This document shows positions 1 to 64,000 of a stretch of DNA of 64,000 bases, piece by piece (position 1 is the stretch's first letter; every line of letters starts with the position of its first letter). Origin of the DNA: Sporobolomyces roseus. Taxonomy: Eukaryota > Basidiomycota > Microbotryomycetes > Sporidiobolales > Sporidiobolaceae. Below the pieces are notes generated by a model. That model saw nothing but the letters and a program-made list of their open reading frames with translations, was not told the DNA's origin and searched no databases. The stretch covers positions 558,001 through 622,000 of the forward strand of contig JADILM010000012.1 in the NCBI GenBank assembly GCA_016617785.1. The letters run 5' to 3'. The position numbers and the translations under genes were made by a program.

Positions 1-456
1 TGTACGTTTCTCTCTCTCTCTCTCTCTCTCTCTCCTTTTTCTCTTGTTTTTCGATACTGATGTAAGATTTGTTGGGAGAGGAATCATCAGTGTTATATTC
101 GATTCTCTTCTTCCTCCTTATCCAACCTTACTCACTCCCATCTCACCCAAACTCCAACTTACCACCTAACTCAAACTTCTCTCTCCCCCTCAGACTCGCT
201 CACTCCAGAAGAATTACAAGAAGCACAGAAAGAGAGTAGGAGACCAATCGTGAGTGAGCCGTTGGATGGAGAGAGGGAGAGGAGTTATTGGGCGAGTTTA
301 CCGGAGAGTACGAGGAAATCTGCGAGATTGGGAGCGGGAGGTGAGGTAGGGTTGGTCAAGATGCCGAGGGGTCAAGAGGAAGTGGGAGGTGGGGGAGCGG
401 GAATGGGAAATGGTGGAGGAGGAGGAGGGAAGAGAAAGAAACCGAGTAAATTCTGA
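1..456 (+). CDS. 3' end of an unrecognised gene, cut by the window edge
   Basis: The visible part is an intron running from the GTACGT donor at base 2 through a long CT tract (about 9-34) and a TACTGAT branch point to the acceptor ending at 90. A terminal exon follows at 91-456, ending in TGA. The exon encodes about 121 residues: a Ser/Thr-rich start, then a more conserved-looking acidic stretch (TPEELQEAQKESRRP, SYWASLPESTRKSARLG), and a glycine-rich tail ending in a basic KRKKPSKF cluster that could be a nuclear localisation signal. I do not recognise the family. The frame is open across the exon only if it is entered from the acceptor at 90, which supports the splice model. The function is unknown. 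Confidence 0.6.
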
Positions 457-797
457 ACGAAGAAAGAAGGCGGGAAGTTCGAATTGCTTTTCTCTCTCTA
501 GGGATTGGCAATGGGAATGCGAGGCGAGCGAGTGTTCATCTAGTATTGCTTCTGAAGTCGGTGAATCGGAACTACGATGAACGAATGCGAGACCAAGGGT
601 CGATCCTTCGCTCAATCCGATCTCTTGAGCAGTCAGTGAGTCATGATCGGGATGCCAATCTGTTCAGTATGGACAGTTCAGTATGGTCCATCGGTCTGCC
701 TCTCTCGTTGAATCTGGAGAAAATCAATGAGAAAAAGGAAAATTGGCAAATTCGACTCTGACAAGCGCTACTACTTCTGTCGTTCCTTGATCCTCCT
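457..797. other. convergent intergenic stretch
   Basis: This is the space between the 3' ends of the left-edge gene and the minus-strand ubiquitin-like gene. Open frames here are short and lack splice support. I see nothing else in it. Confidence 0.4.
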
Positions 798-1549
798 TCA
801 AGCCGAAGCTGCTACAGCGACGCCTTCTTCACTTTTGACAGCGGTCGTCTCGTCGACCCAGGGAGGATAGAGGCCACAGCCGCACGCACAACCTGAAAGT
901 TTGAGGACAAGATGGAGAGTCGAACCGGTGTTGAGGTTGTAGTGACTCGCAGTGTGCGTATCACTCTCGAACCTTTCAATACAAATGTACGCAAGGTCTT
1001 CAGATGTCTATGCGACAAAAACGAGCGAAAAGTGATACTCACTGGGTTCCAGCGAAAATGAGACGTTGCTGGTCGGGAGGAATCCCTTCGGAGTCCTGAA
1101 TCATCGCTTTCATCTCGCCTACCTATATCCATCGCTCCAAGTCCTCGTCAGCTACTTGATTGAGATACCCACTTTGACCCGAACGCTAAATCCTCGCTTT
1201 CGGCAATAGAGAAAGACGACATTCTCTCCCTCCCTAAAGCGTGTAGCGTAAGCGTAGACCTACAGTAGTATCATCGGTGATCCTGAACTCTACCTGTGCG
1301 ATTCGCGGTGACAGGGAGAGGGTTGAGACGGTGCACAAGAACAAAAGTTGTCAGTCGGTTCAGTCAACCGATAGCAGCAAGCTGATCGGCAAGATAGCAG
1401 CAGCGTATGGATAGAATGAACGAGAGCTCACCGTTTTGCCAGTGAGAGTCTGATGGAAGGCGACAAGGAAAGAGTCAGTCGAATCAGCGAAAGATGACAA
1501 GGCGAACAAGGGAGAGACTTGCCTTCATATAGATAGGGAAGAGCTGCAT
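798..1549 (-). CDS. divergent ubiquitin-like protein with Cys-rich C-terminal tail (copy B)
   Basis: This five-exon model encodes about 109 aa. Exons are 1523-1549, 1432-1449, 1264-1293, 1043-1122 and 798-972. The ubiquitin fold is recognisable from TLTGKT (residues 7-12 of ubiquitin), [19 protein letters not shown] and STLHLVLKL. It has drifted: the equivalents of Lys33, Lys48 and Lys63 are lost, Arg72 is Lys and Arg74 is Ser. Where ubiquitin ends Gly75-Gly76 it reads Gly-Cys, then ACGCGLYPPWVDE and a tail ending VAVAASA. Exons 2-4 have the same lengths and phases as in the neighbouring copy A, so the pair is a tandem duplication. Exon 1 (MQLFPIYMK) is three residues longer than in ubiquitin and needs a GC donor (AAG|GCAAGT), so it is the least certain part. 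No Gly-Gly end can be produced, so ordinary conjugation is not expected. The role is unknown. Confidence 0.75.
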
Positions 1550-1830
1550 AGTGATCAGACAGATGAGTAGAGGCGAGAACGGAGAAGTGAGGTAAATTGA
1601 GGTGAGAAGAGGAAAGAAGAAGAGCGAAATCTCCATTTTCAGCGAAATTTGAGAAAAGGTTTCGCAAAGATATCGAGAATCGGAGCAGTGTCGCGAACCA
1701 GTAGCCATGAAGAAGTGATATCTCTCTCTCTCTCTGGATGTCAACGAAATCAACGAGTAGAAAAGGAAAATCGACAAATTCAACAAATCTTCGACAAGCG
1801 TTACTATTCATTTCTCTCCTCTGATTCCGT
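1550..1830. promoter_or_regulatory. spacer and probable promoter between the two ubiquitin-like genes
   Basis: About 280 bases lie between the stop of copy A and the start of copy B, both on the minus strand. The stretch should hold the copy A terminator and the copy B promoter. A short CT/AG microsatellite lies near 1721-1736. I recognise no specific motif. Confidence 0.3.
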
Positions 1831-2589
1831 TCAAGCTTGACTAGCTACTGCGACTCCATCTTCACTCTTGACGACCACGCTCTCATCAGCCCAAGGAGGG
1901 TACATTCCGCATCCACAGGCACAGCCGCGAAGCCTGAGAACGAGATGAAGGAGTGATTCCTTTTGAATGTTGTAGTCGGAAAGGGTACGACCGTCTTCGA
2001 GCCTAGTACAAGTCAAGACATACCTTATCAGTCTGTGTAGAGCGACCCGAGACAGAAGGGAAGCGAGAACATACTGTTTTCCAGCAAAGATGAGGCGTTG
2101 TTGATCAGGAGGGATTCCTTCCTTGTCTTGAATCATACGTTTGACTTCGTCGATCTGTGTCATGACAAACTCTTGTCAGCTGAATACACGATGCGAAACG
2201 GACTCCGAATCGATCCTTGACGCCGGAAATTGAGGAACTGCCACTTTTGACTCCTTTTAATCCCACAGGAAGAGTAAGATAGCACTTACAGTGTTGGTAC
2301 TCTCGCAATCGAGAGTGATCTTTGTCTCAAAGGAAGAGGGGTTGTTGGAGAGATCCACGGAAGAGAAAGAGATTCGAGAAAGCGAAGGGAGAGAACAAGG
2401 TTCGAAAAGGCCTTTGAATCAGCTATCGTTTTTACTATCGTTCGATCAGCTACAGTCAGGTACTCACCTTCTTACCAGTTTGAGTCTGTGTCAAGTAGAA
2501 AGATCAAGAAAGGGGTGTGAATGTAAGTCAGTTGATGAGCATCAGAAGAGAAGAGGGGAGAGAGAGCTCACCTTGGTGTAAAGGAGCAT
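1831..2589 (-). CDS. ubiquitin-like protein with Gly-Cys end and conserved Cys-rich tail (copy A)
   Basis: Five exons (2572-2589, 2468-2485, 2290-2319, 2075-2154, 1831-2002) encode 105 aa with every junction in phase. Residues 1-76 align to ubiquitin without a gap, and I count about 59 of 76 identities to the standard sequence. Residues 30-75 match except at position 66. Ile44, Val70, Lys48, Lys63, Arg72 and Arg74 are kept, while the first 29 residues are much less conserved. Residue 76 is Cys, not Gly, and 29 more residues follow ([13 protein letters not shown], then [15 protein letters not shown]). The tail matches copy B at 21 of 29 positions. It resembles neither the eL40 nor the eS31 ribosomal fusion tail. 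In the ubiquitin pathway E1 activates a free Gly76, which is absent here. A non-conjugated regulator, a decoy, or a precursor cut in an unusual way are all possible inferences. Confidence 0.88.
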
Positions 2590-2957
2590 CGTAGCTAGAG
2601 CTCGAGATCTTTGAAACAGAGTCTCGATGAGAAAGCGCGGAACGAGGAACGAGAGAAGAGAGAAAGAAAGAGGAAGAGTCGACTTTGAAGAAACACTTTG
2701 GAATCCGCCAGGCTCTCGGAAACTTCGCAACCTCCGACTCACGCCTTTGCTTGCCTTACCCTACTGATAGTCAATACGCTGTGAGTCACAGACCACGCGC
2801 TAAGCATTGTTTCCGAGTGATCTTAGCGAGTCGATGAAAATACATATTCGATCGAACTTCTCCTTGAAGTCGATAACGCTCACGTCCGTTCCTGCACATC
2901 GTTGATGGTTGCTAGATACGACGGTATAGTCTCTGCACAGGCCTACTCAGTCCTCAT
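2590..2957. promoter_or_regulatory. upstream region of ubiquitin-like copy A
   Basis: This is about 370 bases between copy A's start and the 3' end of the AT-hook gene, both on the minus strand. It should contain the copy A promoter and the AT-hook gene terminator. I see no clear motif. Confidence 0.3.
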
Positions 2958-4396
2958 CTAAGCGTTGTCCTCATCTTCCTCTTCTTCTCTCATTTCCCTC
3001 CCTGCCTGTTCCCCTCGAATCCTTTCCCTGCGTTTCTGTGAGTCGAGACATCACTACACGTCAGCGACTGATGAGCGCCATGACGAGAGTGACGACTCAC
3101 GAGTACGACTTCTTTGACATGTTGCAACAAACTCTCCTCGATCTGAGTAGCGAGCAACTCCTCATGCAAAGCCCTGTAAGCTCTATCATAATACTCTGAA
3201 TGTTCTTCCAACGCTTGAAGTAGCTTTGTAGCGAAAGTACTATCAACCATCCGAGGAGAGTCAGCGAATGGTAACGAAAGAGAGAGAGAGAAAGAGAGAA
3301 GACTCAACGGATTCATAGCTCTCCTAATCTCATCTTTCTGTTCCTCTGTTAATTCCTCCACCTCCTCCATTTCCTTCTCCTCTGACTCGTGTACCTCCAA
3401 GTCGAGTAAGGGTTCGTCCTCTCGAATCAATCGGGCTTGACGGAAAATACGAGGGATCAAAGGTGGATCTCCTTTCTTGTTTCGTTTCTTCTTTCGTTTC
3501 CTCTTTTCCTCCTTTTCACCTCTTTCGCTCCCTCCTCCACTTTGGCTTCCACTCGCATTCGAGCTGGATCCAGAGTCCGAGTCTTGATTCGAGGGAGATA
3601 ATTGAGGAACTGCTCCGAGATCTGGGAAATAACTCTCTCCTCCTGATAGTGCTTGATACTGAGCTGGAGGCGTAGGTAATTCGAGATCATATCCGTCTTC
3701 TGCAGCCTTTCGTTTCCCTTTCGTCGTCGTGTTTCGAGGTTGCGTTGTTTCTTTCCTCGGAGGTCTTCCCCTCTTTTTCGGCGGTGGTGGAGTTCTAGGA
3801 GTTCCAACAGGTTTCCCATCTTTTCTAGGTCTTCCTCTACCCCTCTTGACCGGTTCAACTTCACCTTCCTCTCCCTTTTTTCCTTTCATTCTCTTCCCGC
3901 CTCTTCCTCCTCCTCCCTCTTGTTCAACCAATTCATCCAAATTACTCGCACCACTTCTCAACAACGCAGCATACATCTCATCGTTCGCTCCAGGTGGTTC
4001 AGGTAAGCGATATGGATCATTGACATTGTAATCTCCTTGAATCCCGTTTCGAGCTACTGCGGCTGCGATCGAATTCGGTCCAGGTCCAGCTTCTGCACCA
4101 CCGTTCGAGAGGAAAGAGTAGTCGTCGAAAGTGTTGTTGTTGTCGTTGTAGTGTTGAGCAGTTTGGGCTTGCAAAGCGAGGTTTTGAGAGGCTGCAATCG
4201 CTGCACTACGTTTGGGACGAGAGTTTTGGGAGAATGCGGAGGAAAAGTTCATGGGTCGAGAGGAAGAAGTGTCGAGGGAGAGTTTGGGGTTCGTGGAAGA
4301 GGAGGAGGAAGAGGGGAGTTGAGAGGTAGATTCGGGTTGATCGTTCAAGAGGGCGAGAATGTCGTTCGTTTCTGGGGAGTAGTCGGGGATCGACAT
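2958..4396 (-). CDS. AT-hook nuclear protein, function unknown
   Basis: Three exons (3309-4396, 3101-3239, 2958-3035) encode about 434 aa. The first half is Ser/Asn-rich. Around residues 195-225 there are AT-hook cores, KRGRGRPRKDGK and KKRGRPPRK, which typically bind the minor groove of AT-rich DNA. A very basic KRKRKKKRNKK run near residue 310 looks like a nuclear localisation signal. The C-terminal 120 residues are charged and probably helical (EEHSEYYDRAYRALHEEL, then a KRRERIRGEQ and an acidic end) and may hold the conserved interaction domain. The last two introns are needed to keep this helical part in frame, because reading through them inserts Ser/Leu runs and shifts the C-terminus. 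It may be a subunit of a chromatin-modifying or remodelling complex, but I cannot name it. Confidence 0.72.
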
Positions 4397-4851
4397 ATTG
4401 AGGGTGTTCTATCGGGTCGTGAGGTGTGAAAGTAGGATAGGGCAGTGGCGAGCAAAGTAGAGGAAGGGGGAGAGAGGGAGGAAAGTCGAATCTGAGGAAA
4501 CAATCTGGTTATAAGTGCTTCCTAGATAGCTTGAGACAAGCGCAGACGTACACTGACCCTCGTATCAAGTCTATTATACTCCTTCCACCACTGCTTGTCG
4601 AGTTTAGCGAGTTGTTGATCGTTCAACTTGATGAAGAGAAGAAAGAGGTGGAAAACAGCGACGAGAGCTTTCGAGTTCTGTTCTCTGCTTTTTATGTACT
4701 CTTGTGAGGTTACTGCTGATTCTACTGCGCTTAGCTGAGCGATATGTCGTGGTAGTGAAGTGGGAGAAGTTGAAAGAGATGAACCGATTTAAACTCTCTT
4801 TCCTACCTCTCACTTGTACTCTAATCGACCATCCAAGTACTCGAATACTCT
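4397..4851. promoter_or_regulatory. divergent promoter region
   Basis: About 455 bases separate the AT-hook gene (minus) from the LYR gene (plus), so both promoters should lie here. I recognise no TATA box or regulator site. Confidence 0.35.
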
Positions 4852-5742
4852 ATGCATCCACTCCTTGAATCACCCTTGCATCGAATTCCAACTCTGTGGT
4901 CATTATATCGACCACTCCTTTTCGCAACTTCTTCACTCCCTCTCCCTCTCAATCAACGTCAAATCCTACACTCTTACATCAGAGACAACTTCAAGAGGAA
5001 TAGGAAGTTAGGGAATATCGAAAAGATCAAAAGGAAATGGATTCAAGCTGAACAAGTGAGTTCTTTCTCATTCTCTCTCTCTTTCGCAAGCTAGACTGAA
5101 CACTCTCTCTCGCTGATCTAGCTATTGTATCAACTCGAATCAAGTCTTGATTCATCTCTTCACCTCTCACGAACGAAAGAATTAGCTTCCCACCTCATTT
5201 CCCTCCGTTCTCTTCCATCTCATCCTCCTCTTCCTCCCAATCTCAAGCCTCACTCCCCTCCTCAAGCTCCGAAACCTCGCCCCTCAACTCTACACTCAAC
5301 TCAATTCGCTCCCCCAATGTTGAGGGTGAAACCCCAACCTATTCAAACTAGTATGATGATTTTCAACCGAAGGAGGAAAAGTCAGAAACGGTATGATTTA
5401 TTGGAGAAAGCAAAGGAGTACGTGGAGATGATGAAAGAAGAGGAAGGCTTCGAAAGGAGATTGGGTAAGAGGAAGGGAGGATGGGGAGAGGAATGGAAGG
5501 AATGGATGAGGGAGGCGAGGGAGAAAGAGAAAAGGGAACAGGAGAGGAATAACGTGAGTCTAGCCCTCGAACAACCGTTCACTGATCTTGCTCTAAACGT
5601 TGTTTTGTTGTATTGGTGCTCACAGATGCGCATCCCTCCAAAGTTACAAGCTAGAGCGAATAGACTCAGCTTGGAAAGAATCGCAAACGAATCCAACACA
5701 CTCACGACAAAGGCATTTTGTCCACTACTAGACACAGCGTAG
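4852..5742 (+). CDS. LYR-motif protein, probably mitochondrial
   Basis: Three exons (4852-5055, 5122-5553, 5626-5742) encode about 250 aa. Near the N-terminus is LWSLYRPLLFAT with the Leu18-Tyr19-Arg20 motif. A typical LYR-family continuation follows: a run of leucines, then RQILHSYIRDNFKRNRK and a helix ending KWIQAEQLLYQLE. LYR proteins are small mitochondrial adaptors that bind acyl carrier protein and help in Fe-S cluster delivery or assembly of respiratory complexes. Here the domain is followed by a proline-rich linker and a charged helix (EEEGFERRLGKRKGGWGEEWKEWMREAREKEKREQ), which makes the protein longer than the usual 80-120 aa. The ATG at 4852 was chosen because it begins the homologous segment; another ATG at 4814 is in a different frame. 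The specific partner cannot be told. Confidence 0.72.
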
Positions 5743-5959
5743 CTTCTTCGGTTCACGTAATATAACAGAAGAAATATTGCAACAAGATAACTATCAAACC
5801 TTATCATGAGCCCTTGGAGAAACTGAAACAACGACAAAAGTGAACATAAAGGACTCAAACCAAAAGAAAACCAGAATAGAGCGATACAAAAACGACGTTT
5901 TACCATACAACCCCTTTTCTCTTCCAGTCTCCAGTCCCCACACCTCTATCCCCGATTCA
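5743..5959. terminator. convergent 3' ends
   Basis: The 3' ends of the LYR gene and the next minus-strand gene meet in this roughly 215-base gap. It is AT-richer than its flanks, as expected for polyadenylation regions. Confidence 0.3.
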
Positions 5960-7598
5960 TCACACACAAAGACTCCTACCCGGTAAATTAGTAGGAACCG
6001 TTTCACTCCTCCTCAAACCCGGTCTCCCTTTCCTTCCCTCCTTCTTCTCTTTTGGGCTTCCCGGTGGAGGAGTCGGTAATAAACTCCCTTCCTTTATCGT
6101 ATTCGAGGAGTTCGAGGAGCTGGATGATGAAGAAGGTGTAGCGAAAACCATTTGACCAGTTTTAGTAAACCAACAATCTCCACCTCCTTTCTCTCCTTCG
6201 TAAATGAATTCGGATCCTTCGTCGTCGGTCGTGATAGTCGTGAAATAAGAAGAAGGTACCATAGAGTCCTCATTGTTATTGTCCGAATCTTCTTCTGCTT
6301 CTGCTTTCGAATCGGAGGAGGAAAAGGGAAGGTTGGAATCGAGATCATCGAGGATATAATCAGAGGAAGATGAAGAGGGATCGATTTCGGTTATCGAAGA
6401 AGAAATTCTCCAATGATTCCATAAAACCCACCTAGTACCGCACCAATTCAGAAAATCAGTTCTCGAAATAAAAGAGAGGGAAGAGGGAAAGAGGGATCAT
6501 ATTTACTTTTTGAAGCGTAATGCGGCTTCACCAGCTGATGTAGGTCCTCCTTCACTAGTCCATTTGTTTCTCAAACTCATTAATAACAATTTCTTTAATG
6601 CTGGACCACTGATTGGAATTTCTTCCGAATTGGATGATGGTGTGGGAGGTGGTTGGGGAGGGAGTAAGATTGAGGGTGCAGAGATCGACTGAGAGAGGAG
6701 AGGTCGATCTGACGAGACAGGGAGGAGGAGGGATCGTTGACGAATTGTGAGGAAAGTTTGAGGGGAGGAAGAAGAAGGGGAGGTCGAGGTGAGCCAGTTG
6801 TCGGAGAGGGTAGGACAAGTTATCCAGGATTCTTCGGACGGTGAGAAACGAGAGGGTTTCGATTCCCCAGAACAATTCGATATTGATGCCCACCATTTCG
6901 GGATCGCTCCTGAACTTGAACTTGAACGAGAACGAGTCGAGGGAGCGGGGGATAAGAGTAGAGGCGAACGAATGAATGAGTGTAAGAGTTTACGTTTCTT
7001 ACATCTCGAGGCGAGGGGAAGAGGAAAAGGAGGAGGAGGACGTTTTGAAGTGGGAAGAGGAGGGAGTTCGAGGGTGAGAAGGGAGGATTCGAGAGTGGGG
7101 AAAACAAAGGTTGAAGTAGAAGCGTAAGGTGTTTGGAAAGGGTTGGAGAGGGACAAGTGGGATAGTAAGTGAGGTAAATTAGAATTGGCTGTGAGTAATT
7201 CGAGGAGAGAGAGAGAGTCAGCCGACTTGAATCACAACACGCTCAAAGAGGGAGTAGTAGGACTTGCATTGTTGAGTATGTTGATTCAACCGTCGTGGTG
7301 TAGATCCTTCTCCTCGTCCTCGTTGCTGCATAGATTCAACTATACTTTCCTTATCTGTCCTGTCTGTTTCCCATCTCGTCCCTCTCTTCCCTTGACGCCT
7401 CTTACTCGCTACAGATAGCTCTACTATATCCTCTGAATGTTGTGGAAGGGCTTTAGACTTCCCTTTGCGGTCTTGAGAGTGTTGTGAAGGAGGAGTCAGG
7501 GAGGTTGATGAGCAAGAGGAAGAAGAAGGGAGGGGCCGAGTCTTGTGTTGATTCCGGCTAGACCGTCGAGGTGAGGTAACTGCTTCTAGAGACAGCAT
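5960..7598 (-). CDS. low-complexity hypothetical protein
   Basis: Exons 6507-7179 and 5960-6431 are well supported: the junction codes FKK|WVLWNHWRIS in frame. The frame stays open upstream to an acceptor at 7180-7181 but contains no ATG there, so at least one more 5' exon is needed. The only open frame upstream with an ATG starts at 7598 (MLSLEAVTSPRRSS). Joining it needs an unusual donor, so that junction is uncertain. The protein is rich in Ser and Pro, with a basic KKRK patch. Its most conserved-looking part is GPALKKLLLMSLRNKWTSEG and the following WVLWNHWR, with an acidic Asp/Glu/Asn segment after it. I do not recognise a family. Confidence 0.5.
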
Positions 7599-7891
7599 CA
7601 CTCTAGGTATTGATCGAGAGATTGTGAGGGGTGGACGAGAAGGAAAAGAGGGGGGAACCTCCTTCAAACTCCGAAGGGTGTTACTCTCTTTCGCTTTGGA
7701 CTCGCCTGCTTTGCATGGTCTGATGAAGCTATGAAAACTCTTCTTGAGCTCTCCGACAAGCGCTGAAAGAAATAGATTGGAAATCTCTCATTTCTCTCGC
7801 TTTTTCGCAACCTCAGGTCGGATCTCGACGAAAGCCACTACTTTCTCCTCAACAACCTCTTAACTTTCCCCCACACAGCAAAACGAGATCT

Positions 7892-9952
7892 CTATAGATA
7901 ACCATAACTAACTCCACTCCTCCCCATACCTCCCATCCCAATCCCATCCAACCTAACAACCTTCCCTTCCTCCCTCAATAGGGTCTCGTTGAAAGTAGTT
8001 CGTCTCGGACTCAAGGTCACTTCGATAGATGTAGAGAACCCTTCTTCTTTATTATTATTCTTCTCGTCTTCGGAAGAGGAGTAGTGTAAGTCTTCTTCGT
8101 GGCCTTCTCCGGAGGAAGGGGCGAGGAATTCTCCGTAATCTGAGATGGAGAGTGCGGTTGCTGAGGATTGACGAGTGAATGAAGGGAGCGGAGGAGCGAG
8201 GTTAGTTGAATGAGAAGGAAGGGGAGAGGGTTGAATAGTCTGTGAGAGATCGAAGCCCGTACTTGAGCTTCCTGCGTCTCGAAAGTAGAGAATCTCGATC
8301 ACTCACTCTTCTTAACCAACCAGGAGATTCCGGTGAGGTGACAGCTGGAGATTGCTGAGCATATCGATCGGCTATTGGTGTCTTCGTCGAGCTCAGAGGT
8401 GTTCCGATCCGATCGATTGTTATGGGATTCTGTGAGCGTGAAATTGGAGAGATCGGTGAACCTTTAAACATGTCACTCAGTGACTGAAGCTACTTGTCAG
8501 CTTGCTAGTAGAGAGAGTGAAGAGGGAGTGAGGGAGACGGGACGGACCGAAGCATGTTTCCCGTAATCGGTGGTCAAACGAGCTCGAGTGATCTCGGCAC
8601 CTCCTGTGAGATCATTGACCTCATCCAAGTCAGGAGGGCATGACATGAGTGAGAGAGTAACTCACGTGTATGAGAAGCAAGTAAGGAGAAGACGTAGAGT
8701 TTCGGAAGGATCATTGCGAAAGCCTGTGAGTAGTCGATCTAGCTTCAGTTGGAGCTTTGCGAGCTAAGACTGAAGAGCAGCTGTACTCACCATCCATATT
8801 CCACTCTGTCGTCCCTCGTTGTTCCAAGCGAGTAAAAACGATAAAGAAAGAATCGAACAAATCGTAGTGAGAAGATTCGTCTGAGGAACCTTACATCGAT
8901 CTCAGCCTGTGATTGGTTGACTGACCAAGGAAGGATTACTCACCTCGACGATCAATCTCGAAGCTACTTCCAAGATAGTCTCTGATCTGACCGCGAATCT
9001 AGGACTTCTAGCGTCGACTAAACTCGCAATCGAAATAATGAAATTCTGTGGGCGAACGTTCAATTTAGCTCGTTCTCGCTCGAGAGGCTAACTGAAACGA
9101 TTGACTCACGCAGATGACGGTACAGACAAGGTAAGAAATAGTTTGCCAGCCTAGATCTTGATGAACGTTCATTGCGAAGAGTAAAACGGAAGAATGAACG
9201 CTCGTGTAGATGGCAACGATTCCGAAAGCTGTGCGTTGCCACTCCAAATCAGATACGTACCGTAGCTGTGTAGTAGAGGGAGAACGTACCGAGTTGTGCT
9301 GATGCGAAAAGAGCGATTGAGCTCACTAATCCGATTCGAAGGCGGGAGGAGTAGAGCGATGAGAGTTTGAACGCATAGTACAGCTGAACGATCTGTACCA
9401 TGATCTCGAGCACATGAGCAATACTTCTCGACATGTCTCATGCGAAGGGAGACGTACGAATCCGATTGAAACGAGGAATTCAATATGAGCTGAAAAAGCC
9501 CTGCGACCCGACAAACGAAATCAATCAGCTTTCAGATGACTAATTGCGATGTCGAGACGCACCAAGTAACCTTCTCCATGCTCTTCATCTCTCCGAATCC
9601 CTCGATTAAATGCTCATAAACAGCCCAACACAAAATTCCAGTATGAGCCGTACTCGCCAACGTAATAAAGGATATCTGTACAGCTTCCGGTTCCACATCA
9701 GCATTCGATCCAACGTCGTCTGCTGAGAGGAGAGGGAGGACGTACGGATAGTTTCCATTTCCAACTTTCTTGAGTTGTCGAAAAATACGAATAATTCAAA
9801 TGAACGCATGAAGAAGTTAGATAGATCGAGAGGTAGAGAGAGATCAAAAGTGGACCAAATCTGTACGAGTCGAGTCAGCTGCATCAGTCTAAGGAGAGTA
9901 GAGATGCGAGGTAAAGCGAGACGTACGTTGAAGAGGCAGAAATCGAATTCAT
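7892..9952 (-). CDS. DUF6534-type integral membrane protein (left copy)
   Basis: About 12 short exons; the first seven junctions I traced are in phase (9927-9952, 9746-9860, 9563-9675 and on). The protein begins MNSISASSTFGPLLISLYL and continues with several hydrophobic helices: LTSSCVHLNYSYF, TLASTAHTGILCWAVYEHLI, AFSAHIEFLVSIGF, IGLVSSIALFASAQL, IVAIYTSVH, LGWQTISYLVCTVIC and TTICSILSLSFLLAW. This order and the early (S)TFGPLL are typical of the large basidiomycete DUF6534 family of seven-helix membrane proteins, whose function is not established. A cytosolic-looking Ser/Pro-rich tail starts near MFKGSPISPISRSQNP and ends at the TAG at 7892. The gene lies in the left arm of an inverted duplication and its twin is at 15234-17142. 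No reading-frame damage was found in this copy. Confidence 0.72.
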
Positions 9953-10325
9953 CTCTCTTCTTCTTGAAGGTGTAAAACGAGTGTGATACAACGCAGACCA
10001 GCTGCTGATACTAGATGAGTGTCGAGAATAGTGAAGAGTAGGAAAGAAAGAGAGACGGACGCTCTCCTTTCAAGTTTGTTTGTCGTTCGTGTTCGAGAGG
10101 ACTGAGCGGAATCTGAAAGGGGGGAACGCTAATTGAAAGATCGGTCGCTGGGGCATCGTAGAAAGAGATAGCTGTGAGAGAAAGGTAGGAGTGAGTCGAG
10201 GTGAAGGGGAAATGAGAAGAGAGGGGAAGAGAGAAAAAAGGGAAAAGCTCACTAATTTCGCAAAACCAAAAATGAACGAGTGAAACCTACTTTGCCTCTC
10301 TTCCAATGCTGACGTCTCGTTGGCA
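8130..10325 (-). repeat. left arm of an inverted duplication
   Basis: Read on the minus strand, this segment aligns with 14885-17075 on the plus strand. Similarity is strong through exons, introns and about 370 bases upstream of the gene start. For example, CGTTCATTTTTGGTTTTGCG occurs in both, as does TCTCGAACACGAACGACAAA. Exon lengths 1-3 are identical (26, 115, 113 nt). The ends are approximate. Confidence 0.75.
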
Positions 10326-10674
10326 GAGACGATTAGATTGAAAACAAGACTATGTATTCCCAAAGAGCGAGCAAATGACACCGAAAAAAAAAAGAGAGAG
10401 AGAAAGAAATGAAAAGGAGAGAAGACAAATTTTGGACGTTTTGGAAGAAATAGAGAGAGAGAGAGGGAACAGAAACACACAATGGGGGAGAAAGTAGGAG
10501 AGAGAGGAATGAGGGGGCAAGGAGAGGCGATACAAAAAAGGAGGAGTTGAGAGGGGGGGAAGAGGAGAAGGGGGAGAATATTAGCAGAGAGGAAATCAAG
10601 CGAAAAATCAAATCACATCGTTCCCCCGTTTCGTACAGCGTAAACCCATCATCATTCAGACCAGAGTTCATCTA
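10326..10674. other. gap between inverted arm and PHD gene
   Basis: This stretch is purine-rich on the plus strand, with GA-rich runs and an A9 run near 10384. It lies between the duplicated upstream region and the PHD gene stop. The only open frames are low-complexity Ser/Leu/Phe translations, and I support no gene here. Confidence 0.35.
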
Positions 10675-13173
10675 TTAACCTTGACCTCCCTGACTCCTCC
10701 CCAATCCATTCGGGTTATATCCTCCATTCGCTCCTCCTCCTCCTCCTCCTCCAACTCCGGGATAACCTTGACCCGCTCCCATTTGAGCATACAAGTTATT
10801 CACACTGTACGCTCCCGCACCCTGTTGATAAGCACCCGAATTCGCATACATGTTCGGGTTCGGGTTCGAAGTGAACCCTTGAGCTTGAGGAGCGTAAGGA
10901 GATTGTTGAGGTTGGTAAGAGGAAGGGTTGAACGCTGCGTAACGAGAGGATTGGGATTGAGGGTGAGAGAGATGATGTTGTTGTTGTTGTTGTTGAGATT
11001 GTTGGGGAGGGAGACCGTTTGAACCAACTTGAATATCACCCGCTCCTCCTCCTCCTCCTCCGAGTGCAGAAGCCATAGGAATTGAAGGTCTTTGATAAGG
11101 AGCCAAAGGAGCTTGTTGTTGTTGTTGTTGTTGAACAGGTCGAGATTGATGCTGAGCTTGAGATTGTTGTTGTTGTTGTTGTTGATCTTTCGTGAGTTGT
11201 ACGGCAGCTTGAGCCGCTTCCCTAGCTTCACGTTCACTTTGCATTCTCTTACTAGCCGCAGTTCTAGCCCCTCCCGATCCTTCTCCAGCTCCATCGAAAC
11301 TCATTGGAGTTCCAGCTTCTGAATTCGTTTCAGTTCCTCCTCCTCCGGGAGTCTCGGCAGCAGCTCGAGCTTCCGCTTCTTCTTCGAGTTTCCGCTCCCG
11401 TTCGAGTGCTTCAGCGATACGAGCGTTCTTGGCGTCGAGAAGGAGGGTCGCGAGATCTTTGGGCCAGATGGGTAAACCGTTTTCGGGTGAATCGGTCGAA
11501 GAAGCGAATTCTGTGCGAGCAAATCGCTGTGTCAGCTCGAGGAGTATGGAGAGAGAAGAGGGGGGTTGTGCTTACTCTTTTCGATACTGAGAATGTAACC
11601 AACTAGAGTATTAACCGGTAATCCCAACAACCATTCCTTCTTCAATCCTTCCGAATAAGGTTTCATCTTCTCTTCCTCCCTCGACTTCTCCTTTTCTTCC
11701 TCCGTCTTCTCCTGTTCCTCTTTCTTCTCTCCCTCCTCTTCCCCTCCCTCGACCTCCTCTGTAGAAGGTGGTACAGGTAAACCCTCCTTTCTTTCCTCTC
11801 CCTTATCTTCCCCAACTCCAGTAGTCCACCCTTCTCCAACATTGACATCCTCTTCCTTCTTCATCTCGCTCAATTTCTTGTCGCATTCAGAACAGTAGAA
11901 AGGTAAATCACTCGAAACGATTTCGTTCGTGATGATTGGGAGTGCGCAGAGTTGATGCCATCCTTTCGAACAGGCGTCACAAATTACGAGTGCGTTACCG
12001 GGAGGTGAGTGTCCGAGATGACATACTTCACACATAAGGTTCGCTTCAAAGTTTGCAACCGATTGTCGTTTCTTTCGTGTAACTGTCGGTCATCACAAGC
12101 CGTTACATCAGTTCTCGAACGAGTGAGGTGGATGAGACAGCATGACAACCTACTCGTAGCTTTGGTGGTAGGAACGAATGATTTAGGTTTCGAAATCTTC
12201 CTTCCGAATTTCGTAGTTGCTCCAACTTTACCCTCTGGCCCGAACTGTACGGAAACGCCTCCCGACAGAGTCAGCTCAATAGGGCCAATGCTCTCGACCG
12301 AAGTGAAAACGTACATCATCATCTACCTCTTCATTCAAATCAACGTCCTTATCCTCTTTTTCCTCCTCACTACTCTCCTCCAAACTAACCTGATCGTCCT
12401 CATCACTTGACTCTCTCCCTCTCTTGCCACCCCGATTGACTGTTTTACTCCCTCTCGGTCTCCCCCTCCCTCTAGATCCTTTTGGTCTCCCCCTCCCCCT
12501 CGGAGTACCATCCGGATTCGGTTGAGGTCGAGGTCTACTATCTACTCCAGGAACTTTACGAGGTCTACCTCGAGGACGTTTCGGTGGTGGTGGTTGAAGG
12601 GATCCATCGGGACCTACTACTTGAGCCGGTTGTAAAGGAGGCATAGATTGAGGTGCTGCGTTGGGAGGGATTCCGGGAGCTGGAGAGAAATGGTGTGGGG
12701 TTGGAGCAGGGGCGAGGACGGATGGGTAAACGTTGAGGTTGTTGGCGGCTGCTCCGAAGGTGTTGTTGTTGTTTGAGGATGAAGATGCACCGTTGTTTTG
12801 AAGAGATGGCTATGAAATGGAGAGAGCGAGGGAAGGGTTAGCTAAAGGGAGTAGATAAGCCTAGTGAGAGAGTCAAGTTACATCGACAGCTTGTTGTTGT
12901 TGGTTTGCTAATTCTTGAGGAATATCTTTCAAATTAGAATCGAAGTGTAACCCTCCTCCTCCCTGTTGTTGCTGTTGTTGTTGAGGGTGATGTTGAATTG
13001 AAGGATTGTGATATCCTGAAGGTGAATCTATTCAGTTCATAGTCGAGGTGGAGTCGATTGAATGCAAGCGAGATGGGAGGGAGGAGGAGAAGGGAAAGAG
13101 AGTGATCAACAAATAATAACTAAGACAGCGAGGGAAGGAGGAGGGTAGACTTACCAACTGGAATGTTATCCAT
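10675..13173 (-). CDS. PHD-finger and AT-hook chromatin protein
   Basis: Six exons (13155-13173, 12882-13027, 12315-12809, 12154-12244, 11576-12082, 10675-11510) encode about 697 aa, all in phase. The N-terminus (MDNIPVDSPSGYH) has polyglutamine. At about 131-180 lie AT-hooks: KRPRGRPRK, GRGRPKG and GRGRPRG. At about 268-318 is a PHD zinc finger with the Cys4-His-Cys3 order, CEVCHLGHSPPGNALVICD then CSKGWHQLC and FYCSEC. PHD fingers usually read histone H3 tails. A Glu/Lys-rich stretch follows, then a short conserved-looking segment (LLGLPVNTLVGYIL, LPIWPKDLATLLLDAK). The last 200 residues are Gln/Gly/Asn-rich and prion-like. It probably acts in a histone-modifying complex, but the exact orthologue is not clear. 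It shares a 145-base divergent promoter with the next gene. Confidence 0.82.
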
Positions 13174-13318
13174 CTTGAACTAACTATGATCCGTGGTTGT
13201 AAATTGGTAGAAATTGATCGTGGTGGGAGGGAGGAGGAGGAGGAAGAGAGAAAAACTTTCATCAAAATCCTCCAAAGCGGGCAACTCGCTTATCCTTCTC
13301 TCCTTCACTTTGACAACG
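13174..13318. promoter_or_regulatory. short bidirectional promoter
   Basis: Only about 145 bases separate the start codons of the PHD gene (minus) and the KHE-related gene (plus). The two should share control elements. A GGAGGGAGGAGGAGGAGG purine tract sits near 13225-13245. Confidence 0.5.
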
Positions 13319-14615
13319 ATGAGAGCTACCTCTCCCTCGCTCCTCAAGCTATTCGCTTTACCTTTATCTCGATCCTCTCCTTCTCATCCTCCTTTGTTCT
13401 ACCTACACGCTTCTCGAACTCGTTCAACTCTTCCTCCTCCCAACACCGCCTCCTCTTCAACTTCTTCCAATGAAGCTCCCAAACTACCCTTGTTGACGAA
13501 AGCGACGGATAAAGCAGCAGATATGTGGAGTGGTTTAGGTAAAGGTAAAGAAGGAGGTTGGAAAAAAAGATCCTACGTAATTCTCATTAAATCTCTCTCT
13601 CTCCATTCTTTCCCCTCTAGATCGCATAAAACTGACAAGTGCGAGTCATGTAGGATTTCGGAGAGAGAATGATGGACAAGATAGAGTATGAAGAATGGGC
13701 ATTGAAAGCGATTGATACGACCCTCGCTCCTAAACCTTGGAAACGAACCATCGCTCCTTCTACTTCAACTTCTACCGCTCCCGCTCCAAAAGCAATGCAT
13801 GAACCCGTACGCCTTTTCCTCTCTGTGTGTGAAAAGCCGAAGTTTAGCGACTGATGAAGGTGCGGTCGGGCGGTGTAAACAGGTCGAATTGATCTTTCCT
13901 GAGAGTCTGTTGAAATCTGAGGAGTTGATCGAGTCGTTGAAGGGTCAATTACAACATAGGGAACCACATCATAGGAAAGCAATGTGGAAATGTTTAATGT
14001 AGGTTCATCCTCTACTTCGGAATCGTCGCAGTTTTCGACTGAATTGACGATTCGGGTTTGTTGCGGTAACTACAGATTGGCTCCTTTCACTACTCCTTTC
14101 GCTCTACTACCGATCGTACCAAAGTGAGTCGAATTCAAGTTGATGAGTCCCCTTCGAAAGTTTCGGAACTGATCGATCTGGGTTCGAATCAGTTTCCCCT
14201 TATTCTACGTTCTCTGGCGAGCATGGTCTCACTGGCGAGGTACGCTTTGTCTCCCTCACTCATCACTCTCTTCAGGTGTGCTGATTGAATGATTTCGTGT
14301 ACAGCATGGAAATCCTCTTCCTACCTCCTCTCACTCCTCTCTTCACCCTCCTCGAATCTCTCCCTCCAACCCTCCTCCGCACTCGACAAGATCTACTCTC
14401 CCCTCCCTCACGACCACACCGAATCGATCCTCCTGTTATCGAACAAACAAGTTGGCAAGTTGGTCGAAGAATTCAAGATGGATGATGAAGAACGAAAAGA
14501 GCTCGAGAGAGCAGTTGGGCAGTCAGAGGAGAGGTTGAAGCAAGGAAGAAAGAGGGACGGGAAGGGAGAAACGGAGAAAGTGGTCGAGGCTGCAAAGGAA
14601 GAGGGAAAGAAATGA
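13319..14615 (+). CDS. mitochondrial K+/H+ exchange-related protein (Mit_KHE1 family)
   Basis: Six exons (13319-13576, 13654-13806, 13883-13998, 14076-14123, 14193-14239, 14305-14615) encode 310 aa with all phases matching. The start is a basic, Ser/Arg-rich presequence (MRATSPSLLKLFALPLSRSS) typical of matrix targeting. The family core follows: KAADMWSGLG, then DKIEYEEWALKAID. The membrane-proximal signature is LAPFTTPFALLPIVPNFPFFY followed by VLWRAWSHWRAWKSSSYLL. This is the pattern of the fungal family related to yeast YDL183C, linked to mitochondrial potassium/proton exchange and volume control. A charged C-terminal helix ends in AAKEEGKK. The identity rests on the PFALLPIVPN..FFYVLWRAWSHW block. 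The two smallest exons (48 and 47 nt) encode exactly this block, so a frame-only search would miss it. Confidence 0.82.
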
Positions 14616-14884
14616 TTTATAGAAACGATAGAATGATTAGATTTTATTTCCTACCCTTACTCTACACACACCATTCCATTCACCCTACTAATGATTGTAT
14701 ACTATACCCCTTTTCTCTTTTGTAGCACTCCTCTTGCACACTACTGCATATCAAAAACTCTTCCCCTTCGCATACTCTTTGCGATTCTATTTTCCTCTCC
14801 TTTCCTGCTCTCCTCGCCGTCGCTATCTCTTTCTCTTCCTCTGCATACCATCGTCGCTCCTGACCACTCTCTGCGGTCTACACG

Positions 14885-17075
14885 AGGAGACGTCGGCATC
14901 GGAAAAGAGACTCGTTCATTTTTGGTTTTGCGAAAATTAGTGAGCTTTCCCTTCTTTCTCTCTTCCCCTCTCTTCTCATTTCCCCTTCACCTCCACTCAC
15001 TCCTACCCTTCTCACACAGCTCTCTCTCTGCAGATGCCCTAGCGACCGACCTCCCAATTTGCGTTCCCCCTTCGGATTCGTCCTCTCGAACACGAACGAC
15101 AAACAAACTCGAAAAGAGAGCGTCCGTCTCTCTCTGTCCTCCTACTCTTCGCTATTCTCGACATTCGATTAGTATCAGCAGCTGGCCTGCGTTGTATCAC
15201 ACTCGTTTTAGACCTTCAAGAAGAAGAAGAGAGATGGATTCACTCTCTGCTTCATAAACGTACGTTCCTTCTCTCTCTCTTTCCATCTCTACTCTCCGTA
15301 GCTGATATGGAGGTCAAGGAAGGATGATACAGAGTTGTTCCACTCTTGATCTCACTCGACTTCTCGGTCTATCTAACTTCCTCATGCGTTCATTTGAATC
15401 ATTCGTATTTCTCAACAACTCTTGATAGTTGGAAATGGAAATCATCTGTACGTTCTCTCTCTCCTTTCAGTAGACGACAATAGATCGAATGCTGAGGACG
15501 TTAAAAAGCGGACAGGTATCGTTCCTGACGATGGCGAGTGCGGCTCATACTGGAATTTTGTGTTGGGCTGTTTATGAGCAACTGATCGAGGGATTTGGGG
15601 AGGTGAATGCGCTGGTGAGAGGGAGTTGGTGAGTTTGACGTCATGATCAGTCACGCAAAAGCTGACTAATCGTGTTCGTCCACTTCGCAGGGCTTTCTCA
15701 GCTCATATTGGATTCCTCGTTTCGATCGGATTCGTGCGTACCTTCGACACCGTATCGCTTGATCATGTATCCTCGCTGATCTTGCGTTGGAAGAGTCGTA
15801 CAGATCGTTCTGTTGTATTACGCATTCAAACTCTCAACGCGCTACTCCTACCCACTTCGAGTCGGATTGGTTAGCTCAATCGCTCTCTTCGCATCAGCAC
15901 AACTAGGTATGTTCTCCTTGCTATCTCACGACGATGTCAAATCTAATCGTGTCGACATCGTGCGAGAATATACATCTCTCGAAATCGTCGCCATTTACAC
16001 AAGCGTTCATTCTCTAGTCCCTCTCTTCTTGATGAGCGTTCATCAAGATCTAGGCTGGCAAACTCTTTCTGACCTCGTCTGTACCGTCATATGTGTGCGT
16101 TTATTTCCCTTCCTCAGCTTTTCGCCGTGATGAGCTAAGGTTTGTTGCTAGTCGCAGAATCTCATAATTTCGATTGCGAGTCTCGTCGACGCTAGATCTC
16201 CTAGATTCGCGGTCAGATCAGAGACGATCGTGGAAGTAAGTTCAAGGTTGATCGTCGAGGTGAGCAACTCCTCCAATGTTCAGTCTACCGATCGAAGACT
16301 GAATCAGGCGAGAGCTTACTCAGACGAATCTCCTCGCTACGATTTGTTCGATTCTTTCTTTATCATTCTTGCTCGCTTGGAACAGCGAGGGAGGTCAGAG
16401 TGGACTATGGCTGGTGAGTCTAGGTCGCTCGTCATTCTCAGCTAGCAAGCTTTGACTGACTTCTCGGATCATTGGCTCACAGGCTTTCGCAATGATCCTT
16501 CCGAAATTCTACGTCTCCTCCTTACTCGCTTCTCATACACGTGAGTTACTCTCTCACTCTTGTCATGCCCTCCTGACTTGGATGAGGTCAATGATCTTAC
16601 AGGAGGTGCCGAGATCACTCGCGCTCGTTTGACCACCGATTACGGGAAACACGCTTCCGTTCGTCCCCCTTCTCTCACTCCTTTCCTCTCTCCACTTTCG
16701 AGCTGACGAGAGTAATTAGTCACTGAGTGATGTGTTTAAAGGTTCACCAATCTCTCCAATATCTCGAACTCAGAATCCCGTAACAGTCGATCGGATCGGA
16801 ACACCTCAAGTTCAGGTTCAGGCAACTACACCAATCGCGGATAGATACGTACATCAAACCTCAAGCTACTATCTCGCCGGATCCGACCGGTTGGTTACGA
16901 AAAGTGGGTGTTTCAGTTTCTCTACTTTCGCACATCGAGCTGAACTAGACCAACGCGGGTCCCCACAGACTAGTCATTCCACTCCTTTCCGTACATCTTC
17001 CCTTGCACTCACTCTCCCATTCATAAGTCGTCAATGCTCAGGAACCGCACTCACCATTTCGGATCCCGACGAATC
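14885..17075 (+). repeat. right arm of an inverted duplication
   Basis: This is the partner of 8130-10325 in opposite orientation, with about 4.6 kb of unrelated sequence (two genes) between the arms. Introns and upstream sequence are also conserved. That points to a fairly recent segmental duplication, not only selection on protein. The ends are approximate, and the last exon diverges after about 17075. Confidence 0.75.
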
Positions 17076-17142
17076 CCTCTCAAACGCAGGAGGTCTTCGC
17101 GAGAGCTTGTCTCATGCTCGCTACGAGGTCCCACGCAAGTAA
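15234..17142 (+). pseudogene. DUF6534-type membrane protein (right copy), early stop codon
   Basis: The exon order and phases match the left copy: 15234-15259, 15333-15447 and 15516-15628, each the same length as its twin. The helices are conserved (TMASAAHTGILCWAVYEQLIEGFG, GLVSSIALFASAQL, LGWQTLSDLVCTVIC, ATICSILSLSFLLAW). The C-terminal MFKGSPISPISR exon becomes VFKGSPISPISR. Codon 8 of the start exon is TAA (15255-15257) where the left copy has TCA, so translation from the equivalent ATG stops at once. The acceptor of the intron that begins at 15907 has changed from CAG to CAT. That intron is now 60 bases without a stop, so it can be read through, or be spliced at GCGAG ending at 15966, keeping frame either way. 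All later exons remain open. It is either a young pseudogene or a gene using another start, for example the Met in exon 3 (MASAAHTG). Confidence 0.6.
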
Positions 17143-17745
17143 TAGCGACAAGCCATGTGCTAGATGTCGACGGGACGACAGGAAAGGGCAGACAAGAGGG
17201 ACGAAGAAGCAATGTTCTGCCGTTTCTTTTTTTCAAACTTCTTTGTCGTTTCATCATCATGGGAATATATATAGCTCTTCGAGCTTTTTCGACGCTCTTT
17301 CCTGCGCTTCTCTGCAGAGCCGCGAGTATCAAGCTCAAAGGACTCGAGCGACTCGAGCAAGCCGAGTGCGAGATTCTTTGCGAAAGCAAGCGAAAACTTG
17401 TATATCTTTCTTCTCAGAGGGTCGAGACGCTTTGAAATGCGAACATTATCGATACTGCCCTTATCCAGAGCGCTCCTCGTGTGCGAATTCGTGAGATTTC
17501 TGTCAACATTTTTTGGACTTGCGAAATTTCGAGTTGAAGAGAGCGGGAACCAATTTCTCCCTCAACTTCTCGCTGTTCCCCCTTCAAACGGGTTCAGTAC
17601 GCCTCGCCATACTCTCGAACACCTCTAGCAACCTCAAAGTGATCAGCCTGTCAACCTAGGAGGAAGCAGCGAACCTTCAAGTTCAAGTTGTCCTTCCCGC
17701 TCTCTCGCCCTCTATCTACGAGCTCCTGCCAAGAAGGTACTTTGT
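17143..17745. other. intergenic region upstream of the SUMO protease gene
   Basis: About 600 bases hold no supported gene. The stretch should contain the promoter of the next gene. A poly-T/C tract lies near 17220-17240. Confidence 0.35.
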
Positions 17746-20700
17746 ATGCAGTCAGCAGACATTGTACGAAGACAACAGGAAGAATTCGAGCGCTACAGAG
17801 AATCATCTCAATCTCAATCAACTCAAGTCAGTTCCCTCTTTCCCTTTCCTCCTCTCCTTGGAGACGCGTTGGAGCTGACCAGTGGTATATGAGAGGAATA
17901 CAGAACAGAACACAGTCGGAAACGCTTGATCTGAGAAGTCCTGAACCTGAACCTCAATCAACTTCACTACCTCAACCTCTCAACTCTTATCCGAACCACT
18001 CGACTCCTCAAGCTACTTCTTCTTCGAGACAGCAGCAACACAATCTCGGTGGAGACTCGAATTCGAATCAGCGATCTCAGAATCAAGGACTCCAACCCGG
18101 ATTCAAACCGTTCTCTCTACCTGGAGTCACGCACTCGAGAGGAGGTCCAGGTCCGGCTCGCGTCAAACCGAAACAGTTCGAATCGAGGAACCAACGCGAA
18201 GAGACCCGAAACGCTCCAGCTCCTCCGAATTCTTCGTTAAGGGTCAACAGACCGATTCAGGTCCACCACAGCGCTTCAGCTCCTCCACCGAAAGGCCCTC
18301 GAGCTTGGAAAGATCACCATCAGCCTCCTGTTCACTCCGAAATCAGTCAAGCTGAGCAATACCGTCTCAGTGTCGAAGCGAAGAATCGACAGAAACCTCG
18401 ACAATCGCTACCGAATCATTCTCAGTCCTCTCAGAATCAACCTCGACCCGACGACACTCGTCGACACTCTTCTTCCTACTCTCAGTACTCGAATCAAGAT
18501 CGAAACCGTCGAGACCATTCGAGAGAGCCTTCTCGCAGAGTCGACGACCGAAACGAGAACGACTACAGTCACGAACCCGAAAGAGGAGGAGGAGGTCACA
18601 ATCCGAGTCACTCTACGCAAGCTGTAGTCGATAATCTCCTTCAAATCCTACAGGAACAGAACCCAGATCCTCTAGCTAGTTCTACTTCTTCAAACGGTCA
18701 AACTCCTTATTTCCCGTGCGTCTTTCTCTTCTCTTCTGTTTCGCAGCTCGGAGCTTGATCGGCTCACTGTGGAATGTGGCAGCAGTTCCAACAAGCAAGA
18801 AAGAGATTTGCAGTTACAACAATCTCGATTTCAAACTCAACCTACTTCTCGATCTCGACTACCCTCTGCTCAACAGCTCCCTCAGTTTCCACAACAATAT
18901 CCACAACAGCTTCCCCCTTCCCACCCTCACCCTCACTCATACGCTCAATCTCCTGCACCCATCTCTCATCCACTAGCTCGCTCAAACTCTCGCGATCAGT
19001 ATCCTCCTCGACCTCACCACTCCACTCGACCTCGACCTCCTTCTCCCGCTTCCGCTCCCCGGTTCGATCCCAACGCGAAAGGTTCTCTCTGGGATCAACC
19101 AGTCCCCGATACCAACAACCAAGATCAAGATTCAGAAATGGCTCCTCGCAACGCGACTCTCATAACACCTGGAGATCCCTCAGCTCGGTTCGGCCCATTC
19201 TCGAATCAAGCTTCGACGAGTAAGAGTGGATATGGGAGAGATAACAGCAGGAGGGGAGGAAACACTTCGAATTTCAAAACTGCTGGAGGAGGGGGAAAAG
19301 TTTCTAAAGGTTTCAATGAGGATAGTGATGATGAGGATAATCAGACACATCAGGCTAGCTCAAATGGGAAGGGGAAGGGGAAAGGGAAAGAAGGAAATGG
19401 GAATGGGAATGCACGAGGTGGAAGTCATCTCCTTCAGAATGCGATGAGCGCTGCTACGGCATCTACGAATACCGCTCACAAAGGGAAAGGTGGTAGTGCG
19501 AGGAATGGTCAGGGATCGGTAGTGAGTCAGATGGCACCGATACAGAAGAAAGGTAAAGTTCCACTTTCTTTGCTCTCTTTCGTTCGGGAAAGACGAGTCG
19601 CTGATCTCGATTCGCACTATAGTCCCTCCGAAAACACATCCACGAGTCATCCGACAAGATGACGAACTTACTCAGGAGGAAGATGCTACTCGATTGGTTG
19701 CGGAACAACTACAGAATCGAGCTAAAGAGTCTGGACGACCTTATCGATACGGAGTCGATCCCCCTCCGAAAGAGCTCAAGGTTCGTGGTTCATCGAAAGG
19801 GAAAGGGAAAGCGAAAGAAACGGAGGTCGTAACACTTTCGAGTGATGATGATGACGACGAGGAGGGAGGGGGTCAATCTCAGTCGAGGCGACAGCGCTCT
19901 TTGAGTGGAGAGATCTCGAGTCCTGAAAGAAGTGGAGAGGAGGGAGAGGACGACGAGTTAAAGATGGAGATGCCCGGATCGTTTACTGGGAAACCAAATC
20001 CTCCGAAGAACAATCGACGACATCTTCAACCGAATCTAATCGACGATCCTAGTTCGGACGATCCTATCAGGATGGAGGTGTCGGGACCGATGAGGAGAGG
20101 TGGTTCGGCGAATGGTAGCGGTTCAGGAGGAGGGAAAGTTCATGGATTGGTTGATCTCTATGAGGAGATGGAAAGAGGAGGAAGTGGGAAAGGGAAACAG
20201 AAAGCTTCGGTAGCATCATCTCTCGCTCCTCGAGTACGTTCTCCTTCTTTCTCACTCGAGGCTGTGTCCTTCTCAGCTTTCTCATGAGACTTAACGAAAC
20301 ACCGCTGACCCATTTCTCTCGTGTAATAGGGCGCTTCGAAACCTCGAACTGGACCTATTCCGAATATCGACGGTGCTGGAACGGACGGAACCGACGACTT
20401 TGTTCGACCTACTACCTCGATCAAAGGTACTGCATCGAAGAGCAAGAAGAAAAAAGCGAAATCTCCCGATCTTGAACCAGTTATCGACCTCTCGATTGAA
20501 CCCTACATGCTGGCGCGACTAGCGATCCCATCCGATTACCTCGAAGACAAGCACCATCTCAAACTCGCTACTCATGAGAACGCCAAGCAACAGAAGATCA
20601 CGATCACTCGCAGGACTAGTGGAGGGATTGAGGATGAAGTGGTCGGATTCAAATTGGAAGACGTTCAGTCGATCGAATGGATGCTTCTTCCTCTTCCTGA

Positions 20701-23700
20701 GCAGTCGTGCAGAGTTGGATTCTCGTTCAAGCTTCACAGGGAAAAGGCAAAGAAGATCTTGACCGCTCTCGCAGGCTCTATCGCTCTCGAAGGCAAGCTC
20801 TCCACTCCTCTCATGTCGACGAGGTGACCAGCGCTGACAACGACTTATCGTCGTCGCTGGCAGAACTCGAAGTTGGATCGTACAACGAATTCTACGTTAT
20901 CAGCAAGGAGAAGATACCCGATACTGAGAAGTGGAAACACGATCCTTCGACACCGCTCGAGAAGATACTCTATTCCTTCCACAAGTACGAAGTGAATAAG
21001 GACAGCTGCTTGCATCTGCTCGGGTTCGTTCTCGCTCTCACTCGCTTGCTCCTCACCCTTCGTGTATTGACTCCAGGTTTCTGCGATTCCACAGTCCGAA
21101 TCGAATCTCGCCCTTCGAGGTGCGCTACGAAGACGCTCTTGCCGAAGCGAAAGTACTCGCTGCGCGCGCCAGACTTGCGAATCGCGGAAATGCTACATCG
21201 TCGAAGACTGGATCGAGATCATCGAAAGACAAGACTAATTCTCTCCAGCTCTCGCTTCCGTGAGTCTGCCAACTCACTCCCCTATCCTCCCATTGACCTG
21301 AGCCTGACTGACTGTACCCTTTCTTGCTCTCGACGAATAGCTTCGGCGCTGCTAAGCCACCCCCGATCTCTGAAAAGAACTTCTACTCGAATCCGAATCA
21401 ACCCGATCGACGACCTCCGTTATCAAAGGATCGAGATGGAGACTGGGTCCACTCACAGCAAGACGACACCTCGAATACTCAAGTTCGTCGCTCAAGTCGT
21501 CCAACGAAATCAGTTTATAAAGCTCCGATCAACCGACCTCCTGCCGAAAAAGACCCCTACCCGACGGATCATGTGTAAGCACCTACCTTCGTTCTGTGAT
21601 CTCCTACTTCTGAGACTGCAAGCTTACCTGTGTCCGCATCAATTTTTAGGGTCCTCGAGTATCCGATTGGAGAACCCGGAGCAGTTACGGTGACGTGGGG
21701 TGATAAGAAACGTTTGAATGATGAGGAGTTCCTCAATGATACGCTGATCGAGTATGGACTCAAGTAAGCAGCCTCTCTCACTTCTCGCTCTTCTGTCATT
21801 TACTGATCGAGTTTCGAGTGTTCTTGAAACAGGAAAGCTATGGTCGACGTCAAACGAAAGGATCAGGAGCGACCTGACGACGAAAAGGTCGCTCCAGTCG
21901 TGCACGTGTTCAACTCTTTCTTCTACAAGAAATTCTCATCGGGAAAGAATCCACCAGAAGCGAAGCAGGTTGGACGACAGTAAGTCTTCACCTCTTCCTA
22001 GATGGTGATGAGATCTCACACCCTTCGGCGTGATCGCAGTGAACCGTACTTTCTCGTCCAGAAATGGACTAAAAAGTTTGATCTCTTCGACAAAAAATAC
22101 ATTATCGTCCCTATCAACGAACAGTAAGCTCACCTTTCTCCCTTACTCGCTTAATCCTTTTCGATACTGATGATCCCTTTCATCATCGTGATAGTCTTCA
22201 TTGGTATCTTGCTGTCATCGTTAATCCTCGTTGGATCATCGATGCAGCAACCGACGAAGACCCTCTTCCGATCGAAAAGACTGAGAGAGCTCCAGCTACA
22301 CGTGGTCGAACCTCGACAGCAGCATCAACAAACGAAAACTCGGTCACCCTCTCCTCTTCGTCTCAACCTGGATCTCCCGCCGCCGCCTCGAACCAAGAAT
22401 CAACTGCCGAAATCACAAGTCGACACTTCTCAGGCAAGAAGAAGAATGGAGATATCGTCGTTAGCACTCCCTCAAACTCAAACTCGAACGCTGGAGAAGA
22501 GGACGATGTAGAGATGGAGTTTGAGGAGGGAGAGAAATCGGAGGAGCAGATCCAGGCGAAATTGAGAGAAGAAGTTGCAAAGACTGAGATGGGAGGAGAG
22601 GAGGAAGGAGAAGAAGATGAACTTGATGAAGATGGCGGGGAGGGTGATGTTACGATGAACGATGCGAGCGTAGAAGGAGGAGGACCCTCGAATGATCAAG
22701 GCGATACGTTGATTCTTTCGGACGACGAGAACGATCAAGTCACTCCCGAATCGATCGAACAAAGAGTCTCTTCAACCTCCAAAACTGCTCAAGCTTCCAC
22801 TTCCACTCGAACTCCCGTTCCTATCGGCGCTCCAACTGCTCCTCCGAAAGGTGCTTCTTCTCCACCCAAACAACCTACTCCTCCTCTCGCCGAAGCGATG
22901 GATGTCGATGAAGAACTCTCTGCAGTGGATCTAGCTCGAGAACTCGGAGCGGATGAATCTCAAGCTGATCGGTGCGTTTCGCTGTTTTTTTGTTTTCACT
23001 TCGAGCGAGAAATCTCGACTGATCCTGTGATTGGTTTTCGCAGATGCTGGATTTTTACCTTTGACTCTCTCGGTGGAAAACACGATGCTGTCGTTGAGAA
23101 ACTCAGGAGGTACCTCGACATGGAGGCAAAGACGAAAAAGTTCAAGAAATGGACCGCTGCTGATCAAGTTCAAGGTATCACGGTCAAGGTTAGTCCTTTC
23201 TTCCCTTCTCCTGCTTTCTCTTGCTCCTCACTGACTGAAGACATTCTGCAACAGGTTCCTCAACAACCGAATTTCTGTGACTGTGGACTTTACATTCTTC
23301 ACTTCGTTGAACAGTTCCTTTCGGATCCCGCCAATATGACTCGTTACATCGTCGTGAGTCTCCCTATTCCTTCTATATTCTACCCTTCTTTGAGTTTCGC
23401 TGATTCTGATTTGCGTCGACAGGCTCGACAACATCCGAAGAAAGGAATTACCGGAGGAGGTCCAGAAATAGCTCGCAAACGAGCCGTTCAGAAAGACTTG
23501 ATGCGAAAGCTTGATCAAGCGATGATCAAAGAAGATGCTTGGAATGAAGAGATCGCTCTTGCGAAGAGGAGAACGATGAGATCAGAGGTCGAAGGGTTGA
23601 TGAAGGAGTACCTACCGATCAAGGTAGCGAAGGATGCGAAGGAAGCAGAGGAGAAGAAGCAAAGGGAGAAGAAGAGGGAAGAAAGGGACGCGAGGGAACT

Positions 23701-24595
23701 TGCAGCTGGAGGAGGAAACGAGGCAAGGAAGGAGAAGGAAAGGGAGAAGGAGCAAGAGCAAGCACTCGCTCAACAACAAGCTACCGCAGCCAAAGTCGCG
23801 TCGAAACCTCGAGGAGGTCGTGGCAAAAAGAAGGCACCCGAAGTTATCGAATTGGAGGATTCCGACGATGGAGATGCAGAAGCTTCACTCGCTGGATCAC
23901 CGAAGAAACCACAACACAACGATCCTCCTCCTCAAGCTGATCCAGCTCCTTCTGTTGCGAAGCCATCTTCTTCCTCTCAGCAACAACAACAACCGAAACC
24001 CTCCTCCTCCTCCTCTGGACAACAACCGACAAGCGCCGATTTCTTGCCCATTCCCACTCCAGCTGTCGCCTCATCTCCTGCTCGTCCTTCTCCTTCCCAC
24101 TCTCAGCAACATACTCTCCAATCTCCCGCCAAATCGAATCACGTCACCACTTCCCTCGCCCCTCGAGGTCTCGTCGATTACGCAAGTGAAGAAGAGGGAG
24201 ATGTCGGCAACACACAGGAAGAGCAAGATGCAGAGATGGAACGATTACGACCTCGTATCCGAGAAGAACCTCCTTCTGCCGATAGCGACGGTGGACGATC
24301 ACCTCCCCCGAAGAAGAAGAAACGAAACAATCCTCGCTCTCCCTCTCCTCCTCCACCTTCCTCTCAGCAGCAACGACGCTCCTTCACACCTGAACAAAGT
24401 CAACCTGATTCTTCAATCGAAATTCGTAATCCCGTCTCTCCAGAACTCGCAGCTCCTCCAGCGAATCAAGAACAACTCGTTCACGATAAAGTACCTTCTT
24501 CAACCGGCAAGAGTAAATCTCGAAGGACGAGTGCGAGACACAAGGGTATGAAGGGAGAAGGAGAGAAGGAGGTTGAAACGCTCGAGTTAGATTGA
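17746..24595 (+). CDS. Ulp2/SENP6-type SUMO-specific cysteine protease
   Basis: Fifteen exons, all in phase, give about 1950 aa. The first 900 residues are disordered (Ser, Gln, Arg, Asp repeats). Around 1000-1050 a folded block appears (ITITRRTSGGIEDEVVGFKL, VQSIEWMLLPLP). The C48 protease domain starts near 1110 with TWGDKKRLNDEEFLNDTLIEY. The catalytic triad is visible: His1222 in HLHWYLAVI, Asp1486 in FTFDSLGG and Cys1537 in QQPNFCDCGLYILHF, with the oxyanion Gln before it. About 260 mostly acidic residues separate His from Asp, as in Ulp2, SENP6 and SENP7 enzymes, which trim poly-SUMO chains in the nucleus. The tail is charged and Pro/Ser-rich. The ATG at 17746 is chosen because its frame splices into exon 2 at 17904. 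Intron 5 (20793-20863) needs a GC donor. Confidence 0.88.
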
Positions 24596-25203
24596 ATCAG
24601 GTTTCGTTCTCTGCACGGTTTTTAGTTCTCTGGCTTTCGTCTATTTTGTATCTGTTGTCTTTAGCACTACACTCGCTTTACTTTGATACCCTTTCCTGTC
24701 CCTCTCTCCCTCTCTCTGCTTACATAGCTTGCAAACCACTTGGGACATTTGTTCGAATCTTTGCCATTCTTTCGTCGCAACATCTCACAGAGTGCCCGGT
24801 GAGAGGCTTCTATCGCTCTCACTGTTCTTCGTATAGACGAGAAAGTCGTATCCCGAGGGACCAGATCTTTGCGAAGTCATCTGGATGAAGAGAAAGTCAA
24901 ACTTGCTTTTTTCCACCTACTCTTCCCTGCTCGATCTTCGCGATCCCTCTCGAGCTGTGCAGCCTCTCAGAAGCTTCCACAATAGCTCACGACAGCCTTG
25001 ACGATCTCACGCAGTCCCACTAGTCCGAAAAGTCGCCTCAATTCACTTCATCCTTGACTTGATCAACTGCGACGAACTCTGCCCTGAAGCTCTCTGTTCA
25101 CTGTCCTAGATATACACAGCCCTTTCATCGGTTTCTGCTGTATCGCAAGCCTATTCTAAAGTCCAACGGCAGCTAAGAGGAGACAGATTCGGAACTTGGT
25201 TGA
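24596..25203. other. intergenic region
   Basis: About 600 bases with no supported gene. They contain the 3' end of the protease gene and the promoter of the next gene. I see no RNA gene. Confidence 0.35.
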
Positions 25204-26607
25204 ATGAAGAGTGAATCGAGTTCAAGGTTGTTGAGGAAGAAAGACAAGCGGAGTGAGGGAGAGCAGAAGGAACGATTGACAACTCCTAGCAGGAGTCAAG
25301 CGGTATTCGAAGCAGATCCTCGAGTTCGCCAATCTCCTTCGCAACTTCGCTCAATTCCAAATCGATCACCTTCCTCCTCAGCTTACTCCTTCTCAACTAC
25401 TACTCCACTCGCATCCCCCTCTCGATCCTTTCCTTCACCTCTCTCCCCCTCAAGCTCGACCTCCTCCCTCCGCTACAGCGATTCTTCTTCACCTTCTTCC
25501 TTGAGTTTCCACACGACTCCTCCTTCCCCCGTCACCTGGCGAGCCGAACGAACCTGGAATATCGACCCCTACAAATTGGACGATGAGGAAGTCGATATAC
25601 TAGGAGCTTTATTACCCGTCGTAGCAGAAGAACCAGAACGAAGGAATCTCCTCAATCCAGGACCTTCTCCCTCCTCTTCACTTCGTCGATCACCATCGCC
25701 ATCGCCTTCAGCTTTTTCTTTCCCTACGACACAGCATCAGCTCAGACATCAACAAAGTATCTCGAATCGTTCTCACACTTCTTCGACTAGAACGCTTCCG
25801 AACCCTTATCCTTCACCGATTGAACCCCTACCTCCTTTACCACCTCGTTCCTCCTCTTCCAGCACTTCGAGCACCTCGCTCGAATATCTACGCCGGCGAG
25901 AATCTGAACCTTTAAGTGCAGCTTCGATATCCTCCCTGAATGCGGGAATGGGTCGCGGAGGAAGAGAAGTTGATGGGTTGGAGACGACCTTGAGAAGGAT
26001 GCATGTGACGAGTGATGCACTTTTGGGAGGGGGCAAACTGAGAGAAGATGTATCGGCGAGGAATGAAGGAGAATCGAGACGAAGTGACAAGCTGAGTGAA
26101 GCGACTGGTGAAAGAGCTAGTGAGAGTACCTGGAGTCGAGTGGAGCGTGGAGGAAAGAGCGGTGATCGAAGGAGGAGTGACGAAGGGTTTGAGAGGGACG
26201 TCGAAGAAGTCTCGAAGTCGGATTCCGTCAACGAAGAAGACGAAGATGAATTCTCACTCCCTTTCCTTCGACCTTCTTTCCCTGTTTCTCCACCACGACT
26301 CGCCTCCCACCCCACCCTTGCTCCTCCACCGATCCCGCTCTCGACAAGACCTAATCGTTCCGCCTCACCTTTCTCGCAATCTTCTTCGTCCCTCCTCCTT
26401 CCTCCTCCAGTTTCACCTCCACCTTTGATCCCTCTTCCACCTGTACCTAACTCGCCTATCCTTGGTAACAATCACTCGCGACGATCATCGGCGACGACTG
26501 AGGAGTCGACGAGGGAAACAATCTCGACCGCTCCTACTTCTCCTTTACCCGGTGTGAAAGCGAATGTCTATTTCCCACCCACTCCTTCTGATCATCGACG
26601 TGGGTAG
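25204..26607 (+). CDS. disordered Ser/Pro-rich hypothetical protein
   Basis: A single uninterrupted exon encodes 467 aa from the ATG at 25204. Nearly the whole chain is low complexity, with Ser, Pro, Arg and Glu runs. It starts with a basic segment (SRLLRKKDKRSEGEQKER). One short region looks ordered and could be a conserved motif: VTWRAERTWNIDPYKLDDEEVDIL (about residues 109-132), and VDGLETTLRRMHVTSDALL may form a helix near 256-275. The C-terminus has proline stretches (PPPVSPPPLIPLPPVPN) that could bind SH3 or WW domains. There are no membrane segments or known domains. The long open frame with this coding bias supports a real gene, but its role is unknown. Confidence 0.6.
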   Translation: MKSESSSRLLRKKDKRSEGEQKERLTTPSRSQAVFEADPRVRQSPSQLRSIPNRSPSSSAYSFSTTTPLASPSRSFPSPLSPSSSTSSLRYSDSSSPSSLSFHTTPPSPVTWRAERTWNIDPYKLDDEEVDILGALLPVVAEEPERRNLLNPGPSPSSSLRRSPSPSPSAFSFPTTQHQLRHQQSISNRSHTSSTRTLPNPYPSPIEPLPPLPPRSSSSSTSSTSLEYLRRRESEPLSAASISSLNAGMGRGGREVDGLETTLRRMHVTSDALLGGGKLREDVSARNEGESRRSDKLSEATGERASESTWSRVERGGKSGDRRRSDEGFERDVEEVSKSDSVNEEDEDEFSLPFLRPSFPVSPPRLASHPTLAPPPIPLSTRPNRSASPFSQSSSSLLLPPPVSPPPLIPLPPVPNSPILGNNHSRRSSATTEESTRETISTAPTSPLPGVKANVYFPPTPSDHRRG

Positions 26608-27182
26608 TATTCAGGTCGATTGAGGAGGAAGTGCGAGACTTGGAAGAGGGAGTGAAATGAGGGATGTGTTACTGAACGAATAAAGAGAATTGAGTTTTCC
26701 GTTTCAAGGAGTTCGTTCGGTAATGGTCGCGAACAAGAGAGCCGAGTCTCGGGAGTTATGCTAAACTGCCGTAAAAGCATTTATCCGCAGGGAGCCGGAG
26801 CTGAGGCTAGAGAAACCAAGTCCTTGAAGAAAGAGAAAGTCGGTTTTCAGCGGTTTGTGAAATGAGATTCGCTGAGATTGAACCGAGCGAGCTGTCGATC
26901 TGTTCAGAAGATTCTTACTATATCTCCCACTGTTCCCCATTCGCACTCGTTGCGTATTGAAGCGATCGGGAAAAGTCGTTTTCAAGTTGCGAGGGAAACG
27001 AGGGGATCACGAGGCGAGTCGATCGCTTCTAAAGAGCCCATCCAGAGAGGATCTAGTAGTCCTTCCGAGCCATTCAAAGCGAGTACCGTGGAGTCGGAGT
27101 GATTAGATCCATCCCAAAAACCTCGAAATCGATTTCCCTTCTCTTCTTTCCCTTTCACCACTACTCCACTCTCCTCTTAATC
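26608..27182. promoter_or_regulatory. upstream region of malate dehydrogenase
   Basis: About 575 bases without a supported gene. The last 80 bases before the ATG are pyrimidine-rich (TTCTTTCCCTTTCACC), as is common just upstream of highly expressed fungal genes. Confidence 0.4.
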
Positions 27183-28967
27183 ATGTTCGCCCGTTCCTCC
27201 GCCCTCAAGAACACTGCCCGTTCATTCTCGACCTCTGCTCGTTCAGAGGTCAACACCGTAGTTCTCGGTGCTGCTGGTTAGTTTCCTTTCTCCCTCTCTC
27301 TAAATCTTTCTTTCCCGATTCCTCCCTTTCACGCTTCGATGGAGGAACCGGTTAGCTGATGAGGTAATTGTGAGATTAATTTAGGTGGAATTGGACAACC
27401 TATGAGTCTGTTGTTGAAGCAAAACCGTCTCGTCACCCGGTAAACTTGAATTTCCTCATCTCACATACTTTCCGAAAGAGAGACTTATTTGCGCCGAGAT
27501 CGGGATTACAGTCTCTCCTTGTTCGATATCCGTGGTGCTCCCGGTGTCGCCGCTGATGTTTCTCACGTCAACACTCCTTCAACCGTTAGTCTTGCTTTCG
27601 TTTCTGTACTTCCAATCAGCGAGGGTTCAGTGGAGATGAAGGAGGAATATGGAACGAGCGTGAGGAGCGGAGAGGATGGCGCATCAGAAGGAACCAGTGA
27701 AATACTTGGGAGCTTTAGGGTTGAGTATCAGAGAAGGAAAGCGGCGTTAGACAGCGGGCAGAGACAGAGATCTTCAGGCTTGATACTGAATTCGATTCGT
27801 GAGATATTTAAACAGTGCGTTGGATTCGCTCCCGAGAACAACGGTCTCGAAAAGGCACTTGAGGGTGCTGAACTCGTTATCATTCCCGCTGGTATGCCCC
27901 GCAAGCCCGGAATGACCCGTGACGATCTCTTCAACGTACGCTCTTTCCCTCCACTTGCCCTCCCAAGAAGTTGAATTGACGAAAAACTGAGACTTGCAGT
28001 CCAACGCTTCCATCGTTCGTGATCTCGCTCAAGCTGTCGCCAAGGTCTGCCCCAAGGCCCGTATTGGTGTCATTGCCAACCCTGTCAACTCTACCGTCCC
28101 CATCGTTGCTGAAGTCTTCAAGAAGGCTGGATGCTACGACCCCAAGCGGTTCGTCTCTCTCCCTCTCCTCTCCCTACCCTCCTCTCTCTCTCCCTGACGA
28201 GAATTCCTCATATGTAGTCTCTTCGGTGTAACCACTCTCGATCTCGTCCGAGCTTCCGAATTTGTTTCCAAAATCGCAGGATCCGACCCTGCTCACACCA
28301 ACGTCCCCGTCGTTGGAGGTCACTCTGGACCTACTATCGTTCCCCTCCTCTCCCAACTCCCCGAAGGAAAGAAGATCGTTTCGGAAGGTGGAGAGAAACT
28401 CGCCGCTTTGGTCAAGAGGATTCAATTCGGTGGTGATGAAGTCGTCAAGGCTAAGGATGGAGCGGGATCTGCTACCCTTTCTATGGCTTACGGTGAGTCG
28501 ATCTATCCTATTGAAAGGATCAAAAGGGATCGGGAACTGATTGAAGTGTGGGGTTTGTAGCTGGTGCCGATTGGGCCGATGCTATCCTTCGAGCCATGAA
28601 CGGTGAGAAGAACGTCAAGATCTGCACTTACGGTTAAAAAAGCCTTTCTTCCACTCTTTTCCTCGGATCTGTCGCTGATAATATCGAGAGTGATTATATA
28701 GTCGAGTCCCCTCTCTACGCTGACAAGGGTGTCACTTACTTCTCTTCCCCCGTCACTCTCTCCGTAAGTTCTTTCGTGATTACAAGAATTTATTCGTTTT
28801 CGTTTGTAAAGCTGACTCTCTCGCACGTCGCGTAGTCTGAGGGAACTGTCGGTACCATCCACGACATTGGAACCATCGATGCTACTGAGCAAAAACTCCT
28901 CGATGAGTGCTTGCCCCAATTGAAGAGCAACATCGATGCCGGTGTCAACTTCATCACCAAGGCTTGA
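27183..28967 (+). CDS. MDH: malate dehydrogenase, mitochondrial
   Basis: Nine exons (27183-27276, 27385-27439, 27512-27584, 27816-27935, 28000-28148, 28218-28492, 28561-28632, 28702-28763, 28836-28967) give 343 aa with all junctions in phase. The enzyme interconverts malate and oxaloacetate with NAD in the citric acid cycle. An N-terminal presequence ([22 protein letters not shown]) points to the mitochondrial matrix. The Rossmann glycine motif follows in [17 protein letters not shown], with the NAD-binding Asp in LSLFDIRG. Substrate arginines lie in [10 protein letters not shown], and [14 protein letters not shown] and the catalytic histidine in [13 protein letters not shown] are present. 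The C-terminus ends [12 protein letters not shown]. Length and motifs fit the family. Intron 3 (27585-27815, 231 nt) is much longer than the others. Codon use is biased towards C-ending codons, as expected for strong expression. Confidence 0.95.
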
Positions 28968-29461
28968 ACTTTGCCATACAGAAAAGCACTCTAGACATAG
29001 TCGTAGGAGTCTGTTCAAACAGGCTGTATGAAGCTGTTGGAAGCAGAAGGAAACGAAGTTATATGAAACCATTTTTTTACCCCCCTTTCTTCTCTCTCTT
29101 TTGATTTGCAAAAATTTGAATACATACTTTTCACTCAGTACTCGAACTCTATTTCGCTCTACTGTGAGCATCCTTGATCGGTGGAGTGTCGTCGATGACT
29201 GTCCTCGCCCACTAGTGCGCTGGTCGAGGAGCTTCAGAGATAGATGGTTCCTCAAGCGAGCGAGCGAACGAAGAGAATTCATGAGGACGGAAACTCTTGC
29301 AACTTTTGGCAGCGAGACATCGAAAGCGGTTTCGCTAGTCAGTTGTCCAATCCCGCGTTAGCTGAGGACCTGATGTCAGATACGAGTGTTTTGCGAAATT
29401 CATAGTGCGAGATTCGCTCATCTTTAAACTTTTGGGTTAATCTCTACCCCTTCACTCGATC
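28968..29461. other. intergenic region
   Basis: About 490 bases between MDH and the splicing factor gene. They hold a T/C-rich 3' flank of MDH and an upstream region. I see no gene. Confidence 0.35.
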
Positions 29462-32400
29462 ATGTCGGATGAGCTTCTCCAACAATACAGCACAGCACTA
29501 GAACAATTAGCTGCTCAACCTTTCAACCGAGAACTCTACATTGAGCGTATCCAACTCGCCAAAGAATTAGGATTAGCAGATGAAGTAGAGAATGGTAGGA
29601 TTGATTGGGCAGATCATTTCCCTCTATCTGAAGGTGAGTCCTCCACTCTCTCTCTCTCTCTCTTCCACCTTGTCACTCCAAGCTAATTCAGGAAGTGACT
29701 TGAAAAAGCGGAATGGAATGAATGGATCGACGACAAGAAATTTCTACTCCCTTCCTCAACTCCAGTGGAGGATGTAGAGCCTTACATGAATTTGATCGAG
29801 CTCTATAGGCGTGCGAATAGAGATTACCTTTGTACGTTTCCCCAACATGCTTCTCGTTTCATTCCAGAAACTGAAGCTAACCTCCCCACTTTTGCTCAAA
29901 TAGCTATCACACTCCTCATCTCTTTCTCACAATGGGTCATCTCGAATTATTATACTGCTCAAGGACTATCGATCCCACCGCCGAGTGTAGAGGAGGATGA
30001 GGAGGATGAACAGATGAAAGGAGCCGAGGAGAGGAAAGTTGGGCAAGAGGATCCTTTATTGGGAGTAGTGTTCTCGTTGGAAGCGGTTAGGGATATATGT
30101 CAGGAAGTACTGGGTGTTGGTAGTGTACATCTCAGCGAGGTGAGTTCGAACGGTGCTTTCAGTCCCGTAGACCAAGGGAAACTGAACGCTCATTTCTTCA
30201 TCACAGAGCACCAAACTTTGGAACGTGTGGAGGGACTTCGAGACTGACCTAATGAGCGTGAGTACACTTTCACTTTGTCCTTTGCAAGTTTCGGCTGACG
30301 AGTCGACCGGAGCAGATTGAGAAAACGTAGATACTTCTCTTTCCGAATCTTTGTTTCGCTCGAGACTGAGTCTCACCCTTTCTCTTTACAGCCCGGATCA
30401 ACTTGTTGTTGTCGAAGAACTCTACACTGCTCGACTCAAGGTCCCTCATCTCAGTGAGTCAAAGGCGTCGGACCATTTCAAACCATTTCTGACCGAATTG
30501 TTCTATCTTTCTTCGATCCACAGACATCAAACAAACTTTCGATGAATACTCGAGCTTCGTCACCAAGTTTGACAATGACAACTACGATCAATCTTTACCA
30601 GCAGCAGCGAAACTCTATGCTCCAGCAGCGAAACGATCTGATGAACGAGAAATCGAAGAAGCTAAACTCGTGAGCGTCCTTTCTCAACGTACCTATCTAT
30701 GTTTGTTTGGTTGCTTGACTCGCACGGATCTCACAGAAAACGGCAAACTACTCTGCACAAGCTTATATAGATTACATTGCATGGGAGAGGGAAGTCAAGA
30801 GACCTGATATTCCACTCGTCAAGGCTTTACTCGAAAGAGCAATCAAAGATCATCCTTCCGAATACGAGCTGTGGGAAACCTACGTTGAATTCGAGGTACG
30901 TTCTCTTACTCTCTCGCTCTCTCTCCCTCCTCTCTCCCTCTCAATCGCTGAACTCTTTCCACGGTTCTGATTTCGAGCAGTGGAAGATTCCGGAGAAAGA
31001 TTCTACCCTGATGCAAGTAGGGGAGAAATCGATTCGATTCAACCCTTCGAACGCTCAATTATGGGCGACTTATTTCCGTATCGCCGTTCGTTTGCTCTCT
31101 CTCTCTCGTCAAATTCACTTGACCCTCTCGCTGAGTTTGAGGTAAGAGGAATGAACAGGAGAAACTTGAACAAGGATCTGAAGTGGTTGAAGGATTGTTC
31201 GCGAGAGCGTTGGCGACGAGATTGTTTGAGGGGGATATGGATAGTGTTGTGACACTTTATCATGCGAGAGCTGCGTTCCATCGGAGGGAGATCGATAGGA
31301 GTGGTGAGTGTCCTCGTACAGATCAGCTCCCGAGCCCGAAAACTGACTTGAGGAGAGGGTTTCACAGGGTCGGAGGAAGAGGGTCCGAATATTGAACTCG
31401 TAGGAATCGTTTTGGGTGTTTTGCAGGAAGGAATCGCTAAGACCAAGCAAAGTGAGCCTTCTGACTTTACCTTATCAAAGCAAGAGGGAGAGACTGATGA
31501 GGTATTTTGATGGGACACAGTCCACAAAAAGGGAGATAAACAACATCGACTTGAAAAGTTCATCATTCGAGTCGTGAGTCTCTCCCCATCTCCCTCTCAA
31601 TCAGCAGTGTACTGACACAAGATTGTCCTACAGTACGAACGATTCCAAATGATTGAAGAAGCTGGACAAGTTTGGGAAGAGTTGACCAAAGTCGAATCTT
31701 GGAGTTACGCCTTGTGGTACGCTCGAGCTGATTTCGAAACGTGCGTCGTCCCTCCCTCTTGCTTCTCTTAAACTCTCGCTGACTGAGAACGTGAACGATA
31801 TAGACGAGCGGGAAGGTATCAACACGCTCACGAAGTTTACGTACAAGGATGCTCGGCTCGAGGACTCGATTATCCCGAATACTTACTCGAACCTTGGTTG
31901 ACGTTTGAACGAGAGTGTGGAACGGCCGAAGACCTTCAATTCGCGTTGGTCAAGGTCAAGAGATCGAGGAAAGGGTTGGAGAAACGAAGAGCTAGGGTAA
32001 AGTCTCCCTTCTCCGACGCGTCGCTTACGATGTATTGACGCTGAGGTTATCGATTGACAGGAAGCACAACAAGCTGCTGCTACCGCTGCCGCCGCTGGAT
32101 ACAGCTCGAATGCACAGGCCTCAACTTCGATGGATGCAGATTCATTCATTGCTTCCGCCGTTCAAGCTGGAGACGCCACCGATCCGACAAAGAAGAGAGA
32201 AAGAAGTCCTCAAGATGAATCGAACGGTGCTGCTAAGAAAGTCAGGATTGATGCGCCAGCCTCGAACCCGGCGATGGATGGTCAGCAAGCAGGTTCCAAC
32301 GAACCGAAACGGTGAGCTGCGATCTCTCTCTCTGTACTCAAACCCTTTGCTGATCGCCATCTCGAGTATCAGAGATCGAGAGCATTCGACTGTCTTCGCT

Positions 32401-34190
32401 ATCAGTTCGGGAAGTATGACTGAGGAGGACGTTGCGAAACTGTTCAAGGACGTGAGTCTATTTCTCCTTTCGAGCTCCTCGACTGCAGCTGATATCACCC
32501 CTCTCGATCATCGTAGTGCGGTGCTATCCGAGAAAGTAAAGTCAAGGAGATTGATGGAAAGACTTATGCGATGCTCGAGTTCATGGAAAAGGTAAATCCA
32601 ATCTCTTCCCTATGCAAAGAGACTCGAGCTGAACATTCTTGCATCTCACAGGAGAGCGTTCTCGCCGCACAAACGAAGGACAAGAAACGAGTCAACGAAT
32701 CCGAGATCGAAGTTCATATCGCATGGCAATCTTGTCTCTACGTTACCAACTTCCCTGAATCATTCGACAAACCTGCCGTTGAGAAGTTGTTCGAGAAGGT
32801 GAGCAACGAGATCCTGTCGAGTCAGGGGTCAGTCGAACTGACTTTGCGGATTTTCTTGCTCACAGTATGGTGTAATCTTTGATACTCGCTGGCCGAGTAA
32901 ACGATTCAAGAACACTCGACGTTTCTGCTATGTCCAATTCTCAAACCCTGTGCGTCCCTCCCTCTACTGCTCTATCAGAACCACTCGCTGACTCGCTTTT
33001 GTCGAAAGGCTCACGCTCAATCCGCTCTCGAACTCAACGGTACCGAACTCGAACCAGGACACAAACTCGGTGTATTCGTATCCGACCCTTCACGTAAGAA
33101 GAGTAGAACGGATACTGGTGCAAACAATCGAGAACTTTATGTTTCTTCACTGGCGAAATTCGTCAAGGAGGATGAGTTGAGAAAGGTGTTCGAACCTGTA
33201 AGCTGCTTTCTCTCTGCTCGTTCGTGATGAACTCGACTGATAGGCCCCTCCTGTGACAGTTCGGTACTCTCAAGGGAATTAGGTTAGTGACGGATGAGAA
33301 AGGAGAATGCAAAGGTTTCGCTTTCATCGAATATGAAGAAGAGGTGCGTCGAGTCTGACTCTGCATCTCATCGTTCTTGAGCTGATGTACCGTTTCAACC
33401 CGCACAGGCTTCGGCTCAAGCTGCTCTAACGCTGAACAACCACGAATTGAGGAAACGACGAATGGCTGTCACAATCGCTCAATCTCGAGCTACTGGAACT
33501 GCAAAGTGAGCTTACACTATTCTGATTTCTTTTTTTCTTGAACTCCTGCTAATAAGTGTGCTCGTCTCCAGGAACAATCCGCCGACTGAACGAAAACTCG
33601 ATACTGAGAATCGATCGATCCGAGTGCGAGGTTTAGCTCCCGGTACCGAAGAAGCGATCATTCAACAGACTTTCGAGAAGTTTGCGACTGTACAAAAGGT
33701 CGTTTACGAGGTCGGATCAACCGAGGCAGTTGTCATGCTCGAGAACGCTGCGGTTAGTTTCTTTCTGCGCGTCCCATCTGATTCCTATCACTGACTGATC
33801 AAGATGATACAGGACGTTGGAAAGGTCTTGATGCAAAGAGATTCGATCACGGTCGATGATACTCCCGTCGAAGTCTTGGCCGACGGACGACAAGTTCGAC
33901 CTGCTCAAGGCAAGAAAGCTATAACAACAGCTGGATCTACCGCGGCTTCAGCAGACGTACCTCTCATGCCTCGACAAGCTTCGCGTGGACGAGGGAGAGT
34001 TGGACTAGCGGGAGGAAGAGGGAGAGGGAGAGGAGGTCGAGGTGGATTGGGAGATGCTGGAGTCGCTGCTGCTCGATCGACACAGGCTGCCGGTTCAACC
34101 GAGTCAACTTCGGCGAGTACGGCGGGCGATGCGAATGGAGCGGATGCGAGGGGTCAAGACGCTTTCCGAGCGATGTTGATGAAGAAGTAG
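29462..34190 (+). CDS. PRP24: U4/U6 snRNA-annealing splicing factor, Prp24/SART3 type
   Basis: A many-exon gene encodes roughly 1000 aa. The N-terminal half has HAT helical repeats: YIERIQLAKELGL, AEWNEWIDDKKFL, AYIDYIAWEREV with YELWETYVEFE, AQLWATYFRIA and YALWYARADFETRAGR. A Lys/Arg-rich linker (KRSRKGLEKRRAREAQQ, KKRERSPQDE) follows, then four RRM domains with visible RNP cores: TVFAISSGSMTEEDV, CLYVTNFPESFDK, ELYVSSLAKFVKED with KGFAFIEY, and SIRVRGLAPGTEE. After an Arg/Gly-rich segment the protein ends in GQDAFRAMLMKK, the motif with which Prp24 and SART3 bind the Lsm2-8 ring. This factor re-anneals U4 and U6 snRNAs after each splicing cycle, in the nucleus. I traced the exon chain by frame, but the exact boundaries of a few small exons in the HAT part are uncertain. 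Confidence 0.88.
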
Positions 34191-34381
34191 AAACTCTCAG
34201 AATTGAAAATAGCTTTTCGCAAGGTTCGCATACAGTGGTCTGAGAAGGAGGCAGCTGAATCGCGCTCTCGACAGCGCTACGGGGCGGAGGATTCGATACG
34301 AGGAGTGAAAGGCACAGAACAGATATTTTCAATTCAAGCGAGACTCTCCTATTCATTCTTGTCACTCGAGCACTCCCTCAG

Positions 34382-35665
34382 CTAGTAACCCATCTCCTCG
34401 TAGTCTGACAATCCCGACTCGTTCCTCTTCCTACTCTCAATGCATACTCTCGCAAACTCGACAGCGTAACCCGTAACTTCCAACCCTTCCTTATCCGCCG
34501 CTTCTACAGCTTCTTCGAGCCCTTTCGCCGTCAACTTGTCCTTAAACCCAATCGGACCTTCTTCCCAACCACTATCTACGATCGCTCTATAATACCTCTC
34601 TTCATCAATTTCTTCTTCCTCTTCATCCGAATACATTTCGGGAATTGGAGGTCCCTCATTCTCGAGAATCAACCATAAATCCAAATGTTTCAACTTGTGT
34701 AACTTTTTCGGACCGGTGATGAGTGATTTGAGCTGTTCGTCGGAGATCGAAACTTCGTAACGTAAAGTGAGGGATTCGAGGGAAGGGAAAGTTTCTTGAC
34801 TGAGCAAATCGAATACTTTGTCATTGAACACTCCCATACCTATATCGAGCTCTTTGACGTTTGCAAATCGACGGAGAATGGGGGAGATATCTTCTGGTGA
34901 ATCGTAATTGCGAAGGGAAGCGATTCTGAGGTAGACGAGTTGTTCGGGAAGTGGAATACGTTCGAGGATAGGACGAGCGAAGGATACGGAAGTAGGAGTA
35001 GTCAAGTCGTAAGTCGAGAAGCCATTCAAGCTGGGGAAGAGGGAGAGGAAAGAGAAAACTGCTGGATTTCGACAGACTTGACCTTGAAGTTCGAGGAACT
35101 TGATTTGATGAAGAGGAGCGACTCGTGAGGCGTTTCCTCCTACTGACTTCTGAGACTCCCTGTTCACATCAAGGTGTAACATGCCGAGATTGGCGTAGCG
35201 ACTCAAGTTCTTGTAATGTTTCGGATCGAGAGGGTTGTCCAATCCTTCGAAAGTCGAGTTGAGCTTGAGCACGAGCATTGAAGGGAGTACACTCTGAGTC
35301 GATGGATTGAGGATGAACTTGACTAGACGAGAAGAATGTTTGATCTCGAGTATTTCGACCTGATCGAGTGAGGAGAAGAACGGTTTCAACAATTTAGTCT
35401 TGGGTTCGACCTTGTCGTGTTCGTAAAGGAGGTCGATCGCGAGACATTGGACGTATTTGCAGACAGGATTACTGATCTGGACCAGACGGACGAACGAGTT
35501 GAAATCTTCGAAGGAATTCAATGTGATCGTGGTGAACAATTTCTCGCGAGCGAAAGGGAGGAAAGCTTTCGAGACGTATAAAGGCGGAGTGTCTTCGTCT
35601 TCTTGGATGGTCTGAACGATACTTTCGAAGAGTTCGATTGGGAGAGAGGTGAAGCAATCGGACAT
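34382..35665 (-). CDS. F-box-like leucine-rich protein (1)
   Basis: An intronless frame encodes 427 aa. The N-terminus, FTSLPIELFESIVQTIQEDED, is an F-box-like start (LPxEL followed by I/V). It is followed by a line typical of fungal F-box proteins, LYVSKAFLPFAREKLFTTITLNS. The remainder is a leucine-rich array with repeated strands such as LEILEIKHSS, LVYLRIASLRN, ANVKELDIGMG and LESLTLRYEV, probably an LRR solenoid. The C-terminus (FKDKLTAKGLEEAVEAADKEGLEVTGYAVEFAR) closely matches the gene at 46467-47741. F-box proteins bring substrates to SCF ubiquitin ligases, but no target can be inferred. Lack of introns is unusual in this window. Confidence 0.7.
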   Translation of the reverse strand: MSDCFTSLPIELFESIVQTIQEDEDTPPLYVSKAFLPFAREKLFTTITLNSFEDFNSFVRLVQISNPVCKYVQCLAIDLLYEHDKVEPKTKLLKPFFSSLDQVEILEIKHSSRLVKFILNPSTQSVLPSMLVLKLNSTFEGLDNPLDPKHYKNLSRYANLGMLHLDVNRESQKSVGGNASRVAPLHQIKFLELQGQVCRNPAVFSFLSLFPSLNGFSTYDLTTPTSVSFARPILERIPLPEQLVYLRIASLRNYDSPEDISPILRRFANVKELDIGMGVFNDKVFDLLSQETFPSLESLTLRYEVSISDEQLKSLITGPKKLHKLKHLDLWLILENEGPPIPEMYSDEEEEEIDEERYYRAIVDSGWEEGPIGFKDKLTAKGLEEAVEAADKEGLEVTGYAVEFARVCIESRKRNESGLSDYEEMGY

Positions 35666-36341
35666 TATTCAAGATGGGAGGCTCTTCACGACTGGGGAAG
35701 AGAGAAAGAAGTGAGCTCCGCGCATCGCCTTTTATACGAACTGATGCTCACCTGATAGCCGCTAGGTAGTGCCTGTGATTCGATTCGAGGGCGTTTGAGG
35801 AGGTTGAGTGACGAACGAAGAAGGGAGCCTTGTTCAAGCCGACGGAGAGGTGGGCGAGTGCGCTGCTATTCTGGAGTATCCTTGTAGCTTCTATCGAGGT
35901 CTGAACTGCGTTCCTGTGTCGATAGCTGTCGTTGGTGAATGGCAAGAAACGAAGAGAGGTTTCTTTTGGATTCGCTCTCTTCACTCTCAAACCTTTGAAT
36001 CACGCTTAGACGAGCTCAGGAAGTCAGGCGCGACCTCAGTACCCTCTACAAGTAAAGCGAGTCGTTGCAAGTCTCGCTGAAGACTCTCAACTCATCAATC
36101 CCTTCGACTCCTTTCAAACTCCTCAAACAAAGGCAAGAGTTGCTGGAGAAGTAGTGTATAGGCATTGAGACCTTTGTGAGCACCTCTCACGTACTCTCAG
36201 TCTGATTCGAGCTCATGGGTAATCAGATAACAGATCCCTTTGTCCCTCTTTCACATCTTCCTCCCTTCCCTTGTCCAACGCCTCTCCTGTCCCGCTTCTT
36301 CCCTCGTTCCCCTCAACCAGCCCTCCTCTCTCTTCCAAGTC
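35666..36341. promoter_or_regulatory. divergent region between two F-box-like genes
   Basis: About 675 bases between the starts of the minus-strand and plus-strand F-box-like genes. Short open frames occur but look random, and I see no convincing motif. Confidence 0.35.
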
Positions 36342-37622
36342 ATGTCCCTACCTCCCCTCGAAACCCTTCGCATCTCCGATTCTCCTTCTTCCCCTCCCCT
36401 TCCTCCTCGAGACCGCTTGACGACGCTTCCTCCCGAACTCTTCGATCATATCAGCTCTCACATCTACACTTCCAACTACTCCCTTCTCAACCCTTATCTC
36501 GCCGGTGTCTCGCGGGCGTTTGTTCACCAAGCTCGTCGGAATCTTTTCGCCAGTACCTTCATTCACGATCAGCCCAACCTACGGAAACTCATTCGCGCGA
36601 TTGGAGAATCAAGAGAAACGGCCGAATATATCGAGCGTGTCCAGTTCGACCTCACGGATGCCTATTCCGACGACGGAGACGTTCCAGACGAGGATCTCTT
36701 CACGTTCCTCTCCGATTTGGTCTCCGTCGAAGACTTCGAAGTCAAGGCGTTCCAGCGCCTCTCCAAGATCGTCGCGAATCCACCGACCTGGCTTCGACCA
36801 CTTCCGAAACTCAAGAATCTCTTCCTCATCGACGGTTTCCCAGATTGGAGGAACCCCTTCGATTCTCAACACTGGACTTCCCTCGTTCGATATCCGAACC
36901 TCGACTCCTTCTGCTTATCGGCCAAACGCCGCGTCTACCTCGACCCACCTCGATTCCCTGAGAAACGACCATCCTTCTCTCCCATTTCCTCGATTTCGAG
37001 CATCCATCTCGCAGGCTTCCTTCACGAGAATGCCGCCATCCCGGATCTCTTCAATCTCTTCTCGAACGTCACTCGCGTAACGTTCAAGGAGAAGACGCGC
37101 CTCGCCGAGAACGTCGTCGGCTTCCTCAATAACATTCCTCATCCCGAACGCCTCGAGCATCTCACGATCGACAGTATCGATTACTGGGACGAAGGACTTC
37201 CTGCAGCCTTGAGACGATTTCAAGGACTCGACTCACTCACGCTCGCTCGAGGTACCTGGCAATCAACCGAGATGACAGACGCTCTCATCAGTCTCCCGAA
37301 AGTCGAAATGTTTCATCTCAGCGATACCGCCAACATCGACGAGGTCATCCGGTTCATGAAGAACTCGAAGTCACTCTGGTACATCTCCATCAACAACCTT
37401 GACGAACCCGAAGAACCTCTCGCACTTCCTGATCAGTTTGGGGAAGGATGGACCGACGAGTTCACTCCGGAGGGAGTAGTCGAAGCAATCAGGAGGGCGA
37501 TAGCGAAGGGAATCACTATAGGAGGAACGTCGGTGGACATGGCGTACAAGATTCATTGGTTGAAGAAGAACAAGGCTCTAGCGGAGGAGAGACAACGAAA
37601 GAGTCGAGCAGGAGGTGGATGA
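36342..37622 (+). CDS. F-box-like leucine-rich protein (2)
   Basis: An intronless gene of about 426 aa; the frame is open further upstream, but the first ATG in it is at 36342 (MSLPPLETLRIS). The F-box-like core is DRLTTLPPELFDHISSHIY, followed by LAGVSRAFVHQARRNLFASTF. Leucine-rich strands follow (VEDFEVKAFQRL, LPKLKNLFLIDGF, ISSIHLAGFL, LEHLTIDSIDY, LDSLTLARGTW, VEMFHLSDTAN, LWYISINNL). The C-terminus repeats the family theme EGVVEAIRRAIAKGITIGGTSVDMAY. It is more distant from the other two F-box-like genes here than they are from each other. The likely role is substrate recognition by an SCF ligase, by inference from the fold only. Confidence 0.68.
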   Translation: MSLPPLETLRISDSPSSPPLPPRDRLTTLPPELFDHISSHIYTSNYSLLNPYLAGVSRAFVHQARRNLFASTFIHDQPNLRKLIRAIGESRETAEYIERVQFDLTDAYSDDGDVPDEDLFTFLSDLVSVEDFEVKAFQRLSKIVANPPTWLRPLPKLKNLFLIDGFPDWRNPFDSQHWTSLVRYPNLDSFCLSAKRRVYLDPPRFPEKRPSFSPISSISSIHLAGFLHENAAIPDLFNLFSNVTRVTFKEKTRLAENVVGFLNNIPHPERLEHLTIDSIDYWDEGLPAALRRFQGLDSLTLARGTWQSTEMTDALISLPKVEMFHLSDTANIDEVIRFMKNSKSLWYISINNLDEPEEPLALPDQFGEGWTDEFTPEGVVEAIRRAIAKGITIGGTSVDMAYKIHWLKKNKALAEERQRKSRAGGG

Positions 37623-38030
37623 GCGATCGGTAAGGAGTGGCTTGCGTTGAGAGCTTAGTGATAGGAATGCTTTCTGAATCAGCTGAATTGTAAGGAGACC
37701 ACTTCTCTCTCTCTTGTGTGACTCCCTTGCGCTGACCTGCATTCGTCTGTGACATACAGTGTATTACAATAGTGCGCCTGACTCGTCAGCGCTTTGTCTC
37801 GTATCATCTTTCGGCTTCATTCATCGTTGTTTTTCCTCTTCTCCTTCCTGCGTTTCGTTCTGTCGCTTTGACCGCTTCGAGTCTGTGCTTGAATACTCAC
37901 AACTGCGTCGATCCTGCTTCCGAGACAAGTCACGAGTTTTCGGAAAGCCTAAAAGTCTAAACCCTTTCAGTCCGTCTTTCGACTTTCGTTCGTTTTTCTT
38001 CTCTTCCGCTGCTCACTCTGCCCTTCAACG
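37623..38030. promoter_or_regulatory. intergenic region
   Basis: About 400 bases with a pyrimidine-rich run just before the next start codon (37980-38020). It probably holds the promoter of the gene at 38031. I support no gene in it. Confidence 0.35.
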
Positions 38031-38985
38031 ATGGATCATAAAGTAGTCCTCCTCTATCGCAACGAGTCAGTCTCACAAGGTGGAGTCCACGAGGGCGAGG
38101 TACGCGTCTTTCTCGGCCCTTTGCGATTGACTCTGAGCGACTGACATTATATTCGGATTGAGCAGTATTCTCCTTACGTATTGGCGCACATGATTGAACT
38201 CGCCGTCTACGACATACAAAAGATACTCGACCCACCACGAGGCCCTCCTCACTGGTCTATGATCCAAGATCGTTACCGTTGCAGAGTTGGAAATCTTCGC
38301 TATTTAGGTTTCGAAGCTCCGTATCCCAGTACGTCTCCTCTCTTCCCGATGTATGCTCTGTGCTCATGTCCGACTCTTCACAACAGATGCGCACGTCAAG
38401 AAAGCGCACAACGTCGAATTGGAAGCTGTCGCCATTCCCGCTTGCTTCCATACTCCTTCGCAGTCATGGATCGAGTACTATTCCGACACTGCTCGTCAAG
38501 TTCATCAAGATCAAGCGGCTCGTAAAGGTTGGATTGCTGGACCCCGCTACCATCAGTACCTTCAGCTAGATGGCGGCGTTGGCGAATTATTAGGAGCTAT
38601 GAATCTCGCAACGAACGGCATCACGGTCGGTCAGTCTGTCTCTCTCTCTCCATCCGTACGACCCTGACTAATAACCTGACGTAAAGAGCTGACACTTCGT
38701 ACGCTGTCGATGATTCCAGAACACAAGGACGACTTCAACAAAATCAGCCATAGGTTGCATTTGAAGCAGCAGGATCCTTTCGAGTCTCTTCGTGAGAATG
38801 AAGCGCCTCAAGTCGCAATCTGGCAAGGTCACCATTGGCAAACAAACGAAGTCAACAACAAAGTATCTTTGACCATTGTCAATTTCCGCTTCAGAATCCC
38901 TCGCGCCTCCGCACCAGCTCCCCAGTTCCATCCTCTCGCTCGTCTCTCAGCCGTCGTACAGCCAGAGACGAGAGCATCTTCCTAG
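38031..38985 (+). CDS. unrecognised protein, member 1 of a two-gene family
   Basis: Four exons (38031-38099, 38166-38328, 38387-38629, 38720-38985) encode about 246 aa. I do not recognise the family. It is clearly homologous to the minus-strand gene at 44776-45709: both share AHNV(E/K)L.AV.I..CF, then GPRYH.YL, and GITV, then HRLHL, EAPQ.A.W.GH.WQ and KV.LTI.NF.F..P. All three introns fall at equivalent places and phases. The protein is rich in His, Trp and Tyr, has no signal peptide or membrane segment, and looks like a small soluble globular domain. Conserved His, Trp and Arg residues (GPRYH, GHHWQ) could mark a binding or catalytic site. The promoter side has a pyrimidine tract. Conservation between distant copies argues against a random frame. 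Confidence 0.72.
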
Positions 38986-39246
38986 CCTGTTTTGTATCTT
39001 CCTGTGTGCTTTGACCTCAATGTTGACAAATCTCGAGCTTTCGAAACGAAGATGAGGAGAATGACTATCACTATCTTCTTGCTAGACTCATGACAACAGA
39101 GGAGAGAAGTGGGAGTCCGCATCTCTTCTCGCACTGAGCCGCGACTCGGACTTCGAAAGAGAGAGAATCGAAACGACAAAACGAGATGACATTCCAGGAT
39201 CCTTTTTTCGACCTGACAAGAAAGACCCTCTATCCAAACCCCACGC

Positions 39247-39965
39247 TTATGCGATAAGAGTGGAAGCAGTGGCGGCTTCGTATCGGAACGAGGGAGGAAG
39301 TTGCGACTTGGTCTTGTAGTAACGAGCGAGACGGTGGATACGCGACTCGATGAGAATGAGACGGAACTTGGAGTCTATCGACCAGAATCACAACGAGTCA
39401 GTGTCGAGTGAGACGTGGCGATAGGGAACAAATGAAGCTTACCCTTGTCGTGACGGTTGCGCTCCAAGTGCTTGCGAACTTGAACGGCCTTCTTGATCAA
39501 GTGGTAGAGATCCTCAGGGATTTGAGGAGCAAGACCTGTGTTGAGGAAGCGGGAGAGAGAGGACGAGAAGAAGGAGCGAGAAGAGAGAGAGAGGTAAAGT
39601 CAGTTTTGGTTTCTCGGCTTGATCAATCTCTCCCTCTAGGATAGGGTGAACGAGGACTAACCGTTGGTCTTCAAGATACGGAGGATCTTGTTACCGGTGA
39701 CGGACTTGACTTGGGCAACACCGTGCGAGTCACGGAGGACAACACCGATTTGGGAAGGGGTAAGACCCTTGCGAGCAAGCTTGAAGATGTGTTCCTTGAC
39801 CTCCTCAGGGGAGACCTTGAGCCATCTGGGAGCGGATCGCTTGTAAGGGAGAGCCGAACCGGCCTGAATAATGAACGATTGAAGAATCAGCGAAACAGCT
39901 CTTCCGAACTGAGAACGAAACGGTCAACTTACAATACCCTTGTGGGGGTTGTGCATGCGTCCCAT
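39247..39965 (-). CDS. RPS13: 40S ribosomal protein uS15 (RPS13)
   Basis: Four exons (39933-39965, 39662-39863, 39443-39535, 39247-39374) give 151 aa, the normal size for this protein. It starts [11 protein letters not shown] and contains [49 protein letters not shown] and [21 protein letters not shown]. It ends [25 protein letters not shown]. This is a component of the small ribosomal subunit. An intron interrupts the coding region 33 nt after the ATG, common in fungal ribosomal protein genes. Codon choice is strongly biased (AAG, GTC, CGT), fitting very high expression. It is divergent to the eS6 gene. Confidence 0.96.
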
Positions 39966-40954
39966 CTTGGATTAAAAGGTTGTCGGGGGTGGCTGAATGA
40001 GGTATGAGACGAGAGGAGAGCGAAGGAAGAAGGGGAAGAAAAGGATCGACAAGCAGAAATAGGAAAGGAGGAAAAGTCAGCACTCGTTCTCGCTCGTCAG
40101 AGAGGGCAGAATGGTAACTCACAGCCTGTATATATATCAAACACGGTTGATAGGCAAGGGACAGCCGTCAGCATATTGAAAACCAATGCGACTCCCTTCA
40201 ACCTCTAAGATTGATTGGGACCCTCTCATCTCTAAGGTAGAGAGGGTCGCTGTTGCTGTAAATAGCTAGAAAGAATGAAACATGCCTTGAAGAAAAGGAC
40301 GAAAAGCGGCTAGGTACTGTTGGTGGGAAGTCAGTGAAAAAGGAATTGGAATTGGAAGAGGGAGAGAGAATTGTGAGACGAACAACCTGTGAGTGAAAGA
40401 GGGATCAGTAACAGGGTAAGACTGAAAGAGTCAAAGTTTAGATCACACACCTGAGTCGGGGTCTTTACTGCACGAAAGAACGCAGAAGAAAGAGAGAAGA
40501 GAAGAGTGGGAGGGGTTTTCGACTTGCGCGCCAAAAAAGTTTGAAAATTCTCAGTGAGAGAGAGAGAAGCAGCTTCGACCGTCTTTTTCCCCTTTCCCCT
40601 CGTCTCATTCTCGCGTAAGGCTAGATCCCCTTACCGTTTGTCAGAACAATTAGTCCACCAGTTCAGCGTACGCTACGACCCAAACCACTCTCGCCCTTTT
40701 CAGAACTCGATTAAACTTGAAACCTCTGCTCTACAAATTCAACTCTCGAAAACTACACCAACTCAGCTGGGAGGTATAATGAAGGTGTCAGGAGGGAGAT
40801 ATAGGATAGATTAGAATGATTACGGTGGAAAAGAGAGTACAGGAGGACGTGAGGGAGCTAGGGAGTTAGATCTCTTGAGACTTTGGATTCAATGGTAGCC
40901 AAATTCCAATCTCGTCAACTCAACTGACTCGTTGCTTTGCTTTGAATACTCAGC
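39966..40954. promoter_or_regulatory. divergent intergenic region between RPS13 and RPS6
   Basis: Nearly 1 kb separates the two ribosomal protein start codons. It probably holds both promoters and 5' leader introns: CTTTGAATACTCAG just before the eS6 ATG looks like an acceptor. An inverted pair of short GAGGG(T)-containing segments occurs near 40209-40251 (GACCCTCTC ... GAGAGGGTC). No separate gene is supported. Confidence 0.4.
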
Positions 40955-42214
40955 ATGAAATTGTGCTTTGCTAACCCTGCCACCGGGCAGCAAAAGACCA
41001 TTGAGATCGATGACGAGCGCAAGACGTGAGTTCTCTCACACTCCCCCCTCACACTATCTCAACTTTCACTGAACAAAGATCGATCCCAATTTAGTCGCAT
41101 CTTCTACGAGAAGCGTATGGCCCAGGAGGTTCCTGCCGATGCTCTCGGAGACGAGTTCAAGGGCTACGTCTTGAGGATCACCGGTGGAAACGACGTTCGT
41201 TTCGCTTCTCTCCTCTGTGCTCCTCTGATTGTAGTTTCGAGGAAAGATACTGACGATGCTTCTTATCCGCATGTTCAACTTTAACTCCTCAATCCGACTC
41301 GACAAAATCACCAAATTCGAAAACTCCCTACCCTCTCTCCCCGACAACCCTTCTGTCTCCTCCCTCTCTTTCCTCTTTCGCCCGTCAACAGAAGCAAGGT
41401 TTCCCTCTCAAGCAAGGTGTCTTGGTTCCCCACCGAGTCAAGCTCCTCCTCGCCAAGGGTCACTCTTGCTACCGACCCCGCCGAGCCGGTGAACGCAAGC
41501 GCAAGTCCGTTCGCGGTTGCATTGTCGGTCCCGACGTTCGCGCGCTCCACCTTGTCGTTGTCAAGCAGGGAGAGTCCGACATCCCCGGTCTTACCGATGA
41601 AGTCCTCCCCAAGCGACTTGGTCCCAAGAGGGCGACCAAGATCCGTCGCTTCTTCAACCTCGACAAGTCTGATGACGTTCGCAAGTTCGTCATCCGTCGT
41701 GAGGTCGTCCCCAAGAAGGAGGGAGCCAAGCCCTACACTAAGGCGTGAGTTCTCACAGTTCTCTCAATTTTCCTTATTTTCGAAAACTGACTCCTCCTTT
41801 CTCTTCCCTCTCTTCTTCAACTCGCTCGAAACCGTCTATCACTCATCTCGTACCTGCCTCATCACGCTCCGCTGCCTCTTCAACTCGAACGTCGACAGCC
41901 CCAAGATCCAACGTCTCGTTACCCCCGAACGTCTTCAACGCCGCCGCCACCTCCGTTCCTTGAAGAGGAGAAAGACTGAGCAACAGAAGGTACAAGTGTA
42001 AGTCTCGAGCGCTTCTCCCTGCCTCTCAGATCTTCTCTCCGAATCTCAGGTCGCGAAACAAGACGAAAAAGGGAAAAATTCGAACTGACTCTTTTCTTCG
42101 TTTCTCCACAGCGCTGAGTACCAACAAGTTGTTGCCAAGAGGCTCTCAGAGAAGAAGGAGGTCGCTAAGGCTGCCAAGGCTAAGAAGCAAGCCGCTCGCA
42201 AGTCTGTCGCCTAA
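40955..42214 (+). CDS. RPS6: 40S ribosomal protein eS6 (RPS6)
   Basis: Five exons (40955-41025, 41095-41194, 41392-41744, 41899-41997, 42112-42214) give 241 aa. The start [21 protein letters not shown] is the family signature. [39 protein letters not shown] and [19 protein letters not shown] follow, and the basic C-terminus carries [22 protein letters not shown]. eS6 is a small-subunit protein whose C-terminal serines are phosphorylated downstream of TORC1 in many eukaryotes; here the tail ends [14 protein letters not shown]. The intron between exons 2 and 3 is 197 nt. Its frame and length fit the family. Bias to C-ending codons marks high expression. Confidence 0.96.
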
Positions 42215-42581
42215 ATGGGATTTCACGGTCGGAAATAGTGAGTAGAGGGGAGAGTAGAGACTGAGTGTAAACCAAAAAAGTTCACTGAGTTGTATTAGCC
42301 CTCTCTCTGCGTCCTCTTATACCTTCGCTCCCTCTGTCGTCTCCGTCTTTCGTTGTCTCCCTCCAGCTTCTTTCGAGGGATTTTTCTCAATTCGTTGTTT
42401 CGTGGTTTTCTCGTTCGTGGAATCGGGTTTCGCTTCTCTTTGCACGATCATGAGAGTAGACTGCTCATTACTCGCTTCGAACCAGTCTTCGATTAGTCGA
42501 ACGGAGTCCGCGGCTTTGAAAGAGAGGTGAGTTTCCCACTTTTTCCCTCCTTGACTTTCTTCAACTCACTTCACACCCACA
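42215..42581. other. intergenic region
   Basis: About 365 bases between RPS6 and the next plus-strand gene. They contain the RPS6 3' flank and a promoter for the next gene. Nothing else is recognised. Confidence 0.3.
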
Positions 42582-44297
42582 ATGCCTCGCAGACAACCGC
42601 GTAGATCAAGTCACGCATCTACAGGAAGCTATACTAGCTTCTTCGGTCGCTCAAATCGCGGTTCAGACTCGTCCTCATCAAGCGCTCTCTCCTCATCTTC
42701 ATCTCAGTCTCCTTCCCCTCCAGCTTCACCTGCAGTACCAACTCCAGTTTCCGTTCAAGCTCCACCTGCACCTGCGCCACAACCTTCACCTACTGGTTCA
42801 ACTACCTCGAGTCCAGGTGTGAAACAAGCAGATCCTCAAGCGATTGCCGGAATAGAGGCAACTCTCGAAGCACTCTACCAAGCTGCACCTGCACCTGTTC
42901 ATTCGTTGAAATCAGTCGGATCGAAAGAGAAGAAGCAGCTCGATGTCGACATGAACGAGGCCGGAATGAAACAGAACTTGAGATCTTGGTGGATTAAACG
43001 GTAACTCTCCCTCTCTGCTTCTCTTCATGACGCGTGACACTCACTCCTCAGGCTCTTACAATATAGACAATGGGTGGACAGGAGAGGCATCGGAGCGTCC
43101 AAGAAATCTGAAGATTTGAAACCTTCGTCTGCCTCGAAAGCGGAAGTCGATCAATCGCCGTCTCAAGTCAAGCCTTCGTCCGCTCAAGCTTCGACTAGCA
43201 AAGCTTCTCCTAGTCATACGAAACCTCGACCAGTCGTCAAGAAAGAGAAATCGACAAAATCCGTCAAAGTAACGAAATCGTCTCTATTGGTTCAATCAAA
43301 TGATTCTCCCATTGCATCTACTTCGTCGAAAGTCAGAGTCGACGAGTCCTCTCACTCTCCCGCCTTGTCAAAGGCGCCAACTTCCGCTGTCAAGTCGCAG
43401 GTCTCACCGAATGAGTCGCTTTCCTCGCCCTCTCTCGCAAAACAATCGGCTTTCTCGTCTCCAACTTTCTCAATCAAACCGCAGCTTGTTCAATCTCATT
43501 CACAACAGCCAGTAGGAGGACTTCCTGTCGTCCAGAGTCATGCGAGTTCTTCGCCTGGACGGATAGCCGCTGCTGTTTCGCCATTCGAAGCGCCTCAAGC
43601 AGTAGTCGTCGCTTTCCCCGCCTTGACTTTGCTCATCGGAACCTGGGCTAGAAGGAGCGCGGTCGATCCAACGCAACTATCTTTCACATACTCGAGTCAG
43701 ACCGATTCGTTCGTTTTCTCAACGCAACATCTCGATGTGAGCTTTTTCTTTCTTCCCCCTCAAGGTTGAGTTATGGACTCACCTCGATCTCGCTACTCAC
43801 CTCGATCTTGATACCCTCAGTGCACCTATCACCTCAATCTTCCTCTCGCCTGTATCACTTCGCTCATTCTCTTCCATTCCTTGACCTACTCTCGCAGCGT
43901 TCTCCTCCTTTATCGAGACCGCCTCAGTCCTGCTCCGCCTCACTTCAGTCTCACTTCCCCAGCACACAAAGCCCCGATCCCTCTCTCACAGGACTTCACA
44001 CCCGAATTTATCGCTTCAACGTCCCCTCTCTACGCCATGGAACTCACTGAAACTTCGAGCATTCCTCCTCTTCTCGAGAAAATCGAGTCGTTGTCTCCGT
44101 CTCTCGAGCTCGATCAGAAACTATTCGTAGGACCTTGGGATCCTGAAGTTCTCGATTTCGAAGATTTGGCGACAAGTCTCGTTGCGCAACGAAGGAGAAT
44201 GGGGGAGGAGGATGTTTTGAGATTCGGGTATCAGGGAAAAGATGCGATCAAAGCGATGGAGGAAGTTTGGGCTAGGAAATGGAAAACGTCAAGCTGA
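42582..44297 (+). CDS. hypothetical Ser/Pro-rich protein with two hydrophobic segments
   Basis: Three exons (42582-43000, 43052-43736, 43821-44297) encode about 526 aa. The first 330 residues are mostly low complexity (Ser, Pro, Ala, Lys repeats), broken by a possible ordered block, QAIAGIEATLEALYQAAPAPVHSL and DMNEAGMKQNLRSWWIKRLLQYRQWVDRRG. A hydrophobic stretch AVVVAFPALTLLIGTWARR follows, then LPLACITSLILFHSLTYSRSVLLLYR, either of which could span or dip into a membrane. The C-terminus looks like a small helical domain (PPLLEKIESLSPSLELDQKLF, DFEDLATSLVAQRRRMGEEDVLRFGYQGKDAIKAMEEVW). I do not recognise it. The exon phases support one coding sequence. Confidence 0.58.
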
Positions 44298-44775
44298 ATG
44301 GAACAATTAGATCGTGACGATTTCGGGAGGGGGGAAAAGGAAGTCAACGCTTGAAAAGAAACGAAGGAAAGGGTTTCAAATGGTTTCGTTTTTCGTCGTC
44401 GTTGAGAAGATTTGCTTGCAACGAACGTGACAACGCTTTTACTGCTTCAACGGATGGCGGGGCGTCAGCTCGGGAGTCACTTCGACTGATCTTGTCGTGA
44501 GCTTGCTGAGAAGCGCTTCGTTTCGTTGCTCAGGCGTCGTTCTCGAGCGCTTTCCTGCGCTTCATTTGCGTTCGTCAACTCTGCCTTTGGCTCTCGACCA
44601 AGTCTACGCACGCGAGAGAATCTGAGAGGGAGCATCGAGTGAAAGAGGACGAGACGACAGTGCAAAACCACTTCCTAACGAAAACGCTCACAGGGTGATT
44701 CCCCTCGGCTCTTGAGTAAGCGTGTATGGAAAGGGATAGGACTAGGAAATATCAAAGAGAGGTAGTGCTAGAGGT
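44298..44775. other. convergent intergenic region
   Basis: About 480 bases between the 3' ends of two convergent genes. Only short open frames occur and nothing is supported. Confidence 0.35.
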
Positions 44776-45709
44776 CTATGGAGATTTGCGAGCGATGGGG
44801 ACAAACTTGAGAAGAGAATCCGAAGTGGAAGAGGAAGGGTAAGGCAGCGCAAAATGAAAGTTAATGATGGTAAGGTACACTTTATGATACTGATCGATTT
44901 GCCAGTAATGTCCCACCCATAACGCTCTCTGAGGGGCTTCCCCCTTATGAAGGGTTTCAATCGTGTTCGATTGCGAGAGGTGAAGTCTCTGCCGATGAGT
45001 CGGTTTTTGATCCTTGGGTTCTACAGCGCTCGCCCTTTCACAGGATCAGCCTTTGACAAAGGAGTGAGTGTTGTAGGTAGACTGACTCACCGACAGTGAT
45101 GCTATAACCATTCTCTCGAAGTTTGATCGCTCCCTGCGTCTCGTCAAGCTTGATTCCGTTTCCCGATCGTAAATAACGATGGTATCGCGGGCCTGCCATG
45201 AGGCCTCGATGACCGACTTTGAGCGTAGTCTCTGGATGGCAAGCGACCCACTCCTGAGCGAAGGGTCGAAAACAACTGGATATCGGAACAGCTCGAAGTT
45301 TGACGTTATGTGCTCTAGTGACCCACGTATCTGGTACGATACAACGATCAGCAATGTTCTGTTCATGGAAGTATAAGGTTGAACACTAACTTGGCCAGCT
45401 AGCGGGTTCCTGACCTTGATAATCCAAATCTTGCGGTTCGCAACTGTAGCCATCTTTTGGCATCTCGCCGATCATATCCCGCACTCGTCCATACAACATG
45501 TTCAAAAGTTCGTTGGTAGCAAACTTCATCATCGGAGCCAACCTATCGGATTGGTACTGCATGCACAAAAGTGAGTGAATTCTAGTCAGATTCGTCTTCT
45601 GGACGATGCGAGAATCACTCACGCTGCCTTCGTATACTTCGACTTGCGGCCATCCCTGCAGATTCTCCTGATTCTCCTCGGGAGGGACTACACGATAAGT
45701 CACCGTCAT
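44776..45709 (-). CDS. unrecognised protein, member 2 of a two-gene family
   Basis: Four exons (45623-45709, 45391-45556, 45091-45330, 44776-45020) encode about 245 aa, nearly the same length as its paralogue at 38031-38985. Shared blocks are RAHNVKLRAVPISSCFRPFA, LMAGPRYHRYLRS, GYSITV, RQRLHLSQ, GEAPQRALWVGHYWQ and KVYLTIINFHFALP. The three introns lie at the same points in the alignment and in the same phases. Divergence elsewhere is high, so the duplication is old and the protein has been kept under selection. The start ATG at 45709 gives MTVTYRVVPPEENQENLQGW. No signal peptide, membrane helix or known domain is visible. It lies about 760 bases from an F-box-like gene, as member 1 lies about 410 bases from another. 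The function is unknown. Confidence 0.72.
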
Positions 45710-46466
45710 TGCAGCGAAGTGAGGAGGAGAAAGGAGAAAGAGAATCATACGAAAGTCTTGCCTGGCATCGGGGTTTAGACTTGAAGGTCGAAGAGGTGCG
45801 AGAGGCTCTGCGCAGGAGATGTGCGCGAGGTAAGTGCGCCGAACCGAGCGTACTTCGGGTATTGGAAGGAGGGAAAGAGTGGGAAACATCGAAAACAGAG
45901 TGGTAGGATCCGAAGCAAGTTCAAGTAAGCAGCGCTAGTCAATCTAAAGCATCGCGAGAGCATTCGAGGGTCATCCCATAGCTCGTGAGCACCAAATGAG
46001 AGCAGGAGAGGCGCTGAGAGATCTAGAGGAAAGAGAAGAGAGAGCGACGAAGCAGTCACGCTAGAGCACGAGAGAGCCCGACCGTAAGTTCTCTACATAG
46101 CTATATTGTACTTGAGTGTCGATCACTTGACCAAAGGAATCGTCGAGGTTGAGGTAGAGAGAGAAAAGCGAACTTCCCTTTCCTTCGCTTCTTACCATTC
46201 ACCGACAACTCTTACAGCTAGTCAGACACTATCAAGAGCACTTTTCAAGCTACTCAGATATATCAGTATAGTCAGCACACTCCTCCACGCCTTCATCAAT
46301 TCACCTTTCACATCAATCAACCTACTCAATCTCACCTCGACTCGAAGTACGTAAAGTGTTATAGAACAGCTCAGAGGTAAGCTAGGAGTCTCTCATCGAT
46401 CGTTATGAAGTCAGCTAATCCCTTTTCTCGCTCGTCAGTCTTCCTCTTTCTTCCCCTCTCGAAACG
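45710..46466. promoter_or_regulatory. divergent intergenic region
   Basis: About 755 bases between the starts of the unrecognised family member (minus) and the third F-box-like gene (plus). It should contain both promoters. No clear motif is seen. Confidence 0.35.
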
Positions 46467-47741
46467 ATGTCAGATCACCTCACTTCCCTTCCCTTCGAAC
46501 TGTTCGAAATGATCGTCCACCTCGTACAAACGCAACCGAGGACGAAACCTCTTTACGTCTCGGAAGCGTTCCTCTCCTTTGTCCGTCGGCTCATGTTCAA
46601 GGAAACGACCATCGAATCATACAGCAAGCTCTCGACCTTCCTCGAGCTCGTCAACTTGAACAAAGCCATCGTGCTCTACATCATCACGCTCGAGATCAAG
46701 CTAGAGGACGAGAAAGACGAGGGAGTTCCGAAGAACAAGGCTTTGACTACTGGTTTCTCTCAACTCGCCTCGACCAGGTACCTTACGCTCGAAGGCTCGT
46801 CTCGAATCGCCAAACTCCTACTCGCTCCCTTGAACGCCCGCTCCTTACCGTCAATGAGCTATCTCCGAATTCAGGATCCTTTGAACGGCTTTCAGAACCC
46901 TCTCGACCCCTCGAATTTTCGCTGGCTCGAACGCTACTCCGATCTTGGCACTTTCTGTCTCGCCATCACCCGTGACATCAACGAAGTCGGTCGTAGCAGG
47001 AGAAGGTCAACTTTGAATGCCGAAACTCCCAGCGACATCAACTGGCAAATCGGTTTCTTGGAACTCGAAGGTCGTTTCGTTCGTAATCCCTCACTACTCG
47101 ACTTCATCTCATCATTCCCCAGCGTCGATCGCTATAGCTTCTTCGAGAAGACGGTCGACGGATCTGCTTCCCTCATCCCTCTACTCGATCATCTCCCAAC
47201 TTTCCTCCAAGTCGATTACCTCGCGATCACGACAATGAGCGCCAACCTCGAAGATTTCTCACCTGTTTTACGCAAGTTCGCGAATCTCGAAACCCTCGAC
47301 ATCGGATTGGGAACCTCTCGCAAAGTATTCGACATTATCAATCACACGACTTTCCCCAAATTGACCACTCTCGTACTTCGTCGCGGCGTCCAATTCTCTA
47401 TCGAGCAGATCAAGTCTCTCATTTCGGGTCCAGAGAAGTTGTCGAAGCTCAAGGAGATCGAGTTGAGAATCGTCGTGAGGGATCCTGCTATTTTGGAGGA
47501 TAAAGATTATCAATACAGCTGGGAACGCGACGAGGTTGATGGACCTTATGGGCTGATTGATGGGATTACGGCGAAAGGGTTGGAGGAGATCGTTCATTTG
47601 GCTGACAAGGAAGGGCTGACTTTGACTGGGTACGCAGCGGAATTTGCTCGTCGTGAGGTTGAATCAAGGAAGGAGGACAGTAAGGGGAGATCGCGTTGGG
47701 AGAGGAGATACGAGCTCTATGCAGAAGATGATTGGTATTGA
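46467..47741 (+). CDS. F-box-like leucine-rich protein (3)
   Basis: An intronless gene of 424 aa from the ATG at 46467. The start MSDHLTSLPFELFEMIVHLVQ is F-box-like, with LYVSEAFLSFVRRLMFKETTI after it. It is a clear paralogue of the gene at 34382-35665: the DPLNGFQNPLDPSNFRWLERYSDLGTFCL, VRNPSLLDFISSFPSVDRYS, FSPVLRKFANLETLDIGLG and ITAKGLEEIVHLADKEGLTLTGYAAEFAR blocks align along the full length. The middle is a leucine-rich solenoid. It is likely a substrate adaptor for an SCF ubiquitin ligase, by fold only. Absence of introns in all three F-box-like genes suggests either intron loss or spread through RNA-mediated copies. Confidence 0.72.
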   Translation: MSDHLTSLPFELFEMIVHLVQTQPRTKPLYVSEAFLSFVRRLMFKETTIESYSKLSTFLELVNLNKAIVLYIITLEIKLEDEKDEGVPKNKALTTGFSQLASTRYLTLEGSSRIAKLLLAPLNARSLPSMSYLRIQDPLNGFQNPLDPSNFRWLERYSDLGTFCLAITRDINEVGRSRRRSTLNAETPSDINWQIGFLELEGRFVRNPSLLDFISSFPSVDRYSFFEKTVDGSASLIPLLDHLPTFLQVDYLAITTMSANLEDFSPVLRKFANLETLDIGLGTSRKVFDIINHTTFPKLTTLVLRRGVQFSIEQIKSLISGPEKLSKLKEIELRIVVRDPAILEDKDYQYSWERDEVDGPYGLIDGITAKGLEEIVHLADKEGLTLTGYAAEFARREVESRKEDSKGRSRWERRYELYAEDDWY

Positions 47742-48106
47742 TTAGACAGCTAGTGGGGGGGAGGGTAAATGTTAGGAAGAGTGAAGTTTTCGCTTGAAAC
47801 ATCGATAAAGTTGGTCGATTTCTCTCCCGGCGACGAGTGAGCTTGGAGGTGTACTCGCAAAGCAATCGTCTGAGAGCTCCAGTGTAGTGTGAGGAGAACG
47901 CACAGCGTTACATCGTGAGAAGAGAACTGGACAAGACTAATCTACCGTCGAGGCAAGAGTCTCTATCGTAAACAAACGTACAAGAAGAAAGGATCGATAG
48001 GGTGTAACACATCGACGATATGATCAAGCTAACAAGAGGGAGGAGGAGAGAAAGACGAAGTAAAATCAAACCAGATGAACGAAGAGGGAACGCTTGAATT
48101 GGTTGT
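47742..48106. terminator. convergent 3' region
   Basis: The F-box-like gene and the GH128 gene converge here, leaving about 365 bases. No other gene is supported. Confidence 0.3.
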
Positions 48107-49587
48107 CTAAGCTGAGTTGTAAGCGTGTCCGACAGGTAGGATCTTTGCTTGAGCATCGACAAACATCCCGACGAAATCACCTGTGCACTTCGTCACCCAA
48201 CGTTCATCAGTCACTGTCGTTAAACAAACGAGGAGAGATGAATAAAAAGTGAAAACGCACCGAAAGCAGCGTATCTCTCAATCCAAGGTTGTTGATCCAT
48301 CCAAGGCTGTACAACGTTACCAGCCCCTCTACAATCAGCCCCTTCAAACAGAGCGTGTTGAGGGGAGATAAGCGACGTACGACGACTTGTTTCTGAAACT
48401 CGATTTGTTCTTGTTCAGTTCCGGACGAGAATCCATACTCGGTCAACCAGATGGGTAGGCCAAACTTGTCGTGAGCATCTTTGAGGTATTTCTGGAAGTA
48501 GGCGACATTGGTGGGCTGGAAACCACGAAAAAGGGGGGGAAGGTCAGAGAGGAAGAGGAGAAATGGAGAGAAGGGGAAAGCATACGGAATCATACCTGTA
48601 CTCCAGGCTTCTTACACTCAGCTTTTCTATATAGAGAAGAGTGTAAAGAAGGCTTGAGCGCACCAGTGTAAAGCGATCGCATCGACCGTCAAACCTTGTT
48701 CTTTCGCACCATTCATGAAACCTTCAAGGAACGTTATTCCCTTAGGAGCAGCTGTTCGTCGACGCGCTCGACCCATCAGTCGAGCTCCCTCTATGATGTG
48801 AGAAGTGAGACGGTGAACGAACGACCATTCGTAACAGCTGGCGAAACCAATTTCAAACCTTTCTTCGCGAAAGGTTGTAAATGATCTCTCCAACCGTTCA
48901 AACACTCATCAACAGTCATCCAAGCTTGTCCTTCCAAATCAGGTTCATTGAACCTACTCTCCCCGTCAATTAGTTCTCCACCCCTTTCAAACGAAAGAAA
49001 GAAGAAAGAAAAAAGGTTTCAACTCACCCAAGAAGATGAGTGATTCCTGGCTTCTTTAGAGCAGCTTCGACGTCGTCCTCCCAGTGAGATAGGTGGTCTT
49101 GATCGGGTTTCCATAACATTGGAACGAATTGACGGTTCAAAGGCATTTGTTCGTTCTGAGCAAGACGAGAATCCCAGTTGTATCCCCAAGAAGTTGTGAA
49201 AGGATCAAAATCGATGATACGGTTGAACCCTAATCCTTTCTTTGATAAGATGGAAGTAGTCGGGTAAGATTGAACAGAAGGAGATGAGGAGGGTTTGGAA
49301 GTAGGACGAGAATTTTGAGCGACGAGTACAGGTTGAGCGGTAACAGATCCCTCCTTCTTCTTGAGACTACTGATCACGTCCTTGAGATGTTCCTCACGTC
49401 GCTTGAATACCCTAGCCTTATCTTTCCTACCGTGTTTTCGAGCCCTCAAAACCATACGATGAGTTTTCGAGAGGAGGTATTCGGAGTGCTGGAGGTCTTT
49501 GGAGGGGGAAGAGGAGGAGGCGAGGACTTGGGTAGAGAGGAGGAGAGTTGGAAGGAGGGAGAGTTGAAGGGAGAGACCGACACCCAT
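48107..49587 (-). CDS. glycoside hydrolase family 128 (beta-1,3-glucanase-like, Asl1 type)
   Basis: Seven exons (49028-49587, 48823-48953, 48664-48751, 48586-48595, 48381-48515, 48261-48306, 48107-48180) encode 347 aa. The N-terminus, MGVGLSLQLSLLPTLLLSTQVLASS, is a secretion signal. A basic Ser-rich linker follows, then the catalytic barrel with TTSWGYNWDSRL, FVPMLW, HLLGFNEPD (acid/base Glu190), WLTEYGFSSG (nucleophile Glu289) and QQPWIERYAAFG. GH128 enzymes cleave beta-1,3-glucan, and fungal members such as S. pombe Asl1 act at the cell wall. Exon 4 is only 10 nt and supplies the end of HWYDS, the aromatic strand after VDAIAL; without it the frame stops. The model is strongly supported by these conserved motifs. 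Confidence 0.88.
48586..48595 (-). other. 10-nt micro-exon of the GH128 gene
   Basis: The sequence GTATGATTCC is bounded by an acceptor (GTACAG) and a donor (GTATGC). It joins CAC TG to CCC ACC as His-Trp-Tyr-Asp-Ser-Pro-Thr. No other choice of splice sites in this interval kept the frame and the family's aromatic motif. Confidence 0.7.
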
Positions 49588-49993
49588 GATTGAAAGAGGG
49601 GAAGGAGGGGAACGAGCGGGAAGTGAGGAAGGGAACGTGAAGTTGTAAAGGAAAGGTGCAGTGAGGGCAGATCAGAGACCGGCTACTGGGATCCGCTTGG
49701 AGAGAGTGAAAGGTGAATGTGAAGGAGAAGTGAAGGGAAGGGGAGAGAGAGAGACGGACGCTGATTCTGAGAACGTTTGTCTTGATAACGGTCGAGAGGT
49801 AGGAGCGAATTCAATGTTGAATGAACGCCAATCGACGACGACGACGACGACGACGAGCAAACGTCGAGCTTGACGACCTGTGAAAGCGTTTAAGAGCAAG
49901 AATCGCAAGAATGTCGAATCGAATGATGAAAAATGATCGATAGATATAGTGTTTACAGTTCTTCCTCCCTTTGTTATCTAGTTTATCCATACT
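49588..49993. promoter_or_regulatory. GH128 upstream region with a short GAC repeat
   Basis: About 405 bases between the GH128 start and the 3' end of the VanZ-like gene. A perfect (CGA)n/(GAC)n tract lies near 49834-49856. It probably contains the GH128 promoter. Confidence 0.4.
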
Positions 49994-50922
49994 CTATCTC
50001 CGTCTACTACTACTACTCTGATCTACCTTATCCTCCCCGTCTTCCTCCTCGTCCTCATCCCCTCCCAATCCAAATATATTTCTCTCTTGTTCCCTCTGTC
50101 CAAACCCTTCATCCTCTCCATCATCCCAAGGATTGTTCACTTGTTCCCTTCTCGCTCCCTTCCCCTTACTATTGAAACCCTCCTCCATTTCCCTCGGAGT
50201 TCTCTCGCCTCCAACCGTCGGACTCCTCCCACTCAATAAACCTTGCCTACCTCCTTCCTCTCTATCTTCGTCGGAATCAAGCTCATCATCCATCTCGTCC
50301 ATTCTGACATACAACCTCCTCAACTCTTTTTCCCTCCTTCGTTCTTGAGCGTATTTCGAACAGAGGTACAAAGCCAATCCTGATCCCAATAAATTCGCGA
50401 TTACATCTCCAATTTGAAAAGTCTTGTAAGGTAACAAACTCTGTACGAATTCACTCATGACCCCACCAACTGCAATGCAAACTTAATTACTCGTTAGCTT
50501 GCTTCTTTCATTTGAGAGAGAGAGAAAAAATGCGTACTGAAACAACAAACTATCCCACTAACCAATTCATTAAACCACCTCCAAGCCCAAATCCTTCTCA
50601 CCGATTCATCGACTATCCAAATCGAATAGAACCCACAAGTAGCTCCCGCGAAACAAACGAAATGTAAAACTTTGTCCGAGAATGGAACTGAAGGGGGAGC
50701 GAGGTGGGTCGCCAAGGTGGGATGGAATCCGAGGAGGGATAGTAAGAGGAGGGTTAGGAAAGTTAGGAGGAGGAAGAAAGGTCGGATTCGGAGAGGGAGA
50801 GAGGCGAGACGAGTCGAGGAGAGTAACAGTCGTTGGAGGTCTTGGAGGCGACGTACTCGGGTTAGGCGGGTTAGGTAGGAATTGTGAGAACTCGAGGAGG
50901 GGAGTCGGATCGGTGGTGGCAT
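49994..50922 (-). CDS. VanZ-like membrane protein
   Basis: Two exons (50538-50922, 49994-50469) encode 286 aa. Hydrophobic helices are LRIRPFFLLLTFLTLLLLSLLG, DKVLHFVCFAGATCGFYSIW, LVSGIVCCFIGGVMSEFVQSLLP and GDVIANLLGSGLALYLC. The pattern DK.LHF....G, then E..Q...P, then GD...N..G is that of the VanZ family. It is named after a bacterial teicoplanin-resistance gene but is present in many fungi with unknown function. The long charged C-terminal tail (YAQERRREKELRRLYVRMDE, then Asp/Glu-rich) should face the cytosol. Similar fungal proteins exist without any link to antibiotic resistance, and none is implied here. Confidence 0.78.
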
Positions 50923-51037
50923 TTAGTTTGAATAGATTCGATTGGGGTGATTGGTAGCAATGAGAGAGTTGAGATTGTTGATGAGACGCCAAAGCCAACT
51001 CTCTCTCTTGCTTCCATCCCCCATTCACTCTGACATT

Positions 51038-51801
51038 ATGCTAGCTAGATCAAGAGTACTCTTACCTTTACTACGGTCCTCTAGACGACACGCTTCGACT
51101 AGTTCTTCCTCTATTTCATCTCCCTCTTCAACTCTCTCTTCCCCTCCTTCTCCTCCAACAACCTCATCAGAACCTCTACCACCTCTCCCACCACCGATTC
51201 AATCAATTCCTCAACCAGTAGGAGCATTCAGAGGAGGGTAAACTCAACTAACTCTCTCTCCCATCTTCCTTAGCTGATCCTTCTCACTCTCTCTATCCAG
51301 ATTGATTGGTTTCTTATTGGGATTAACAGCGGTTGGTACATATGGCTATTACCTCCTACTCTCAGACTATTCCCTCGCATCAACAAAACTTCTCTCCTCC
51401 GTTCAATCCCTCCAAGAATCTACTACTCTCGTAAGTCCCTCCCTCTCTCTCTCTCCTACAAACACCGCTGACTCGTGAATTGAGTGAGTGAGAATAGATC
51501 TCGAATCAATTAGCAAGAATCGATGTACTAGAAAAGAAATTGGAGGGATTTGAGAGAGGTACGGTCGAGAAGAAAGAATTGAAAGGTTTGAGGGAAGAGT
51601 ATAGAAAGTTATGGGAGACGAGTCATTTAGATCAAGTTAATTTGAAAGCTCACGTTTGGTCGATCGGTAAGTCACTCCCATCACTTTCTTCAAGTTTTGA
51701 GAGGTCGAAGCAACTGATGCAGAGAAGTACGGGATGAAATAGAACAGGATTTGGTTAATATGAGAAAGGATAGAAAGAAGGATTTGACGGTTAGAATCTA
51801 A
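51038..51801 (+). CDS. small mitochondrial protein with one membrane helix and a coiled coil
   Basis: Four exons (51038-51237, 51301-51430, 51498-51666, 51725-51801) encode 191 aa. The N-terminus, MLARSRVLLPLLRSSRRHAST, is a classical mitochondrial presequence, followed by a Ser/Pro linker. One membrane helix is visible, GGLIGFLLGLTAVGTYGYYLLL. A coiled coil follows (KLLSSVQSLQESTTLISNQLARIDVLEKKLEGFE, then KELKGLREEYRKLW). The protein ends EVRDEIEQDLVNMRKDRKKDLTVRI. This layout matches small inner-membrane proteins of fungi, but I cannot assign a named family. The last acceptor was chosen as GCAGAG, since the alternative GCAG gives a six-residue end. The start codon is about 115 bases from that of the divergent VanZ-like gene. 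Confidence 0.65.
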
Positions 51802-52241
51802 AGGGAAAGAGGATGAGAGGGAAATGAGAGAGAGAGAGAGAGAGGGGAAAAATGTAGATATAGGAATCACGAACGAGGGAATATAAAGAGGTCTTATCAT
51901 ACCCAGGCTTCATTTGAATGGAGTAGGTAGCGTATATACTGGAGAGAGAGAGAGGGAGAGTTTCAGCGAGAATTGGAAGGAGAGGGAAGGACAGAGAGAA
52001 AAGGGGGTTTTCGACTTGTCTCTCGAGAGAAGTTTGCTGAGAACTTTCACTCTCTCTCTCTCTCGACGCAAGCCAGGGCTCTCATCAGATTGATGGGAAA
52101 AAAAGCTACATTGTGTATTATGCATGCGAAGTAACAAACTCGGAAGGACAACTGAGAAGAAGATAAGGCTACAGGAATCGGAAGGATGCTACAGAAGAAC
52201 AAACGGGTATCTTTGACTCTATATACTCCTTCCAAGCTTGT
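51802..52241. terminator. convergent 3' region
   Basis: About 440 bases between the 3' ends of the mitochondrial protein gene and the polyphosphatase gene, with GA microsatellite tracts (51827-51842, 51941-51958). No gene is supported. Confidence 0.35.
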
Positions 52242-55200
52242 TCACTCATCACCCATGCCAACTTCAACTCCACAATCGACCTGAACAATCCAAGCCTTCT
52301 TCCCTCGTCCCAACGGTCCATACTCGATCTCTTTCGCACCAAACATTTCTTCCTCATCCCCTTTGAAATCTTCTCCTTCTTCAACTTGGGTCTCACTCTT
52401 TAGAACTACCATCTCCTCCTCTTCATCATCAACATCATCATCGGAGAGTGAATTGAGTTTGAAAGAGGTTGGAGAAGCGGCAGCGGGGAATGAAGAAGTT
52501 TTAATCGATTTGAGACGGCGCTGAGTCGAGGTCGAAGAGGGAGTGAGGGTAGATGATTTAGAAATGCTTGTAGGTCGAGGTCGAGTTCTTTTCGTAGAAG
52601 TCGTCGTTTCAATCTCACTCGAACTCGTCGAACTCTCCTCTTCTTCCTCCAACTCGATAATCTCCTCCTCCTCCTCCTCCCTTCCACCTCCAGCAGTAGC
52701 AGTAGCAGCAGCCAATATCTTTTCCTCGTCCAACCCACCCATCGGTCTGAATTGTGGTGGTGCTCTCTTAATTAATCTCCTTTTCTCATTGTCGAGTTCA
52801 ACGACTTCCTCATCCCCTTCAGCGTCCTCCCCCGAGTCTGAACGTTTCCAAGGTTTCCACCAAGCTTTACCTCCCTCCTCTACTAGATCCTCGGGTAATG
52901 AAGAATCCGTTGAAGGTTCAGGAGCTTCAACAACCTGCCCAAAGTTTTCGTCGTCGGGTGAAGAGGAGGAATCTGCTGGTGGTGAAGATGAGGAACCTTT
53001 TGAAATACGTTCAACTCCTGATTTCTGTGAACCCCATGAAGGGCGGGATTTCGAGATTCGTTCGCCAGTTTCTGCTTTCAAAGTCTTTTCGACGGAGGAT
53101 TTGTAACGTGTTGAATCGAGTGGTGCGGTATAACCTTTCGGCGAGGAGGAGGATGAGGAGGAGGAGGACGAGGTAGTGGTGTTGGCGAGCGGTGAAGCGG
53201 GTGAAAGGTTTTCGGATAGATCGAGAACTAATGCTGAAAGTTGTCGACCGTATACACATCCAGAGTCGAGTCCAATCCTGTTACGAACAAAATTCGAAGG
53301 AGCTAATCAGTACGCTTACAAAGTAGATGAAGATAGGTCAAGCGAAGAAGACCGTACGAATGTTTTTGAACCTCTAAACCCTGAGCCGCCCAATGTCCAT
53401 AAATAACTCCTACACTCTCCCCTCCTCCCTCCTCACTCTCCTCGTATTCACTAACAGAATCCTCCCAAACACTCCACCAAGGTCTAGAATTCCTACCTGC
53501 TTTCTTGCTCTTGCTACTAACCCTCCATTCACTTGGAGGACCTTTCACTCTTCCTTCGGAATGCGACGAAGGGTGAACGAGGGAGAGGGTACGCATCGAG
53601 AGGAGCGTGAAGGGGTCTGTGTTTTGGGGAGTGAGGTAGAGGGATCCTTGGAGAGATGATGAGAGTAAACGGTAGGAGGAGGAAGGGGGAGTGAAAGTCA
53701 TGGGCGAGGTTGAGAGAAGTGGAGAAGAGGAGAGGGATGATGGGAGGGGAGAGAAAGCGGATTTGGGAGTTTCAGTCCAAGGTACTGAGAAAAATTGCGT
53801 AATTGAGTCAGTTCTCAGTTAAAAGATAAGAAAGGAGGAAAGGGACTTACCTAATCCAGCGTGAACGATGAAAGAGTTCAATTCTTGGACCCACAGAGTC
53901 AAGGGCAGTCCTTCGAGGTAAGCGACATCTTTCTCGTTCATACTCCTAGCAATCTCGAAATGTTCATCACCCCATTCCCAGCCAGTCGGCGTTTTCAACC
54001 CTAATGCATTCCTCTCTGATCCTGATAACGAAGGATCGAGGTGAGCCCAAAGTGGACCGAGGAGAGTAGTGTTCGTTCGAGTAGATTTCGACGAGGAGAG
54101 GGAAGTCGGGCGAGCAGCGATGGCAGCGGATGGGGAGGAAGATGAAGAGGAGAGACGAGAAGGGCGTTGTCCGAATGGTCTTCTTCGATCAGTCGCTTTC
54201 GCTTGAGTCGAGGTCGAAGAAACAGATTCGGATTCGGAAAAAGTAGCGAATGATTCCTCCTCGTAAGCCTCATAAGTCGGTTCACCTCCTCCTCCTTCTC
54301 CCGTCTCAGCAACTTCCTCGTCACTCGTATCCTCACTAGTCGTAACTTGCTCCTTCGATCCAGCTCCCAACCAACTCCTCCAATCCCTTTTCTCCCTCGA
54401 TCGTTCTCTAGGTTTCATACTCCTCATTCTCCTTCTCCCATACTCTTCTTCCTCTTCCCTATCCCTCCTCAAACTCTCTTCATAAGCTTTACTAGCCGTC
54501 CCACCATTGATCCTCCTCGCGGCCTGTTCAATCCCTTCCAACCTCTTCTGTTCCCTTCCAACTGTCGAATGAACTCCGAAAACTTCTCCCACATCCTCCC
54601 GGAGAGTCTGGTTCAAAGGACCCAAGTGTTCCATCCATTTCCTCCATTCCAAAACTTTTTGATCGTGGTTTCCTCGAACTCCTTTCGCTCCGAGTTTGCG
54701 AAGGAGAGTGAGAGTCGCGAGGGAGTTGTGGAGGGTCGATTTCGAGGTGATATCTCCGGTGTGGAGGAGAGTGTCGTGGGATGGTGTGTAAGAGATACGG
54801 CGGAGGAGGTGGAATAAAGAATGATGTGAGCCGTGAAGATCACCTGAAGAATTGGGGAAGACGAGGGAAAGTCAGGTTGGGTAATGAGGAGAGAGGAAAG
54901 TGAGAGCGGGACGTACCAACAACGATCAATCGACCAGATTCCTTCTTCTTTGAAGCGTAAGACGAAGAGGTTTTCAGTGAAGGTAAAGTCTCGTGCCATT
55001 TGTAAACTGAAAAGTTTCCTTGATCGACCATTTCATTCGCTTCCTTGATTTGAGCATACGAGAATGAACCATAAGTCATATTACTCTTCGAATTGTCGTT
55101 GTTGTCGTCGAAGGAAGAGAGTTTCGAAGAAGAAGATCGTGAGGAAGTCGAGTCGGGGAGGATAGCTGAAACGATTGAAGAAACGTTGGTTTTAATCCCT

Positions 55201-55751
55201 GCTGGTCTACCTTTCGATGCGAGTAAAGCTTGAATACTACTAGCGTCGGTCGAATTGATTGAAGAAGAATCCGTCAAATTCGTCGTCGCTCCAGTCGATA
55301 AAGATCCCCAATTCTCCTTCTGCCAATCCTTCCAATTACCCCATACCTTCTCTACGTCCCTCTTTGCAACCCACCCCGTCACTAGAGCATACAGTAATAC
55401 GACCGTACTCGATAAAACCATCAACAAGAATAAAATCCTACATTTCGATCTCCTCTTCTTATTCCTCCCGTTATTGTTGTTCGAAATGATCGTGATCGAA
55501 GGATGAATCCTAGGTGATGCACCTTGTCCTAATAATCCTTCTTTCTCCTCCATTTCTTCTTCTTCTAAACTTTCTTGTCGATTGATAGGAATTGAATGGG
55601 ATTTCGATCTCGTCGAAGAAGAGGCAGAGGCAGAGGAAGTGTAGAGTGATATATCTTGTCCTTGATGATGATTCGGATCTTGATTCGCTGATAAAAGAGA
55701 GGAATAGTGTAAAGCCGCTGATGAAGTGCGACGGTGTAATCCTCCACTCAT
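52242..55751 (-). CDS. Ppn2-like metallophosphatase (ApaH-like, polyphosphatase)
   Basis: Four exons (54917-55751, 53851-54843, 53358-53784, 52242-53277) encode about 1096 aa. One membrane helix, CRILFLLMVLSSTVVLLYALVTGW (near residues 104-127), follows a Ser-rich cytosolic start, so this looks like a type II vacuolar protein. The calcineurin-like phosphatase core is split over exons. It shows RLIVVGDLHGSHHSLFHLL, LLHTGDITSK, GAKGVRGNHDQKVLEW, FIVHAGL, VGVIYGHWAAQGLEVQ and IGLDSGCVYGRQLSALVLD. These are the metal-binding motifs of ApaH-like enzymes, including yeast Ppn2, a zinc-dependent vacuolar endopolyphosphatase. Two disordered insertions (Asp/Glu/Ser-rich after VRGNHD, and about 300 acidic residues after the domain) make it far larger than yeast Ppn2. 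The end KAWIVQVDCGVE looks conserved. Substrate is inferred from the family. Confidence 0.82.
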
Positions 55752-56613
55752 GAAAAGGGGTTTCGCTCGGAAGGGGGTGAAGGGGGGTGTAACTATTCTC
55801 CTCTCTCTAGAATAGTTAGCGCTTTCGTTTTGTGTGAAGTGGGAATGGAGAGGAAAAGGCTTACAAAAGAGAGGGGAGGCCGGACGAGACAGCAAAGTAT
55901 TTTGCACTACTTAAGCCGATTAAGAGCTCAGTGAGATCTTTGGATAGGAGCACGAGGCTGATCGTTGTTTTGAGAGAGAGACGAGAGGGGAGTGAGAAAG
56001 GAGCGAAGAAAGACAAGCGAAAATGAGCAGCCTGTGAAATGAACAAGGGTCTCGATCGTAGTGTCCTTTTATGAATCAAAGCGGCTGTCTTGTACTAGAG
56101 GTTTTGAAGGAGTAGAGACATTTTCGAAAAGTGATAGCCGAAAGAGGCAAGAGGCTGGTCAATTCCAACGCTGCAGAGAGGAGAGAGAGCAGTGTGTTTA
56201 TTTCGCAGAGTTCAAACCCGTTTAGTTACGAAACTTCTCTGAGGTGTGATGATCTCGAAGGGGGACGAAACTTCGCTCTCACTTCACCTCTAACTCATCT
56301 CTACAGACACTCACATAGACACTCCCTACCGACTCGATCCCTTTTGTAAGTCAAACATTTCGACAGTTCTTCTCCACCTCCTCTCGAATTTCCCGCAGTT
56401 ACAAACCGTTCCCCTCTTCAATGCACTTTGAGGAGTAGTCCTTACGATAGCAAGACACGCAGTCACTCTCATGAACAGAATAACGTCGAGTTGAACCGCT
56501 AGCTGACAATTTTCGACTCGTTTCCTTCTTCCGGCTTCTCTCTCCCAACATTTACCTTTTCTCTTCCTCTCCCGTCCTACCCACTAGCTAGCTCCTTCCA
56601 AAAGACTTCCATC
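55752..56613. promoter_or_regulatory. divergent promoter region (polyphosphatase / TAM41)
   Basis: About 860 bases between the start codons. The polyphosphatase frame stays open to an upstream ATG at 55907, but a GTAAGC at 55869-55864 and a CTCTAG at 55809-55804 on the minus strand look like a 5'-leader intron, so I did not use it. No motif is recognised. Confidence 0.4.
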
Positions 56614-58317
56614 ATGCTACGATTAGCCTCCACTTCTACCGCTCGACTCCCTTCCATCGCACCTCGTTTCCCTTTCCAAAGTTTTACGGCATTCCATTCT
56701 AGCTCTCTCTACTCTCAACTAGACACCTCATCCCAATCTTCCACCTCGTCCACCTCCTCAGATCCAATACACCTAACTCCCGCCGCTCGACGACGCTTAC
56801 AACCCTCCCCAACATTCTCTTCCCCCCCCTCTTCCTCATCCGAACCTGTCCCTCAACCAATCTCACCACCCCCTTCCTCCGTTCAATTAAAGAAACGACA
56901 AATAACATCTGTCAACGAGTTACCAAAGAGTTTCGGAAGGAATCAGATTATAGAGGTTCCGGATGAAGTGAGGAGGGATTTGGAGGATGTTTTGACCGCG
57001 TTCAAAGCTCCCGTGAGGTTCGCTTTCGCTTATGGTAGTGGAGTATTCAGACAAAAAGGTTATACAACAGAGGTGCGACTTCATTCTCTCTCTATACATC
57101 GTCGAATTGCAAGACTGATCTTGTCGAGTGAGAACTTTCAGGATAAACCTTTGCTCGATTTCGTTTTTGCTGTTTCACATCCAAGCCATTGGCATGCGAT
57201 CAATATGCAACAACATCCACAACACTACTCGGGATTGATGAGGTTAATGGGTTCGAACGTTGTCGCTTGGTTGCAAGAAAAAGGATTGGGTGCAGAAGTT
57301 TGGTTCAATGTCGAAGTTGATGTCAATGGAAAGGTGCGTTCGACGCGCACTGTTATCTAGAAGTTTCACCATTTGATGAGCGGTGGTAATGGACGCAGAC
57401 TGTCAAATATGGGTGTATTTCAGTAGATGCTCTCTGTCGAGACATGTTAGATTGGGAGACTCTGTACATTAGTGGTCGAACACAGAAACCAGTGCGTTCA
57501 CTCTCACTCTCAACGCTCACTAATCGATCGGAGGTGTTTACCTCGTCAACTCTTTTCGCAGGTCAAGATCCTTTCCGACGACGCACGAGTTCGATTAGCA
57601 AACCAAGTCAACCTCGCCTCTGCACTCCGTACCTCTCTCCTACTCCTGCCCGAATCCTTCACCGAAGTCGAACTATTCGAAACGATCGCCGGACTCTCTT
57701 ACCAAGGAGATTTCCGAATGAAAGTGGGAGAAAACCCTCACAAAGTACGAAACATTGTCGCTGCCCAACTCCCCGCGTTCAGATCTTTGTACGGAGGGTT
57801 ATTGAAATCTTTTTGGAAGAGTGTTCACACGATCGGAGAGGATGGAGATGGAGTTAGATTAATGAGGCAAGATTTGGGAGTTAGTGTGAGAGCGAGTACT
57901 GCCGGGAGGTTACCGAAAGGTTTGAGGGACAAGGTGTTGGGTCATTATGAAAGGAAATGGAATTTGGAAGGAGCTATCGCTTTGAGTAAGGCGAAGAGCG
58001 TGGGGAACAAGGACAAGACGATCGAGGAGAGGAAAGAGGATGAAGGGAGGATTGATCTTGATCAACAGAAATTGTGGGAGAGGATCGTAGGCGATGAAGA
58101 GTTTAAAGGTATCGTTTCGAAGAGTAAGTTCGAAAACCTCTCTCTCTCTCACTTCCTCGTGACGCGTGAAGTAACCTCCCCGCTTACAGGTATCGGTCAA
58201 ATCGTTGCACGACCAACCTTCAATCAATCTCTCAAGGGCATCCTATCTGCCGGTATCTTAAGATCTCTTCGATACGTGATCCCAAAACTTCGAAAAAAGT
58301 TCTCCGCCGCAAAATAG
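56614..58317 (+). CDS. TAM41: mitochondrial phosphatidate cytidylyltransferase Tam41
   Basis: Five exons (56614-57072, 57142-57333, 57399-57491, 57562-58123, 58190-58317) encode 477 aa, in phase. After a mitochondrial presequence (MLRLASTSTARLPSIAPRFPF) and a Ser-rich linker comes the catalytic part. FAYGSGVFRQKGY is the nucleotidyltransferase Gly-Ser motif, LLDFVFAVSHPSHWHAINMQQHPQHYS carries the metal-binding Asp, and KYGCISVDALCRDMLDWETLYISGR follows. LPESFTEVELFETIAGLSYQGDFRM and the C-terminal IGQIVARPTFNQSLKGILSAGILRSLRYV are also family features. Tam41 makes CDP-diacylglycerol from phosphatidic acid and CTP on the matrix side of the inner membrane. This is the first step towards cardiolipin. 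Confidence 0.94.
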
Positions 58318-59021
58318 ACATTCTTCCTCCCTCTCTCTTCATTTCGTCCCTTTCGACTTTCACCCCTTCGCGTTACTCTCTTCCCCTTCGACCGGCGCTA
58401 CCTTTTGAGCTGCCTTTACAATCCCTTCATCGCATCCTCGTTGCCTTTTCCTTCGCAATTTCGCACCTTGTTCTTACTCTGCACTTCCCCGAAACTCCTC
58501 TATCTCCTTACGATGACAACGACTTTGCAAGCAATCATAAACTAAAGCAGTATCCTACCATTCTCTGAGACGGAGATTCCGAGCGAGAGGGTCGGAAACA
58601 CCTTTTTAACTCCGGCTTTTCATGTCAGAATAACGCGTTTCCTCGCTTCTTACGACACAAGGAGCTTGCTCTTGACGTCGTGAACTGGTAGCTCGAGTAA
58701 GAGAGCGCGATTTGAGGAAATTTGCGAAGGAACCCGCAAGGTTCGTTAGTTTTTCGAAAACGGCGCCAGCGTTTTCCTTTCTGTCTCTCTTCTCTTCTCT
58801 CCCATTCTCCATCTCCTCGAGTCCTCGTCACTCACTAGCAGAGAGTCAGCGCAACTCTCGCGCGTAGCATTCCATTCCAATCAATCACCTTTACAACTCT
58901 ACGAACAGATTAATTTCCAACCCTCTCTCTCTCTCTCTCGCAGTTCCCCTTCTTTACTCAAACAGCTCCCTCAACTCAGATTCGTCCTCAGTGGGCTTCT
59001 GCCCCTCTCTATCAGAGAGAG
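58318..59021. other. intergenic region
   Basis: About 700 bases, with a CT microsatellite at 58923-58940 close to the next gene. They contain the TAM41 3' flank and the promoter of the fucosyltransferase-like gene. No gene is supported. Confidence 0.35.
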
Positions 59022-61349
59022 ATGAAGGTGAATCTCCCAACTCTTCAAACATTCAACATTACACCCACCTCATCTTCGACTCCATTCCTCACCACTTCAC
59101 CTACCTCAGACCACACCGAACCACTCTTACCACGCTCCTCTCAACGCCCACTCTGTACGCAAAACAAGGCGAGGAAGAGGAAACGAACCGTGGGTTTGAT
59201 CATTCTATTGGGATTAGGGTTGTTTGTTGGATTCGCGGTGAAAGCTTGGAGGGATGAAGGGGTTGAGGTGGAGAGTGCGAGGGAGAAGTGGAGGGAATGG
59301 GGTGAGTGGGCGAGGGAGAAGGGGGAGGGAGTGAAAGAAATGGGATCCGGGGAGAAGGGAATGCAAGAGGTCGAAGGGAAGCTCGATGAGGTGATTGTGG
59401 ATGGGAGTAGTGTTGAGAGTGAGATGGGGGAGGCCAAGGTGGGAGAAATGAATTTGGAGATATCGGTCGAGAAGTCGAAGTGGGTTGAAATCGGTGGTGA
59501 GGAGGATGAGCTCCGTTTACCGATTGAGGAGGTTCTACTCGACGACGAAAGAGAGGTGGTTGAGGAGATCTTGATCGAGGAAGAAGCGGGAGAGGTGGGA
59601 ATCGAGGAGAAGAAAACGGTTCGACCTTTCGCAAGGTTACCTTCGAACGATCCCAACGTCAAGTATCTATCGTTTGAGAACCACTCTGGGTTCCACAATC
59701 GTGCGTTCCACTCTCTTCTTTCAGAATTTCGAGAAACATTGCTGAAAACGAGGTAGAAGAACACAGAACGGAAATCTCTCGTCAACGCACTCACTCTCTC
59801 GCGACTCCTCAATCGAACTCTCCTTCTCCCTCCCGCTCGACTAGGGAATGCGATACCTTGGGGTCCCGAGCCTGACCTGATCGACAAGCTGGTCTTCTCC
59901 GAAGAATGCAAGAATGGATTTCATCCTGAACTCGCCGTCGCAACTTCGACCAATTCTCACCTCGTCGCCGAACAGAAAGTATGCGACGATTCGAACAAAT
60001 GGACTTACGTCGATTGGACTTGGCTGATCAAGGCTGAGCTGTTTGAAGGGAGGAGTTTAGTCGATAGGTGGAATTCTAGTAGGAGCTGGTTCGAGACAAG
60101 CGTCGACGACGGAGGATTGGGACTCAACGCAAAAGAAGACATTTACTCCTTCCTCGATGACGATCGACGATCCTATCAGATTTATGACTCGAAGAAAACT
60201 CCAACTCAGCTCGATTTCTTCAAAACTCGAATCCAACTCGACGATTTACTCAAAGGTCCTATCTCGGAGAAACGTCTACTTCGATTCGGCAGTTTGTTCA
60301 GCGGAGGTAGGATGGTATTGTCGAAGGAGGAGAACAAGAAGGAGTATGACAAGACGTTCAACGGAGTCATCTTGGAAAACCAGGGTTTGGACTCGATCAG
60401 TAACGAGGTGAGGGATCGATTGGGGAGCTATGTCGCGATTCATGCTAGGACGGGAGCTCAAGAGAGATCAAGTATCTTTTACGTGAGTCGTCCTCTCTTG
60501 ACTCTCTTATTCGAGTCGGAGCTGATGCTAGTTTGCGAGACTGGTTCAGAAAAAGGCCAATTCGAACATGATCGGTATCTTTCGCAAGCTCACACACTCA
60601 GTCCTTGGCATCAAAGCTCGAGAAGTCGATCGAATGGTTGAAGAAACGAAGGCTCGACTTTCGAAGCAACCGAGGAAACGCTTTTCTGAAGCGGAAAAGG
60701 ATTCGCTCGGCTGGTCCGACGACTTCGAAGAAGCGACTCCTGCTTCTTCGTCATCACAGATCCATTCATCTACTCGCTTTCACCACGTTCATCGATCTAT
60801 CAATTTCCTCACTTCGACTCTCACTCGTCGAGCTCTGTCCGGTTCTCCCTCGAAACCACTCTCCCCTCTTCTCCACTGCCGCAAACCTCTTCATTCTTCA
60901 TCAGACAAGATTCTGTCGCCACTCAACACTCCGCTCTATATAGCGACCGATTCTCGCTCTCCGACAACCGACGAATCACTCCAAATCTTCTTTGATTGGT
61001 ACCCATGTATATTTACACTCGACGGACTCGTGCGTGCTGTTCCGGGAGTGAGCGACGAGCCAGTACCGGCATTGGAGCGACTCGTCAGAGGAGGTATTGA
61101 GGAGTGGATTAGCGATTACGATGGGCAAGAACTTTCAAAATATCTATTCCCTTTCCTCGAATCCGAGGTGCGTTTCCCCAACACTCCTTTCATCTCGGTC
61201 AGTGTCACTGACTCGTTGCGCACTTTGAGTAGATCGCCGCTCGAGCAGTCGAAGTCGTCGGAACTCCTCAATCGACATTCTCAGGTTACACACAAGGAAT
61301 CTTGCACAACTACTACGCTTCTCAAGATCTCCTCGCACCGTGGAACTGA
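59022..61349 (+). CDS. protein O-fucosyltransferase-like glycosyltransferase, type II membrane protein
   Basis: Four exons (59022-59700, 59767-60482, 60550-61167, 61233-61349) encode about 709 aa. A basic cluster (KARKRKR) is followed by one membrane helix, TVGLIILLGLGLFVGFA, so this is a type II Golgi-like topology, with an acidic stem. The GT domain shows YLSFENHSGFHNQRKSLVNALTLSRLLNRTLLLPPARLG, where the Asn-His-Gly type loop binds GDP-sugar. YVAIHAR carries the catalytic-site Arg in the H.R motif, PLYIATDSRSP and FYKKANSNMI follow, and GTPQSTFSGYTQGILHNYY near the end carries the STFS nucleotide site. This matches the GDP-fucose protein O-fucosyltransferase family found in many fungi, with unknown acceptors. 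Whether the donor is GDP-fucose is inferred. Confidence 0.8.
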
Positions 61350-63071
61350 CGTCCTATTCATCAGTAACGATATCACCCCCCCTCTGTCTATACCCATTCT
61401 CTCTTTACTTTGTTCCTCTGGTAGGAACTCCTCAACTCGGCGAATATATAGATCTTTAGGAATCGGAAGGAATAGATGGACACTTCCCCATAATGACTGA
61501 GAATCTTGCGAGAAGAGAGGAAGCTCGATGAGTCTATTGCCTGAATCGATCTCTTCTCGGCTTCTTAGCGCTAAGATCGTAGCCTTGTCAGCATCGAGAT
61601 GGTGTGTCGGCGTATACCGTCTTCAGGGATGATCGTTGGTCGAGTCAGAGGAAGCTGGGGAAAGAAGCTTGATGATTTCGGGACATTCTGACAGTAAGCC
61701 TTCTCAGAAGTCGCAGGAGACAGACAGAGCGAGTTTGGAGAAGATTGACGTGAGCTGACGTACGACACGATATCAATTGAGCTTCGTGGAAAAGCTAGAC
61801 TACAGTAGGTTTGCAGGATTCTCGCGTGGTAGATCGCTGGCAAGAAAAAAGCGATCCGTCGAAGAAAGCTCTGACAACTTTACTCTTCCTGACTGACGCA
61901 CTTCTTGCGTTTCCCCCCTTCACTCCTGCTTCCTATTCATGTTCTTTCAAGACGATCGTGACGAGGATAGCGCATTGCGCCGAACTCAAGAGAGCCTGTT
62001 TAGGCTCTCGAAGTACAGGTAAAGTCGAAACTATCTTTTTTTTCGAGGGTCTCGCATCATCTTCTAGTCGACGCTGCTGTACTATATGTCGCTGGACGGT
62101 GTATAGACGGACTTCAAATCGAGCAAAGATACAGAAATACGCTGATCACCCAGTTACTCGTCGACGTCGTTTTTTATTGAACTTGTCCTGCGGCAGGCTG
62201 AGTAATTCTATCGTGTGTTTCGGAAACAGTACCGGACAAGCTTGAACGATCACTCCTCGGCCGGATTACTCATTTTACTTCCTTCATCCATCTTGAAGAA
62301 TCGAAGAAACGATGCTCAGAAGAAGAGTGCAATTATGACGACGCAAACGGGTCCCTCTTTCTCCTTCTACAGTAGAGCATTCACTCGAGGCTAGAAGTCG
62401 CCGTCAACGATTCCTTTGAGTGTTGCTCGAGAGAAGCCATCGCAAAGAAGTCGAAACTTTTCTTCGCAAAGTTGTCGATTCAGATTCGACGTACAGTAGG
62501 GGCCGAATAGCACAATTCCCTGTTCTAGGTTTCTACTTGGTGATCGACAGTCTGGCAGTGAGCACTGAGCAGCTTTCGAGGGTCGGTTCTGAGATCGGTG
62601 GAGAGAGAGAAGCCAGTGACATAGGGATTTTCACGGAGCGACGACTTTATCATTTCCCGCAGCTCAATTCTCTTCCCCTTCTTCTCTCACGAGTGAGTGC
62701 GTCAATCTATACTTCTTCACCTTTGACTTTCACCTTCAAAACTTCGAAGCAAACCTCAACTTCCACCGGCCCTCACCTCAAGGAACCTCTGAAACAGTTA
62801 CCTTCTCATTCACCGCGTGAGTCTATCGCTTCTATCTATCTCCCCTGTTCCTTCCTCTCCTTCCTTCCTTCTCTTCCAGAACGCTGATCCAGTTCCGTTT
62901 CTTCCTCGTGTCTGTTCTGTCTTTCTTTCTCTTGGTTGTTCCGATTTCATCTTGAAACAGGTTGGGTTGGCTTCAACGGACAATCGACCGAAAAGAAATC
63001 GCAAGTTGATCGTCGGCTCTCTCCACCTTTCGACTCTTCTTTCTTCCAAAAACTCGCTGGACTCGCTCGCA
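61350..63071. other. 1.7 kb without a supported gene
   Basis: Open frames on both strands (for example 61811-62245 and 62420-62887) show no domain or splice support. The part after about 62690 is pyrimidine-rich and holds possible splice sites: a GTGAGT near 62817 and an AACAG at 62956-62960 that opens directly into the frame of the next gene. It may be a long leader or contain missed 5' exons of that gene. Confidence 0.4.
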
Positions 63072-64000
63072 TGAGCGTTGCCGCTCTAGGCGAGCCTGTT
63101 AAACCATCGAGACTAGGCTACTCATCAACTACTGAACCTCCGATTCCCCGATCCGTCGACTCTGACAAGGAGCAAGAAAGACTCGAAATGATGAAGACAC
63201 TTCCTAATGATCCTAGCCTCGAAGCGACCACTACGAATAGGAGCTCACCGGGTAATGGAGTGAGTGAATTATTGCAGAGAGCTCTCAGCCTCAAAGATGG
63301 TGGTGGTGATCAATTGGACGAAGAGGCTAAAGAGGGAGAACGAACACCAGGTGAGTCTCTCCTCTTCCTATACTACTCCCCCCTTTCAAGCTAGCCATCT
63401 CTCAAACGAATGCTGATCCTACAAGAAGATTTAGGGAGTCACTCGAGGGCTTCAACTGATCTCACCGCCGTCGAACAAAGTCGAATTTCGCCTGCGGAAT
63501 CAATTTCTCGCACCGAAAGTTCATCTCGTCCTTCTGGTAGTAGGAACAACTCCCTCGTCAGTTCCCTCTCTCGCTGACTCTTCGTCTGTATCGCTCTCAA
63601 CTAATCTCCCGCTCGTTGGCGATGCCATCTCGTAGAATACCGATCCATCGCCCCCCGCCTCCCGCTTCCGAAACTCGGCTTCGTCTAGCTCTAGGCGACC
63701 TCCGTCTCGTCCACAAGCTCCATCGCATCATCCGAGTCAACAGAGGATCACCCCTCCGAACAGCTGGAACGCTAGTTCGCCTTCCTCCTCTTCCGATGGA
63801 GCAAATCATCCTCTCGCGTTCAACCCACCGCCTCAATTCTACTATCCTTCTCAGCCTTACGGTACAGCGCATCCTCAACAAGGAGGTGGAGCGGGAGCTG
63901 GAGGAGGAGGTTACGCTTATTCGACGACGAGTCCACCATTTCTCTCTCAATCTGGACGACATCCTTCCCACATTTCGCAAATCTCGCAAGTTTCCGATCA
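63072..64000 (+). CDS. 5' part of a Ser/Pro-rich gene, cut by the right edge
   Basis: From the ATG at 63072 the frame codes MSVAALGEPVKPSRLGYSSTTEPP. It runs to a donor after GERTPG, then continues through two introns (acceptors before EDLGSHSRASTDL and before NTDPSPPASRFRNS). It is open to the end of the window. The visible 220 residues are low complexity and rich in Ser, Pro, Gly and Gln, with SELLQRALSLKDGGGDQLDEEAKE as the only likely helix. The frame is also open upstream to an acceptor at 62960 (WVGFNGQSTEKKSQ), so the true start may be earlier. The family is not recognisable from this part; the diagnostic domain may lie beyond the edge. Confidence 0.55.

Follow-up and report, generated by a model that had tools for sequence, protein, structure and literature searches.

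Tandem ubiquitin-fold genes with a Gly-Cys end and a conserved cysteine-rich tail near the NEDD8/RUB1 gene of Sporobolomyces roseus

We describe a small family of Sporobolomyces roseus genes encoding a ubiquitin fold in which Gly75 is followed directly by Cys76 and a conserved Cys-rich tail, 30 residues long counted from that cysteine. The window, by which we mean the whole 64,000-nucleotide stretch of DNA analysed here (C12:558001-622000 of a 22.4 Mb, 15-contig assembly), carries two intact members, genes B and A, in tandem on its minus strand. Judging from sequence, it is probable that these Cys-tail proteins are real, functional and non-conjugatable and, if so, we lean slightly towards the tail being used as an adaptor or anchor. 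The model as a whole, of non-conjugatable ubiquitin-domain adaptors which pair an Ile44/Val70 face with a thiol-rich docking or anchoring tail, may be right or wrong with roughly equal chance.

Ubiquitin is among the most constrained of proteins, and its function hangs on Gly76. The family would be a naturally occurring example of ubiquitin that has given up its role as a conjugated tag for some other one, and in gene B residues 30-75 are almost unchanged while the reactive end has been swapped for a selected Cys-rich tail. Such a naturally occurring, presumably non-conjugatable ubiquitin lends itself readily to genetic testing, and the tie of the family's gene structure to the NEDD8 locus bears on how ubiquitin-like proteins arise.

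Table 1. Positions of the Cys-tail genes and associated features. Bare positions are those of the window; L021:776-3470, L021:7512-9998 and L022:7465-7998 correspond to C12:540776-543470, C12:547512-549998 and C12:557465-557998.
Feature	Position	Strand	Description
Gene B	1831..2589	-	105-aa ubiquitin-fold protein, Cys76 and Cys-rich tail; five exons (spliced model)
Gene B exons	2589-2572, 2485-2468, 2319-2290, 2154-2075, 2002-1831	-	Spliced model
Tail of B	1831..1923	-	Cys76 to stop, 30 codons and stop
ACGCTTG	1795..1801	-	3' flank of B (alignment of four 3' flanks)
Gene A	798..1549	-	109-aa ubiquitin-fold protein, Cys76 and tail; five exons (spliced model)
Gene A exons	1549-1523, 1449-1432, 1293-1264, 1122-1043, 972-798	-	Spliced model
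Tail of A	798..890	-	Cys to stop: CACGCGLYPPWVDETTAVKSEEGVAVAASA (spliced model and assembly tail search)
Inverted-repeat arm	2970..5663		88% identity to C12:540776-543470 across 2711 aligned columns (blastn)
Gene C	C12:543862-545179 (L021:3862-5179)	+	Double ubiquitin fold, then tail
Gene D	C12:545454-546186	+	A-like; frameshifted in exon 4
NEDD8/RUB1 gene	C12:546483-547152		0.3 kb downstream of D

Two intact Cys-tail genes in the window

The initial annotation had placed tandem ubiquitin-fold genes with a Gly-Cys end and a Cys-rich tail at 798..2589. These limits proved exact, since 798 is the final base of the gene A stop codon and 2589 is the A of the gene B ATG. Its lettering is the reverse of ours, its Copy A being our gene B and its Copy B our gene A. 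In the spliced models the reading frames of both genes are open along their whole length and all of the splice sites are usable. The four introns of gene B (86, 148, 135 and 72 nt) are all GT-AG, while gene A has a GC-AG first intron with an AG/GCAAGT donor and three GT-AG introns. Within window positions 1831-2175 (minus strand), the 72 nt intron 4 of gene B contains no in-frame stop codon, and a transcript that retained it would still be read into the tail in frame.

Both proteins matched the Pfam ubiquitin family PF00240 (E 4.9e-27 for B and 1.3e-20 for A), as did gene C, described below, in two stretches (4.2e-41); gene D was left out of this comparison. Protein B is identical to the host's own ubiquitin at 61/75 positions overall and at 45/46 over residues 30-75, which bears out the earlier description of a near-perfect ubiquitin over that span with Cys at position 76. 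Protein A is more diverged, with 44/75 identities overall and 33/46 over residues 30-75 (one extra loop residue left out), and has three additional residues close to the N terminus and a single one in the loop that follows residue 51. A diverged body with a tail kept at 21/29 positions had been reported for this copy, and we counted the same 21/29 after Cys76, or 22/30 with it. A search of Rfam gave no match in window positions 1-10000.

Two further copies adjoin the NEDD8/RUB1 gene

Searching the host assembly with the tail (E up to 10; counts from this search are lower bounds) located at least four places, all on contig C12 and each ending a ubiquitin fold. Besides B and A these are genes C and D, which lie on the plus strand 12-14 kb outside the window, inverted relative to B-A and adjoining the NEDD8/RUB1 gene. 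In gene C a first ubiquitin unit (fold C1) runs head-to-tail into a second (fold C2) with no Gly-Gly or cleavable joint, and blastn of the window gave nothing upstream of B that corresponds to this first unit. The GT donor of intron 8 has been lost from its expected place in gene C; as read from the sequence, a GTTTGT nine bases further on would preserve the frame and add three residues. The frameshift of gene D relative to A, read by eye, looks like two bases missing from a run of A, and so may be an assembly error. With this frameshift and the lost donor, half of the family may be decaying.

By both tail and body, B pairs with C2 and A with D. B-A and C-D sit in mirror order on the inner sides of an inverted repeat of about 2.7 kb, the arms of which are about 17.5 kb apart. 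Long open frames occupy both arms, with a stop-to-stop frame of 472 codons on the minus strand in the window and one of 484 codons in the other arm. Between the arms are the ubiquitin-like genes, RUB1, a reverse transcriptase/RNase H gene and an isocitrate dehydrogenase gene. The reverse transcriptase and RNase H gene (C12:547512-549998) is retroelement-like, has a frame of at least 829 codons and lies just downstream of RUB1, and the PDB matches to a fragment of the isocitrate dehydrogenase sequence (on L022) are NADP isocitrate dehydrogenases. An xRRM domain (PF19977) is encoded by a frame just outside the window (C12:557465-557998), on the strand opposite to A and B. Within the window, an open frame at 22082-24592 on the plus strand, some 20 kb away from the Cys-tail genes, encodes a Ulp1-type domain (Peptidase_C48), a relative of the SUMO/NEDD8 proteases. 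The intron-rich genes and the ubiquitin, RUB1 and metabolic genes are eukaryotic in kind, and the thymidylate synthase of the host matches PDB 2aaz, the Cryptococcus neoformans enzyme, at 215 bits against 150.6 bits for the next chain, in keeping with a basidiomycete.

The RUB1 protein is identical at 54/75 positions to what we take to be the human NEDD8 sequence, and ends in LSLRGGKQ, from which it can mature to Gly-Gly. As a query against the assembly it gave 22 matches and no recognisable second RUB1. A separate search of the assembly gave 21 matches, which comprised nine exons of the Cys-tail cluster, eight ubiquitin units (three on contig C1, three on contig C8, one on C4 and one on C11) and four weak matches elsewhere.

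The 3' flanks of all four Cys-tail copies carry the block [AG]CGCTTG (GCGCTTG at 762-768 for A; near L021 positions 5213 for C and 6234 for D), which has been kept though much of the flank has diverged. It is a possible 3'-end or regulatory signal.

The tail is conserved and matches no family searched

In A and B the tail opens CACGCG[ML]YPPW[AV]DE. Across the four copies 20/31 columns are invariant when Gly75 is counted; all three cysteines belong to these, as does YPPW, and the stretch C-A-C-G-C-G is unchanged in every copy. Neither Pfam (E up to 1) nor the PDB (E up to 10) gave a match to the tail, and the NCBIfam matches of whole proteins A and B were all below curated cut-offs and inside the fold. 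No exact match to the tail DNA pattern was found in prokaryotic or viral contigs, collections which say little about fungi; nor do the 382 viral and 121 prokaryotic-genome stretches that fitted a pattern in a search with the tail alignment, none of which was confirmed, or the plasmid collection, which gave no match to the tail, have much bearing on them. A literature search, covering mostly sources other than subscription journals, returned no such fungal family among the matches listed.

We considered derivation of the tail from the extension of the ubiquitin-eL40 or ubiquitin-eS31 fusion and found no support for it. Of 1000 shuffles, 812 for B and 795 for A attained the local alignment score with eL40, and 142 for B and 75 for A that with eS31, the comparison of A with eS31 being the lowest. 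The view that the tail is unlike either fusion was thus upheld, in that no clear likeness was seen. A RiPP-like core peptide was also considered for the Cys and Trp content of the tail. RiPP cores usually vary between paralogues and this idea was dropped, as the part containing Cys and Trp is the most invariant.

The invariance of the CxCxC turn in four of four copies would suit a small metal- or redox-responsive protein, with the turn as a Cu(I) or Zn site or as an oxidation switch and the ubiquitin fold as carrier. We regard this as quite improbable, given that the tail has three Cys only, without a fourth invariant Cys or His, and gave no match in the PDB or Pfam.

Tail and body are under purifying selection

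Between the two subfamilies the tail proteins are identical at 22/30 (B-A and C2-A) or 21/30 (B-D and C2-D) positions. In proportion to the sites available, silent changes exceeded replacement changes in each of these comparisons: 16.8/22 against 12.2/68 for B-A (pS 0.77, pN 0.18; Fisher p 6e-7), 14/22.3 against 13/67.7 for B-D (pS 0.63, pN 0.19; p 1.7e-4), 15.5/22.2 against 11.5/67.8 for C2-A (pS 0.70, pN 0.17; p 8.7e-6) and 11/22.5 against 13/67.5 for C2-D (pS 0.49, pN 0.19; p 0.010). Within pairs the tail test gave p 2.3e-4 for A-D and a non-significant p 0.07 for B-C2. For the body the corresponding values were 1.3e-8 (B-A), 1.4e-8 (B-C2) and 1.1e-6 (A-D). These tests draw on four related copies from one species and are not independent of one another. 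The pattern of substitution indicates that tail and body are both under purifying selection. The Cys-tail genes are presumably expressed.

The argument for selection on the tail is carried by the comparisons between subfamilies, because the likeness of tails within pairs extends to silent sites. Silent differences between B and C2 amount to 4.5/20.7 in the tail and 28.8/46.8 in the body (p 0.008; dS 0.26 and 1.30, respectively), and those between A and D to 9/23.8 and 29.3/42 (p 0.019). This unusual silent-site similarity makes part of the within-pair likeness look like gene conversion. The gene in the repeat arms has a dS of 0.25 and a dN of 0.04 over 360 codons compared, and the simplest reading is conversion between the inverted copies that took in the arms and the tail exons and spared the bodies. 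A recent conversion event in which a ubiquitin gene overwrote part of B was considered separately and left no clear sign: where B has the same residue as the first contig C1 ubiquitin repeat, the codons agree at 17/23 positions in exon 4 and 13/25 in exon 5, and with the last contig C8 repeat at 18/23 and 11/25, while codons of those two ubiquitin repeats agree with each other at 47/75.

These data bear on whether the genes are functionless tandem duplicates becoming pseudogenes, their tails kept alike only through mutual conversion of copies. The frameshift in D, the lost donor in C and the silent-site likeness of tails within pairs would all be expected of such duplicates. However, between subfamilies the protein has been kept despite heavily changed silent sites, and the frames and splice sites of A and B are intact, so that we consider this explanation very improbable. 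The initial annotation had taken conservation of the tail to mean that it is functional. That conclusion is supported by the comparisons between subfamilies and needs tempering for the likeness within pairs, where conversion would seem to account for part and the B-C test falls short of significance.

Ubiquitin residues kept and lost suggest a non-conjugatable adaptor

Gly76 is required for conjugation of ubiquitin. All four copies end the fold in Gly75-Cys76 and none has the Gly75-Gly76 end, in agreement with the earlier statement that these proteins cannot provide the Gly-Gly terminus for E1 activation. The presence of Cys76 in four of four copies makes classical activation very unlikely. 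Residues I36, R42, I44, G47, V70, L73, G75 and C76 are kept in every copy. At position 8, which belongs to the usual binding face, A and D alone keep Leu, whereas B has Gln and C has Thr. Of the lysines compared, every copy retains K6, K11 and K27 and none retains K29; K33 is kept in B and C and is Ser in A (D was not read at this position), and K48 and K63 are kept in B only. Most of the main binding face therefore survives, and the commonest chain-forming lysines have been lost outside B.

Residue 72 is Arg in B and C, Lys in A and Thr in D, and B and C keep both Arg72 and Arg74. Retention of these arginines in proteins without Gly76, encoded by genes that adjoin RUB1, is what might be expected of a decoy or inhibitor that mimics ubiquitin, blocking ubiquitin-binding domains, or an activating enzyme of the ubiquitin or NEDD8 pathway, and is not consumed. 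A plain decoy would not need a conserved tail of 30 residues, and residue 72 varies among the copies; we think such a role unlikely.

We favour the adaptor model, according to which conjugation by the normal route would be blocked in the Cys-tail proteins and the ubiquitin fold kept. Through the Ile44/Val70 face they would dock on partners that carry ubiquitin-binding domains. The tail, which reads CACGCGxYPPWxD followed by VKSxxGVAV, would provide a second docking or anchoring element. The tail might act most simply via its three clustered thiols, through S-acylation, a disulfide or metal, together with the invariant YPPW. The presence of the YPPW and VKSxxGVAV blocks suggests a protein-protein contact too.

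The same three Cys, clustered just after residue 75 and invariant in four of four copies, could alternatively form disulfides with targets or be acylated, so that the protein tags its partners without E1, E2 or E3, as reported for UBL3/MUB. There is a precedent for this in UBL3, for which disulfide modification of targets via the two C-terminal cysteines C113 and C114 has been suggested (PMC6158211). The Cys-tail proteins, however, end in ASQA (B and C), AASA (A) or TASA (D) with no terminal CAAX box, and B scores 15 bits against the UBL3-type Pfam family PF13881, for which the cut-off is 23. The 25 residues beyond the last Cys, 14 of them invariant, would moreover be superfluous for a bare thiol anchor. 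A thiol-linked modifier thus seems rather unlikely.

Gene structure and protein sequence seem to point to different relatives

The Cys-tail genes and RUB1 (that of the host genome being the one compared) have introns in common after residues 6, 12 and 22, all in phase 0 and at the same places. A fourth, phase-2 intron lies at codon 49 in the Cys-tail genes and at codon 50 in RUB1, and the intron lengths are 76/146/140/71 nt in RUB1 and 86/148/135/72 nt in gene B. In contrast, the four ubiquitin genes examined share with the Cys-tail genes only the intron after residue 12 (positions in ubiquitin genes were assigned by eye). In polyubiquitin this intron stands alone in each unit; the eL40 fusion gene has further introns after residue 25 and near residue 72, and the eS31 fusion gene has further introns inside codon 7 and after residue 25. 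By gene structure, then, the family may be tied to the RUB1 locus.

In protein sequence the family goes with ubiquitin and not with NEDD8. Protein B is identical to RUB1 at 37/75 positions. In a tree of 10 rows and 75 columns, B and C2 grouped with ubiquitin (85/88), A grouped with D (98/94), and RUB1 grouped with what are presumably the human and yeast NEDD8-type sequences (92/97), the A-D fork being the only one to reach the strict support mark. A single clade uniting all folds of the Cys family, A, B, C1, C2 and D, was neither established nor rejected on protein sequence (p-AU 0.117). Three departures from ubiquitin, namely Tyr4, Met or Leu for Lys29, and Cys76, occur in all four copies and argue for one origin.

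One possibility is that an old, intron-rich ubiquitin/NEDD8 gene pair lies behind the coding of ubiquitin by a gene of RUB1-type structure. A further proposal would have ubiquitin itself re-tooled at a fungal NEDD8 locus to serve as a modifier or an anchor, single in A and B and double in C, in which a C-terminal thiol cluster, acting through a disulfide or acyl link, replaces the Gly-Gly/E1 chemistry; we give this little credence.

Comparison with known systems

One close match to the Cys-tail fold is ubiquitin itself, as encoded by the polyubiquitin genes on contigs C1 and C8, with which it shares the fold, much of the sequence and the intron after residue 12. The Cys-tail genes differ in having Cys76, the tail, a single unit (double in C) and three further introns at positions unused in ubiquitin genes. 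The last repeat of the contig C8 polyubiquitin gene (1057k, L026) ends Gly-Gly-Cys-stop, and the contig C1 polyubiquitin gene (1004-1005k, L025) ends Gly-Gly-Gln-stop.

NEDD8/RUB1 is alike in its introns after residues 6, 12 and 22 and in intron lengths, but differs in protein sequence and in its Gly-Gly, which is present in none of the four Cys-tail copies. NEDD8 has a small residue at position 72, which among the Cys-tail copies is found in D (Thr) only and not in B (Arg), C (Arg) or A (Lys).

Membrane-anchored UBL3/MUB likewise has a ubiquitin fold followed by conserved Cys instead of Gly-Gly, and a non-classical use of the C-terminus is described for UBL3, with C113 and C114 suggested to mediate disulfide modification of targets (PMC6158211). 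The Cys-tail proteins lack its CAAX box, and their cysteines are internal, the tail continuing with YPPW and VKSxxGVAV. Against PF13881, C (14.8 bits), like B, and RUB1 (15.9 bits) were all below the cut-off, and A was not listed. A search for a UBL3-type gene elsewhere in the genome gave no match but was uninformative, as the control also gave none. UBL3/MUB is the closest precedent that we found for a ubiquitin fold whose terminal cysteines do the work, though the Cys-tail genes do not pass its sequence tests.

The ubiquitin-eL40 (contig C11) and ubiquitin-eS31 (contig C4) fusions also join ubiquitin to a Cys-containing C-terminal extension. These fusions keep Gly-Gly and are cleaved. ISG15 and FAT10 are double ubiquitin-fold modifiers, and gene C resembles them in its two folds in a row with no cleavable joint; unlike them, it is fungal and has the Cys tail, not Gly-Gly, at its C-terminus. 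In integral, non-processed ubiquitin-like domain proteins no Gly-Gly cleavage frees the fold, which adjoins a second functional part. The Cys-tail copies have no Gly-Gly and a selected tail, and may act as free-standing (integral) ubiquitin domains.
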